Assembly (NCBI GenBank): GCA_003132145.1
Contig: PKWU01000026.1
Location: 1-42,828, forward strand
Origin: Granulicella sp.
Lineage (GTDB): Bacteria > Acidobacteriota > Terriglobia > Terriglobales > Acidobacteriaceae
Reading direction: 5' to 3'
DNA length: 42,828 nucleotides
The translations under genes and the position numbers were made by a program. The stretch's first letter is position 1. Every line of letters begins with the position of its first letter. This document shows, piece by piece, positions 1-42,828 of this stretch. Below the pieces are notes generated by a model. The model had not been told where the DNA came from, ran no database searches, and saw nothing but the letters and a program-made list of their open reading frames with translations.

Positions 1-980
1 GCGCACCAAATCTGGCTCTTCACGGCGTTCTCGCTGGTGGCGAGGAATCGCTTGATGCGCAGGTGCTGCTTGATCCATTTGAAGAATAACTCGATCTGCC
101 AGCGGCTTTTGTAGAGTGCGGCGATGGTCAGGGCGGGCAGTGTGGTGTTGTTGGTCAGAAACACCAGCGCTTTGCCGGTCTCTGGATCGTTGAAGCGAAT
201 GCGGCGCAGATGATCCGGGTAGTTCTCAGCCGAGTAAAAGCCGTTGAGCATGACGCGCTGATCGCAGATGATTCCGCTGGCTCGGTCAACAGGGTGCGAA
301 TACACGCGCCGCGCATCCATGCCTTGCTTGGCGCGGGTGATGAAGAAGGCTCCGGCCTGATGCATCGCGTACAAGCGTGCGAAGTCCAGATAGCCCCGGT
401 CCATGATGTAAAAACTGCCCGCCTCCACAAGAAGAATGTCCAGAACGTTGACATCGTGCAGCTTGCCGTCGCTGATGTGAATGAACGCTGGAATCGCGCC
501 ACGCAGGTCCAGCAGAGTATGTAACTTGATAGCCGCCTTGGTGGATCGAAACGGTGCCCAGTCGAACAAACTCAGGCATAAGTCGATCGTGGTGGAGTCC
601 AAAGCATAAACGCTTGCGTCGAGCCCCAGCACGGAAGGATCTTGTGCGTAGAGTACCCTTGCGTGGGAGATCAGCCGCACAGCCAGCGCGTGGTAGATGC
701 GCCAGTCGCGCAGGTTCAGCGCATCGGCCAGCGTGGAGCGGGCGGGCGGCGCGGCAATGCCCATGTGAAACAGCTTGCCCTGATTGGCTTCCAGACAAAC
801 CTCGATGTCGCGCAACGACTCGCGCCAGGTGAGCTGAGAGAAGGCCATGATACGAAACAGATCCGCACAACCGAGCGTGCGCACTCCCGCATCGCCCTTG
901 TGCCGTTCGATGATGCGTGCAAGGGTCTTCCACGGTACAAACTCCATCACCTGCGCAAACAGCGTCTTGCCCACGTTCAT
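1..980 (-). CDS. IS4-type DDE transposase, truncated by window edge
   Basis: The minus strand is open from the ATG at 980 to the window edge, giving 326 residues with no stop. The protein begins MNVGKTLFAQVMEFVPW, an N-terminal segment seen in IS4-family transposases with a DUF4372-like domain. Visible DDE elements are a first Asp in DSTTIDLCLS, a second in IMDRGYLDF, and the Y-x2-R-x3-E-x6-K signature in YKSRWQIELFFKWIK near the visible C-terminus. The enzyme would cut and paste its own element. Only a short C-terminal part should be missing. The right end of the element appears to lie near 1080, where an unrelated reading frame resumes. I could not test terminal inverted repeats because the other end is outside the window. 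The family call is by motif and moderately sure. Confidence 0.85.
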   Translation of the reverse strand, partial: MNVGKTLFAQVMEFVPWKTLARIIERHKGDAGVRTLGCADLFRIMAFSQLTWRESLRDIEVCLEANQGKLFHMGIAAPPARSTLADALNLRDWRIYHALAVRLISHARVLYAQDPSVLGLDASVYALDSTTIDLCLSLFDWAPFRSTKAAIKLHTLLDLRGAIPAFIHISDGKLHDVNVLDILLVEAGSFYIMDRGYLDFARLYAMHQAGAFFITRAKQGMDARRVYSHPVDRASGIICDQRVMLNGFYSAENYPDHLRRIRFNDPETGKALVFLTNNTTLPALTIAALYKSRWQIELFFKWIKQHLRIKRFLATSENAVKSQIWC

Positions 981-1082
981 GCGGCACTCCCGGTTGTTGA
1001 ATCCCGAAAGCATCGCAAACAAGCAACACGCAATTCAAATCGTGGACACCCTAAAATCGCCGCAATTATCTGGAGATGAATA

Positions 1083-1235
1083 GCTTACAAGATAACCGCA
1101 TCAATTAAACCGGACACCAGTGACTTCGGATCAAAGCTCGATCAGAAAGACCCGAGTTATCAGGTCGGTGCAGCTGTGATCCTGAAGGCGGGTTTGCTCA
1201 AAGGCTATAAGTCGTCAGATGACCCGTGGGAGTGA
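1083..1235 (+). pseudogene. 3' remnant of a gene interrupted by the IS4-type element
   Basis: From 1083 a frame runs without a start codon to the TGA at 1233-1235. It reads AYKITASIKPDTSDFGSKLD and then QKDPSYQVGAAVILKAGLL, ending KGYKSSDDPWE. It looks like the true C-terminus of a protein: polar, no repeats, ordinary codon use. Directly upstream the same frame meets a stop (1077-1079), which fits a junction with the IS element whose transposase starts at 980 on the other strand. The original function is not recognisable. The alternative is chance open frame, since only 50 codons are visible. Confidence 0.45.
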
Positions 1236-1288
1236 TTGAGTGCCCACCTTTCATGTTTTGCAGAACCTCAGGCAAAAGGAGAATCACA

Positions 1289-1816
1289 GTGAATCGCTTT
1301 TCAGCTTTTCTGCTATTGGCTTGCTCTGCTGTTTGCTTTGCACAAGCTCCGCAAATTAAGAGCGGGTCCACCGTCTACATCGAACCGATGGGGGGATATG
1401 AAACCTATCTAGCCGCCGCGTTCGTCAAAAGACATGTCCCTTTAGCTATCGTGACCGACAAGGACAAGGCCAATTACATCGTTCGGAGCACTGTCTCCCA
1501 GAATGTGCCGAGTACCCCGCAGGTAGTGGTTAATAACAGTGCAACCGCGACGGTCAACGAGGGAGACAATGACAATCAGGCATGGAACCAAGGATGGGCA
1601 AGCGGACAACAGGCAGCAGCCAGTCGAGCAGCTAAACGTGCGGCTTTAGGCTCAACAAGCGTAAGCATTTCCGTGATTGACGTGCATTCTTCACAGATCG
1701 TTTTTGCCTCTTCCGCAGACAAGGGCGGCACGACGGATCAAGTAACAAAAACCGCCGAGACGTGCGCCAAGGACCTGAAAGAGTTCATCGAAAAATCCAA
1801 TAAGACAAAGAAATAG
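1289..1816 (+). CDS. secreted hypothetical protein
   Basis: I prefer the GTG at 1289 because AAAAGGA sits eight bases upstream and the product then opens with a clear signal peptide (VNRFSAFLLLACSAVCFAQA). An in-frame ATG at 1226 would add 21 residues before the signal and overlaps the preceding remnant. The mature part, about 155 residues, has a beta-rich first half (STVYIEPMGGYETYLAAAF), a polar Asn/Thr/Ala stretch and a Lys-rich end. The layout resembles small exported proteins common in Acidobacteria, but I do not recognise the family. It lies in the accessory island, with unrelated neighbours, and no operon partner is evident. Confidence 0.7.
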   Translation: MNRFSAFLLLACSAVCFAQAPQIKSGSTVYIEPMGGYETYLAAAFVKRHVPLAIVTDKDKANYIVRSTVSQNVPSTPQVVVNNSATATVNEGDNDNQAWNQGWASGQQAAASRAAKRAALGSTSVSISVIDVHSSQIVFASSADKGGTTDQVTKTAETCAKDLKEFIEKSNKTKK

Positions 1817-1861
1817 CGGAGCATGGGGGAGCCAGTAGCGGCGGCAGGGGCAACACTCCGC

Positions 1862-1962
1862 CTTCTACACCCAGCACGGCCAGAACACAAATACGCTAGT
1901 TGACGCTGTACCCGCGAATCCGATGAATTCATTTGCCGCCAGACAGGGACGAATAACTGATG
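1862..1962 (+). pseudogene. decayed 3' fragment of a paralogue of the 2093-2536 gene
   Basis: Read in the frame of 1904, this stretch gives PEHKYAS-stop-RCTRESDEFICRQTG, which aligns residue for residue with PEHRIAYWRCTRKSEEFICRQTG at the end of the intact gene downstream (about 2459-2530). The Trp codon TGG of the intact copy is TGA here. Similarity at DNA level continues left to about 1863 (CTTCTAC...) but with a length difference that breaks the frame. It is therefore a remnant of a tandem duplicate. Direct observation from the two sequences; the loss of function is inferred. Confidence 0.65.
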
Positions 1963-2092
1963 TTGTTTCAAAATACAATCAGCATTATTGCGTTGATTTC
2001 GATCTTGTCCTGGCTTTATAGATTGCTTACAGGCCAAAGGAACAAGTGGGATACGAACTCGGCTGGAAGGTTGGAGCCGGGAAGGATACAAA

Positions 2093-2536
2093 GTGAGCAC
2101 CTTCCAATTTATCATCGGGTTCCTCGTCCTCTTTGCCCTAGCCTTACTGTTGGGCTGGACTGAGCAGAACGTCAAGAGTCCTGCCGCGTCTGCCTCCGTG
2201 GGGATCGGAGCTATTCTCTTGCTACTTTTAATGGGGGGCTGGGGCGACTTCCATTACATCCCGCATACGGTCGAAACGTCGATTTCCGCTCAATCGAATT
2301 GGCTTGTTGGGGAAATGAAAGACTGCTACTCGGAACCCCTCGATCCAGCATCGGCGTTCCTGTTACACAGAGAGCCGGGGTATGTTGCCGAGTCGTTTAA
2401 TTGCGACGATGGGCCAAAACATACGATGACCATAAAATTCTACGGTCGCCTAAACCAGCCCGAACACAGAATTGCATATTGGCGCTGCACCCGCAAATCC
2501 GAAGAATTTATTTGCCGCCAGACAGGGGCCGAATAA
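2093..2536 (+). CDS. small membrane-anchored hypothetical protein
   Basis: The GTG at 2093 follows GGGAAGG at a normal distance and gives 147 residues. Two hydrophobic segments are evident, at about residues 4-22 (FQFIIGFLVLFALALLLGW) and 36-50 (VGIGAILLLLLMGGW). A roughly 95-residue polar domain follows, with four cysteines (KDCYSE, FNCDD, WRCTR, FICRQ) that could pair outside the cytoplasm. No family is recognised. A broken copy of its 3' end lies just upstream at 1862-1962, so this locus has undergone a tandem duplication. The next gene begins three bases after its stop, suggesting co-transcription with the HAD-fold protein. Confidence 0.65.
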   Translation: MSTFQFIIGFLVLFALALLLGWTEQNVKSPAASASVGIGAILLLLLMGGWGDFHYIPHTVETSISAQSNWLVGEMKDCYSEPLDPASAFLLHREPGYVAESFNCDDGPKHTMTIKFYGRLNQPEHRIAYWRCTRKSEEFICRQTGAE

Positions 2537-2539
2537 ATT

Positions 2540-3022
2540 ATGTCTTCCGGCTGGCTAAACTATGGGAAATCGGCTCCCTCGTCGCAGCAGATGATGCGGG
2601 GGCGCAGTACACTTTTTCTCGATTTCGATGGTGTGTTGCACCCTAGTTTCGCGCCGCCGGATTTTCAACTGAACCTGGCACCGCTACTTGTCCAATGCCT
2701 GGAGGGTTATGACGTGCAGGTAGTCATCTCCTCCAGTTGGAGGTTTAATCTCTCGTTATCTCAGATTCGCCACATGCTCCCTGCGCCGCTAGCCGAACGG
2801 ATCATCGGGGCAACTGGGCCTCCCTTCGAGGGACCGTACCAGCGATGGAATGAAATCTGTGAATACGCGGTCCGCTATCGACTTCTCGACTGGCGGGCTT
2901 TGGATGATACCGATTGGGAGTTCCCGGAGAACTGCGCGGAACTGATTCTCTGCGATGGTCGGATGGGACTCACAGATCCCCAATGCGCAGAGATCGCCCG
3001 ATGGCTCGCGCTTCCTGACTGA
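2540..3022 (+). CDS. HAD-superfamily phosphatase-like protein (HAD_SAK_2-like)
   Basis: The 160-residue product carries HAD motif I as LFLDFDGVLHP (Asp28 the expected nucleophile, Asp30 the acid/base) and motif II as VVISSSWR (Ser about 64-66). An acidic late motif is CDGRMGLTDPQ. Spacing and the SSSWR motif match the small HAD group described in RNA-repair 'Swiss army knife' polyproteins and in phage and island genes. It probably hydrolyses a phosphate ester; the substrate is unknown. The start is the ATG at 2540, three bases after the preceding stop; a later ATG pair at residues 18-19 would begin closer to the fold. No cap domain is visible. Family call fairly sure, role unknown. Confidence 0.75.
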   Translation: MSSGWLNYGKSAPSSQQMMRGRSTLFLDFDGVLHPSFAPPDFQLNLAPLLVQCLEGYDVQVVISSSWRFNLSLSQIRHMLPAPLAERIIGATGPPFEGPYQRWNEICEYAVRYRLLDWRALDDTDWEFPENCAELILCDGRMGLTDPQCAEIARWLALPD

Positions 3023-3244
3023 GCTGTCCCTCGCCGTCACCTCAAAACAATTGACGCCAGAGTTGAAGCTGACCCCAGCGAAGATTCAAAGTAGCTCACT
3101 ACCGGAAATTGGACTTTGCCGCGCCGTCGCGCCGGATAGGTTATCATTTTCTTGATTCGGCTAGGGTCGCTCCCGAATGGGTAGGCTTTCCCGGCTTGCC
3201 CCGCCGATTTCTTCACTGCCGGGATGCCGCTCGGGAGGTGGCAA

Positions 3245-3691
3245 ATGTCCAAGAATCCAGAGAAGGAACTTAAGGAATTCCTCGCCCCGCTGCCTCCATG
3301 GTTGCGAGCAGCACTTGGGGAAAGGGATTATTTGTTTTCATCGGATGATGAGAACCTGGAGTGGATAAACAATCAAGACAGGGTGATTGAACTAAGACCC
3401 GAATTTGAACGAATCCTCCGCCAGCTTTCTGCCAAGTGGAACAAGTATTGCAAAAGGGTTCAGAACAACCTGCGCAAGACGCACAAGACGGAAGAGCAAT
3501 TGCTAAAGGTGCCAAAAGGGATCGCAGGAGCGCCCCGAAAAGACGCACTTGCACGGAAAGCAGCCGCGTTGCACCAAGCAGGCATGACCTTACCTCAAGT
3601 TGCCGCAGAACTGAACAAGAAGCGTAAGAAGCCCATTACATCTGAAGCAGTCAGAAAATTGATTAAACGCTTCCAAACTCGGACAAATTGA
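3245..3691 (+). CDS. hypothetical protein with C-terminal helix-turn-helix
   Basis: ATG 3245 is chosen over the upstream ATG 3224 because GGGAGGTGG (3231-3239) is ideally placed for it. The 148-residue product is highly charged. Residues from about 100 on (LARKAAALHQAGMTLPQVAA, then ELNKKRKKPITSEAVRKLIKRF) look like a resolvase-type helix-turn-helix: first helix, a short turn at GMTLPQ, and a basic recognition helix. This suggests DNA binding. The N-terminal 90 residues are not recognised. The gene lies between the HAD-fold gene and the long hairpin-rich non-coding region, which it could regulate, though nothing in the sequence shows that. Confidence 0.6.
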   Translation: MSKNPEKELKEFLAPLPPWLRAALGERDYLFSSDDENLEWINNQDRVIELRPEFERILRQLSAKWNKYCKRVQNNLRKTHKTEEQLLKVPKGIAGAPRKDALARKAAALHQAGMTLPQVAAELNKKRKKPITSEAVRKLIKRFQTRTN

Positions 3692-4366
3692 AAAACTGAT
3701 TCCGTCCCGGACATAATCTCTCATCCATTTTTGTCCTGCTGACACGGGCGGAGTAGTGCGTCATTATCAACCTAGCAGCGTAAGGCCTCAACCTTCGCTG
3801 CGAGAACCATTCGCTCCGGCGACGGAGCGACGTTGACCAAGGTTGATTGCCATGGGTACATGGCAGCGTCCGCCGAGCACACAGCTTCAAGGATGTAGCC
3901 GAAGTGAGTGATACGCCGACCGAGACCAAGGGTGAGCATATTTTGTGGTCACTCTGAGGCTGAAACGGCAATGGACGCGGCAGAACCGATGTAGCGACGA
4001 TACCGGGCCGTCACTCGCCCTTGCATTCTGAGCTTGTACAGTCCTTGCAGGAATCGAGTGGTAAGCGGGAGCTACTGAGCCATCCGAAGGGGCTGAAGCG
4101 ACTGAAGCGACGGCATTCTTTGCACGGCTATATAGGCCGTGCTCTGCGAACACTGCTCCCTCGGCTCAAGCATTCTCTAACTAAGAGCTTCAACTCCGAA
4201 GTGAAATTGTCCCTCGGAGCGTAGCGACGAGAAGCGGGGTTCGAGGCGCAAGCAGGAATGAGACAAGCGCATTCACCTTTAGGTGCGAAACTCTGCACAG
4301 CGGCGGGATGATGCTGCTTCCCATTTGACCAAAACGGTTCAGCCTACCCTTCGCCTGCGTGACTTT
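3692..4366. ncRNA. hairpin-dense non-coding region, candidate structured RNA
   Basis: No convincing gene lies in these 675 bases on either strand. Instead there are several perfect inverted repeats. Stem 3775-3785 / 3792-3801 has GCAGCG and AAGG arms with one bulged T. CGCTCC (3812-3817) pairs with GGAGCG (3824-3829). TGCCATG (3848-3854) pairs with CATGGCA (3859-3865) around a GGTA loop. GCACGGC (4122-4128) pairs with GCCGTGC (4136-4142), and CTCCGA (4194-4199) with TCGGAG (4214-4219). TCAACCTT (3788-3795) could alternatively pair with AAGGTTGA (3839-3846). The density and short loops suggest a large folded RNA, but strand, promoter and ends are not evident and no known RNA family was recognised. 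Confidence 0.35.
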
Positions 4367-5086
4367 CTATTGCGTCATTGCGGAGTCATAGGTGTACTGC
4401 TGTTGATACTTTAGAAAGAGATCGCGGATGGTTCCATCCCATTCATTTGCTTTTTGCACTAATTCACGGGTTGACTCAAGTGAAAGTTGACGAATGCCGG
4501 ATGCATCGCACCGAACAATCTCTAGGCCGCCGATACCGGCAGTGTTGAGGTGATGTGACGAAACAATCAAATGGGCGGCAAGCGGAATCAATTGCTCTAC
4601 CGTAAGAATTTCCGGGTAGCGTTCAGCCCAATATATCGCCGCATTGGTCACATCCCCCGCAACGTCATATCCAAACGTCACTGGCTCACAAATCGCAGAC
4701 CACTTCCTATTATTTCGCGCAATTTCAAATCGGAATAATTGCACCGCTGGATGCGTCAGAACAATAAACCCTTGAACATGGTGCCAGCGCCGCGAAGCGT
4801 TCGCATTAAAGATTTCCTGTACCGCAATGATTGGGTCTGGCGCATTTTCAACCGTCAGCTTTGCAATTATTTCCTCTGCCACGAATCCAGACGATTGTTT
4901 ATCAGCGGCGTATGAGACGGCTATTTCTTTGCCTTCTGTAACTTTGATTTTTGTTCCATTCGTCCCATACCGAACGGCTCGGCCAGTAATGTCTTCTGAT
5001 TTGGGTTTAGCTGGCTCTTTAGTCCACCGTGTATCGCTGGCTAGGACGATCCCGTCACTGCCAACCATCCCGATTTGCATGGTCAT
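4367..5086 (-). CDS. proteasome-like N-terminal-threonine hydrolase
   Basis: The product opens MTMQIGMVGSDGIVLASDTRW, matching the start of 20S proteasome beta-type and related Ntn hydrolases. Counting the Thr as residue 1, Asp17 falls exactly in LASDTR, and a Lys in TNGTKI follows (position 45) as the likely counterpart of Lys33. The start at 5086 is preferred over ATG 5179: AGAGGG lies about eight bases upstream, and removal of the initiator Met would expose the catalytic Thr without a propeptide. Length is 239 residues. The rest has alternating beta and helical segments as expected. No alpha-subunit, ATPase or tagging gene is adjacent, so it is a solitary island member. It could self-assemble like HslV or Anbu; substrate unknown. 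Confidence 0.7.
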   Translation of the reverse strand: MTMQIGMVGSDGIVLASDTRWTKEPAKPKSEDITGRAVRYGTNGTKIKVTEGKEIAVSYAADKQSSGFVAEEIIAKLTVENAPDPIIAVQEIFNANASRRWHHVQGFIVLTHPAVQLFRFEIARNNRKWSAICEPVTFGYDVAGDVTNAAIYWAERYPEILTVEQLIPLAAHLIVSSHHLNTAGIGGLEIVRCDASGIRQLSLESTRELVQKANEWDGTIRDLFLKYQQQYTYDSAMTQ

Positions 5087-5173
5087 TGGAATACCCTCTG
5101 AATTGAGGATACTGCGCCTCTGGGCGGAGAAGGATTTGATGATCGTAGTGTCAGACGGGCCGATAATGGAACA

Positions 5174-5203
5174 TTGCACAACTTCCCTCTTATGCGGTAA
5201 TAT
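5174..5203 (+). promoter_or_regulatory. sigma70-like promoter for candidate small RNA
   Basis: TTGCAC (5174-5179) and TAATAT (5198-5203) are separated by 18 bases, close to the housekeeping consensus. No reading frame with a ribosome site follows on the plus strand; instead a hairpin and a terminator follow within 100 bases. The stretch TTCCCTC-N6-GGTAATAT recurs almost unchanged at 40842-40862 before another short terminator unit. Confidence 0.5.
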
Positions 5204-5209
5204 CCGCTC

Positions 5210-5297
5210 CAGAGAGATTCAAAGTTTTCCAAAAGTCCCGATGCTAGTCAGTGCTTTTGCTAGCATCAACCGACCCCGCCTGCCAGCGGGGTTTTTT
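5210..5297 (+). ncRNA. candidate small RNA divergent from the proteasome-like gene
   Basis: A start near 5210 is expected from the promoter just upstream. The transcript would contain an 8-bp perfect hairpin, GATGCTAG (5240-5247) with CTAGCATC (5260-5267), and then end at the G+C-rich terminator hairpin with six T residues at 5292-5297. Length would be about 88 nt. It contains no start codon with a ribosome site and a useful frame. It lies beside the proteasome-like gene (start 5086), transcribed away from it. Could instead be an attenuated leader whose downstream gene has been lost. Confidence 0.4.
5274..5297 (+). terminator. intrinsic terminator
   Basis: CCCCGC (5274-5279) pairs with GCGGGG (5286-5291) around a 6-base loop and is followed by TTTTTT. 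It is a textbook rho-independent terminator on the plus strand and would end the candidate small RNA. Confidence 0.75.
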
Positions 5298-5368
5298 GCT
5301 GCCCGATGTTACCACTGCGTTCAACGTCCAAGTGCTAAACTATCTCTGCGTCTTCGTTTAGGGCCTTT

Positions 5369-5395
5369 GCGGACGGCGTTTCGAGCGCCGTCCGC
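5369..5395. repeat. 10-bp perfect hairpin between island genes
   Basis: GCGGACGGCG (5369-5378) and CGCCGTCCGC (5386-5395) are perfect inverted arms around a 7-base loop. Neither side has a T run, so it is not a clear intrinsic terminator. A second hairpin lies at 5442-5462 (GCCGAA/TTCGGC). Both fall in the 228-bp gap downstream of the minus-strand gene at 5526-6020, in which I see no gene. Confidence 0.55.
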
Positions 5396-5525
5396 CCTTG
5401 GTGTGCGATTGGGTGTGTGCTGCACCTCGACCCCGGCTAGGGCCGAATCTCACAAGTTCGGCTCGCGTCGGCAACTCCACTTTTATTGACAACGAATTTC
5501 TCCAAGCTACTTATTCCAGTTGGTT

Positions 5526-6020
5526 TCATTTGGGCCTTCCTTGACTGTGTGACTGATTGACTGGTGTACCCGTAGACCAGTCAAGAATCTGACGCACGAC
5601 CGAATACGGTATCGCCCCTCTGAGAGTGTCACCAACCCGGACTCTTGCCATGCGTTTTTCAAATACTCGCGGCGAGAGGCGATCCCTCCGCCCCGGTGGG
5701 CCGCCGTTCGCTTTTACCCACACGGGCAAGTAGAGCGTGTGCCGACTGGCCTTTGGCGTGATTCCGCCGCCGCCATTGATCCACATCGGAATCTCTGTTG
5801 ACGAGCTTTGCAGACCCTCGGTGAATACGTTGAAGAGAAGAATGCAGGTCCATCGCCGATAAGCAGGTTCCCAGTACCAATGCGCCCGCCTGCAATAAGC
5901 CTCATAAACTCCTGGTGTGATGCGCGGATAGTCGGCCCACTTGACGGCGGGTTCATTCTCCGCCACCAGATGAAGTGCGGGCCGCTCCGCGCTTGCAACT
6001 GCTCGACCCCGGCGCGCCAT
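5526..6020 (-). CDS. conserved hypothetical protein of acidobacterial mobile elements
   Basis: The 164-residue protein has a recognisable layout: a basic N-terminus, YPRITPGVYEAYCRRAHWY-type opening, an aromatic WTCILLFNVF strand, then GGPPGRRDRLSPRVFEKRMA and a C-terminal PYSVVRQILDW. I recall similar proteins beside excisionase-like and integrase genes in soil-bacterial integrative elements, where they have no assigned function. Its ATG overlaps the stop of the upstream excisionase-like gene by one base (TAATG on the minus strand), so the two are translationally coupled. A role in element replication or maintenance is only inference from this pairing. Confidence 0.6.
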   Translation of the reverse strand: MARRGRAVASAERPALHLVAENEPAVKWADYPRITPGVYEAYCRRAHWYWEPAYRRWTCILLFNVFTEGLQSSSTEIPMWINGGGGITPKASRHTLYLPVWVKANGGPPGRRDRLSPRVFEKRMARVRVGDTLRGAIPYSVVRQILDWSTGTPVNQSHSQGRPK

Positions 6021-6223
6021 TAGGCGCGGTCCTCAAGGGCTGGCATCGTTCCACGGTCGATGATCTTTTGAATGGTTTCGTCCGAGATTCTGACGGCGCG
6101 GCCAACTTTGACGTAGGAGATGCTGCGCCGCCATACCCAACCGCGCAGGCACTTGACTGACAATCCAAGGCGTTCTGCCGCCTCCGGTAGACTTCTGAGC
6201 CTTGCTGTGTTTGAACCTGCCAT
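6020..6223 (-). CDS. excisionase/MerR-type small DNA-binding protein
   Basis: The 67-residue product contains LPEAAERLGLSVKCLRGWVW, a winged helix-turn-helix opening typical of excisionase-family (helix_turn_helix_17) proteins, followed by the beta-wing YVKVGRAVRISDETI. Such proteins bind DNA at attachment sites or promoters of integrative elements and favour excision. AGGAGAAAAAATGG-type context upstream of the ATG at 6223 gives a good ribosome site. It heads a two-gene minus-strand operon and is divergent from the zinc-finger protein and integrase on the right, the usual arrangement of a mobile element's control region. Confidence 0.75.
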   Translation of the reverse strand: MAGSNTARLRSLPEAAERLGLSVKCLRGWVWRRSISYVKVGRAVRISDETIQKIIDRGTMPALEDRA

Positions 6224-6306
6224 TTTTTCTCCTAAGTGCTTTGTTAGTTTTCTGCTTGCTTCCTACTGCTTTCTACGCTATAAGGAAGTAGGAGTGATGG
6301 CAAGTG

Positions 6307-7254
6307 ATGAGAAGCAATAACAATAACGAAGCCATAACAAATCTGTCGATGCCAGAGCGACAAATCCCAGTGCTGATTGAATGCAGCCCCGGGAAGGCGG
6401 AGGGGTTCGTGCCTTCGATAGCTTGGGGCGGGAAGCCAACGACCAGCGTTCGGCGCTTGCTGCCCTCATTCGTGGACGGCCTGCGAAGCCCGCGACGGCG
6501 CAGGGAAATTGAAATTGAGCACGGGGCGATAGACGCGGCGGAGTGGAGCCGTCTTCGAGAGATGCTCACTCTGATAGATCGGCTGAATTCGGGTGACTGG
6601 TCGCCAGTTGTCACTTTGAACACGGGGAAATTGGCTCCGTTGCCTGCTCTTCTCGACCGATTGAGTCCTGAAGGTTGGTTTATCGAAGAAGACAAATCCG
6701 ACACTAATAAACGGACATTGAGATCGGCATCCGGCGATGTGCGGGCCAGTATCTCATTCGAGATCGAATCGTTGCAGCCCTTATCCACTTCCCAAAGAAC
6801 AGGGACATCAGCTCGCCACGCCGCGCCGCCCGTAACCTTGAATTCAGGACGCGGCGGAAAGTCCGTGAAATGGAAAGGCGGGATTAGTGCAGAAGTAAAG
6901 ACAGCAGTCCTCGCCCTTTCTGGAGCGTTTACTACGGGATTGAGCAAAACGCGCTTTGTCGTCTGGTGGTCCGATATAGGAAAGAAATTTGTTCCGGGCC
7001 TCTACTGCCCGGACATTGTGACGGCCTTGTACGCACTAGCGATGTGGAGCAGCGGCACTGCCGGGGGATGGGCAATCTGCCAGAACCCAAAGTGTGGGAA
7101 GGACTATCCCCGCAGCCGAGCAAAGCAACGCTATTGCTCCCACAAATGCCAAGTTGCGGCGGCAATGAAGCGCATGAGGGGCAAACGCAAACTACAAACT
7201 GAGATGGAATCGAAGGCCACAACGAAGGCTAAGAAACGCAAGGGGAGGAAATAG
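6307..7254 (+). CDS. CGNR-like zinc-finger protein next to integrase
   Basis: About 315 residues. The C-terminal part has a treble-clef-like zinc finger: CQNPKC, then 13 residues, then CSHKC, followed by a basic helix and a Lys/Arg-rich tail (KRKGRK). This resembles the CGNR-type finger, although the GNR residues after the last Cys are replaced. The N-terminal 220 residues resemble the layout of ABATE-type domains only weakly. DNA or RNA binding is likely. GTG 6304 directly precedes ATG 6307; AGGAG lies near 6290. The stop is followed two bases later by the integrase ATG, so the pair is an operon. Role could be repression of the divergent excisionase promoter, by inference. Confidence 0.6.
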   Translation: MRSNNNNEAITNLSMPERQIPVLIECSPGKAEGFVPSIAWGGKPTTSVRRLLPSFVDGLRSPRRRREIEIEHGAIDAAEWSRLREMLTLIDRLNSGDWSPVVTLNTGKLAPLPALLDRLSPEGWFIEEDKSDTNKRTLRSASGDVRASISFEIESLQPLSTSQRTGTSARHAAPPVTLNSGRGGKSVKWKGGISAEVKTAVLALSGAFTTGLSKTRFVVWWSDIGKKFVPGLYCPDIVTALYALAMWSSGTAGGWAICQNPKCGKDYPRSRAKQRYCSHKCQVAAAMKRMRGKRKLQTEMESKATTKAKKRKGRK

Positions 7255-7256
7255 CT

Positions 7257-8450
7257 ATGGCAGTCTTTCGCTACAAGGGCAGCAAGGTTTGGACGATGGA
7301 TTTCGTCTTTCACGCGCAGCGCATCCGGGAGAGCACAGGGATGACTTCCAAGACGCGAGCTAAGGAAGTGGAGGTCAAGCGGAAGAATGGGCTAAAGGAC
7401 GGTTCGGCGGGCATCAGAAAGCCACAGCAGCCCGGACTTCTCTCCGTTGCGTCGGAGGCATGGCTGGACTTGAAGAAAGTCACTCTCGCGCCAAGATCGG
7501 TGATGATCGAAAAGGCGAATCTCGCGCACCTGCTCCCTGAGTTTGGCCGGAAGCTGGTATGCGACATAGAGCCGCGTGACGTGGCAAAATATCAGACGAA
7601 GCGCGTTGAGAGCGGAGCATCTCCGAAGACGGTCAACCTGGAGATAGGGACGCTCCGGGCCATCCTGAAACGCTCCGGCCAGTGGGCGCGGCTGCAACCC
7701 GATGTGAAGATGCTCCCAACACGGGAAGACGTGGGACGGGCAATTACCCCGGAAGAGGAAGCGTCCCTGCTACAGGCTTGCGGCAAGTCGCGCTCTCGCT
7801 CCCTCGTTCCGTTCGTGACGTTGGCAATCGAGACGGGCGCAAGGTTCGGGGTGATTCGGACGCTGCAATGGGGGAGCGTGGATTTCGAGAATCGCTGCTT
7901 GCGTTGGGGCAAGGACAAGACGGCTTCCGGTACGGGCCGCATCATTCCCCTAAACCAGCGCGCAATGGCCGCACTGGGCTTCTGGGCGACTCACTTCCCT
8001 GCGCGGGAGCCTGAGCACTACGTCTTCCCTACGGAGCGTTATGGGGCCGCTGGTGACGTGTTCTCCGCCAAGGCGTACGACTCAGACCCAACGAAGCCCA
8101 TCGGGAGCATCAAGGAAGCGTGGGAAGCAGCGAAGCTGAGAGCGGCGCGGATACTCAAAGGGGAGCCAGACTCCAAGGCGAAGATTGCGCCCCTGCCCTG
8201 CCGCTTCCACGATCTCCGGCACACGGCTGTATCGCGGATGCTGAATGCGGGTGTTCCCATTGCCAAGGTTGCGAAGATCGTCGGATGGAGCACGGCGACG
8301 ATGGTACGCATGGCGGCGCGTTACGGACACTTCACTTTGAATGAACTGCGGGGAGCGATGGAAAGTATCAGCAGCACCAATTTTGAAGGGGAGTCCTTGG
8401 TATTTTCCCCGGTATCGGAACAGGCTCCCGAAAGTGGTCGCTCTAACTGA
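7257..8450 (+). CDS. int: tyrosine-family integrase
   Basis: A 397-residue site-specific recombinase. After an N-terminal arm and SAM-like core-binding region (about 60-160) comes the catalytic domain: Arg196 in TGARFG, Lys at 219-221, His318/Arg321 in HDLRHT, Trp344 in GWSTATMV where many members have His, and the nucleophile Tyr356 in RYGHF. Trp at that place is also found in Cre, so activity is expected. It ends ten bases from the 3' end of tRNA-Asn and reads towards it, the classical position of an island integrase beside attL or attR. It would integrate and excise the element lying to its left. Confidence 0.93.
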   Translation: MAVFRYKGSKVWTMDFVFHAQRIRESTGMTSKTRAKEVEVKRKNGLKDGSAGIRKPQQPGLLSVASEAWLDLKKVTLAPRSVMIEKANLAHLLPEFGRKLVCDIEPRDVAKYQTKRVESGASPKTVNLEIGTLRAILKRSGQWARLQPDVKMLPTREDVGRAITPEEEASLLQACGKSRSRSLVPFVTLAIETGARFGVIRTLQWGSVDFENRCLRWGKDKTASGTGRIIPLNQRAMAALGFWATHFPAREPEHYVFPTERYGAAGDVFSAKAYDSDPTKPIGSIKEAWEAAKLRAARILKGEPDSKAKIAPLPCRFHDLRHTAVSRMLNAGVPIAKVAKIVGWSTATMVRMAARYGHFTLNELRGAMESISSTNFEGESLVFSPVSEQAPESGRSN

Positions 8451-8460
8451 TTGAAAGTAA

Positions 8461-8535
<75 letters not shown>

Positions 8536-8650
8536 ACAGTTTGCGCCGCGTCCTGCCGCTTCGCCGCGCATCCTCTTAGTTATAACAAACCCAACTGCCA
8601 GGGTCAAAGATTCAGATCGAAGCGTAGTGGATCGGTTTGCATCGTTTTGA

Positions 8651-8750
8651 AGGGGCGGGACTTCAGTCCCGCCGTAGATGGCCGGTCTGCATGAGGGCTT
8701 TAGCCCCTGAGGGAATCTTCCCGCGCACCAACAGGCTTTTTCGCAGCCTC
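8651..8750. repeat. dispersed double-palindrome intergenic repeat, copy A
   Basis: Contains GGCGGGACT-TC-AGTCCCGCC (8654-8673) and GGGCT-TT-AGCCC (8695-8706), ending in a T-rich GCAGCCTC. The same order and similar spacing recur at 29437-29536. The remainder of the gap 8536-8758 holds no gene. Confidence 0.6.
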
Positions 8751-8758
8751 ACGGTCCC

Positions 8759-9253
8759 CTACGCTGGCTCGCCGCCGGCTAGCTTGACGATGCGCGCGCG
8801 CACCACTCCATCCGCCACGCTCACCTTGGCCAGGGTCACGGGAAGATCGAACCGCCGCGGCCCTGCGCTGCCCGGATTCAGGTAGAGCACGCCGTCGCGT
8901 ACGTGCTTCTGCGCTCGGTGGGTGTGGCCGCTGACCACCACCGCAATGCCGGCGGCCACCGGGTTCAGGTCGAGGTCGTCGACCGAATGCACCAGGTAGA
9001 AGTAGCGTCCGCCCAGCTCCACCACAACGCTGGCAGGCAGACGCCGACAGACGCCCGTGACGTCCACATTGCCGCGCACCGCCGTCAGCGGAGCGATCCA
9101 GCGCAGCTTGTCCAGGATGAGCGGGTCGCCCACGTCTCCCGCGTGCAGGATGTGGTCCACGCCGATCAGCGCCTGGATTGCCTCAGGCCGCAGCAGGCCG
9201 TGGGTGTCGGAGATGACTCCGATGGTCAGCTCCTTCTTCGCGCGCTCCGTCAT
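8759..9253 (-). CDS. YfcE/MJ0936-type metallophosphoesterase
   Basis: 164 residues with all calcineurin-like phosphoesterase motifs: GVISDTHG (about 12-19), HAGDVG (37-42), VRGNVD (59-64) and SGHTHR (108-113). The GNVD form in place of GNHD is usual in the YfcE subgroup of small bacterial phosphodiesterases. It should bind two metal ions and hydrolyse a phosphodiester in the cytoplasm; the natural substrate is unclear. The ATG at 9253 overlaps the stop of the upstream permease gene (ATGA), so translation is coupled to a transport gene with no obvious functional tie. Confidence 0.9.
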   Translation of the reverse strand: MTERAKKELTIGVISDTHGLLRPEAIQALIGVDHILHAGDVGDPLILDKLRWIAPLTAVRGNVDVTGVCRRLPASVVVELGGRYFYLVHSVDDLDLNPVAAGIAVVVSGHTHRAQKHVRDGVLYLNPGSAGPRRFDLPVTLAKVSVADGVVRARIVKLAGGEPA

Positions 9254-10137
9254 TGGGCCGCCGTGAGCCGCGTGCGCGGGTCGAGGAAGTCGCCAAGCGC
9301 GTCGCCGATGAAGTTGAACGAGAGCACCGCCAGCATCACCGCGACGGCTGGAAACAGGACCAGGTGCGGCGAATCGAAGAGGTGCGAGCGCGCGTCGTTG
9401 AGCATCACTCCCCAGCTTGCGGTGGGCGGTGGAACGCCCAGTCCGAGAAAGCTCAGCGTGGCCTCGGCCAGCACCGCGCCTGCCATCCCGATGGCCGCCT
9501 GCACAATCAGCGGCTGCACGATGTTGGGCAGAATGTGGCGGACGAGCACGCGCAGGTCGGAGGCCCCCAGCGCACGCGCCGCCTCCACAAACTCGCGCTC
9601 TTTCACTGCCATCACCTGCGCCCGCACCAGTCGCGCGTAGCCCACCCAGCCGGAGATGGAAAGCGCCAGAACCAGGTTGAACAACCCCGGCCCGAGGAAC
9701 GCAACGAACGCGATGGCAAGCAGAATGCCGGGCAGCGCCATGAACGCGTTGGTCACATAGACATTGATCACGGTGTCGGTCCATCCACCGTAGAAGCCGG
9801 CCAGCGCGCCCGCGACGAGCCCGATTGAGAGCGAGAGCGAGACCACCGACACGGCGACCTCCAGCGAGATTCGCGCGCCGAAAACCGTTCGCGACAGGAT
9901 GTCGCGGCCTAGCTCGTCAGTGCCAAACCAGTGGCCGTGTCCCGGAGCCAACAGGCGGCCGCCCAGGTCGAGCTGCGCAGGGTCCCGCGGCGCCAGCCAC
10001 GGCGCAAAGACCGCGCACGCCACAAAGCAGGCCAGCAGCAGGATGCCCACTGCCGCCAGCGGTTGCTCCTGAATGCTGCGCCTCAGGCGCGATCGTTGCC
10101 GGATTGGTGCAGCGCTGGTCATCTGCTTTACAATCAT
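9250..10137 (-). CDS. DppC/OppC-type ABC transporter permease
   Basis: 295 residues with an N-terminal membrane segment (LAAVGILLLACFVACAVFAP), an oligopeptide-permease C N-terminal motif (APRDPAQ...HWFGTDELGRDILSR), and the inner-membrane EAA loop EAARALGASDLRVLVRHILP. Five to six membrane helices are visible. It would form half of the channel of a dipeptide/oligopeptide/nickel-type importer. A second start at residue 6 is possible. The expected partner permease is not adjacent but lies at 14359-15306, with five unrelated genes between. No binding protein or ATPase gene is in the window. Confidence 0.88.
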   Translation of the reverse strand: MIVKQMTSAAPIRQRSRLRRSIQEQPLAAVGILLLACFVACAVFAPWLAPRDPAQLDLGGRLLAPGHGHWFGTDELGRDILSRTVFGARISLEVAVSVVSLSLSIGLVAGALAGFYGGWTDTVINVYVTNAFMALPGILLAIAFVAFLGPGLFNLVLALSISGWVGYARLVRAQVMAVKEREFVEAARALGASDLRVLVRHILPNIVQPLIVQAAIGMAGAVLAEATLSFLGLGVPPPTASWGVMLNDARSHLFDSPHLVLFPAVAVMLAVLSFNFIGDALGDFLDPRTRLTAAQ

Positions 10138-10229
10138 TACACAATGTTCCAGAGGCGGATGGCGGGTTTTGTTTCCAGGCTGCCCGCCGATGCATCGTAA
10201 CAGATGCGATGGACCACACAGGAGTGGAG

Positions 10230-11219
10230 ATGAGTGAGAAAAGGGAACGGGCGGTCGTTTGCGGCGCGGGCGGATTTATCGGCGGACACCTGGTCAAGAG
10301 CCTGATCGCGCAGGGAGTCGATGTCATCCGCGCGGTGGACATCAAGCCGCTCAATGAGTGGTATCAGGTGACCGATGGAGTGGAGAACCTTGCGCTCGAT
10401 CTGAAACAGAAGGACAACTGCCTGACCGCGGCCACGGGCGCGACCAGCATTTATCAACTGGCCGCCGACATGGGCGGCATCGGATTTATCGAGAACCACA
10501 AGGCGCTGTGCATGTTGAGCGTTCTCATCAACACGCACATGCTGATGGCCGCGCGCGACAAGAGCGTCGAGCGCTTCTTCTACTCCTCTTCGGCCTGCGT
10601 CTACAACGGCGACAAGCAGAACCGCCCCGACTCGCCCGCGCTGAAGGAAGAGGACGCCTACCCGGCGATGCCGGAGGACGGCTATGGCTGGGAGAAGCTC
10701 TTCAGCGAACGCATGTGCCGCCACTTCGAGGAGGACTTCGGCCTGCAATGCCGCGTCGCGCGCTTCCACAACGTCTACGGCCCCTTCGGCACATGGGACG
10801 GAGGCCGCGAGAAGGCCCCGGCGGCAATGTGTCGCAAGGTGATCGAGGCGAAGCTGAGCGGTAAACATGAGATCGAGATATGGGGCGACGGCAGCCAGAC
10901 GCGCAGCTTCATGTATATCGACGACTGCGTGAAGGGCGTGCGTATGATCTTTGAGAGCGACATCCACGAGCCGCTCAACCTCGGATCGAGCGAACTGGTC
11001 ACCATCAATCAACTGGTGGACATCGTCGAAGAGATCGGCGGAATCAAACTCAAGCGCAGTTACGATCTGAACGCGCCCAAGGGAGTCAATGGGCGCAACA
11101 GTGACAACACGCTGATCCTCGAAAAACTCGGCTGGGAGCCGTCCATTCGATTGCGGGTTGGCATGGAGAAGACCTACAACTGGATCGAGAGCGAGATGCT
11201 TGCCAGCGGTGCAAGATAG
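10230..11219 (+). CDS. GDP-mannose 3,5-epimerase-like NAD-dependent epimerase
   Basis: A 329-residue short-chain dehydrogenase/epimerase. The NAD-binding GAGGFIG is at about 12-18, the catalytic Ser/Cys region YSSSACVY at 118-125, and the Tyr-Lys pair in YGWEK at 152-156. Segments EDGYGWEKLFSERMC and FHNVYGPFGTWDGGREKAPA match plant-type GDP-mannose 3,5-epimerase, which converts GDP-D-mannose to GDP-L-galactose and GDP-L-gulose. ATG 10230 has AGGAG five bases upstream; an ATG at 10209 lacks a site. The WecG-type transferase follows by 35 bp, so the pair likely serves exopolysaccharide synthesis. Confidence 0.82.
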   Translation: MSEKRERAVVCGAGGFIGGHLVKSLIAQGVDVIRAVDIKPLNEWYQVTDGVENLALDLKQKDNCLTAATGATSIYQLAADMGGIGFIENHKALCMLSVLINTHMLMAARDKSVERFFYSSSACVYNGDKQNRPDSPALKEEDAYPAMPEDGYGWEKLFSERMCRHFEEDFGLQCRVARFHNVYGPFGTWDGGREKAPAAMCRKVIEAKLSGKHEIEIWGDGSQTRSFMYIDDCVKGVRMIFESDIHEPLNLGSSELVTINQLVDIVEEIGGIKLKRSYDLNAPKGVNGRNSDNTLILEKLGWEPSIRLRVGMEKTYNWIESEMLASGAR

Positions 11220-11254
11220 CCCTGCGCTCTCCAGAAGCGAGGAGCCAGTCGCGC

Positions 11255-12025
11255 ATGGGGCACTCTGAGACAGGCACCGGCCACATCGGTCGAACGATCC
11301 TCGGCGTCTCCTTCTTCGACGGGCCGGCATCCGATGCCATTGCGGCCATGCGTGGCGGAGGTCTGCTGGTTTCGCCCGCCGCTCCCGCGCTCAAGAACAT
11401 GGACCGCGATGCCGGCTATCGCGATGCGCTGCTCGGCGCGGACATCGCAATCACCGACAGCGCGCTGATGGTGATGGTCTGGAACCTCATCGAGCGCGAC
11501 TCGCTCCACCGGCTCTCCGGCCTCACCTACCTGCGCGAACTGCTGTTGCAGCCCGATGTGCGCGAGGATGGCAACACGCTCTGGATCATGGCCAACCCGA
11601 AGAGCGCGGCGACCAACCTCAAATGGCTTGCGGAGAACGGGATCTCGGTCGACCCGCGCTATGTGTACGTGGCCCCCATGTACGGCGCGGAGATCGCCGA
11701 CGACGATTTGCTCGCGCTGCTGGACCGTCTGCGCCCGCGGCATGTGATCGTCACCATCGGAGGCGGGACGCAGGAGCGTCTCGGCCTGTACCTCAAGCAG
11801 CGCCTCCCCTATCTGCCCGCCATCCACTGCATCGGCGCCGCCATCGCCTTCCTCAGCGGCGACCAGGTGATTATTCCGGTCTGGGTGGACAGGCTCTACC
11901 TCTGCTGGCTCTTCCGCTGCTTCTCCAATCCAAAGTGCTACATCCCCCGTTACTGGGGCGCTCGCAAGCTGATTGCACTGATGTGGCGCTACCGCGACCG
12001 CCTGCCCGCCTTGCGCGACGCCTGA
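11255..12025 (+). CDS. WecG/TagA/CpsF-family glycosyltransferase
   Basis: 256 residues. The family pattern is clear: LGVSFFDGP near the start, ADIAITDSALMV (about 62-73), and the long C-terminal signature VIVTIGGGTQERLGLYLK followed by LPYLPAIHCIGAAIAFLSG and an IP-x-W-x-D-x-LYLCWLFR end. Members transfer N-acetylmannosamine-type sugars onto lipid-linked intermediates at the inner membrane face. It follows the epimerase gene with a short gap, supporting a shared surface-polysaccharide role. The exact sugar cannot be told from sequence. Confidence 0.88.
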   Translation: MGHSETGTGHIGRTILGVSFFDGPASDAIAAMRGGGLLVSPAAPALKNMDRDAGYRDALLGADIAITDSALMVMVWNLIERDSLHRLSGLTYLRELLLQPDVREDGNTLWIMANPKSAATNLKWLAENGISVDPRYVYVAPMYGAEIADDDLLALLDRLRPRHVIVTIGGGTQERLGLYLKQRLPYLPAIHCIGAAIAFLSGDQVIIPVWVDRLYLCWLFRCFSNPKCYIPRYWGARKLIALMWRYRDRLPALRDA

Positions 12026-12093
12026 GCGCGCCGCCACCAACGCATCGTTTCGCAGCGCTTCGGGTTGCATCTAAGTATGAGGTGTATCCGCGC

Positions 12094-12894
12094 ATGAAGC
12101 AGCTCCGCCCATCGACGCATCTTCTGCTGGCTCTGGCAACCGCCATCTGCCTGATTCCTTGTGCAGTCGCGAAGCATCCCGCCAAATCCGCGGATACCAC
12201 CACCGTCGCCGAACAGTATCTGCTCTCCGCCGCCAACCAGGAGCGTGCCGCGCGCAACCTGCCTCTGCTGCACCGCGATTCCAACCTTGCCCGCGCCGCC
12301 GACCAGCACGCGCAGGCGATGGCCAGGCATCAATCCATCTCCCACCAGTTTCCCGGCGAAGCTGCGCTCGCCAGTCGCGGCGCCAGCATGGGCGTGGCCT
12401 TCAACCGCATCAGCGAGAACGTCGCCGAGGCACCCAGCGCCGTGCAGATTCACGACATGTGGATGCACTCCGAAGGTCACCGCGCCAACCTGCTCGACCC
12501 CGCGGTCGACGCCGTAGGCATCCGCGTCATCGCCCGCAACGGCGAGCTCTACGCGGTCGAGGACTTCGCCCGGACTGTCCCCTCCGCCAGCCTCGAAGAT
12601 CAGGAGTTCGCCATCCGTGCCCTCATCGCGCACATGGGAAAGATCGCACTGGCAAGCACTCCGGACGACATCTCCGCCGCGCGCCATACCTGCGCCATGA
12701 CCACAGGCTTCGCGGGCGCGCGCAAGCCCACGTACACCATGCGCTTCTCCTCCGGCAGCCTCGACCAACTGCCCAGCGAGCTCAAAACCCGCGTCGCCTC
12801 GGGCCGCTACCACCAGGCCGCCGTCGGAGCCTGCGCCGGCAGCTCGAGTGAGCCCTTTACCTCGTACAACATCGCCGTCCTGCTCTATCCCTGA
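12094..12894 (+). CDS. secreted CAP-domain (SCP/PR1, YkwD-like) protein
   Basis: 266 residues: signal peptide MKQLRPSTHLLLALATAICL..., then a CAP domain. It starts at AANQERAARNLPLLHRDSNL, passes the helical HAQAMARHQSISHQ, and shows the conserved HSEGHRANLLDPAVDAVGI (about 128-146) that includes the His/Glu cavity residues. The last 100 residues are not family-typical and contain two cysteines. Bacterial CAP proteins are exported and of uncertain activity; lipid binding or proteolysis has been proposed for relatives. It overlaps the convergent AhpD-like gene by ten bases at the 3' end. Confidence 0.88.
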   Translation: MKQLRPSTHLLLALATAICLIPCAVAKHPAKSADTTTVAEQYLLSAANQERAARNLPLLHRDSNLARAADQHAQAMARHQSISHQFPGEAALASRGASMGVAFNRISENVAEAPSAVQIHDMWMHSEGHRANLLDPAVDAVGIRVIARNGELYAVEDFARTVPSASLEDQEFAIRALIAHMGKIALASTPDDISAARHTCAMTTGFAGARKPTYTMRFSSGSLDQLPSELKTRVASGRYHQAAVGACAGSSSEPFTSYNIAVLLYP

Positions 12895-13484
12895 ACGGCA
12901 GGGCCCTGTCCGGCCACCGGGACCACGCCCGCCTCGGCCAGTTCTTCCGCCGGCGCGGGCTGGGTCGGCTCCATCTGCAACAGGTCGTTGAAGCGGTTGA
13001 AGTAATTGAACAGGCCGATGGCCGCCATCAGCTCCACCACTTCGCCCTCGGAGTAGAAACTGCGCAACCGCGCAAACTGCGCATCGCTGAAGTTGTGCGG
13101 GTCGCGCGTCATCGCCTCGGCCAGGTGGATCGCCACCCGCTCCCGCTCGCTGAACTCGCCGCTCTCCTCCGCGTCATAGAGCGCCTGCAACTGCGCGTCG
13201 GTCCATCCCAGCCGCTTGCAGATCGCCGAGTGCGAAGCCAGGCAGTACGGCGTGCGGTTCACCTGCGACGTGCGCACAATCACCAGCTCCTTCAGCGCCT
13301 TGGTCAGCGTTCCGGTGTTCAGCACCGCGTCCATGTGCGCGATGATGGTCTCGAAGATCTCCGGCCGGTGCGCCATGGTGCGGAACATATTGGGCACATT
13401 GCCTCGGTCGCGCAGCGTGCGGTCGTAGATGGCCACCGACGCGGGACCAACCTCAGCGCGCTTCAACCTGGAAATCCGTGGCAT
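12885..13484 (-). CDS. carboxymuconolactone decarboxylase/AhpD-like protein
   Basis: 199 residues of the CMD family: FRTMAHRPEIFETIIAHMDA, the core LKELVIVRTSQVNRTPYCLASHS, and EREVAIHLAEAMT-like helices. In AhpD the redox motif is C-x-x-C; here only the second Cys remains (TPYC), the first being Thr, so a standard disulfide cycle is unlikely and peroxidase activity doubtful. The proton-relay His in ASHS is kept. The final 25 residues are a Pro/Ala tail. It stands alone on the minus strand, convergent with the CAP gene. Confidence 0.82.
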   Translation of the reverse strand: MPRISRLKRAEVGPASVAIYDRTLRDRGNVPNMFRTMAHRPEIFETIIAHMDAVLNTGTLTKALKELVIVRTSQVNRTPYCLASHSAICKRLGWTDAQLQALYDAEESGEFSERERVAIHLAEAMTRDPHNFSDAQFARLRSFYSEGEVVELMAAIGLFNYFNRFNDLLQMEPTQPAPAEELAEAGVVPVAGQGPAVQG

Positions 13485-13547
13485 AAAAAACCTTCCTCTT
13501 GCAAAACGCCGTTTGGCAAAATCCTGCTCGCATCATATCGCGTGTGC

Positions 13548-13573
13548 CCCACATCTCGAATCTGAGATGTGGG
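13548..13573. repeat. 10-bp palindromic intergenic repeat, copy 1
   Basis: CCCACATCTC (13548-13557) and GAGATGTGGG (13564-13573) flank a 6-base loop, with GTGC immediately before. An almost identical unit is at 40677-40702. It lies between two minus-strand genes and has no T run. Confidence 0.6.
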
Positions 13574-13649
13574 TTCTCCACTCATAGCTCATGGTTCACA
13601 GCTCACAGCCTAAACACAAATCGCACCCACCAGCCACACGCCAGGCCAC

Positions 13650-14312
13650 CTACTTCGCGTCGAAGCGGACGGTGGCGAGGATGGCTTCGAGGCGGCTGCG
13701 CACCGCGTCGAGTTCCTTCGGCGTGATGTCCCGGACGCCCGAGACCGCGCCACCGCAGAAGTTGTTGATCGCCAGGTCGAAGCGGTAGCACGCGCCGTGC
13801 CGCAGCGTGGTGTAGACCTCGTCGCGCTGCACGATGCAGATCGCCCGCTGCTCATCGTGGCCGTGCGCGAAGCTGATCCCCGCGATCTCGCTCACCGCGC
13901 CGCGTCTTCCCTCGACCGCGGGAGCTGCCTGCCTGGCGCACACCGCATCGTTGCGGTGCGGCGTCACGCTGAAGTAGAGGTACGCGCCGCTGAAGGTCGA
14001 ATCCGGAAACGGGTTCTCCGGCATGCTGACCACCGCGCGCATCAGCGTCGTCCGCACCGCCGTCCGCGCGTCCAGGCGAAAGGTGCTGATCTCGTGGTCG
14101 CGTTTTGTGAAGTTCCAGTTCGCCGGATAGTCGAACGAGATTTTATAAACCGGATCGTGAAACCTGCGCTGCGCAATCTCAGCAGTCGCGGCGGAAGCGA
14201 TGGGAGCAGGCGCGGCGATGGGGGCCTTCGCCGTCGAGGACGCACTCTGCGCCGAGAGCGTAGCGCAGGGGAAGAAGATCGCGAACGACAAGGCAAGCCG
14301 CCAATGCTTCAT
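13650..14312 (-). CDS. secreted hypothetical protein
   Basis: 220 residues with a signal peptide (MKHWRLALSFAIFFPCATLSA), an Ala/Pro linker to about residue 45, and then a globular part beginning RRFHDPVYKISFDYPANWNF. That opening is typical of PsbP-like or 'surface' beta-sheet domains found in many acidobacterial exported proteins. Four cysteines (VCAR, AICIV, HGACYRF, NNFCGG) may form disulfides. No catalytic motif is seen. It is followed on the same strand by the AhpD-like gene after the palindromic repeat at 13548; upstream lies the DppB-like gene, 47 bp away. Confidence 0.75.
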   Translation of the reverse strand: MKHWRLALSFAIFFPCATLSAQSASSTAKAPIAAPAPIASAATAEIAQRRFHDPVYKISFDYPANWNFTKRDHEISTFRLDARTAVRTTLMRAVVSMPENPFPDSTFSGAYLYFSVTPHRNDAVCARQAAPAVEGRRGAVSEIAGISFAHGHDEQRAICIVQRDEVYTTLRHGACYRFDLAINNFCGGAVSGVRDITPKELDAVRSRLEAILATVRFDAK

Positions 14313-14358
14313 GAATCAACCTCCCGGTCCTGAATTGATCAACTTCTATAAATGAATC

Positions 14359-15306
14359 TCATCCTCTCATGCGCGGGTTGGCGAAGGTGTACGCCACGTC
14401 GGTCAGCAGGTTGACGGCGACGTACGTCAGCCCAACGGCCAGAATGCATCCCTGCACCAGAGCATAGTCGCGGTTGGAGATGGCCGAAAGCGTCAGCCGC
14501 CCGATCCCCGGCCAACTGAAGACCGTCTCGGTAACGATGGCCCCGGCCAGCAGGCTGCCAAACTGCAATCCCACCACCGTCAGCACCGGAATCAGCGCAT
14601 TGCCCAGCGCGTGCCTGTATACCACCGTGCGCTCGCTGAGGCCCTTGGCGCGCGCCGTGCGGATGTAGTCCTGCCCCAACTCTTCCAGCATTGCCGTGCG
14701 CACCATGCGGGTCAGCACTCCGGCCAGGCCGCTGCCCAGCGTGATCGCGGGAAGGATGAGATAGAGCCAGAAGCGCGCGCCGAAGATTCGCCCCGTCCCC
14801 GCGCCCGAGACTGGCAGCCAGCCAAGCTGGATCGAAAAGATGAGAATCAGGATCGGCCCCAGCGCGAAGTTCGGGAACGACAGCCCACCCAGGCTCACCA
14901 CGCCCAGCACGCGGTCCGGCCAGCGTCCGCGGTGCAGCGCGGAGAAGACACCCGCCGGGACGGAGACGGCGATGCCTATCAATAGCGCGGCCAGCGTCAG
15001 CGCCAGTGTGTACGGATAGCGCTGGAGGACGAGGTGCGTCACCGAATCGTGCAGACGCAGCGACTCGCCCAGGTTGGCGTGCAGCATGCCGCGCCAGTAG
15101 CGCAAATACTGTGTGCCCAGCGGCGCATCCAGTCCATACGCATGGCGCAGCACCGAGACATTCGACGCCGTCGCGCCCTCGCCCAGCATCTGCACGATGG
15201 GATCGCCGGGAACCAGATGGATCAGCAGAAAGACCACCGAAACCACCACCCACAGAACAGGCAGCGTGATCAGAACGCGGCGAACGGGTTTGGCAAGAGC
15301 GGTCAA
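14359..15306 (-). CDS. DppB/OppB-type ABC transporter permease
   Basis: 315 residues. The N-terminus LPVLWVVVSVVFLLIHLVPGDP is the hallmark first helix and periplasmic motif of oligopeptide permease B, and the EAA loop is seen as IRTARAKGLSERTVVYRHAL. About six helices. The reading frame begins with TTG at 15306, overlapping the TGA of the upstream CorC-like gene; no ATG or GTG gives a better N-terminus. No strong ribosome site is seen because the upstream DNA is a heptanucleotide repeat, so translation may depend on coupling. It should pair with the permease at 9250-10137. Confidence 0.88.
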   Translation of the reverse strand: MTALAKPVRRVLITLPVLWVVVSVVFLLIHLVPGDPIVQMLGEGATASNVSVLRHAYGLDAPLGTQYLRYWRGMLHANLGESLRLHDSVTHLVLQRYPYTLALTLAALLIGIAVSVPAGVFSALHRGRWPDRVLGVVSLGGLSFPNFALGPILILIFSIQLGWLPVSGAGTGRIFGARFWLYLILPAITLGSGLAGVLTRMVRTAMLEELGQDYIRTARAKGLSERTVVYRHALGNALIPVLTVVGLQFGSLLAGAIVTETVFSWPGIGRLTLSAISNRDYALVQGCILAVGLTYVAVNLLTDVAYTFANPRMRG

Positions 15307-16730
15307 GAGCGGTTGTTGGTTGCTGGTTGCTGGTTGTTGGTTGAAGTTAATGGTTCAGGCGCGATCGTCTCCACGCGCACGCGCGCGATGCGCCGCCCGG
15401 CCATCTCGGCAACGACCAAGCGGCGTCCTTTATACTCCACGCTCTCGCCTGCGTCCGGCAGGTGGCCAAGCTGGGTTAGCAGAAATCCCGCCAGAGTCTC
15501 CACTCCGGCCTCGCGGGGGAACGTCCAGTGCAGTTGCGTGCCCAGGTCGCGCAGCGTAGTGCTGCCGTCCAGCGACATGACGCCCGCCGCGTTGAAGTCC
15601 GCCGTGCGAGAGGCGATGTCGAACTCGTCTTCCAGCTCGCCGACAACCTGCTCCAGAACGTCCTCCGCCGTAACAATCCCCACGGTCGATCCGAACTCAT
15701 CGACCACCACGGCGATCTGGCGCCGCCGGTCCTGGAACTCCTGCAACAGCTCCACCGCCGGCTTGGTCTCGGGCACCACAAAGACGTCGCGCATCACATG
15801 GCGCAGCGTCTGTCCGGCGTCCACCGCGCCGCCCAGCCCCAGCGCCACGGCGCGAAGGTGCATCAGCCGCGAGATGTCCTTGGAATAGACCACGCCGATG
15901 ATGCGGTCGGGGTCCGCCATCAACCCAGCCGCCGCGTCGCTTGTCCCCTCGTAGACCGGGACCCTCGAGTGCTGCTCCTCCACGATGCGCGCGCTGGCCC
16001 GTTCGATGGGCGTGTCGGCAGGCAGGGAAAATATCTTGCCCCGCGGAGTCATGATCTCGCGCACCGTGACATGGTTCAGCTCGATGGCGCGATGGATGAT
16101 CTGCTCCTGAAATGCGGGAAGCAGGCCCATGCGGCGCGTGGCAGTGGCGATCATCTTCAACTCCTCCGGCGAATGCACCTGCCCTTCGCCGTGCAGCGGC
16201 GCGCGGAACAGGCGCAGCACCAGCGTCGCCGAGCGGTTCATCAGACGCACCGCCGGCCGCGTCATGCGGATGAAGACGTCCATCGGCCCGGAGACCGCCA
16301 GCGCGATCCGCTCGGCGCGTTGCAGGGCCAGCGACTTGGGCACCAGCTCGCCCAGCAGCACCTCAAAGTAAGTGATCGCCGCGAACGCAATTGCAATGGC
16401 AATCGTATGCGCGTAGATCAGCGAGTGCGGCGGCATCACCGCCAGCCAGTGCCGGGCCGCGTCCAGCAGCATCGCCGCCACAGCAGGCTCGCCGATCCAG
16501 CCCAGCGCCAGCGAAGCCAGCGTGACGCCGAACTGCACCGCGGGCAGGAAGTCGTCGAGGTTGCGCTTCAGGTGCAGCGCGGTGCGCGCGCCCGGCCGGC
16601 CCAGCGCGAGCAACTGTTCCATGCGCGTCTCGCGCACGCTGATCAGCGCGAACTCCGCGGCCACGAAGAAGCTGTTGGCCAGAATGAAGAAGGCCACCAG
16701 CACCGCGCGAAAGAAGATCCATTCCATCAT
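15303..16730 (-). CDS. CorC/HlyC-family membrane protein (CNNM, CBS pair, CorC domain)
   Basis: 475 residues from ATG 16730. Domains in order: CNNM/DUF21 membrane region (about 1-190, four hydrophobic segments, with FFVAAEFALISVRETRM), a CBS pair (about 210-350, VREIMTPRGKIFSLPAD and IIGVVYSKDISRL), and a CorC_HlyC domain (about 385-460). Relatives are linked to Mg2+/Co2+ export. An earlier ATG at 16799 would place the N-terminus inside the trxA terminator, so I reject it. The last residues (NNQQPATNNRS) are encoded by the 7-bp repeat at 15311-15345 and so could vary. The stop overlaps the start of the DppB-like gene. Confidence 0.9.
   Translation of the reverse strand: MMEWIFFRAVLVAFFILANSFFVAAEFALISVRETRMEQLLALGRPGARTALHLKRNLDDFLPAVQFGVTLASLALGWIGEPAVAAMLLDAARHWLAVMPPHSLIYAHTIAIAIAFAAITYFEVLLGELVPKSLALQRAERIALAVSGPMDVFIRMTRPAVRLMNRSATLVLRLFRAPLHGEGQVHSPEELKMIATATRRMGLLPAFQEQIIHRAIELNHVTVREIMTPRGKIFSLPADTPIERASARIVEEQHSRVPVYEGTSDAAAGLMADPDRIIGVVYSKDISRLMHLRAVALGLGGAVDAGQTLRHVMRDVFVVPETKPAVELLQEFQDRRRQIAVVVDEFGSTVGIVTAEDVLEQVVGELEDEFDIASRTADFNAAGVMSLDGSTTLRDLGTQLHWTFPREAGVETLAGFLLTQLGHLPDAGESVEYKGRRLVVAEMAGRRIARVRVETIAPEPLTSTNNQQPATNNRS
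15311..15345. repeat. heptanucleotide tandem repeat (five units)
   Basis: GGTTGTT, GGTTGCT, GGTTGCT, GGTTGTT and GGTTGAA follow one another without gaps. The array encodes the C-terminal tail of the CorC-like protein and ends just before the TTG start of the DppB-like permease. Seven is not a multiple of three, so a change in unit number would shift the tail frame and move the stop. Confidence 0.85.
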
Positions 16731-16783
16731 TCCGTGCCTGAGTCTAGCATTTCGCGCCAGAATCATCGCCGCGCGGGCAAAGA

Positions 16784-16817
16784 AAATGCCCGGAGGCACG
16801 AAGGCCGCCGGGCATTT
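16784..16817 (-). terminator. trxA terminator
   Basis: AAATGCCCGG (16784-16793) pairs perfectly with CCGGGCATTT (16808-16817). On the minus strand the stem is followed by TTTTCTTT. It sits 27 bases after the trxA stop. Confidence 0.8.
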
Positions 16818-16843
16818 CCTTCAAAACACTCAACGCAAAAACC

Positions 16844-17176
16844 TTACGCCAGCAGCTTCACAATCGACTTGTCGATCGTGTCCTTGGGGACAAATCCCAC
16901 GATCTGCTCGGCGACCTTGCCGCCCTTGAAGAGCAGCAGCGACGGAATGCCGCGAATCCCGTAGCGCATGGGCGTGGCCGTGTTGGCGTCCACATCCATC
17001 TTCATCACCTTCAACTTGCCGTTATAGAACGATGCAATCTCATCGACCACCGGCGCCAGCGCACGACACGGCCCGCACCATGTGGCCCAGAAGTCCACCA
17101 GTACGGGCTGCTCCGATTGCAGCACTTCCTTCTCGAACTCCGCGTCGCTTACCGCCGTCACAAACTGTCCTGCCAT
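16844..17176 (-). CDS. trxA: thioredoxin
   Basis: 110 residues, the normal length of thioredoxin 1. The active site WCGPC is at 33-37 in [17 protein letters not shown], the buried Asp equivalent is in LVDF, and the cis-Pro loop is RGIPSLLLF (about 75-83). It reduces protein disulfides in the cytoplasm with electrons from thioredoxin reductase, which is not in the window. Monocistronic by layout: it is bounded by its own terminator downstream and a 190-bp non-coding gap upstream. The gap contains two similar copies of a CTTCATMATARATGCGCG element (near 17248 and 17293). Confidence 0.97.
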
Positions 17177-17366
17177 CTGCTACTCCTCCCGCTACTCCGC
17201 CCATGAGGCGAGGTGGCGTCTTTCCTCAAACTTGAGATTCAATCCATCTTCATCATAAATGCGCGGTCCGATCTACTGCGCGGCCCGGTCTGTCTTCATA
17301 ATAGATGCGCGAGCGCTGTGCAAGGTTCAAATCGCGCAGAGGCATTGAGAAGTTGTCATCCTCCAC

Positions 17367-18341
17367 TTAGAGCAACTGCACGGTCGCGCCCGCGCCGATG
17401 CTGGTCTCAACGACCTCCAGCGCCGGGTCCCCGGCAGCCTGGCGAATCCGCGCGGCAATCTCCTCCATCACAGCATCCGCCTCGACCACCAGCAGCACAC
17501 CCGGCCCAGCCCCGCTCAGAGCCACGCCCAGCACGCCTGACTCTCCCGCCAGCGGCAGCAGCCGGTCCAGCAGCGGACAGGCCTCCATGCGGTACGGCTG
17601 GTGCATGCGGTCCTGCATCGCCACATGCAGCAGATCGCCGCGTCCCAGCGCGAAGGCCGCCACCAGCAACGCGGTCCGCTGCACATTGGCCACGGCATCC
17701 ACGCGGCTGTACTCGGCGGGAAGCATCGCGCGCGCCTTCTCGGTCGCTAGAGTGACCGGCGGAAACGCGAGCAGCAGCTTCCACGCCAGTTGCTGGCCGC
17801 AAGTGGCCGAGTGTACCGATCCATTGGCAACCACCGACACCGTCACATAGCCCAGCGCGCAGGCCGCCACATTGTCGGGATGGCCCTCCCGCCGCGTGGC
17901 CTCTTCGATGCAGGCGCGCTGGTCCCAGCCCAGCGCGCCAAAGTGGTTGGCCAGCATCACTCCGCCAAGCCGCGCCGCCGCGCTCGATCCGCAACCCCTG
18001 CCCAGCGGAATCTCGTTGTGAATCCGCAGGTCGAGTGGAACCAGAGCGCGGCCCGCTCCGTGCAGCACCTCGCGATAGGTCTCGAAGATCATGTTGTTCG
18101 CGGCGCGCGAGCAGCGTTCCGCGTCGCGCCCGGTCGCCACAATTGTCAGCTCGCGGCCATCCTGCGCATGCAGCACACGCGCCTCGATGGTCAACGCAAG
18201 CGCCAGTGCCACTCCGACGGCATCGAATCCCGGCCCAAGGTTCGCGCTGGTGGCGGGCAGTCGCAGCCGAATCCCGCCCGTCAATGCGTCCTCATTGTCA
18301 CTCGAAATCCGGCCCAAACTCCGCCCCTCGTTCTCGCTCAT
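17367..18341 (-). CDS. thrB: homoserine kinase
   Basis: 324 residues of the GHMP kinase family. The N-terminal LPATSANLGPGFDAVGVAL and the ATP-binding IPLGRGCGSSAAA (about 105-117) are diagnostic, and the third GHMP motif is GVALSGAGPGVLLV near residue 280. It phosphorylates L-homoserine to O-phosphohomoserine, the substrate of threonine synthase. The ATG at 18341 overlaps the stop of thrC by four bases (ATGA), so thrC-thrB are one translational unit. The first 25 residues are a variable, charged lead. Confidence 0.95.
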   Translation of the reverse strand: MSENEGRSLGRISSDNEDALTGGIRLRLPATSANLGPGFDAVGVALALALTIEARVLHAQDGRELTIVATGRDAERCSRAANNMIFETYREVLHGAGRALVPLDLRIHNEIPLGRGCGSSAAARLGGVMLANHFGALGWDQRACIEEATRREGHPDNVAACALGYVTVSVVANGSVHSATCGQQLAWKLLLAFPPVTLATEKARAMLPAEYSRVDAVANVQRTALLVAAFALGRGDLLHVAMQDRMHQPYRMEACPLLDRLLPLAGESGVLGVALSGAGPGVLLVVEADAVMEEIAARIRQAAGDPALEVVETSIGAGATVQLL

Positions 18342-19765
18342 TTTAAAGTTCCGGGCGTCTCTTGTGTCCCCGCCGCATTGGCCGTCGCCATGCGCTCTTC
18401 GAGAGCGCGCAGCACCACCGCCTCGTCCGCCTCCAGCACCAGCGGAGGCTTGCGCAGGGCCGCGTGACTCTCCCGCTCGGCCTCGGTCTCGCCCGCCATC
18501 TCCGCCGCCGTCAGCAGCTCGCCCTTGTGGTAGTCGATGGTGTACTGCGGGTCCTTCAGCGTGTGCCCGGTCAGCACCAGCACCACGCGCTCCTCGCGCG
18601 TCACGCGGCCCGCGGCCACCAGCTTCTTCAGCCCGGCCAGCGTCACCGCCGACGCCGGCTCGCAGCCCACGCCCTCGGCGCCAATCTCCGCCTTGGCCAG
18701 CGCAATCTCCTGCTCCGTGACCTGCTCGCACCATCCCCCGGTCTCTTCGATCACGCGCGAGGCCTTCCTCCAGCTCGCGGGATTGCCGATGCGGATCGCG
18801 GTGGCGCGCGTCTCCGCCTTCACCGGCTTCATCTCGCGGTTCTCGTCGCCGAACCAGCGATAGAGCGGATTTGCCCCCTGCGCCTGGATCACGCTGATCT
18901 TCGGCACGCGCTGGATCAGCCCCAGGTGCTTCATCTCCAGAAACCCCTTGCCCAGCGCCGACGAGTTGCCCAGATTGCCTCCGGGAACAACGAGATGCTC
19001 CGGAACCTGCCACTCCATCTGCTCCACAATCTCCATCGCCGGGGTCTTCTGCCCCTCCAGCCGGTACGGGTTCACCGAGTTCAGCAGGTAGATCGGGAAC
19101 TGCTGCACGAGCTTCGTCAGCAGCTTCAGGCATCCGTCGAAGTCGGTCTTCAACTGCACCGTCAAGGCGCCATAGTCCATCGACTGCGACAGCTTGCCCC
19201 AGGCGATCTTGCCCTCGGGAATAAACACAATGCATCGCAGTCCGGCGCGCGCCGCATACGCCGCCATCGCCGCCGAAGTGTTTCCGGTCGACGCGCAGGC
19301 CACCCACTGGAATCCGCGCTCCACCGCAACCGACAGAGCCGCCGTCATTCCCGTGTCCTTGAACGAGCCGGTGGGGTTCATCCCCTGGTGCTTGGCCAGC
19401 AGCCAGTCCACGCCGGCCAGCTCCGCCGAGCGAGGCATCTCGTAGAGCGGCGTGTTGCCCTCGCGCAGCGTCACCACGCGCTCCACGTCGCGCACAATCG
19501 GCAGCAGCTCGCGGAAGCGCCACACCCCGCTCTGGTCCACCGGCATCGTTGAGGTCTTGCGCTCCTGCCACAGATGGCGCATCCCGCCCGGATTCGGCAG
19601 CCGTACCTCGGCGCTAGCCGTCTTCTCCGCGCTCCATCCCTGGCTCCAGGGATAGATCACCTCATACAGCCCATTGCAATCCGGGCAGCGAAAATCGCTG
19701 CGAACAGCGTCTCCCGCAATCCTTGCGCCGCAGGTTGTGCATCGTAGTTGATGGGTCGCGCTCAT
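18338..19765 (-). CDS. thrC: threonine synthase
   Basis: 475 residues. An N-terminal zinc-ribbon-like segment (CTTC at 9-12, CPDC at 27-30) precedes the PLP-dependent fold type II domain. The Schiff-base Lys is in NPTGSFKDTG (about residue 138), and the phosphate-binding SGN-type loop is ASTGNTSAAMAAYAA. It converts O-phosphohomoserine to threonine. The longer C-terminus to about 475, with an acidic helix, is usual for this bacterial-plant subgroup. It is the first gene of the thrC-thrB pair. No leader peptide rich in Thr/Ile codons was seen upstream. Confidence 0.95.
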   Translation of the reverse strand: MSATHQLRCTTCGARIAGDAVRSDFRCPDCNGLYEVIYPWSQGWSAEKTASAEVRLPNPGGMRHLWQERKTSTMPVDQSGVWRFRELLPIVRDVERVVTLREGNTPLYEMPRSAELAGVDWLLAKHQGMNPTGSFKDTGMTAALSVAVERGFQWVACASTGNTSAAMAAYAARAGLRCIVFIPEGKIAWGKLSQSMDYGALTVQLKTDFDGCLKLLTKLVQQFPIYLLNSVNPYRLEGQKTPAMEIVEQMEWQVPEHLVVPGGNLGNSSALGKGFLEMKHLGLIQRVPKISVIQAQGANPLYRWFGDENREMKPVKAETRATAIRIGNPASWRKASRVIEETGGWCEQVTEQEIALAKAEIGAEGVGCEPASAVTLAGLKKLVAAGRVTREERVVLVLTGHTLKDPQYTIDYHKGELLTAAEMAGETEAERESHAALRKPPLVLEADEAVVLRALEERMATANAAGTQETPGTLK

Positions 19766-19833
19766 TGTCTTGCCTTTAGCCTATCGCATGAGGCGGAATC
19801 TTCCCAACCAACCGCCGCGCATCTCCATAAACT

Positions 19834-19900
19834 CCGTCATCCCGACCTACCCCTACCCTCCGTCATCCCGACCTACCCATACCCTCCGTCATCCCGACCG
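19834..19900. repeat. 26-bp tandem repeat, 2.6 units
   Basis: CCGTCATCCCGACCTACCC plus a 7-base spacer is repeated at 19834-19859 and 19860-19885 with one difference (CTACCCT vs ATACCCT); a partial unit runs to about 19900. It lies in the gap between thrC and murB. The rest of that gap (19900-20047) contains a near-perfect long hairpin (CCCATCC with GGATGGG around 19991-20025) and the GGTGCCCCATCCATCGCG element seen in variant form at 25928 and 40619. Confidence 0.8.
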
Positions 19901-20047
19901 GAGCGCGTAGCTCGCAGTGGAGGGACCCCCGCATTTCGCCTTTGTCTGTTCTTTGTCGTGGACCACAGTCGCGGACTACATCTGGGTGCCCCATCCATCG
20001 CGCGTTCTTCGCGGGATGGGTGGGATTTCGGCTCCCCTCCCATCCCC

Positions 20048-21145
20048 TCAGCCCGCAAATCCCAGCAGTACCGGCTCCTGCTCCAGCCGCACCGCCGTCC
20101 GCGCCCGCACGCCTTCGATCACCGCGTCCCGCAGCGCGACAATCTCCGCCGCCGTCGCTCCTCCGCGGTTCACAATCGCCAGCACATGCTTGGTCGACAG
20201 CCCCGCCCGCCCCATGGCAAATCCCTTGCTGAACCCCGCAAGCTCGATCAGCCACGCCGCCGACAGCTTCACCATGCAATCCTCCGGCTCGTAGCCCCAG
20301 CCAGCCGGAAACTGAGGAACATCCGCAACCCGACAGCCTGCAATCGCGGCCAGCCGCGCCAACTCATCCACCGCGACCACCGGGTTCTTGAAGAACGATC
20401 CCGCGCTGCGCGAGTCCGCGTCGTCGGCAACCAGCAGCATCCCTTTGCGCGCGCGAATCTCCCGCACCGCCGCCGCCGTCTCGGCCAGCGTCGGCCTTGC
20501 AACTCCGTGCTGCTCGAAGTAAGTCTTCACGTCGCGATACTCAATGTGAGGCCGCTGGCCGATGTTCAGGTGATACTGCACGTGCGTGATGACGTAGCGT
20601 CCCTTGCGGGTCGTATTGAAGATACTTCTGCGGTAGGCAAAGCCGCATTCCTCCTGAGAGAAACGCACCCTCCGCTCCGCCTCAAGATCGATGGCGTGGA
20701 CCTGGTAGATTGCGCTTGCGACCTCCTGCCCGTAGGCGCCAACGTTCTGGACGGGCGTTCCTCCGACGCTGCCCGGAATTCCGGCGAGGCATTCGATGCC
20801 AGCGGCGTTCTTCTCGACCGCGGCGCGAACGACGGCATCCCACTCGACTCCGGCGTCGGCTTCCACTAGGACAGCTGCGGAATCCTTGAGCGCGTGTACG
20901 GCCAACGTGTCATTGGCGATGCGGAGGACAACTCCATTGAATCCCTCGTCGCTCACCAGCAGGTTGCTGCCGCCGCCCAGGACGAAGCACTGCACGCCCT
21001 CGGCCCGCGCAAAACGCACCGCCGCAAGCATCTCCTCCTCGTCGCCCGTCTCCACAAACCAGCGCGCCGACCCGCCCACGCCCAGCGTGGTGTACTGCGC
21101 CAACTCAACATTTTCCAGAATCGTCACGCCTTCAGAGTAGAGCAA
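20048..21145 (-). CDS. murB: UDP-N-acetylenolpyruvoylglucosamine reductase
   Basis: Up to 365 residues. FAD-binding motifs TTLGVGGSARWF and VLGGGSNLLVSDEGF, the substrate region GIPGSVGGTPVQNVGAYGQE, the type I Tyr-Arg motif FAYRRSIFN, and the catalytic Ser in SAGSFFKNP are all present. The terminal EPVLLG carries the conserved Glu. It reduces UDP-GlcNAc-enolpyruvate to UDP-MurNAc in peptidoglycan synthesis. The start is uncertain: the listed TTG at 21145 and a GTG at 21127 both lack a well-spaced ribosome site. It stands alone rather than in a mur/fts cluster. Confidence 0.94.
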   Translation of the reverse strand: MLYSEGVTILENVELAQYTTLGVGGSARWFVETGDEEEMLAAVRFARAEGVQCFVLGGGSNLLVSDEGFNGVVLRIANDTLAVHALKDSAAVLVEADAGVEWDAVVRAAVEKNAAGIECLAGIPGSVGGTPVQNVGAYGQEVASAIYQVHAIDLEAERRVRFSQEECGFAYRRSIFNTTRKGRYVITHVQYHLNIGQRPHIEYRDVKTYFEQHGVARPTLAETAAAVREIRARKGMLLVADDADSRSAGSFFKNPVVAVDELARLAAIAGCRVADVPQFPAGWGYEPEDCMVKLSAAWLIELAGFSKGFAMGRAGLSTKHVLAIVNRGGATAAEIVALRDAVIEGVRARTAVRLEQEPVLLGFAG

Positions 21146-21213
21146 CTCGCCGGTTGCATCCAGCCAAATAACAGATCGCTGGTAAATCCGTTTGAACTCC
21201 GGTGCGACCGATG

Positions 21214-22078
21214 TTACCGATAACCCCGTTTTCAGAGAATATGACCCCTTGGAACTTCATCACGACTGGCGGTGTCTATACTGAGATGCGCAACGTGCGA
21301 TCTGAGGATTATGTGTGAGGATGGATAGTGCTATGCGAAATCTCTGGATCATTCCGTTAGCAATCGTCTTCAGCGCCATACACGCGTCAGGACAAGATTC
21401 TACTAAACCATCTTTAGCGACTCCTGAAGATCACTCCAAAACAACATGGTTGGTTCGACCATGCACAGCTAATGAGACTGCAATCGGATCATCCCCGGAG
21501 GTAATCCGCTTGTTTCCTGACGAACGTCCGGTGTTCCAATGGTGCGAAGCACTCGACGTGCCCTGGCTCCCAAATGCTAAAGTTCTCCGCTTTCACGCGG
21601 CCGTAAATGTTGATTACTCAGGAACCGCCGCCATTATCAAGGCTACTAGCGAATCTCCCATATGGTCGATTGAGTCTGGAGAAGGATTAGTAGAACAACC
21701 TTCTCCGAACCTCCCCAACAGCCTCGATGCCATGAATGATCTACTGAGGTCTGCGAAGCCAGTACTTAAGAATTCCCAACTTGAATCAGCAAGCATCCTC
21801 TATCTTTTCCTCCTTGGTCGCGAAAATCGCCGAAGCCACAGTTTTTTCCGCCAGCCCGAAAAACAACATCCCTTATCGACCGCTGACTATCGAGGGAGTT
21901 ATCAAAGGAGAGGTGCAATTAGTGTTGTGACGCTGACCACACTGAGTGGAGTGTGGAAGCTTACCTATTCCTCACAGAGAGGCAGGCTGCATCTCGATTC
22001 CGTAGTTGAGAACGCGGGTGACTAAAGTTTAGCCGGAAGAGATCCATCGTACTGCCTGCAATGTCCGGTTATCGGTAA
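21214..22078. mobile_element. segment bounded by a 12-bp inverted repeat, insertion-like
   Basis: TTACCGATAACC (21214-21225) and its exact inverse GGTTATCGGTAA (22067-22078) bound 865 bp that is visibly richer in A+T than the murB and bacilliredoxin genes on each side, and contains one gene. TGACCCC occurs shortly after each arm in the same orientation (near 21241 and 22102), as if IS ends had been left here. No transposase is inside, so if mobile it would be moved in trans. Confidence 0.4.
21333..22025 (+). CDS. secreted hypothetical protein in an insertion-like segment
   Basis: About 230 residues starting MRNLWIIPLAIVFSAIHASG, a signal peptide. In-frame starts also exist at 21315 (GTG) and 21321 (ATG); I choose 21333 for the compact signal. 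The mature protein has a Trp/Cys-containing N-terminal part and a basic middle (GRENRRSHSFFRQPEK). It ends in a beta hairpin, VVTLTTLSGVWKLTYSS, that suggests a lipocalin- or NTF2-like edge, but I recognise no family. Codon use is less G+C-biased than in neighbours, consistent with transfer. Confidence 0.6.
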   Translation: MRNLWIIPLAIVFSAIHASGQDSTKPSLATPEDHSKTTWLVRPCTANETAIGSSPEVIRLFPDERPVFQWCEALDVPWLPNAKVLRFHAAVNVDYSGTAAIIKATSESPIWSIESGEGLVEQPSPNLPNSLDAMNDLLRSAKPVLKNSQLESASILYLFLLGRENRRSHSFFRQPEKQHPLSTADYRGSYQRRGAISVVTLTTLSGVWKLTYSSQRGRLHLDSVVENAGD

Positions 22079-22204
22079 GTTCCGTCTTTCCCATCAAATT
22101 GACCCCCTACCGGCAGATCGTTGCATCCGTCACTCCACCCAGATCATCTAACTACAGGGGCAAGGACAACCCGCCACCAGGCCCGCTTCCTTCGGAGGAG
22201 ACTT

Positions 22205-22630
22205 ATGTACCCAGAGATCATGCTGATTCCAATGCGCGAAGAGCTCTCCCGCGCCGGCGTCAAGGAGGCCCGCACCGCCGTCGATGTGGACGCCGCGCTG
22301 GCCAAGCCCGGAACCACCCTGCTGGTGGTCAACAGCATCTGCGGATGCGCCGCCGGAAAGATGCGTCCCGCCGTGCGTCTGGCCCTGCAGCACGCAACCA
22401 GGCCAGACCAGGCCGTCACCGTCTTCGCCGGGCAGGACGCCGAGGCCACAGGGCGCGCCCGCGACTACCTGGCGGGCAATCCGCCCAGCTCGCCCGCCAT
22501 CGCCATCCTGCGCGACGGCCAGCTCGTCTACCTGATGCAACGATCCGCCATCGAAACCTCCACGGCGCCCGCCATCGCCCAGGAGCTCACCCGCGCCTTC
22601 GACACCTACTGCGCCACCGCGGCCGCCTAG
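22205..22630 (+). CDS. bacilliredoxin, BrxA/BrxB family (DUF1094)
   Basis: 141 residues from the ATG at 22205, which follows GGAGGAG at six bases. The redox motif is C-G-C in NSICGCAAG (about residue 47-53), as in YphP/BrxA, followed by RPAVRLAL. Bacilliredoxins remove bacillithiol from proteins or reduce disulfides; whether this organism makes bacillithiol is not shown here. The TAG stop at 22628-22630 lies within the terminal inverted repeat of a MITE-like element, so the present C-terminus was set by that insertion. Confidence 0.88.
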   Translation: MYPEIMLIPMREELSRAGVKEARTAVDVDAALAKPGTTLLVVNSICGCAAGKMRPAVRLALQHATRPDQAVTVFAGQDAEATGRARDYLAGNPPSSPAIAILRDGQLVYLMQRSAIETSTAPAIAQELTRAFDTYCATAAA

Positions 22631-22755
22631 AGCATTTCCACTATTGCTATAGAGGAATAAGGATTGTCATTCTGACCCTGAGCTTGCCGAAGGGGAAGAA
22701 TCCCCGCATTTTGCTCGCAGAGCGACACTCTACACCATTGGTGAAAATGCTTTAG
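22627..22755. repeat. MITE-like element with terminal inverted repeats, copy 1
   Basis: Begins CTAGAGCATTTCCAC and ends with the inverse of CTAAAGCATTTTCAC. The first 20 bases match the inverted last 20 at 16 positions. The interior (GGATTGTCATTCTGA..., then TACACCATT) is homologous to the element at 39162-39300. It has no reading frame. The following 190 bases to 22946 contain no gene, only a short hairpin near 22795-22825. Confidence 0.65.
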
Positions 22756-22946
22756 CCCCCGCTCAGGCCATCCCCCGGACCAAGTGGAAGAACCGTCTTC
22801 GGCGGTGGATTTACCGCCCCGGAAGATCTGCGCCCGGTTAAAAATCTCTAACCGCGGACCCGCATCTGCTTGCACTCTGTTTCCCCTCCCTTTTCCTTCC
22901 TTCCCACTCACCTCAAAGCGTTTTGTGCCGATGAGGTGTGTAAGTT

Positions 22947-24026
22947 ATGTCGAGCAGCCACTTCATCTCCGCAGGTTCTTTGCGGCAACCTCACTCCGAG
23001 TCGCAGAATCGGGATTCTTCAGTCCCCGCGCTCGCCTCCTCCTCGCGCAACGGCCAGCGCGACCCGGTGCTGATGGGCGACAGCGTGGCCATCCGCCGCC
23101 TGCGCTCGCAGGTCCAGCGCATTGCTCCCTACTTCCACACCGCCCTGATCCGCGGCGAGACCGGTTCCGGCAAGCAGCTCGTCGCGCGCGCCATCCACGC
23201 CCTCTCGCCCGGCGCCGACGGCCCATTCATCGTTGCCGATGCCAGCGCACTTGCCGAATCCATCGCCAAAGGCGAGTCCTCACGCCCCTCATCCTCGCCA
23301 TCCGCCGCTTCGCTGCTCGCGTCCGCACACGGTGGCACCCTCTACCTGGACAGCGTCGGAGAGCTTCCCTTCACCCTGCAGGCCGCTCTCTTCCGCTTCG
23401 TCCGTGCCTGCGAGGAGCGCCGCAACGTCCCGCAACAGTCGGCCAGCCGCAGCGATTTCCGCCGCGGCGAACCGGCACGGATTGACACCCGCATCCTCGC
23501 CTCATCCGATCGAGACCTGCGCGTTCTGGCCGCCATCGGCCAGTTCCGCCAGGACCTCTACGCCCGCCTCTCCGCGGTAGAAATCCTGGTCCCGCCGCTG
23601 CGTCAGCGCGTCGAGGACATTCCCATCCTCGCCGCCTGGCTTCTGCGCCGGATCGCCGACGAGACGGGCCAGGCCCCAAAGCTGCTCGCCCAATCCACCC
23701 TGATCCAGCTCCAGGAGCGCCTCTGGCCAAACAATCTCCGTGAGCTGGAGCGCGTTGTCGCCCAGGCCGCCGCGCTCGCCGAGGGCGCTGTCGTTGAGCC
23801 GCGCCACATGCTTGCGCTGGTCGAACCAGCCTCCGCCAGCCCCGTCCGGCCACCCGCCATCCACATCGAGCGTCTGCACGACGTCATCCAGCAGCACGTC
23901 CTCGACGTTCTCACCCGCTGCGGCGGAAACAAGCTGCGCGCCGCCGAACTGCTCGGCATCAGCCGCTCCACCCTCTACCGCATGTTGGACGCAGGCTCCG
24001 TCTCCAGCGAATCACGCGCTGGATAG
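22947..24026 (+). CDS. AAA+ sigma54-activator-like regulator lacking GAFTGA
   Basis: 359 residues without a receiver or sensor domain. The AAA+ core has Walker A GETGSGK (70-76) and Walker B-like TLYLDSVGEL (131-140), sensor residues around LASSDRDL, and a C-terminal Fis-type helix-turn-helix (GNKLRAAELLGISRSTLYRM). In enhancer-binding proteins a GAFTGA loop that touches sigma54 follows ELFG; here that stretch is replaced by a Ser/Pro/Ala-rich segment (about 108-125). The protein probably binds DNA and ATP but may not activate sigma54 promoters. It precedes the DUF885 gene by 76 bp. Confidence 0.85.
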   Translation: MSSSHFISAGSLRQPHSESQNRDSSVPALASSSRNGQRDPVLMGDSVAIRRLRSQVQRIAPYFHTALIRGETGSGKQLVARAIHALSPGADGPFIVADASALAESIAKGESSRPSSSPSAASLLASAHGGTLYLDSVGELPFTLQAALFRFVRACEERRNVPQQSASRSDFRRGEPARIDTRILASSDRDLRVLAAIGQFRQDLYARLSAVEILVPPLRQRVEDIPILAAWLLRRIADETGQAPKLLAQSTLIQLQERLWPNNLRELERVVAQAAALAEGAVVEPRHMLALVEPASASPVRPPAIHIERLHDVIQQHVLDVLTRCGGNKLRAAELLGISRSTLYRMLDAGSVSSESRAG

Positions 24027-24102
24027 CTCCCTCCGCAGAATCTTTTTTTCAACCTCGATACACTCGATACAGGCGCACTTTCGCCCGAGGTGTCGAAGTC
24101 CC

Positions 24103-25923
24103 ATGAAGAAGCTCTGCATCGTCCTTCTGCTTTCTGCCACAGCAGCAACCCCACTCCACGCCCAACTCCGCGCCGCACCCGCGCCCACCCCCGCCGCCGT
24201 TCCCGCCGACAGCCTCTCGCAGGACATCGCCGCCCGCAGCCGCGATCTCTCCCGCCTCTTCGACGAGATCTGGCAGGACAAGCTCCGCCACGAGCCGGAG
24301 TACGCCACCGCCCTCGGCGACAAGCGCTACGACGACCAGCTCACCGACTACTCGCCCCGCGCCACCAACGACTCGCTGGCCCGCGGCCGCGCCTACATCC
24401 AGCGCCTCTCCGTCATCGACACCACCGGCCTGCCGCATCAACAGCAGCTCTCCGCCGAGCTCATGCTCCGCTCGCTCATCGAGGACCAGGAGGCCGCGCA
24501 GTTCAAGGAATGGGAGATGCCCGTCAACCAGTACGAGGGACTACAGCTCGACCTGCCCCAGCTCGCCGCCCACACCTCCTTCGACAACGCCGCCGACTAC
24601 GACCACTACATCGCCCGCCTCGCCAAAGTCCCCGCCGCCTTCTCGCAGACGATGACCAACCTGCAGTCCGGCCTCGACGACCACCGCACTCCGCCGCGGT
24701 TCCTCATGCAGAAGGCCTTCGCCGAGACCCAGGCCATCGCCGCCCAGAAGGCCGCCGACAGCCCCTTTGCACTCCCGCTCAAATCATTTCCCGCATCCGT
24801 CAGCCCCGCAGACCGCAAGCGCATCACCGAGGACCTCCTCGACGCCATCTCCACCCAGGTCCTTCCCTCCTACCAGCGCTTCGCCAAGTTCCTCTCCGTC
24901 GCCTACATCCCCAACTGCCGCACCGACCCCGGCATCTCGGCGCTGCCCGACGGTGACGCCTACTATGCCTTCCGCATCCGCCAGAGCACTACGTTGAATA
25001 AATCCGCCGCGGAGATCCACCAGATCGGCCTCGCCGAGGTCGCCCGCGATCAGGCTGATATGTTAGCCATCGTGCAGAAGCTGGGCTTCAGCGATCAGAA
25101 GTCCTTCAACGCCGCGCTCAAGGCTGACCCCAAGCTCCACCCCACCTCCGCCAACGCTCTGCTCGACGCATATCGTCACTACATCGCGCAGATGCAGCCC
25201 CGCCTGCCTGAGCTATTCGGCACCCTGCCCAAGGCCAGGCTCGAAGTCGTCGCCATGCCCGACTACATGGCCCCCAATCAGCCCCAGGCCTTCTACGATC
25301 AGGGCACGCCCGATGGCCGCCGTCCCGGCAACGTCGATGTCAACACCTACCACTTCGCCGACCGCTCGCTGGCCGGAGTCGAGGCCGTCGCCTACCACGA
25401 AGGCATCCCCGGCCACCACCTGCAGATCTCCATCCAGCAGGAGCTGGCCGGCCTTCCCGCCTTCCGCCAGCAGTCCTACTACACCGCCTACACCGAGGGC
25501 TGGGCGCTCTACTCGGAGCGCCTGGGCAAGGAGATCGGCTTCTATCAGGACCCCTACTCCGACTACGGCCGTCTGGAAGCCGATATGTGGCGAGCCATCC
25601 GCCTGGTCGTCGACACCGGCGTCCACTCCCAGCACTGGACCCGCCAACAGATGGTCGACTACTTCCACGACCATTCCGGTCTCGACGAGACCAACATCCA
25701 GTCCGAGGTGGACCGCTACATCGCATGGCCCGGTCAGGCGCTCGGCTACAAGATGGGCCAACTCAAGATTCTCGAACTCCGCGACCGCGCAAAATCCGCC
25801 CTCGGCCCCAAATTCGACCTCCGCGCCTTCCACGACGTCATCCTAAGCTCCGGCGCGCTACCGCTGGACGTCCTCGATAAACAAGTCGACACCTGGATCG
25901 CCGCACAGAAGACAACACATTAA
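24103..25923 (+). CDS. secreted DUF885-family metallopeptidase-like protein
   Basis: 606 residues. Signal peptide MKKLCIVLLLSATAATPLHA, then a mostly helical domain as in DUF885. The zinc site is HEGIPGH (about 431-437), and a downstream Glu is in YTEGWALYSERL (about 461-472), the gluzincin-like arrangement of this family. It is exported and probably cleaves peptides in the periplasm. Further family signatures are RMSLYPGQALGYK-like WPGQALGYKMGQLKI and an N-terminal LRHEPEYATALGD. Monocistronic; the upstream regulator may control it but this is only proximity. Confidence 0.9.
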   Translation: MKKLCIVLLLSATAATPLHAQLRAAPAPTPAAVPADSLSQDIAARSRDLSRLFDEIWQDKLRHEPEYATALGDKRYDDQLTDYSPRATNDSLARGRAYIQRLSVIDTTGLPHQQQLSAELMLRSLIEDQEAAQFKEWEMPVNQYEGLQLDLPQLAAHTSFDNAADYDHYIARLAKVPAAFSQTMTNLQSGLDDHRTPPRFLMQKAFAETQAIAAQKAADSPFALPLKSFPASVSPADRKRITEDLLDAISTQVLPSYQRFAKFLSVAYIPNCRTDPGISALPDGDAYYAFRIRQSTTLNKSAAEIHQIGLAEVARDQADMLAIVQKLGFSDQKSFNAALKADPKLHPTSANALLDAYRHYIAQMQPRLPELFGTLPKARLEVVAMPDYMAPNQPQAFYDQGTPDGRRPGNVDVNTYHFADRSLAGVEAVAYHEGIPGHHLQISIQQELAGLPAFRQQSYYTAYTEGWALYSERLGKEIGFYQDPYSDYGRLEADMWRAIRLVVDTGVHSQHWTRQQMVDYFHDHSGLDETNIQSEVDRYIAWPGQALGYKMGQLKILELRDRAKSALGPKFDLRAFHDVILSSGALPLDVLDKQVDTWIAAQKTTH

Positions 25924-26011
25924 ACGGAGGTGCCCCATTCATCGCGCACTCATGGATAAGCGGGGAGTCCAGCCACAATGATGAGTGTGCGTCCAGTCCG
26001 GGCCGTGCGCC

Positions 26012-26470
26012 CTACTTCTTTGCAAACGAGCGCACCAGAATCACCAGGTTCCACACGTCGTTCGGCTTGACGCGGTCGCCTTCGGGGGGCATCTTGCCCT
26101 TGCCGTCGTGGATGAGCGTGTAGAGTTCCCCGTCGGACATGCCTTGCAGCGTCGCCGGATCGCGGAGGTCCTTGAGCGTCAGCCCCATATCGCCGACAAG
26201 GTCTCCCTTGCCGTTGCCGTTCTCTCCGTGGCACATGGCGCAGTCGATGCTATAGGTCGATTTTGCGTGGGCCTGCGATTCGGGCGTGGGTTTGACCGGA
26301 TTGTTCTGCGGCACCGCGGCAGCCGGTGGCGCAGCCTCGGCGGGAGGTGCAGTCTGATCGGGAGACGGTGCCTGGGCAGCCGGCGCAGCCGGTGCAGGAG
26401 ATGGTGCCGGATTCTGCGGCAGGAGCGCAAGAAACAGCAGCGGCGGAAGAGCGAAGAAAAGCTTCAGCAT
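26012..26470 (-). CDS. secreted c-type cytochrome
   Basis: 152 residues from the ATG at 26470, which has GGAGG upstream. A signal segment (MLKLFFALPPLLFLALL) is followed by a 45-residue Ala/Pro linker and a class I cytochrome domain. The haem motif is CAMCH (77-81) and the likely axial Met is in GKGKMPPEG (about 126). It would carry electrons in the periplasm. The GENGNGKGD loop is typical of cbb3-like or alcohol-dehydrogenase-associated small cytochromes. No oxidase or dehydrogenase gene is adjacent; ctaA is 2 kb away on the other strand. Confidence 0.9.
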   Translation of the reverse strand: MLKLFFALPPLLFLALLPQNPAPSPAPAAPAAQAPSPDQTAPPAEAAPPAAAVPQNNPVKPTPESQAHAKSTYSIDCAMCHGENGNGKGDLVGDMGLTLKDLRDPATLQGMSDGELYTLIHDGKGKMPPEGDRVKPNDVWNLVILVRSFAKK

Positions 26471-26681
26471 TGCATGCCTCCACAAAATCTGCCGAAACCA
26501 TTACCAACAGAATCCTATGCCTCAGGCGCGCCGATTGGAATCCCCGATGCGCGCGGACGAGGTTTCCCAACGCATTTGTACCGTTTCGGCATCCTTCCGT
26601 TTTCTTCGCGCCTGCGTTCTGCGCCCGGCTGTCAACGGATTTCCTCTCCACGGTCAATGCCGACTCTGGTAGCCTGATTCA

Positions 26682-27536
26682 ATGAGCGCTGACTCCTACG
26701 AAATCCCCGTTCCCGCCTCTGTCCTCCCCAACCTGCGCGTCGCCATCCTGGGCGCGGGCAAGATGGGCGGCATTCTGTTGCAGGCCTTCCTCAAGAACAA
26801 TCTGCTGCTCCCCGATCAATTGCTCGCGACGGTCCAGCATCCCGACCGCGCGCTGGCGCTCTCGGCGCAGTTTGGCGTCAACGTCGGCACAGACAACCTC
26901 GCCGCCGCCCGCCAGGCAGACGTCATCCTGCTCGGCGTCAAGCCCATGCAGGTCCCCGCCGTCATCGGTGAGATTCTCCCCGCGCTGAATCCCTCCAAGC
27001 TCGTGCTCTCCTTTGCCGCATCGGTCAAGACGCGCGCCATCGAGGACGCCGCCGGCTGCGATCTGGCCGTCATCCGCGCCATGCCGAACACGCCCGCGCT
27101 GCTCTCGGCCGGCGCCACCGCGCTCTGCTCCGGCCGCTTCGTCACGCCGCAGCAGATCGCGCTCGCCCAGCGCATCTTCTCTACCGTGGGCCGCACCGTG
27201 GTGGTCGACGAGAAGCACATGGACGCGGTCACCGGCCTCTCCGGTTCCGGTCCCGCATTCCTCTACATCATCATCGAGGCGCTGGCCGAGGCAGGCGTCA
27301 ACGTAGGCCTGCCGCGCGACGTGGCCACGCTGCTGGCCGCGCAGACGGCATACGGCTCCGCGCGCATGGTGCTGGAGACGGGCTATCACCCCGCGCTCTT
27401 GAAAGACGCCGTCACCACCCCCGCCGGCTGCACCGTCGATGGCATCCTCGCACTCGAAGAGGGCGGCCTTCGCGCCACTCTTATCAAGGCCGTCAAGCGG
27501 GCCACCGAACGCGCCCGCGAACTCGCCGCCGGATGA
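26682..27536 (+). CDS. proC: pyrroline-5-carboxylate reductase
   Basis: 284 residues. The NAD(P)-binding VAILGAGKMGGILL is at about 20-33, and the family signature is VTGLSGSGPAFLYIIIEAL (about 183-201) with TPAGCTVDGI near the C-terminus. The enzyme makes proline from pyrroline-5-carboxylate in the last step of proline synthesis. The first 18 residues are an extension relative to E. coli ProC. It stands alone, without proA or proB nearby, and is followed by a 130-bp gap. Confidence 0.95.
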   Translation: MSADSYEIPVPASVLPNLRVAILGAGKMGGILLQAFLKNNLLLPDQLLATVQHPDRALALSAQFGVNVGTDNLAAARQADVILLGVKPMQVPAVIGEILPALNPSKLVLSFAASVKTRAIEDAAGCDLAVIRAMPNTPALLSAGATALCSGRFVTPQQIALAQRIFSTVGRTVVVDEKHMDAVTGLSGSGPAFLYIIIEALAEAGVNVGLPRDVATLLAAQTAYGSARMVLETGYHPALLKDAVTTPAGCTVDGILALEEGGLRATLIKAVKRATERARELAAG

Positions 27537-27666
27537 TGATGATACCGGCGGACCGCCGTTACCTCCGAATCTATGCGTGCGAATATAGTATTGGTTCCGT
27601 GGCACGACTCTGAATCGAGCCTGCCAGATGATTTGCAACACGGTACGGAAGGAGTAAAGATCCACC

Positions 27667-28239
27667 ATGAAGCTGCTGTCGAAAATTGTTCTTCTCGCAA
27701 CTTGTTTTTCCCTGATGCCCTCCATCGCCATCGCGCAGGCGAGGGTCCACGCTCTCTCCGGAACGGTCAGTACAATTTATCCGAAGGTTAAGATGACGGA
27801 GATCGACACCGACAACGGCTCCCCGGGTCACTTTGAATGGCTCACCAAGTCCGACGGTCCCATCGAATTCGACAAGAGTATCAGCGCCGATGCAATCGTT
27901 GCGGACAAGTTCACCACCCTTCAGACCCACGTCATCGTCTACTACTGCGGCGAAGGGGACGTGCGCACCCTTGTCGCCTTGCACGACCTCGGCGCCGGTC
28001 CGCTCGCCAACAGTACCGGGACCGTCGTCAAACTCGACCGGCACGAGCATCTGCTGACCATCAAGAACAGCAAGGGCGGCGAAGAGAGCTTCCACCTCGA
28101 CCCCAAGACGGTCGTCGACACGGAGGTCGGAGTGGCGACAAATTACAAGTTCGATCTGAGCATGGGAACTCAGGTGCGAGTGCTGGCCACGCAGGCGAAC
28201 GGTAGCCAGACAGCGCTGCTGATCACGCCGGATTTCTAA
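27667..28239 (+). CDS. secreted hypothetical protein
   Basis: 190 residues beginning MKLLSKIVLLATCFSLMPSIAIA, a signal peptide. The ATG follows GGAGT at a good distance. The mature protein is beta-rich and seems to contain two similar halves. Each has a GTV-type strand near its start (SGTVSTIYPKVKMTEI and TGTVVKLDRHEHLLTIK), which suggests a duplicated OB- or barrel-like fold. No enzyme motif. It lies between proC and ctaA and is close enough to ctaA (53 bp to its likely start) to be co-transcribed. Confidence 0.7.
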   Translation: MKLLSKIVLLATCFSLMPSIAIAQARVHALSGTVSTIYPKVKMTEIDTDNGSPGHFEWLTKSDGPIEFDKSISADAIVADKFTTLQTHVIVYYCGEGDVRTLVALHDLGAGPLANSTGTVVKLDRHEHLLTIKNSKGGEESFHLDPKTVVDTEVGVATNYKFDLSMGTQVRVLATQANGSQTALLITPDF

Positions 28240-28291
28240 GCTGAAAGTGGCGTGCGCCTCGCCCAGCGCCGCACTGCCGCCGAGTCGCCGC

Positions 28292-29329
28292 ATGGAATCG
28301 ACCATGTCCTCAGCCTCCGCCAATCCGGCCCTTCGCAATCCCAGCCGCATCGCGCGCTTCGCCTGGTTCACCGTCTTCTATAACGTCCTCGTCATCGTCT
28401 GGGGAGCGCTGGTGCGCGCCAGCGGATCGGGCGCGGGCTGCGGCAACCGATGGCCGCTGTGCAACGGCCAGATCGTCCCCGTCTCGCCCGGCTTCCACAC
28501 TGTCATCGAGTTCACCCACAGGATGATGGTCGGCGGCTCAACCCTCCTCGTCCTCGCGCTTCTGGTCTGGACCTTCCGCGCCACCGTCAAAGGCCAGGCC
28601 GCGCGCGCGCTCGCCGTCGCTTCCACCCTCCTTCTGCTCAACGAGGCATTTCTCGGCGCGCTTCTGGTCAAGCTGAACTACGTCACCGTCAACCAGTCCA
28701 CCGGGCGCATCGTTCTGCTCTCCATCCACCTCGGCAACACTCTGCTTCTGATGGCCGCCCTCACGCTGACCGCACGCTTCCTCTCCACCGGCCAGCGCTG
28801 GGCCGATCTTCCGCTGACGCGCCGCATGGTTGGAATGATCGAGGGCCTGGTCACAACCATCCTCGTCGGCATCACCGGCTCCATCGCCGCGCTGGGCGAC
28901 ACGCTCTTCCCCGCCGCCTCGCTGCACGCATCCATCGCGCAGGACTTCGCCGCCGGCTCGCCGTGGCTGCTGCGCCTGCGCATCGTCCATCCTGCTCTTG
29001 CGCTCGTCACGGCCCTCTTCGCGCTCTGGCTTGCCGCCCTCGCGCGCGGGAAGCGATCAAGCCACACCGGCTCAAACGCCTCCGATTCAGACAAATTCAA
29101 CCAGACCGCGATTCGCGCACAGCAAGCAGGCCGTGCGCGCCTGGCAAACCTGCTCCTGATCCTCCTTGTCCTTCAGTTCGCCCTCGGCATCGCCGACGTT
29201 CTTCTGCTTGCTCCTGCATGGATGCAACTCCTCCACCTGCTCGGCGCCGATCTCTTCTGGATCGCCCTGGTCCAACTCGCCGTTGAAACCATCTGGCCAG
29301 CCGCAGCGACCTCAGCCGCAACAGTTTGA
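28292..29329 (+). CDS. ctaA: haem A synthase (COX15/CtaA family)
   Basis: 345 residues from ATG 28292; ATG 28304 or GTG 28247 are other possible starts. Eight membrane helices are seen. Conserved His residues appear in IEFTHRMMVG, LLSIHLGNT, RIVHPALAL and QLLHLLGADLFW, which ligate haem in this family. The paired cysteines of the first loop are in GAGCGNRWPLCNG. CtaA oxidises the C8 methyl of haem O to a formyl group to make haem A for cytochrome aa3 oxidase. Usually found beside ctaB or cox genes, which are not in the window. Confidence 0.9.
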   Translation: MESTMSSASANPALRNPSRIARFAWFTVFYNVLVIVWGALVRASGSGAGCGNRWPLCNGQIVPVSPGFHTVIEFTHRMMVGGSTLLVLALLVWTFRATVKGQAARALAVASTLLLLNEAFLGALLVKLNYVTVNQSTGRIVLLSIHLGNTLLLMAALTLTARFLSTGQRWADLPLTRRMVGMIEGLVTTILVGITGSIAALGDTLFPAASLHASIAQDFAAGSPWLLRLRIVHPALALVTALFALWLAALARGKRSSHTGSNASDSDKFNQTAIRAQQAGRARLANLLLILLVLQFALGIADVLLLAPAWMQLLHLLGADLFWIALVQLAVETIWPAAATSAATV

Positions 29330-29436
29330 TCCGAAACGCACGCTAATCCGAAGGGCGTGTTGTTCCGAAGGGCGCACAATCGGATGCGCACGCGTTTACA
29401 GGCCGCGAAAAAGCTCTCGTCTTTGCCTTTTGGAGG

Positions 29437-29536
29437 GAGCGCGGGGCTTCAGCCCCACGAATACGGCCTGTAGATTCACAGGGCTTTAGCCCTGGGCCTT
29501 CTGCGGGAAGCGGCAATCACCCTTTTTCCGCAGCCT
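29437..29536. repeat. dispersed double-palindrome intergenic repeat, copy B
   Basis: GGGGCT-TC-AGCCCC (29443-29456) and GGGCTTTAGCCC (29481-29492), ending TTTTTCCGCAGCCTC, in the same order as copy A at 8651-8750. It occupies the middle of the gap 29330-29621; no gene is seen in the rest of the gap. Confidence 0.6.
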
Positions 29537-29621
29537 CTTTACATCTGCCGACGAGCGCACTTGTTTAAAAGCACACTCCCTTGCATGCTTCGTCTCGGCA
29601 ATCCCGTGCGATCGACGAGAA

Positions 29622-29996
29622 CTACTGCGGACCCGGCTTGCCCGCAATCTTGTCCCCAACCTTCTGTGTTCCGTGCGCAGTGTCCTTGGCCGCTACCGTG
29701 GTGCCATGAGCCGTGTCCTTCGCGACAACGGTCGTTCTATGTGCTGTGTCCTTCGCGGCAATCGTCGTTCTATTCGCCGACTTGCGATAGACCTTCTTGG
29801 TCCCGCGGGATGTCTTGTGGACGACTTTCCTGGTCGTCTGATCGGTCGCGTGACCTGTGTCGACGGCCGCATCCTTGGTGTCGTGGCCTGCGTTCTTCAT
29901 GTCCTGCCCCGCGCCCTGGCCCAGCGCAACGCCGCATCCCAGCCCGAGGCCAAGCCCCGCGGCAAGCAAAATCCGTGCCATCTCAATCTTCTTCAT
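29622..29996 (-). CDS. secreted LEA-like protein with 11-residue repeats
   Basis: 124 residues with a signal-like N-terminus (MARILLAAGLGLGLGCGVALG after MKKIE). The ATG at 29996 follows GGAGGG at seven bases. Residues 76-108 are three near-identical 11-mers, RTTIAAKDTAH, RTTVVAKDTAH and GTTVAAKDTAH (bases 29673-29771), followed by a degenerate fourth. The pattern matches the group 3 late-embryogenesis-abundant consensus (T-A-x-A-A-K-[ED]-x-A-x-x), whose members fold on drying and protect proteins and membranes. The upstream half also repeats HDTKDAA / GHATDQT-like units. A role in desiccation tolerance outside the cytoplasm is inferred. Confidence 0.72.
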   Translation of the reverse strand: MKKIEMARILLAAGLGLGLGCGVALGQGAGQDMKNAGHDTKDAAVDTGHATDQTTRKVVHKTSRGTKKVYRKSANRTTIAAKDTAHRTTVVAKDTAHGTTVAAKDTAHGTQKVGDKIAGKPGPQ

Positions 29997-30211
29997 CGCT
30001 CGTCCCTCCGCCTCGTTTCACGCAGGCTCTATAGCAGTAGATTCCCCATCTTCCCCGCGAGATGTACGAGCGTCACAAATCCCTTCACTCCGTCAAATGA
30101 CAACTTCGTGTAGAAGTGCGTATATTTCTTTAAGTCTGAAAAAACGATCTTCCAACCCGCCCAGCCGATTGAAGCCCCCACGCTTCGCCGGCAGAATGGA
30201 AGCTGAACCCG

Positions 30212-31975
30212 ATGCACGCTGCCCCGATCCCCGCCGTCCTGCTGCTCGCCACCACGCATTTAATCCGCCTCGCGCCGATCGACATCGCCATCCTTCTGTT
30301 CTACTTCGCGATGGTGATCTTCATCGGTTTTTACGTGAAGGGCTCCACCAATACCAGTGAGCAGTTCTTCCTCGCCGGGCGCGAGATGACCGCCTGGGTC
30401 GCCGGACTCAGCTTCGTCTCCGCCAACCTCGGAGCGCTGGAGCTGATGGGCTGGGCCGGCTCGGCCTACCAGTACGGAATCCTCGCCACCCACTGGTACT
30501 GGATCGGCGCCATCCCCGCCATGCTCTTTCTCAGCATCGTGATGATGCCCTTCTACTACATCTCCAAGACCCACTCCGTTCCCGGCTATCTGCAGTTGCG
30601 CTTCGGCGAGCGCGCGCGCGGCCTCTCCGGCGTCTGTTTCGCATTCATGACCCTCCTCATGGCCGGCGTCGACATGTATGCCATGGCCGTCGTCATGCGG
30701 GTCGTCCTCGGCTGGAACATCAACTTCTCCATGTGGGTCAGCGCCATCACCGTCGCCATCTACGTCATGCTGGGCGGCCTGCGCTCGGCCATCATCAACG
30801 AGGTGCTGCAGTTCGTCCTCATCTGGGCGGGCGCCATGCTCATCCCCATCCTCGGACTCATCGAGGCCGGAGGATGGCACAAACTCATGGCCCAGATCTC
30901 CCAGCGCATGGGATCCCAGTACACCCACCTCTGGTCCACCACCGGCAGCTTCGCCGCCAACCCCATGGGAGTCCACTGGACAGGACTCGTCTTCGGCCTC
31001 GGCTTCGTCATCAGCTTCGGCTATTGGACCACCGACTTCCTCGTCGTGCAGCGCGTCCTCTCCGCCAACAGTCTTCGTTCCGCGCGCATGGCGCCCATCA
31101 TCGGCTCGGCCTTCAAGATGTTTGTTCCCTTCTTCGTCATCCTCCCCGGCCTGCTCGCGCTGGTGCTGCTGAAAGACCCCTCCGGCCACCTCATGCATCT
31201 GTATCCCGACGGCAGCCCTGAGGTCCTCCATCAAGGCGCGCACAGCTTTAACGAAGTCCTTCCGCTGATGATGGTGCGTTACCTCGGTCCCGGCCTGCTC
31301 GGACTCGGCATCACCGCCCTGATCGCAGGCTTCATGTCCGGCATGGCGGGCAACGTCAGCGCCTTCTCCACCGTCTGGACCTACGACATCTACCGCGCCT
31401 ACATCAAAAAGAAGGCCGCCGACGCGCACTATGTCCTGATGGGCCGCTGGTCCACCATCATCGGCATGGCGATCGCAATCGGCACCGCGTACCTGGTGAG
31501 GCACTCGGCCAGCATCATGGACTATGTGCAGGAGCTCTTCAGCTTCTTCATCGCCCCGCTCTTCGGCACCGTCATCCTCGGCATGTTGTGGAAGCGCGCC
31601 ACCAAGGCCGGCGGATTCTGGGGCCTGCTCACCGGAACCGTCGCCTCCGTCGCCATGTGGGAGATGGTGCGCCTCAACAAGGCCAACATCCGCTTCATGA
31701 TCCTGCAGCCCCATGCCTCGGCCGACACCATCCTGCGCGTCCAGGCCATGGCCGCCAACCTCTACCGCGCGGCCTGGGCATGGCTCATCTGCGTCGCCGT
31801 CACCGTCGTCGTCAGCTACTGCACCAAGCCCACGCCGGAGGCGCAGCTCAACGGCCTGGTCTACGGATGCACCGTCCTCCCATCCGACGGCGCCACCAAA
31901 CTCTACGAGAAACCCATCTTCTGGGCCATCGTCGTCGTCACCGTCCTCTTCATCCTCAACCTCTGGCTCTGGTAG
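30212..31975 (+). CDS. sodium:solute symporter (SSS family)
   Basis: 587 residues with about 13-14 hydrophobic segments. SSS features include FFLAGREMTAWVAGLSFVSANLG near the start, the substrate/Na+ region HSVPGYLQLRFGERARG, and FGYWTTDFLVVQRVLSA around residue 270. It imports a small solute, often a sugar, with sodium. It precedes a 77-residue membrane protein and a fucose/arabinose-isomerase-like gene, so a sugar or sugar acid is the likely cargo. The upstream 215 bp include an A+T-rich promoter-like stretch (30110-30145) but no operator is recognised. Confidence 0.9.
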   Translation: MHAAPIPAVLLLATTHLIRLAPIDIAILLFYFAMVIFIGFYVKGSTNTSEQFFLAGREMTAWVAGLSFVSANLGALELMGWAGSAYQYGILATHWYWIGAIPAMLFLSIVMMPFYYISKTHSVPGYLQLRFGERARGLSGVCFAFMTLLMAGVDMYAMAVVMRVVLGWNINFSMWVSAITVAIYVMLGGLRSAIINEVLQFVLIWAGAMLIPILGLIEAGGWHKLMAQISQRMGSQYTHLWSTTGSFAANPMGVHWTGLVFGLGFVISFGYWTTDFLVVQRVLSANSLRSARMAPIIGSAFKMFVPFFVILPGLLALVLLKDPSGHLMHLYPDGSPEVLHQGAHSFNEVLPLMMVRYLGPGLLGLGITALIAGFMSGMAGNVSAFSTVWTYDIYRAYIKKKAADAHYVLMGRWSTIIGMAIAIGTAYLVRHSASIMDYVQELFSFFIAPLFGTVILGMLWKRATKAGGFWGLLTGTVASVAMWEMVRLNKANIRFMILQPHASADTILRVQAMAANLYRAAWAWLICVAVTVVVSYCTKPTPEAQLNGLVYGCTVLPSDGATKLYEKPIFWAIVVVTVLFILNLWLW

Positions 31976-32084
31976 CCCGGAACAACGTATCGGAAGGCCA
32001 ACGGCAACAGTCCAGCACAAGAGTCTCGAAGAACCAGGAACAGTAGCTCAACCAGGAAGCGCCAACGGCGCGATCTATAGCAGC

Positions 32085-32152
32085 CTGGGGCGAAGCCCCA
32101 GGTCGATGTCGAACGAAGCGCAAGAGGGCTGAAGGCCCGACCTATAGCTTAG
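32085..32152. repeat. dispersed palindromic intergenic repeat, variant
   Basis: CTATAGCAGCCTGGGGC-GAA-GCCCC... and a second short stem GGGC-TGAA-GGCCC, enclosed by CTATAG and CTATAGC. It resembles copies A and B in having two small G+C stems with TTC/GAA loops. Confidence 0.4.
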
Positions 32153-32175
32153 TCACAGCAATCAAGGAGCACCCC

Positions 32176-32409
32176 ATGACCACCACCCCTCCCGTCGATC
32201 CCAGTACCGAGAAGAAGTTCTCCATCTGGTTTTTTGTTGGCGTCCTCGTGCTCGCCTGTGGCGCCGTCATCCTGGCCCAGGGCATCTACGAGTTCTGGCA
32301 TCCCGGTACCACCGTCCTCGCCAACCTCCACCCCGCCTTCTGGTGGGGCCTCCTCATGACCGCCTTCGGCCTCTTCTACACCATCCACTTCCGCCCCGGC
32401 AAAGGCTAA
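32176..32409 (+). CDS. small two-helix membrane protein
   Basis: 77 residues with membrane segments at about 17-36 (IWFFVGVLVLACGAVILAQG) and 53-70 (FWWGLLMTAFGLFYTIHF). The ATG follows AAGGAG at eight bases. No catalytic feature. It lies between the SSS symporter and the isomerase on the same strand with modest gaps, so it may be an accessory part of that transport and catabolic unit, as small partner subunits are for some carriers. This is inference from position only. Confidence 0.7.
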   Translation: MTTTPPVDPSTEKKFSIWFFVGVLVLACGAVILAQGIYEFWHPGTTVLANLHPAFWWGLLMTAFGLFYTIHFRPGKG

Positions 32410-32466
32410 CGACGTAAAATCATCTTCAGACGCGACCCACAACAACAGATCAAGGAGTATCAAGCA

Positions 32467-33879
32467 ATGTCCAAGCAAATGACCATGGGAGTTCTCGTAG
32501 GCAACCGCGGATTCTTCCCCTCGCACCTCGCCACCACCGGCCGGCTGGAGATCATCGCCGCGCTCGAAGCCGCCGGAATCAAGCCCATCGTTCTCACGCC
32601 CGAAGTCACCGCCCACGGCGCGGTCGAGACGTATGAAGACGCCAAAAAATGCGCCGCCCTCTTCAAGTCCCACGCCGCCGCCATCGACGGCCTCATCATC
32701 ACCCTGCCCAACTTCGGCGAAGAGCGCGGCCTGGCCGACGCCATCCGTCTGGCCGACCTGCGCGTCCCCGTCCTCATCCAGGCCACGCCAGACGCGCCCG
32801 CCAAGATGTCCATCACCCATCGCCGCGACAGCTTCTGCGGCAAGATGTCCATCAGCAACAACCTCAAGCAGTACGGCATCCCCTTCTCGTTGACCACGCT
32901 GCACACCGAGGCCCCCGATTCCGCCGAGTTCAAAGCCGACCTCGCATGGTTCGCCGCCGTCTGCCGCGTCGTTCGCGGCCTGAAGAACCTGCGCATCGGC
33001 GCCATCGGCGCGCGCCCCACGGCATTCAACACCGTGCGCTACTCGGAGAAATTGCTGGAGCGCAGCGGCATCACCGTCGAAACGCTCGACCTCAGCGAAG
33101 TCATCGGTCGCATCGGCCACATGAAGGACAACGACGACGCGGCGCAAGCCAAGCTCGCGGCGATCAAAAAATACATCCCCGTCGGCGACACGCCCGAACT
33201 CGCCCTGCTCAAGATGGCCAAGCTCGGCGCGGTCATCGACGCATGGATGAAGGCCAACGCGCTCGACATCTCCGCCGTCCAGTGTTGGACCAGCATCGAG
33301 GAGTATCTCGGCATCGTCCCCTGCACCGTCATGTCCATGATGAGCGAGAACCTCCTCGCCTCGGCCTGCGAGGTCGATGTCCTGGGCACGCTCTCCATGC
33401 ACGCCCTCGCGCTGGCCAGCGAGACGCCCTCCGCCATCCTCGACTGGAACAACAACTACGGCACGGACCCCGACAAGGCCGTCTGCTTCCACTGCTCCAA
33501 CCTTCCCAAACATTTTTTCAACAAGGGCGTGAAGATGGACTATCAACTCATCATCGCGGGCACGGTCGGCAAGGCGAACACCCACGGCACCCTCGATGGA
33601 AAGGTGAAGGCCGGCCCCATGAGCTTCGCCCGCTTCTCCACCGACGACTTCACCGGCCAGATCAAGGGCTACGTCGGCCAGGGCGCATTCACCGACGATC
33701 CGCTCAACACCTTTGGCGGCGCTGGCGTCGTCCAGATCCCCAACATGCAGGAACTCCTCCGCTACATCTGCGAGAACGGCTTCGAACACCACGTCGCCGC
33801 CAGCTTCTCCACCTCCGCCGCCGCCATCCACGAAGCCGCCACCAAGTACCTCAACTGGGCCACCCACTGGCACAAGTAG
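32467..33879 (+). CDS. L-fucose/L-arabinose isomerase-family protein
   Basis: 470 residues. The N-terminal part has the Rossmann-like start MGVLVGNRGFFPSHL, and the family's substrate region shows QCWTSIEEYLGIVPC, CEVDVLGTLSMHALALAS and DWNNNYGTDPDKAVCFHCSN, with conserved Glu, Asp and His that bind Mn2+. It should isomerise an aldose to a ketose (or a related sugar such as sulfoquinovose); the substrate cannot be read from sequence. GGAG lies upstream of the ATG. Probably co-transcribed with the symporter and small membrane protein. Confidence 0.82.
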   Translation: MSKQMTMGVLVGNRGFFPSHLATTGRLEIIAALEAAGIKPIVLTPEVTAHGAVETYEDAKKCAALFKSHAAAIDGLIITLPNFGEERGLADAIRLADLRVPVLIQATPDAPAKMSITHRRDSFCGKMSISNNLKQYGIPFSLTTLHTEAPDSAEFKADLAWFAAVCRVVRGLKNLRIGAIGARPTAFNTVRYSEKLLERSGITVETLDLSEVIGRIGHMKDNDDAAQAKLAAIKKYIPVGDTPELALLKMAKLGAVIDAWMKANALDISAVQCWTSIEEYLGIVPCTVMSMMSENLLASACEVDVLGTLSMHALALASETPSAILDWNNNYGTDPDKAVCFHCSNLPKHFFNKGVKMDYQLIIAGTVGKANTHGTLDGKVKAGPMSFARFSTDDFTGQIKGYVGQGAFTDDPLNTFGGAGVVQIPNMQELLRYICENGFEHHVAASFSTSAAAIHEAATKYLNWATHWHK

Positions 33880-33967
33880 AAGCAGTCGAGTTGCTGCATC
33901 ACAAGGACGGTCAATCACCGAGTAGACTGGTTGACCGCCGCCTCATCCATCTCTCAAGGGTGAACCC

Positions 33968-34081
33968 ATGAACCTCCGTCCGCGCACGTTGCTCTGCGCA
34001 TCCCTCCTGCTCGCCGCCGCCACGCCCGCCCAGACGCCCTCCTCCGGCGCGCTCCCCTTCGCCCGCGCGCAACAGATGTGA
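33968..34081 (+). pseudogene. signal-peptide stub of a truncated secreted protein
   Basis: ATG 33968 opens a clear signal peptide (MNLRPRTLLCASLLLAAA, then TPAQ) followed by only 16 residues and a TGA at 34079-34081. Secreted acidobacterial proteins typically continue for hundreds of residues, so this looks like the 5' end of a gene cut off by deletion or frameshift. Another frame continues open for about 65 codons, but I could not connect it convincingly. Confidence 0.45.
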
Positions 34082-34389
34082 CGGAGATCACAGAACCGCA
34101 CCCTGCGCGGGACTATCGTTTTCCCTCTTGGAGCCAAGCGGAGCAGCATGTGCCCATCGACATGCCGCCGCCACCACGGGGCGGCATGGTATTGTTCGGG
34201 CATTCGCCGCAGCCAGCCCATCCCGCGTTGCAAAATCCCCCAGACTCCGCCATACTTAGGTGTTGGGTCGTGTGAGCTTGGGTCCCGCCTGCTTCTCAGG
34301 TTGCCCCTGCCTTGAACCGCAGGCCGCTCGATTTCATCTCTTCGCCCAATCAAATCGTTGTTGTTTTTGAGAGGATTCCCCTAGTGTTG
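34082..34389. other. non-coding gap before rpsP with a strong hairpin
   Basis: These 308 bases hold no supported gene. A perfect 9-bp hairpin, CATGCCGCC (34161-34169) with GGCGGCATG (34180-34188), lies in the middle. The last 70 bases before rpsP become A+T-rich (TTGTTGTTTTTGAG) and probably carry its promoter and ribosome site. I saw no SRP RNA or other known RNA in it. Confidence 0.5.
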
Positions 34390-34758
34390 ATGATCCGTCT
34401 GGCGCGTGTTGGCGCCCCCAAGCAGCCCCACTACCGCGTCGTTGTCATCGAGAAGGATCGCGCCCGCAACGGCCGTTCCGTCGAAGTCGTCGGCACCTAC
34501 AACCCGCGCACCACCCCCGCCTCGCTCACCCTCAAGCGCGACCGCATCGACTACTGGGTCGGCAATGGAGCCCTGCTCTCGGACCGCGTCGCAAAGCTGG
34601 TTGCCATGCCCGTCGCTGAAGCGGTTGCAGTTCCCGTTGCAGCAGCGGTCGCCGCACCTGCCGCCGAGCCCGCCGCCGCGACTGCCGCTGAGCCGGTCAC
34701 TGAGCCAATCGCCCCGTCCATCGCGGAGCCGGTGGCTGAACCTGTCCCCGCCGCCTAG
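34390..34758 (+). CDS. rpsP: 30S ribosomal protein S16 with extended tail
   Basis: 122 residues starting MIRLARVGAPKQPHYRVVVI, with KDRARNGRSVEVVGTYNP, the diagnostic S16 core, over the first 80 residues. S16 is normally about 80 residues; here a 43-residue Ala/Pro/Glu/Val tail (repeats of AEPV-type units) is added. GTG 34384 is an alternative start closer to GAGAGG. It leads the block rpsP-khpA-rimM-trmD. In many bacteria ffh precedes it; here that place is taken by the truncated secreted gene. Confidence 0.95.
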   Translation: MIRLARVGAPKQPHYRVVVIEKDRARNGRSVEVVGTYNPRTTPASLTLKRDRIDYWVGNGALLSDRVAKLVAMPVAEAVAVPVAAAVAAPAAEPAAATAAEPVTEPIAPSIAEPVAEPVPAA

Positions 34759-35024
34759 TAACTAATTAGTTATCTAGTAACCAGTTTCCAGTGCCAAAAG
34801 ATGTCGTAATCGACAGTTCTTTCGTTTGTTTTCAGCATTCTTCGCGTAGACTTTTTGCATGGCCGCTTTCAACCATGCGGTCTGCGTGTTTCGCTCTGGC
34901 ATCTCTTCCAGGACGCAACACGGGTCTGTACCGGGAGCAGTGGTTCCTGCTCTGACGACCTCAACCAAGATTGAGGCAGTGAGCAGAATCAAACCGGGCA
35001 GCATACTCCCAAGAGGTGTCTGTG

Positions 35025-35348
35025 ATGAACGAAGTTACTCCCGCAACAAACGACCAATCGACCGACAGGATGCGGCAACTCATTCTGGAGATCGTACAGG
35101 CGTTGGTCGACCAACCCGACGCGGTCTCCGTCGAACTGATCGACGACCGCGATGCCACCATCCTGCAAGTCCGCGTCGCGCCCCAGGACATCGGCAAGGT
35201 GATCGGCAAACAGGGCCGCACCGCGCGCTCCCTGCGCACCATCCTCGGCGCCGCCAGCATGAAGCTGCACCACCGCTTCTCGCTCGACATCATTGAGGTT
35301 GACGACGAGGACGACCTTGAGGATGACCAGCAGCCAGAGTCAAACTAA
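35025..35348 (+). CDS. khpA: KH-domain RNA-binding protein KhpA
   Basis: 107 residues from the ATG at 35025, which has AGAGG eight bases upstream. The type II KH core shows VRVAPQDIGKVIGKQGRTAR, with the invariant GKxIGKxGR loop that contacts RNA. The C-terminus is acidic (DDEDDLEDDQQPE). KhpA pairs with KhpB in many bacteria and affects translation or cell-wall growth through RNA binding; khpB is not in the window. Its position between rpsP and rimM is the usual one. A 266-bp non-coding gap separates it from rpsP, unusually long for this operon. Confidence 0.93.
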   Translation: MNEVTPATNDQSTDRMRQLILEIVQALVDQPDAVSVELIDDRDATILQVRVAPQDIGKVIGKQGRTARSLRTILGAASMKLHHRFSLDIIEVDDEDDLEDDQQPESN

Positions 35349-35405
35349 CCCCGGCCGACTCCGGTTCAGTTCGCCTCCGCCACGAACGGTCCGCCGCAAG
35401 GTAAC

Positions 35406-36047
35406 ATGATCCCCATGGATTCCGCCGCGAAATGGATCGTGCTGGCCCGCATCCTCCGGCCCCAGGGACGCAGCGGAGAGGTGCTTGCCGACCTCTTCAC
35501 CGACTTCCCCGACCGTTTCGACAGCCAACCCCGCGTCCGTCTCGCCCCGCTAGGTTTCTGTGATTCCCCCGCCGCAGCGGCCCTCGAACCAACCCCTCCA
35601 CTCCAGATTGCCGAGGTCGCATCATTCTGGCTTCCCGTCGGCCGCAACGCAGGCCGCATCGTCCTCCGCTTCGCCGGGTTCGACTCTATCGAACAGGCCG
35701 AGCAGCTCGCTGGCTTTGAAGTTCTAGTCCCTCTCGCCGAGCGCACGCCCCTGGCTGACGGCGCAGCCTACATCTCCGACCTCGTCGGCTGCACCGTCTA
35801 CGACCGCGACCGTCCCCTCGGCACCGTCTCCAGCATCGACTTCCCCACCACTCCCGACGGAGCGCGCCGCCTCGACGCAGCCGCCCCACTGCTCGTCCTC
35901 GCCACCCCCACCGGCGACCAGATCCTCATCCCCTTCGCACGAGCCTTCCTCATCGCCCTCGACCCTGCCGCAAAGTCCATCCGCATGGCCCTCCCCGAAG
36001 GCCTCGCCGAACTCAACCTCCAACCCAATCGCGTCCCCGCCAAATGA
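35406..36047 (+). CDS. rimM: 16S rRNA maturation factor RimM
   Basis: 213 residues. The N-terminal beta-barrel starts [24 protein letters not shown], the classical RimM opening (G-x-x-G-E-V), and the C-terminal PRC-barrel contains [20 protein letters not shown] and [14 protein letters not shown]. It aids maturation of the 30S head domain near S19. The ATG 35406 has AAGG upstream. Its stop overlaps the trmD start by four bases (ATGA). Some 15-20 residues of Pro/Ala-rich loop near residue 55 are extra. Confidence 0.94.
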
Positions 36048-36976
36048 CCATGCGCTTCGACATCCTCACCATCTTCCCCAACTTCTTCTCCAGCCCGCTC
36101 GATTACGGAATCCTCAGCCGGGCCATCGCCACCGGCATGGTCCAGGTCGCAACCCACGACCTCCGCGACTTCACCCACGACCGCCATCGCACCGTGGACG
36201 ACCGTCCCTTCGGCGGCGGCGAGGGCATGGTCCTCAAGCCCCAGCCCATCTTCGAGTGCATCGAGTCGCTGGGCGCGGCGTCCAACCCAAGCAATACCAT
36301 TGAATTATGCAATGAGCAACATATAAATCAAATAGATAAAAGTGGAACTGAATGTAATAAATCAATAACTGGAATCGCACCCAAGTTCACCCGCGATCTC
36401 ACCCGCCAGTCCGTAATCCTGCTCTCCGCGCAGGGAAAGCCCTTCACCCAGGCCACGGCGCGCCGCCTCGCCACCCTCGACCGCGTCGTCCTCATCTGCG
36501 GCCGCTACGAGGGCGTGGACGAGCGTGTCTCCGACCTCCTCGCCGACCAGGAGCTCTCCATCGGCGACTACGTCCTCAGCGGCGGAGAGCTGGCCGCCGC
36601 CGTCGTCATCGACGCAGTCGTCCGTCTCCTCCCCGGCGTCCTCGGCCACGAAGACTCCAGCCGCTACGAGAGCTTCGGCATCGCCGACATCCAGCCCGGC
36701 GACCCTGCCGACGGCAAGACCGCAGACGGCGTTCCCCGCTCCACCCACGGGGCTGGTGGAATTTTGGATTACCCCCACTACACCCGCCCCGCCGACTTCC
36801 GAGGCACCTCCATCCCCGAAGTCCTCGCCGCAGGCGACCACGCCTCCATCCGCCGCTGGCGCCGCCAGATGGCCCTCGCCAAGACCCTGCGCAACCGCCC
36901 CGACCTCCTCGCCCACGCCCCCCTCACCCCCGAGGACCGCGAGGTCCTGGCAAGCCTGGGTCACAAGTTCCTTTGA
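36044..36976 (+). CDS. trmD: tRNA (guanine37-N1)-methyltransferase with A+T-rich insertion
   Basis: 310 residues against about 245 usually. SPOUT-fold motifs are intact: [35 protein letters not shown] (the knot), [21 protein letters not shown] and [14 protein letters not shown]. It uses S-adenosylmethionine to make m1G37 in tRNAs with G36G37. Between ECIESLG (about 80) and VILLSAQG lies an extra segment of about 45 residues. Its middle (bases about 36291-36375) is only about a quarter to 30% G+C by my count, in a gene that is otherwise far richer. A second extra loop of about 18 residues ([15 protein letters not shown]) precedes LDYPHYTRP. Function is probably retained. Confidence 0.94.
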
Positions 36977-37014
36977 ACGCCCAGCCCTCGCAAGCGTCAT
37001 AGCTTCGGGCTGAG

Positions 37015-37791
37015 CTACCGACCGGTCTGAGGCAGTTTGAAGTCGACGCCCGCCTCGCGATTCGCCTTCTCCGTGGCCGCAAGATCGAGGTCCGCCACCG
37101 GAATCTCGCGGTGGTGCGCGTCCGTCACATAGACGGCGGTGCGGGTCAGGATGTAGTTGTGAATCTGCTCCGACGGACGCCCGTCCTTGAAGACAAGCGT
37201 CACGGCATCCGAGTCGTACAGCGTCGGCTCCACGGTCGATGGCTGCGCGGGCTCTTCCTGAACTGGCTGGTCCTGCGCCGCTGGCTGATTGTCGTAGCTC
37301 TGGGCATCTGGTCCCGAGACGTTTGCGGAGTTGTCGTTTGCGGAGTCGTCGTAGTAAGCGCCGCCATCGGGATACCACGGGGTTCCGTAGTTCAGCCATC
37401 CGTACTGCAGCGGCCCAGGATAGAGATACGGGATGCCGGCTCGACGCCCCGCGCGTGAGCCGACTCGACCACGGTTGTCGAAGGTCGGATGCCCACTTCT
37501 GACTTCGGAACCGATATAGTTCGCGGCAGCAGCGCCTCTGCCGGGAGCAAGCACCCGCGCCACTGGCCTGTTTCGCTGCACAGCAGAAGCGCCAGCATAG
37601 CGTGAGCGGCCTGCCTGAAAGCTCCCGCCGTGTGCGGCAAAGGTTGCATGGCCTGAAAACCCACCACGGCCCCCCGCAAAACCTCCGCCGCGCCCGCCCG
37701 CAGCGCCTCCGCCGCGACCGCCCCCACGTTGCGCGCAGACAGGAGCGGCAACAGCGATGAGGAACAGCGCAACTGCGAAGAACCGCCTCAT
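37015..37791 (-). CDS. secreted glycine-rich protein
   Basis: 258 residues. Signal peptide MRRFFAVALFLIAVAAPVCA, then a Gly/Arg/Ala-rich segment to about residue 55 (RGGGRGGGAAGGRGGGF), a Tyr/Pro/Gly middle, an Asp/Gln/Pro linker, and a C-terminal globular part containing VTLVFKDGRPSEQIHNYILT and ADLDLAAT. The C-terminal domain with 'FKDGR..Q..NY..T...' is a recurrent acidobacterial motif of unknown role. It is transcribed against trmD and rplS and so interrupts the usual trmD-rplS operon. Confidence 0.78.
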   Translation of the reverse strand: MRRFFAVALFLIAVAAPVCAQRGGGRGGGAAGGRGGGFAGGRGGFSGHATFAAHGGSFQAGRSRYAGASAVQRNRPVARVLAPGRGAAAANYIGSEVRSGHPTFDNRGRVGSRAGRRAGIPYLYPGPLQYGWLNYGTPWYPDGGAYYDDSANDNSANVSGPDAQSYDNQPAAQDQPVQEEPAQPSTVEPTLYDSDAVTLVFKDGRPSEQIHNYILTRTAVYVTDAHHREIPVADLDLAATEKANREAGVDFKLPQTGR

Positions 37792-37859
37792 GGACGTATT
37801 CTACGCCTGTTCTGTTCGCAGAAGCAGTAATCCCCGCCGCGCAGTATCATCTCTGCATC

Positions 37860-38629
37860 ATGTTGAACACTCTGACAATGCTCGCTGTGTTCTTGACCGA
37901 CGCCCAGCAATCCATAATGGTCGACAAGCTGCCCCCTGTGTCGATAACAAGGGATTGTTTTGACCGGATAGCCCTAATTTCAAGTGTCCTGCTTACTATT
38001 GCAGGCTTCATCGGCATCTTCCTTGCATGGAAAACCGTATCAGCGACTAAGAAGGCAGCAGAAGCGCTCTACTCAATGCTCAGGCTGTCATCAATGCCGA
38101 ACGGGCTTGGATTGTCGTAACGGTCGTGCGTGAATTTGATCCAACCCCAGGAGTACATGAAGGTGTTGGGGATCACAATCTCCGCGTGTTGAAGTCTTCT
38201 ATGGCCAATATAGACGGCCAGCCAACCTTCGTTATCTCCTGCGTGAATCAAGGAAGAACCCCAGCTAAGATTGTTGGAGGCCACTTCGCCCATTGCTATA
38301 TCGACCTTCCCGATAATCTGCCTGTTCCAATAAGCTACTCCGGGCCGATTTTTCTCCCCGATCCGACCTTTATTGCGAATGGAGATAGCTTCAGAATCCA
38401 TCCCGGCTTCAAACCGGACTTCATGCTGGAACGGGACAAGAAGCAGGTATCGGTAGGCTTCGTTGCGGAGTTCCTGATTTTTTATGGGCGGATTATCTAC
38501 GAGGACGTTTTTTCCCTGCCCGATGGCAGCAAAAGTACGCACGAGACGCGATGGTGCTTTGCATATCGTTCCGGCGAGGAAAACCCTTTCAGTGCTTGCG
38601 GCCCATCCGGGTACACAGGCCACACATAG
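37860..38629 (+). pseudogene. membrane-protein gene with a frameshift near 38075
   Basis: The first frame (from ATG 37860) encodes a short lead, one membrane helix (IALISSVLLTIAGFIGIFLAW) and KTVSATKKAAEA. It then runs into a stop at 38118. One base over, the continuing frame reads LLNAQAVINAERAWIVVTVV followed by REFDPTPGVHEG and 150 more residues to 38629. The joined product (helix, KxAAEALLNAQAVINAERAWI, then a beta domain with NQGRTPAKI) matches the layout of a common single-helix protein family. A one-base loss around 38065-38080 would explain it. A sequencing error is possible. G+C is lower than in adjacent genes. Confidence 0.72.
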
Positions 38630-38747
38630 CCCCAACGCTAATAACGCCAGAAAGAAAATTCGGACATTACCCGATTGCTCCATTCGTAGTCCATTTGGCC
38701 CGTTTTCGTGTAAACTAAGGATTCGAGTCTCGAACAGGAAAGCATCC

Positions 38748-39104
38748 ATGTCTATCAATCCGATTATGCAGAAGCTGGCCGCCAAACTTGAGCGGACCGA
38801 CCACCCCTCCTTCGGCCCCGGCGACACCGTCCGCGTGCAGGTCAAGATCCGCGAGGGCGAGAAAGAGCGCCTCCAGGCCTTCGAGGGCATGGTGATCGCC
38901 ACCAACAAAGGCCCGCAGGCCACCTTCACCGTGCGCAAGATGAGCTTCGGCCAGGGCGTCGAGCGCATCTTCCCCTACAACTCCAAGGTCGTCGAGCGCA
39001 TCGAGAAGCTGCGCTCCTACGAGGTCCGCCGCTCCAAGCTCTACTACCTCCGCGGTCTGCGCGGCAAGGCTGCCCGTCTGCACGAGGTCGCCCGCGCCTC
39101 CTAA
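38748..39104 (+). CDS. rplS: 50S ribosomal protein L19
   Basis: 118 residues, the usual length. The N-terminal [16 protein letters not shown] is followed by the L19 core: [20 protein letters not shown], then [14 protein letters not shown], and [20 protein letters not shown], then [14 protein letters not shown]19 sits at the 30S-50S interface. The ATG follows AGGAAAG at eight bases. It is normally directly after trmD; here 1.77 kb with two inserted genes intervenes, so it must have its own promoter. The 120-bp upstream gap is A+T-rich and has a small palindrome TTCGAG-T-CTCGAA (about 38722-38734) in the presumed leader. Confidence 0.97.
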
Positions 39105-39127
39105 GCATCAGCGAAACTCAATTCACC

Positions 39128-39157
39128 GGCCACGACGGACCCTCGTCGTGGCCTTTT
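39128..39157 (+). terminator. rplS terminator
   Basis: GGCCACGACG (39128-39137) pairs perfectly with CGTCGTGGCC (39144-39153) around a 6-base loop, followed by TTTT (39154-39157). It is 24 bases after the rplS stop. Confidence 0.85.
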
Positions 39158-39161
39158 CATT

Positions 39162-39300
39162 TAGAGCATTTTCACTATTGCTATAGAGAGACAAGAATTG
39201 CATTCCGCAGTGAGACAAGAATTGTCATTCCGCAGCGCAGCGGAGGAATCTGCTTTTGCACGCACTGCGAGACTCCACACCATTACTGAAAACGCTCTGA
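39162..39300. repeat. MITE-like element with terminal inverted repeats, copy 2
   Basis: Begins TTAGAGCATTTTCACTATTG; its last 20 bases, inverted, match at 16 positions. The interior is homologous to the copy at 22627-22755 (ATTGCTATAGAG near one end and CTCCACACCATT near the other). A short GAGACAAGAATTG/CATTCCGCAG unit is doubled here, making it longer. It lies between the rplS terminator and rnhB. Confidence 0.65.
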
Positions 39301-39357
39301 CAACCGTGGCCTTTATACATACAGCCGTGGTCTCTCTTCCGCTGTAATCTTAACCAG

Positions 39358-40056
39358 ATGCCCCGCTCCCCTCGTCGTCCCGTGCGCAGCGTTTCTTCCT
39401 CCGCCGCCAAACAGCGCCTGTTGAAGTCGCTCGTCTGCTCCGACGCGCCCGAACAGTCCCTGCGCCTGCGCGGCTTCCGCCTCATCGCCGGTATAGACGA
39501 GGTGGGCCGCGGCTGTCTCTTCGGCCCCGTCGTCGCCGCCGCCGTCATCCTGCCCGAGTGCGTAGACGCTCTCGCCCTCGCCGGCCTCAAAGACTCCAAG
39601 CAGCTCACCCACCTCCAGCGCGAATCGCTCGACCGCCTCATTCGCTCCACCGCTCTCGCCATCTCCATCGCCGAGATCGACGCCGCCACCATCGACTGCG
39701 TCAACATCTACCAGGCCACGCGCCTCGCCATGCTCTCCGCCGTCCGCGCGCTCGCCATCGCCCCCGACCACCTCCTCATCGACGCCATGCAGCTCGACCA
39801 TCCCTGCCCGCAGACCAAGCTCATCCACGGCGACGCGCTCTCGCTCTCTATCGCCGCCGCATCCGTCGTCGCCAAGGTCCACCGCGACCGCCTCCTCTCT
39901 GCGCTCGACGCAACGCATCCCGGCTACGGCCTCGCCGCGCACAAGGGATACGCCACCGCGCAGCATCTCCGCGCCCTCACCCTCCTCGGCCCCACCCCCC
40001 TCCACCGCCTCTCCTTCGCCCCCGTCAAAGCCGCCGCCAATCAACTCCACCCATGA
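39358..40056 (+). CDS. rnhB: ribonuclease HII
   Basis: 232 residues. The RNase HII signature GIDEVGRG (46-53; Asp47 and Glu48 catalytic) is followed by GPVVAAAVIL and LKDSKQL. The later acidic residues lie in LLIDAMQL (about 142) and the basic/acidic VAKVHRDRLL (about 175-184), with HPGYGLAAHKGYAT near the C-terminus. It nicks RNA-DNA hybrids and single ribonucleotides in DNA. The first 35 residues are an extra basic lead. It follows rplS, as in many bacteria, although a terminator and a MITE-like element now lie between. Confidence 0.95.
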   Translation: MPRSPRRPVRSVSSSAAKQRLLKSLVCSDAPEQSLRLRGFRLIAGIDEVGRGCLFGPVVAAAVILPECVDALALAGLKDSKQLTHLQRESLDRLIRSTALAISIAEIDAATIDCVNIYQATRLAMLSAVRALAIAPDHLLIDAMQLDHPCPQTKLIHGDALSLSIAAASVVAKVHRDRLLSALDATHPGYGLAAHKGYATAQHLRALTLLGPTPLHRLSFAPVKAAANQLHP

Positions 40057-40110
40057 GCAGCACATTCATGTATGGAATATATTGGAGTCGCAACTTTCCA
40101 AGGGAGATTT

Positions 40111-40614
40111 ATGAATCGAACTCATCTACCGATCTGTCTTGTCGTTTCTGCGTCTTTACTGCTTCTGGCAACTTCCACTTTCGCGCAGGATGTCACACCA
40201 GCCACAACCCAGCAGCAAGCCGTAGCCTACACACATGCAGCCGAAGCGGATCCGCTTGGCCCTCAGGCTGATCAGCAACGCAAGGCGGCAATGGCATACG
40301 ACGAGAACGATCACACAAGTCATGTGCTCCTCTGCGCCTCCGTGTTCAATCAGATGAACTCGGTCAAGAGCAGTCATGCGCGCCAGATCGCGCTTCAGAT
40401 GATCATTTCCGCTGCAGCATTTCTCTACGAACATCCCGAAGCCGCGACCGATTCAGGCAAGCAGAATGTCGCCGGCCTCACCGCAGCCCTGAATGTCTAT
40501 GAGAAGTTTCTCGCAGCGGACCCAAAAACCAAGTCCTCGTTCTACGACAACCTGATCAAAAAGCGAGATGCCGGAAAGCTTGAAAAGGAAGTAGCCAACA
40601 TCTGCCCCAAGTAA
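40111..40614 (+). CDS. secreted hypothetical protein
   Basis: 167 residues beginning MNRTHLPICLVVSASLLLLATST, a signal peptide with cleavage near FAQ. AGGGAG lies six bases before the ATG at 40111. The mature part is helical and tetratricopeptide-like in feel: AVAYTHAAEADPLGPQADQQR, YEHPEAATD, NVYEKFLAADPKTK. Acidobacteria carry many such proteins of about 150-180 residues with no known role. It is followed by repeats rather than by another gene. Confidence 0.72.
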   Translation: MNRTHLPICLVVSASLLLLATSTFAQDVTPATTQQQAVAYTHAAEADPLGPQADQQRKAAMAYDENDHTSHVLLCASVFNQMNSVKSSHARQIALQMIISAAAFLYEHPEAATDSGKQNVAGLTAALNVYEKFLAADPKTKSSFYDNLIKKRDAGKLEKEVANICPK

Positions 40615-40676
40615 GGCCGGGTGCTCCATTCATCGCGGCGGGTGGCCCAGATCTGAACCACCACAAAAGTGGGTGC

Positions 40677-40702
40677 CCCACATCTCGATTCTGAGATGTG
40701 GG
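40677..40702. repeat. 10-bp palindromic intergenic repeat, copy 2
   Basis: CCCACATCTC (40677-40686) and GAGATGTGGG (40693-40702) with a 6-base loop, preceded by GTGC as at 13544-13573. A GGTGCTCCATTCATCGCG element is just upstream (about 40620). The gap 40615-41057 otherwise holds only the promoter-terminator unit below and no gene. Confidence 0.6.
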
Positions 40703-40829
40703 TTGTGTCACCAACCCACCCCACTATTTTCTTTCCCCAAAAACCTCAGCAAAATCGCGTGTCAAGCCCCTGCGCGCCCAAAAAATCCCCTAACCCACAC
40801 CGCACCAACCACTTCCCTCCAAAAAATAG

Positions 40830-40913
40830 TTGGCATAGTAGTTTCCCTCAATCTGGTAAAATAGAAGCAGTAGAGAAGACAAGGAAAGCCCCCGGCAGAA
40901 TGCCGGGGTTTTT
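40830..40913 (+). ncRNA. short promoter-terminator unit, possible small RNA
   Basis: TTGGCA (40830-40835) and TAAAAT (40857-40862) resemble a promoter, although the spacing of 21 is long. Within 50 bases comes an intrinsic terminator: CCCCGGCA (40890-40897), loop GAA, TGCCGGGG (40901-40908), TTTTT (40909-40913). The stretch TTCCCTC-N5-GGTAAAAT matches the promoter region at 5183-5203. A transcript of about 45 nt would result, upstream of the IS1595-type transposase, so it might instead insulate or attenuate that gene. Confidence 0.4.
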
Positions 40914-41057
40914 CATGCCCGAAGCCGAGGCACGGAGGAAACCTTTTATTTTCTTATTGATAGCTATAAGTAGCCTGAAATCTAATCTTTGCAGGCGCAA
41001 AGTCACATCGGTAATAATATAGTTGACTTACCCACGCCAATCTGCTACATTTGAATC

Positions 41058-42053
41058 ATGGAAACGCCAAAGACATTACTCGAAGCGATTCAATACTTTA
41101 GCGATGAGCAGGTTTGCATAGACGCTGTAGCCGCGATGCGCTGGCCTGATGGCAAGCCAAAGTGCCCTGAGTGCTGGTCGAAAGAAGCATACTACCTCAA
41201 GACACAGAAGCGGTGGAAGTGCCGCGAGTGCCGGATTCAATACTCGGTCAAGCGTGGGACGATCTTCGAGGGTTCCCCGATCCCTCTGGCGAAGTGGCTC
41301 CCGGCCATGTGGCTCTTGGTCAACTGCAAAAACGGCATCAGCTCCTATGAACTTGCCAAAGACTTAGGCATCACCCAGAAATCCGCATGGTTCGTGCTTC
41401 ACCGGCTCCGGCTAGTCGTCAAGACCCCAGGCACAGCAATTAAGTTTGGCAGCAATGACGGCGGCGAAGTGGAAGTCGATGAGTCGTTCGTCGGCGGAAA
41501 AATCAAGAACATGCACCGTTCCCGCGCCATGAAGCTAGGCCAAGTCAAACAAGCATCGGGATACGAGACCCGCGTCCATAACGAGAACAAGACGGTCGTA
41601 TTCGGCATATTCGACCGGGAGAGCCGTCAGGTTCGGGCGAAGGTCGTGCCCAACGTCAAGCGCGAAACCCTACAAAATGAGATTTTGAAGAATGTGAAGT
41701 ACGGCTCTGCTATCTATTCCGATCAAGCTGTGGCCTATGACGATCTTCGATGCCGCTACATTCACGACACTGTGAATCACGCTGAAGCCTACGTCAAAGG
41801 CCGCGTTCACACGAACAGTCTTGAGAACTTCTGGAGCCTAATGAAGCGCAATCTGAGCGGCACATACGTTGCCGTCGAACCGTTCCATTTGGATCGTTAC
41901 TTGGATGAGCAGATGTTCCGGTTCAACAATCGAGCCACGAAAGACAATCCCTTAGACGACGCAGACCGCTTCCTCTTGGCTCTATCGCAGGTCGCAAACA
42001 AGCACCTTACCTACGCTGAATTGACCGGGAAGACGGAAAGACCGGAAGCCTAG
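41058..42053 (+). CDS. IS1595-family transposase
   Basis: 331 residues. An N-terminal zinc ribbon (CPEC at 36-39, CREC at 55-58) precedes the ISXO2-like DDE domain, with Asp in GEVEVDESFVGGK (about 140), Asp in IYSDQAVAYDDL (about 222), and Asn/Glu in HTNSLENFWSLMKR (about 252). A helix-turn-helix-like NGISSYELAKDLGITQKSAW lies between. Length is normal and the frame intact, so it may be active. I did not find convincing terminal inverted repeats on either side, and the ribosome site is weak. It overlaps the convergent small gene by four bases. Confidence 0.9.
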   Translation: METPKTLLEAIQYFSDEQVCIDAVAAMRWPDGKPKCPECWSKEAYYLKTQKRWKCRECRIQYSVKRGTIFEGSPIPLAKWLPAMWLLVNCKNGISSYELAKDLGITQKSAWFVLHRLRLVVKTPGTAIKFGSNDGGEVEVDESFVGGKIKNMHRSRAMKLGQVKQASGYETRVHNENKTVVFGIFDRESRQVRAKVVPNVKRETLQNEILKNVKYGSAIYSDQAVAYDDLRCRYIHDTVNHAEAYVKGRVHTNSLENFWSLMKRNLSGTYVAVEPFHLDRYLDEQMFRFNNRATKDNPLDDADRFLLALSQVANKHLTYAELTGKTERPEA

Positions 42054-42241
42054 CCTCTATCGAGGGAAGCGCGGGCCAAAACCGAAGGTCTAGGGCCGCG
42101 CTTCTGCGGGGCAAGAGGTGTGATCTTATCCTGCGCCAGTAGCCGATTCAGCTTCCTCTTGGACACCTTCATTGCCTGACCGAGCGCGGTATGGAAACGA
42201 GTCATTGACTCTTCTGCGGAAAAGTCCGATTTAATGTCCAT
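42050..42241 (-). CDS. small hypothetical protein convergent with the transposase
   Basis: 63 residues from ATG 42241, which has GGGAG nine bases upstream; the frame is open further left in the protein but without a better site. The sequence MDIKSDFSAEESMTRFHTAL is followed by GQAMKVSKRKLNRLLAQDK, suggesting a short helical, basic, possibly nucleic-acid-binding protein, and ends KRGPRPSVLARASLDRG. Its stop overlaps the end of the transposase gene. It may be an accessory or passenger gene of the same mobile unit. Family not recognised. Confidence 0.5.
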   Translation of the reverse strand: MDIKSDFSAEESMTRFHTALGQAMKVSKRKLNRLLAQDKITPLAPQKRGPRPSVLARASLDRG

Positions 42242-42311
42242 TTTCATTAACTCCCTCTTGCGATTTTCTGCTAAAGTGTAGCCATGTGTATCTTCAACAG
42301 AAGACACAGAA

Positions 42312-42345
42312 GCTCTAGCCGTGTTGAGTGAACGACGGCTAGAGC
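42312..42345. repeat. 11-bp perfect inverted repeat
   Basis: GCTCTAGCCGT (42312-42322) and ACGGCTAGAGC (42335-42345) flank a 12-base loop, in the 200 bases between the small minus-strand gene and the tRNA. It could be an IS end, an operator, or a hairpin of a plus-strand transcript. Confidence 0.55.
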
Positions 42346-42364
42346 GTGAGGGTACAGTCAATAA

Positions 42365-42388
42365 GGCAGGTTGCACCCTGCCGGTTTT
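42365..42388 (+). terminator. probable terminator upstream of the tRNA
   Basis: GGCAGG (42365-42370) and CCTGCC (42377-42382) form a stem followed by GGTTTT. A second, stronger hairpin, CCCGGTCAT (42403-42411) with ATGACCGGG (42422-42430), lies between it and the tRNA. Confidence 0.45.
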
Positions 42389-42439
42389 GCTCTTCTCTAC
42401 ACCCCGGTCATGGATTGCTCTATGACCGGGCCTTCAAAT

Positions 42440-42524
42440 GCCGACGTGGTGGAACTGGAATACACAGCAGTCTTTAAAACTGCCGCCTGTCGAGGGATTG
42501 TGGGTTCAAATCCCACCGTCGGCA
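42440..42524 (+). tRNA. class II (leucine-type) tRNA with anticodon UUA
   Basis: The 85 bases form a complete cloverleaf. The acceptor is GCCGACG/CGTCGGC with discriminator A, the D-arm GTG/CAC encloses AACTGG, and the anticodon stem is GCAGT/ACTGC. The loop is CTTTAAA, a 16-base variable arm has a CCT/AGG stem, and the T-arm is GTGGG/CCCAC with TTCAAAT. CCA is not encoded. The body resembles tRNA-Leu, but with U33 fixed in the loop the anticodon is UUA, which pairs with the stop codon UAA (and UAG by wobble). A tRNA-Leu for UUA codons would need UAA. It is therefore a predicted ochre suppressor, unless it is a decayed copy. Confidence 0.8.
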
Positions 42525-42558
42525 AACCCTTTAGAAACTCCACCAGCAAAATTAGTAG

Positions 42559-42588
42559 CAATCTCAATCAATCTCAATCAATCTCAAG
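42559..42588. repeat. 10-bp tandem repeat, three units
   Basis: CAATCTCAAT occurs twice and CAATCTCAAG once, end to end, just downstream of the tRNA in A+T-rich DNA. Confidence 0.75.
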
Positions 42589-42693
42589 ATATACATAGCT
42601 AAGACACCACAATATCATGCTTGCAGAACCATCAACAACTCAAAGCCGCTTTGTAAAACTCAAATCTGCTATATAACCAAGTAGTAAACATTA

Positions 42694-42789
42694 CTAGTCT
42701 CTAGCGATCCAACGGTAAAACCAAACGAGTGCCATCCAAAGAAATAGTATCACGAAAACTGGGTTATGCAACGATATTATTGCCGTCAC
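42694..42789 (-). CDS. 31-residue single-helix membrane protein
   Basis: GTG 42789 opens a 31-residue frame, MTAIISLHNPVFVILFLWM followed by ALVWFYRWIARD, ending at TAG 42694-42696. It is one membrane helix with a basic C-terminal end (RWIARD), the positive-inside pattern of many small membrane proteins and type I-like toxins. The GTG overlaps the TGA of the upstream frame (GTGA), so translation is coupled. The DNA is A+T-rich and accessory. No antisense RNA could be shown. Small size lowers confidence. Confidence 0.45.
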   Translation of the reverse strand: MTAIISLHNPVFVILFLWMALVWFYRWIARD

Positions 42790-42828
42790 ATCTCTTTTAT
42801 TCCAGAGACTTTACGAAGCACGGAAAAT
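42786..42828 (-). CDS. C-terminal end of an unidentified protein, cut by window edge
   Basis: Thirteen codons (FSVLRKVSGIKEM) run from the right edge to the TGA at 42786-42788 and overlap the start of the 31-residue membrane protein. Nothing about function can be said. The overlap is the main reason to think it is a real frame. Confidence 0.3.
   Translation of the reverse strand, partial: FSVLRKVSGIKEM

Follow-up and report, generated by a model that had tools for sequence, protein, structure and literature searches.

A leucine-type tRNA gene with the anticodon UUA in an IS1595-type transposon of Granulicella sp., a predicted mobile ochre suppressor

Introduction

Why does a bacterium that uses the standard genetic code carry a tRNA gene whose anticodon is complementary to the stop codon UAA, and how did this gene reach its position? 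The question is raised by contig PKWU01000026.1 of Granulicella sp. (assembly GCA_003132145.1), of which the whole stretch of 42,828 nucleotides was analysed and is called the window here. A preliminary description had placed a leucine-type tRNA gene with the anticodon UUA near its right end, downstream of a transposase, and had proposed that this tRNA reads UAA for an element beyond the right edge. Recoded phages carry suppressor tRNAs with stop-codon anticodons. For standard-code bacteria, the available text of PMC13092985 reports natural nonsense-suppressor tRNAs in 0.3% of the genomes analysed and explains them as decoding nonsense mutations; in its main text the strings "transpos" and "UUA" occur 0 times. 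By our own reading of the accessible part of that paper, natural suppressor tRNAs in such bacteria are mostly regarded as single, unconnected cases.

Results

The tRNA gene in the window

The gene and its anticodon are located as follows.

42440–42524, plus strand: UUA tRNA gene, class II, Leu-type, predicted ochre suppressor, with A73 and without an encoded CCA
42474–42476, plus strand: anticodon TTA (UUA), within the loop CTTTAAA at 42472–42478, from the ARAGORN structure and the sequence

ARAGORN called 42439–42525 as tRNA-Stop(tta), and Infernal matched 42440–42524 to Rfam RF00005 with 57.5 bits (gathering score 29). Both programs call a complete tRNA, in agreement with the preliminary description. 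The cloverleaf of the 85-base stretch is canonical, with 7 acceptor, 3 D-stem, 5 anticodon-stem, 3 variable-arm and 5 T-stem pairs; in a longer stretch, ARAGORN adds an eighth acceptor pair, U-1:A73. UUA occupies positions 34–36 of an intact loop and is complementary to UAA. The Leu-type body that had been described is borne out by the class II variable arm, A73 and the conserved D- and T-loop residues, with a variable-arm stem that is short (3 pairs). Positions 27 and 43 are paired and give a normal 5-bp anticodon stem. A73 is followed by AAC and not by CCA, whereas CCA is encoded in all four Leu tRNAs seen in the genome of the window.

Among 99 other genomes of a search of relatives, the same 85 bases were found in one, G056 (Granulicella sp. 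bog_405, same genus), and 3 more gave weaker matches, to ordinary tRNA-Leu. A one-off base error in the loop that hides a UAA anticodon is unlikely because the bog_405 copy (L046/L137) is identical, although it is not fully independent, since it comes from the corresponding locus, inside 2.87 kb of identical sequence.

The transposon around the tRNA

The tRNA gene is surrounded by the following features, where TIR is a terminal inverted repeat and TSD a target-site duplication.

41002–41009, no strand: TSD, left copy, 8 bp, GTCACATC, identical to 42785–42792
41010–42784, plus strand: IS1595-type passenger-carrying transposon, 1775 bp, with transposase, convergent small ORF and UUA tRNA; TIR 20/25, TSD 8/8, five empty sites
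41010–41034, plus strand: TIR, left, GGTAATAATATAGTTGACTTACCCA; a similar motif ends other IS1595 elements with and without tRNA
41058–42053, plus strand: IS1595-family transposase, 331 aa, stop TAG; PF12762 DDE_Tnp_IS1595 1.4e-40, PF12760 zinc ribbon 2.9e-11
42050–42247, minus strand: small ORF convergent with the transposase gene, whose stop it overlaps; 65 aa counted from an internal ATG, inside a 108-aa ORF
42311–42435, plus strand: structured leader, limits approximate, with a terminator-like hairpin at 42365–42382 and a 12-pair hairpin just 5' of the tRNA
42760–42784, minus strand: TIR, right (reverse complement GGCAATAATATCGTTGCATAACCCA), pairing 20/25 with the left repeat
42785–42792, no strand: TSD, right copy, GTCACATC; a single copy in each of the five empty sites, two of the copies being exact and three slightly varied

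Both Pfam matches of the transposase are above the curated cut-offs, which confirms the IS1595-type transposase noted earlier upstream of the tRNA. The element starts 48 bp 5' of this gene. Target duplications of the IS1595 family are 8 bp long, as is that of the window element. The GTCACATC pair at its ends has inner flanks that match inversely at 19 of 24 positions. As a chance control, 1852 identical 8-mer pairs lying 0.8–5 kb apart in 30001–42828 were examined, and only one, the GTCACATC pair, reached inverse inner flanks of ≥15/24. Ends like these were also found in the tRNA-free elements L057, L061, L068 and L073. The tRNA gene at 42440–42524 sits between the inverted repeats, as a passenger does in a passenger-carrying IS (tIS). 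A second tRNA within the element was ruled out, as Infernal finds one tRNA only and the low-threshold ARAGORN call upstream is weak.

The small convergent ORF gave no Pfam match and is a possible partner gene of the element; by eye, comparable short ORFs adjoin the transposase at a similar place in the tRNA-free loci L054, L061 and L068. The leader RNA (42300–42439) folds at -67.5 kcal/mol (z = -6.7) and could be regulatory or a terminator. Three terminator-like sites were found against 1.9 expected, one of them 5' of the tRNA, and the promoter-like sites in the element did not exceed the chance level (2 against 1.7 expected).

Of 30 related IS1595 loci, the 29 others showed no tRNA by ARAGORN within flanks of up to 1.5 kb. 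This result rules out the tRNA as a general cargo of related IS1595 elements and indicates that it is optional for transposition. The tRNA-free elements L054, L057, L060, L061, L068, L071 and L073 have clear ends, 8-bp duplications and diverse passenger ORFs of unassigned role. Among plasmid records, the whole element had no match, and the tRNA alone had one (Collinsella, 76%). An accessory gene adjoins the tRNA in many relatives but not in the window element; the tRNA can thus be the only cargo.

Insertion site and sister genome

The target of the element is an intergenic, dispersed repeat about 215 bp long (40831–41009 plus 42793–42828 of the window). Several copies of this repeat, which contains a GC-rich hairpin followed by T, occur in the window genome and in the sister genome. 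Five empty copies, one in the window genome (L249) and four in the sister genome, aligned at 83–88% across the joined flanks without the element. Each contains the target octamer once, exactly in L246 and L248 and with 1–2 changes in L247, L249 and L250. The inverted repeats, the duplication and the empty sites together indicate that the element comprises 41010–42784 (1775 bp) and that the tRNA gene is its cargo. At 40637–40879 lies a further repeat, to which many sequences across the genus match in part.

These boundaries bear on the proposal that the tRNA serves an element to the right. The tRNA is of leucine type, is predicted to read UAA and does belong to a mobile element, but that element lies wholly inside the window. 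The right-hand location is rejected because the right end of the element is at 42784 and because the empty sites show its two flanks joined. The right edge of the window is an assembly gap (two N at 42829–42830), and the DNA past it resembles, by eye, ordinary high-GC chromosomal genes.

The stretch 39961–42828 is 100% identical over 2.87 kb to L050 (G056:C3, Granulicella sp. bog_405). The identical block takes in flanking host DNA and the end of an RNase HII gene, and it reflects either recent recombination or an assembly or binning artefact. A chimeric assembly, in which the tRNA does not belong to the window genome as assembled, would fit the identity of the block between two species that differ by about 5–16% in longer pieces around it, the break of both assemblies at about 42828, and the nature of the assemblies (G056 is a MAG and G000 probably one). 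We nevertheless regard such an artefact as highly improbable: the element and its TSD sit in a dispersed repeat that is native to both genomes, and the same anatomy occurs in named isolates, e.g. Rhizobacter sp. Root404 (L134) and Arenimonas composti (L140).

Other tRNAs with the anticodon UUA

Other UUA tRNAs were surveyed with a pattern consisting of a Leu-type D-arm followed at a fixed distance by YTTTAAR, scanned against viral contigs and a genome collection (described as one genome per species, 84,980 species). The pattern matched 55 genome and 16 viral stretches, and ARAGORN called a UUA tRNA in 28 and 10 of these, respectively; the 28 genome loci include the sister copy, and the same tRNA sequence recurs in four viral contigs. 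Because the pattern is strict, these counts are lower bounds. From 40 ARAGORN UUA genes we left out L137 (the locus of the window), L156, L159 and L160 (which have the tRNA sequence of L155) and the second genes of L092 and L138, and we added the window and L176, which gave 36 loci. Judged by their names, the hosts presumably include Acidobacteria, alpha-, beta- and gammaproteobacteria, Nitrospinaceae, Myxococcales and Phycisphaera. Acidicapsa dinghuensis is among the cultured carriers, together with Rhizobacter sp. Root404 and Arenimonas composti.

The remaining matches (27 of the 55 genome and 6 of the 16 viral stretches) were not UUA tRNAs by ARAGORN, and many of them, by their look, are intron-bearing tRNA-Leu(UAA) or chance. 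A tRNA-Leu(UAA) interrupted by a group I intron is a known kind of gene. L095, L096, L097, L103, L109, L113, L118, L120, L124, L127 and others run from the 5' half of tRNA-Leu(UAA) into group-I-intron-like sequence, some of them on plasmids.

Within the phylum of the window, a pattern allowing TTA, CTA, TCA and CCA matched with TTA only, in 2 of 396 genomes (the window genome and G203); the G203 tRNA has an IS1-like transposase nearby. Amber and opal versions in this phylum were thus discarded, as CTA, TCA and CCA matched none of the 396 genomes. In the viral contigs, the pattern scan gave 5 matches for TCA/CCA and 8 for CTA. Phage records similar to the tRNA numbered 243, and the 12 listed were all tRNA-Leu, by annotation only.

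Several UUA tRNAs have tRNA-like neighbours. In L092 (5640–5732, minus strand) and L138 (6400–6492, plus strand), which belong to the same genome, a second, different class II tRNA with UUA and G73 adjoins the Leu-type UUA tRNA; its acceptor branch, read from the letters, also fits 8/4, and it is possibly an allo-tRNA. In L090 (4632–4704, minus strand) and L093 (5777–5850, plus strand), from different hosts, a class I tRNA-like gene with the anticodon called as TGC lies directly upstream of the UUA tRNA. Weaker tRNA-like stretches occur near the UUA tRNA in L100, L140, L151 and L122.

Common origin and structural conservation

In a tree calculated with the anticodon masked and the variable-arm columns padded rather than aligned, 33 of the 36 suppressors fell into one clade (support 0.948), and none of the 27 host Leu tRNAs fell inside it. 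The host set comprised UAA and CAA types only, from 30 loci; 23 of 26 genomes were matched, and it held none from the hosts of L091, L105 and L115. L131, L142 and L153 lay outside the clade and look like separate cases. In L131 (3299–3385, a Thiomargarita bin), the UUA tRNA lies directly behind tRNA-Gly and tRNA-Cys and near a host Leu(UAA) in the tree, and it represents a separate origin or a base error.

Structure was counted in 31 members (L130, L131, L142, L150 and L153 left out). Of the stem cells, 97.1% were paired, and 14 of 20 stem pairs showed changes on both sides. None of 500 shuffles reached four of the five structure measures, and one shuffle reached the fifth. All 31 aligned members have A73. 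U31-A39 was found in 28 of 35 suppressors, whereas all 27 host Leu tRNAs have A31-U39. Positions 27 and 43 were unpaired in 18 of 35 suppressors (L176, which is paired there, left out; 16 of the 31 in the structure set) versus 1 of the 27 UAA- and CAA-type host Leu tRNAs. These results show that the family of UUA Leu-type tRNAs has a common origin and is structurally conserved. According to the accessible text of PMC13092985, a 4-bp anticodon stem was linked to UAA readthrough in an early E. coli suppressor screen; the window tRNA lacks this feature because its 27–43 pair is intact.

These data also bear on whether the tRNA is a decaying passenger, acquired once and carried without function in the window element. 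Such decay could account for the missing CCA in a genome where four Leu tRNAs encode it, for the lack of a clear promoter, and for the lack of an adjacent accessory gene of the kind found in many relatives. However, the tRNA scores well with all stems intact, and drift would destroy the pairing and the many compensatory changes seen across the 31 members. CCA is also absent in 19 of 35 family members, so its loss is by itself no sign of decay. We consider this alternative unlikely.

Link to transposons across the family

Of the 36 UUA loci, 21 have an IS1595- or IS1-type transposase at most 2.5 kb from the tRNA, versus none of 66 controls (Fisher p = 2e-12). The controls were 33 pattern matches without a UUA tRNA, 30 tRNA loci of the window genome and 3 Leu tRNA loci of relatives; they are shorter on average (3515 versus 4404 bases), and several overlap one another. 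Two of the 21 transposase matches (L130 and L151) are partial, and the loci are not all independent, since L092 and L138 come from one genome and L110 and L150 share the tRNA and its neighbours. No transposase was found near the tRNA in the other 15 loci.

Element ends were tested in 21 loci, namely the transposase-linked ones minus L151 plus L098. In 9 of the 21, a TIR of ≥20/25 and a TSD of 8/8 surround tRNA and transposase. L115 is a tenth bounded element (TIR 20/25, TSD AAGGGTTA), which this test missed because the longest ORF of its transposase extends 2 bases past the end of the element. Ten loci, including that of the window, therefore have inverted repeats and an 8-bp duplication enclosing tRNA and transposase. 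The IS1-like L101 has a TIR of 25/25 and a TSD of 7/8, and L106 and L155 showed repeats in one search and nothing in the 21-locus test. In the end search, no two-ended element was accepted for L092, L098, L100, L108, L114, L130, L138 and L176; the end matches of L098, L130 and L176 resemble chance matches.

In the tree, the window tRNA and the three other acidobacterial tRNAs (L101, L106 and L176) are neighbours; the window tRNA lies on an IS1595 element and the other three lie with IS1-like transposases. This arrangement suggests that the tRNA has moved between transposon types.

In many relatives, a small accessory gene lies directly beside the tRNA and gives at best weak winged-helix-like matches, under the Pfam cut-offs. 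These genes would fit a role of the suppressor in conflict among mobile elements, as a weapon or as a shield, e.g. by spoiling termination in incoming phages, as other passengers may do, and the same slot does hold other passenger ORFs in tRNA-free relatives. We think this role quite unlikely: no defence gene was identified in a search made without the PADLOC library, and the window element itself lacks such an accessory gene.

Possible UAA targets and cost to the host

The preliminary description names rplS and a DUF885 gene among those that end in TAA. In a rough count over 29 window ORFs, TAA is the stop in 4, TAG in 10 and TGA in 15. Because UAA is the rarest stop in this set, weak suppression may be cheap, and the cost of the tRNA to the host may be small.

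The tRNA might serve the element's own genes by reading an in-frame UAA in them; the transposase or an accessory protein would then be complete only with the tRNA. TAA is the transposase stop in 7 of 14 tRNA-bearing IS1595 loci, several with an open frame beyond it, versus 23 of 35 tRNA-free transposases (p = 0.35; the 35 are 39 minus L085–L088, which repeat L052–L055); TAA is thus not significantly rarer where the tRNA is present. The alignments of the L122 and L098 transposases with that of L140 continue beyond the TAA stop. However, these extensions are weak and gapped, and the stops past TAA do not coincide between L122 and L140. The other cross-element matches spanning TAA are, in our judgement, mostly in antisense or overlapping frames, and both genes of the window element end in TAG. 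In-frame TAA codons in the element genes were thus not convincing, and no convincingly conserved TAA-interrupted frame was found in the window element or its relatives. Dependence of the element's own genes on the tRNA is therefore very unlikely.

Discussion

Taken together, we consider it probable, on the strength of sequence comparison, that the window tRNA belongs to a family of Leu-type UUA tRNAs, predicted to act as leucine-charged ochre suppressors, that has spread between distant bacteria as cargo of IS1595 and IS1-like elements. The window copy is the cargo of the IS1595-family transposon at 41010–42784, and a single Leu-type UUA family would ride small DDE transposons of both kinds from host to host. 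E. coli LeuRS is not known to need the anticodon. The RNA would be transcribed, CCA would be added by the host enzyme, and host LeuRS would charge the tRNA with leucine; the charged tRNA would compete with release factors and insert leucine at some UAA codons. The host would pay a limited cost because UAA is a rare stop in a high-GC host and expression of the tRNA is probably weak. Most likely, the element keeps the tRNA for a benefit of partial UAA readthrough in the host or in cohabiting mobile DNA; no UAA codon dedicated to the tRNA was found within the element, which makes that alternative less likely. We lean only slightly towards the wider proposal that one mobile family of leucine-inserting, UAA-reading tRNAs, tuned in half of its members by an unpinned anticodon stem, crosses phyla on at least two kinds of small transposon.

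Passenger-carrying members of the IS1595 family, the transporter IS or tIS, were reportedly described by Siguier et al. in 2009. The window element resembles them in its transposase domains, inverted repeats, 8-bp target duplication and passenger slot beside the transposase. It shares a stop-codon anticodon on mobile DNA with the recoded phages but has no recoded gene set, consisting of a transposase and a small ORF besides the tRNA. Schultz and Yarus (1994) are said to have linked tRNAs with 4-bp anticodon stems to stop readthrough. The 18 of 35 family members unpaired at 27–43 are like such tRNAs, as far as the available text of PMC13092985 describes them, and the window copy, with its normal 5-bp stem, is unlike them.

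Passenger genes of IS are mentioned only in general in the accessible parts of PMC3129680 and PMC7986276, and compared with the tIS described in the sources at hand, the window element differs in carrying, as its passenger, a tRNA gene whose anticodon is complementary to a stop codon. With the natural nonsense suppressors in the available text of PMC13092985, the window tRNA shares a stop-complementary anticodon and a standard-code host; unlike those cases, the UUA tRNAs found here belong mostly to one mobile family and often lie on transposons. Allo-tRNAs (Mukai et al. 2017), in the sections of PMC7609411 at hand, are unusual tRNAs of Clostridia, Proteobacteria and Acidobacteria with 8/4 or 9/3 acceptor branches that were first taken for serine isoacceptors. 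The window tRNA differs from that account of them in its 7/5 (85-base stretch) or 8/5 (longer stretch) acceptor branch and its leucine features, and the second tRNA of L092 and L138, which fits 8/4 and has G73, is nearer to it. A literature search covering few subscription papers found no paper on a transposon that carries a suppressor tRNA. Both IS1595 elements with passengers and natural suppressor tRNAs are known, and the window element combines the two, as a passenger IS whose cargo is a predicted mobile ochre suppressor.

Of the 36 Leu-type UUA tRNAs examined, 33 form one lineage, apparently spread horizontally, and at least 10 lie inside transposons with defined ends. The presence of this lineage on defined transposons makes the long-standing problem of the origin and use of stop-codon readthrough directly testable. 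It also offers natural suppressor tRNAs already tried in many hosts as a resource for genetic-code work. If the wider proposal is true, a class of transposons would partly alter the meaning of a stop codon in every host that it enters.
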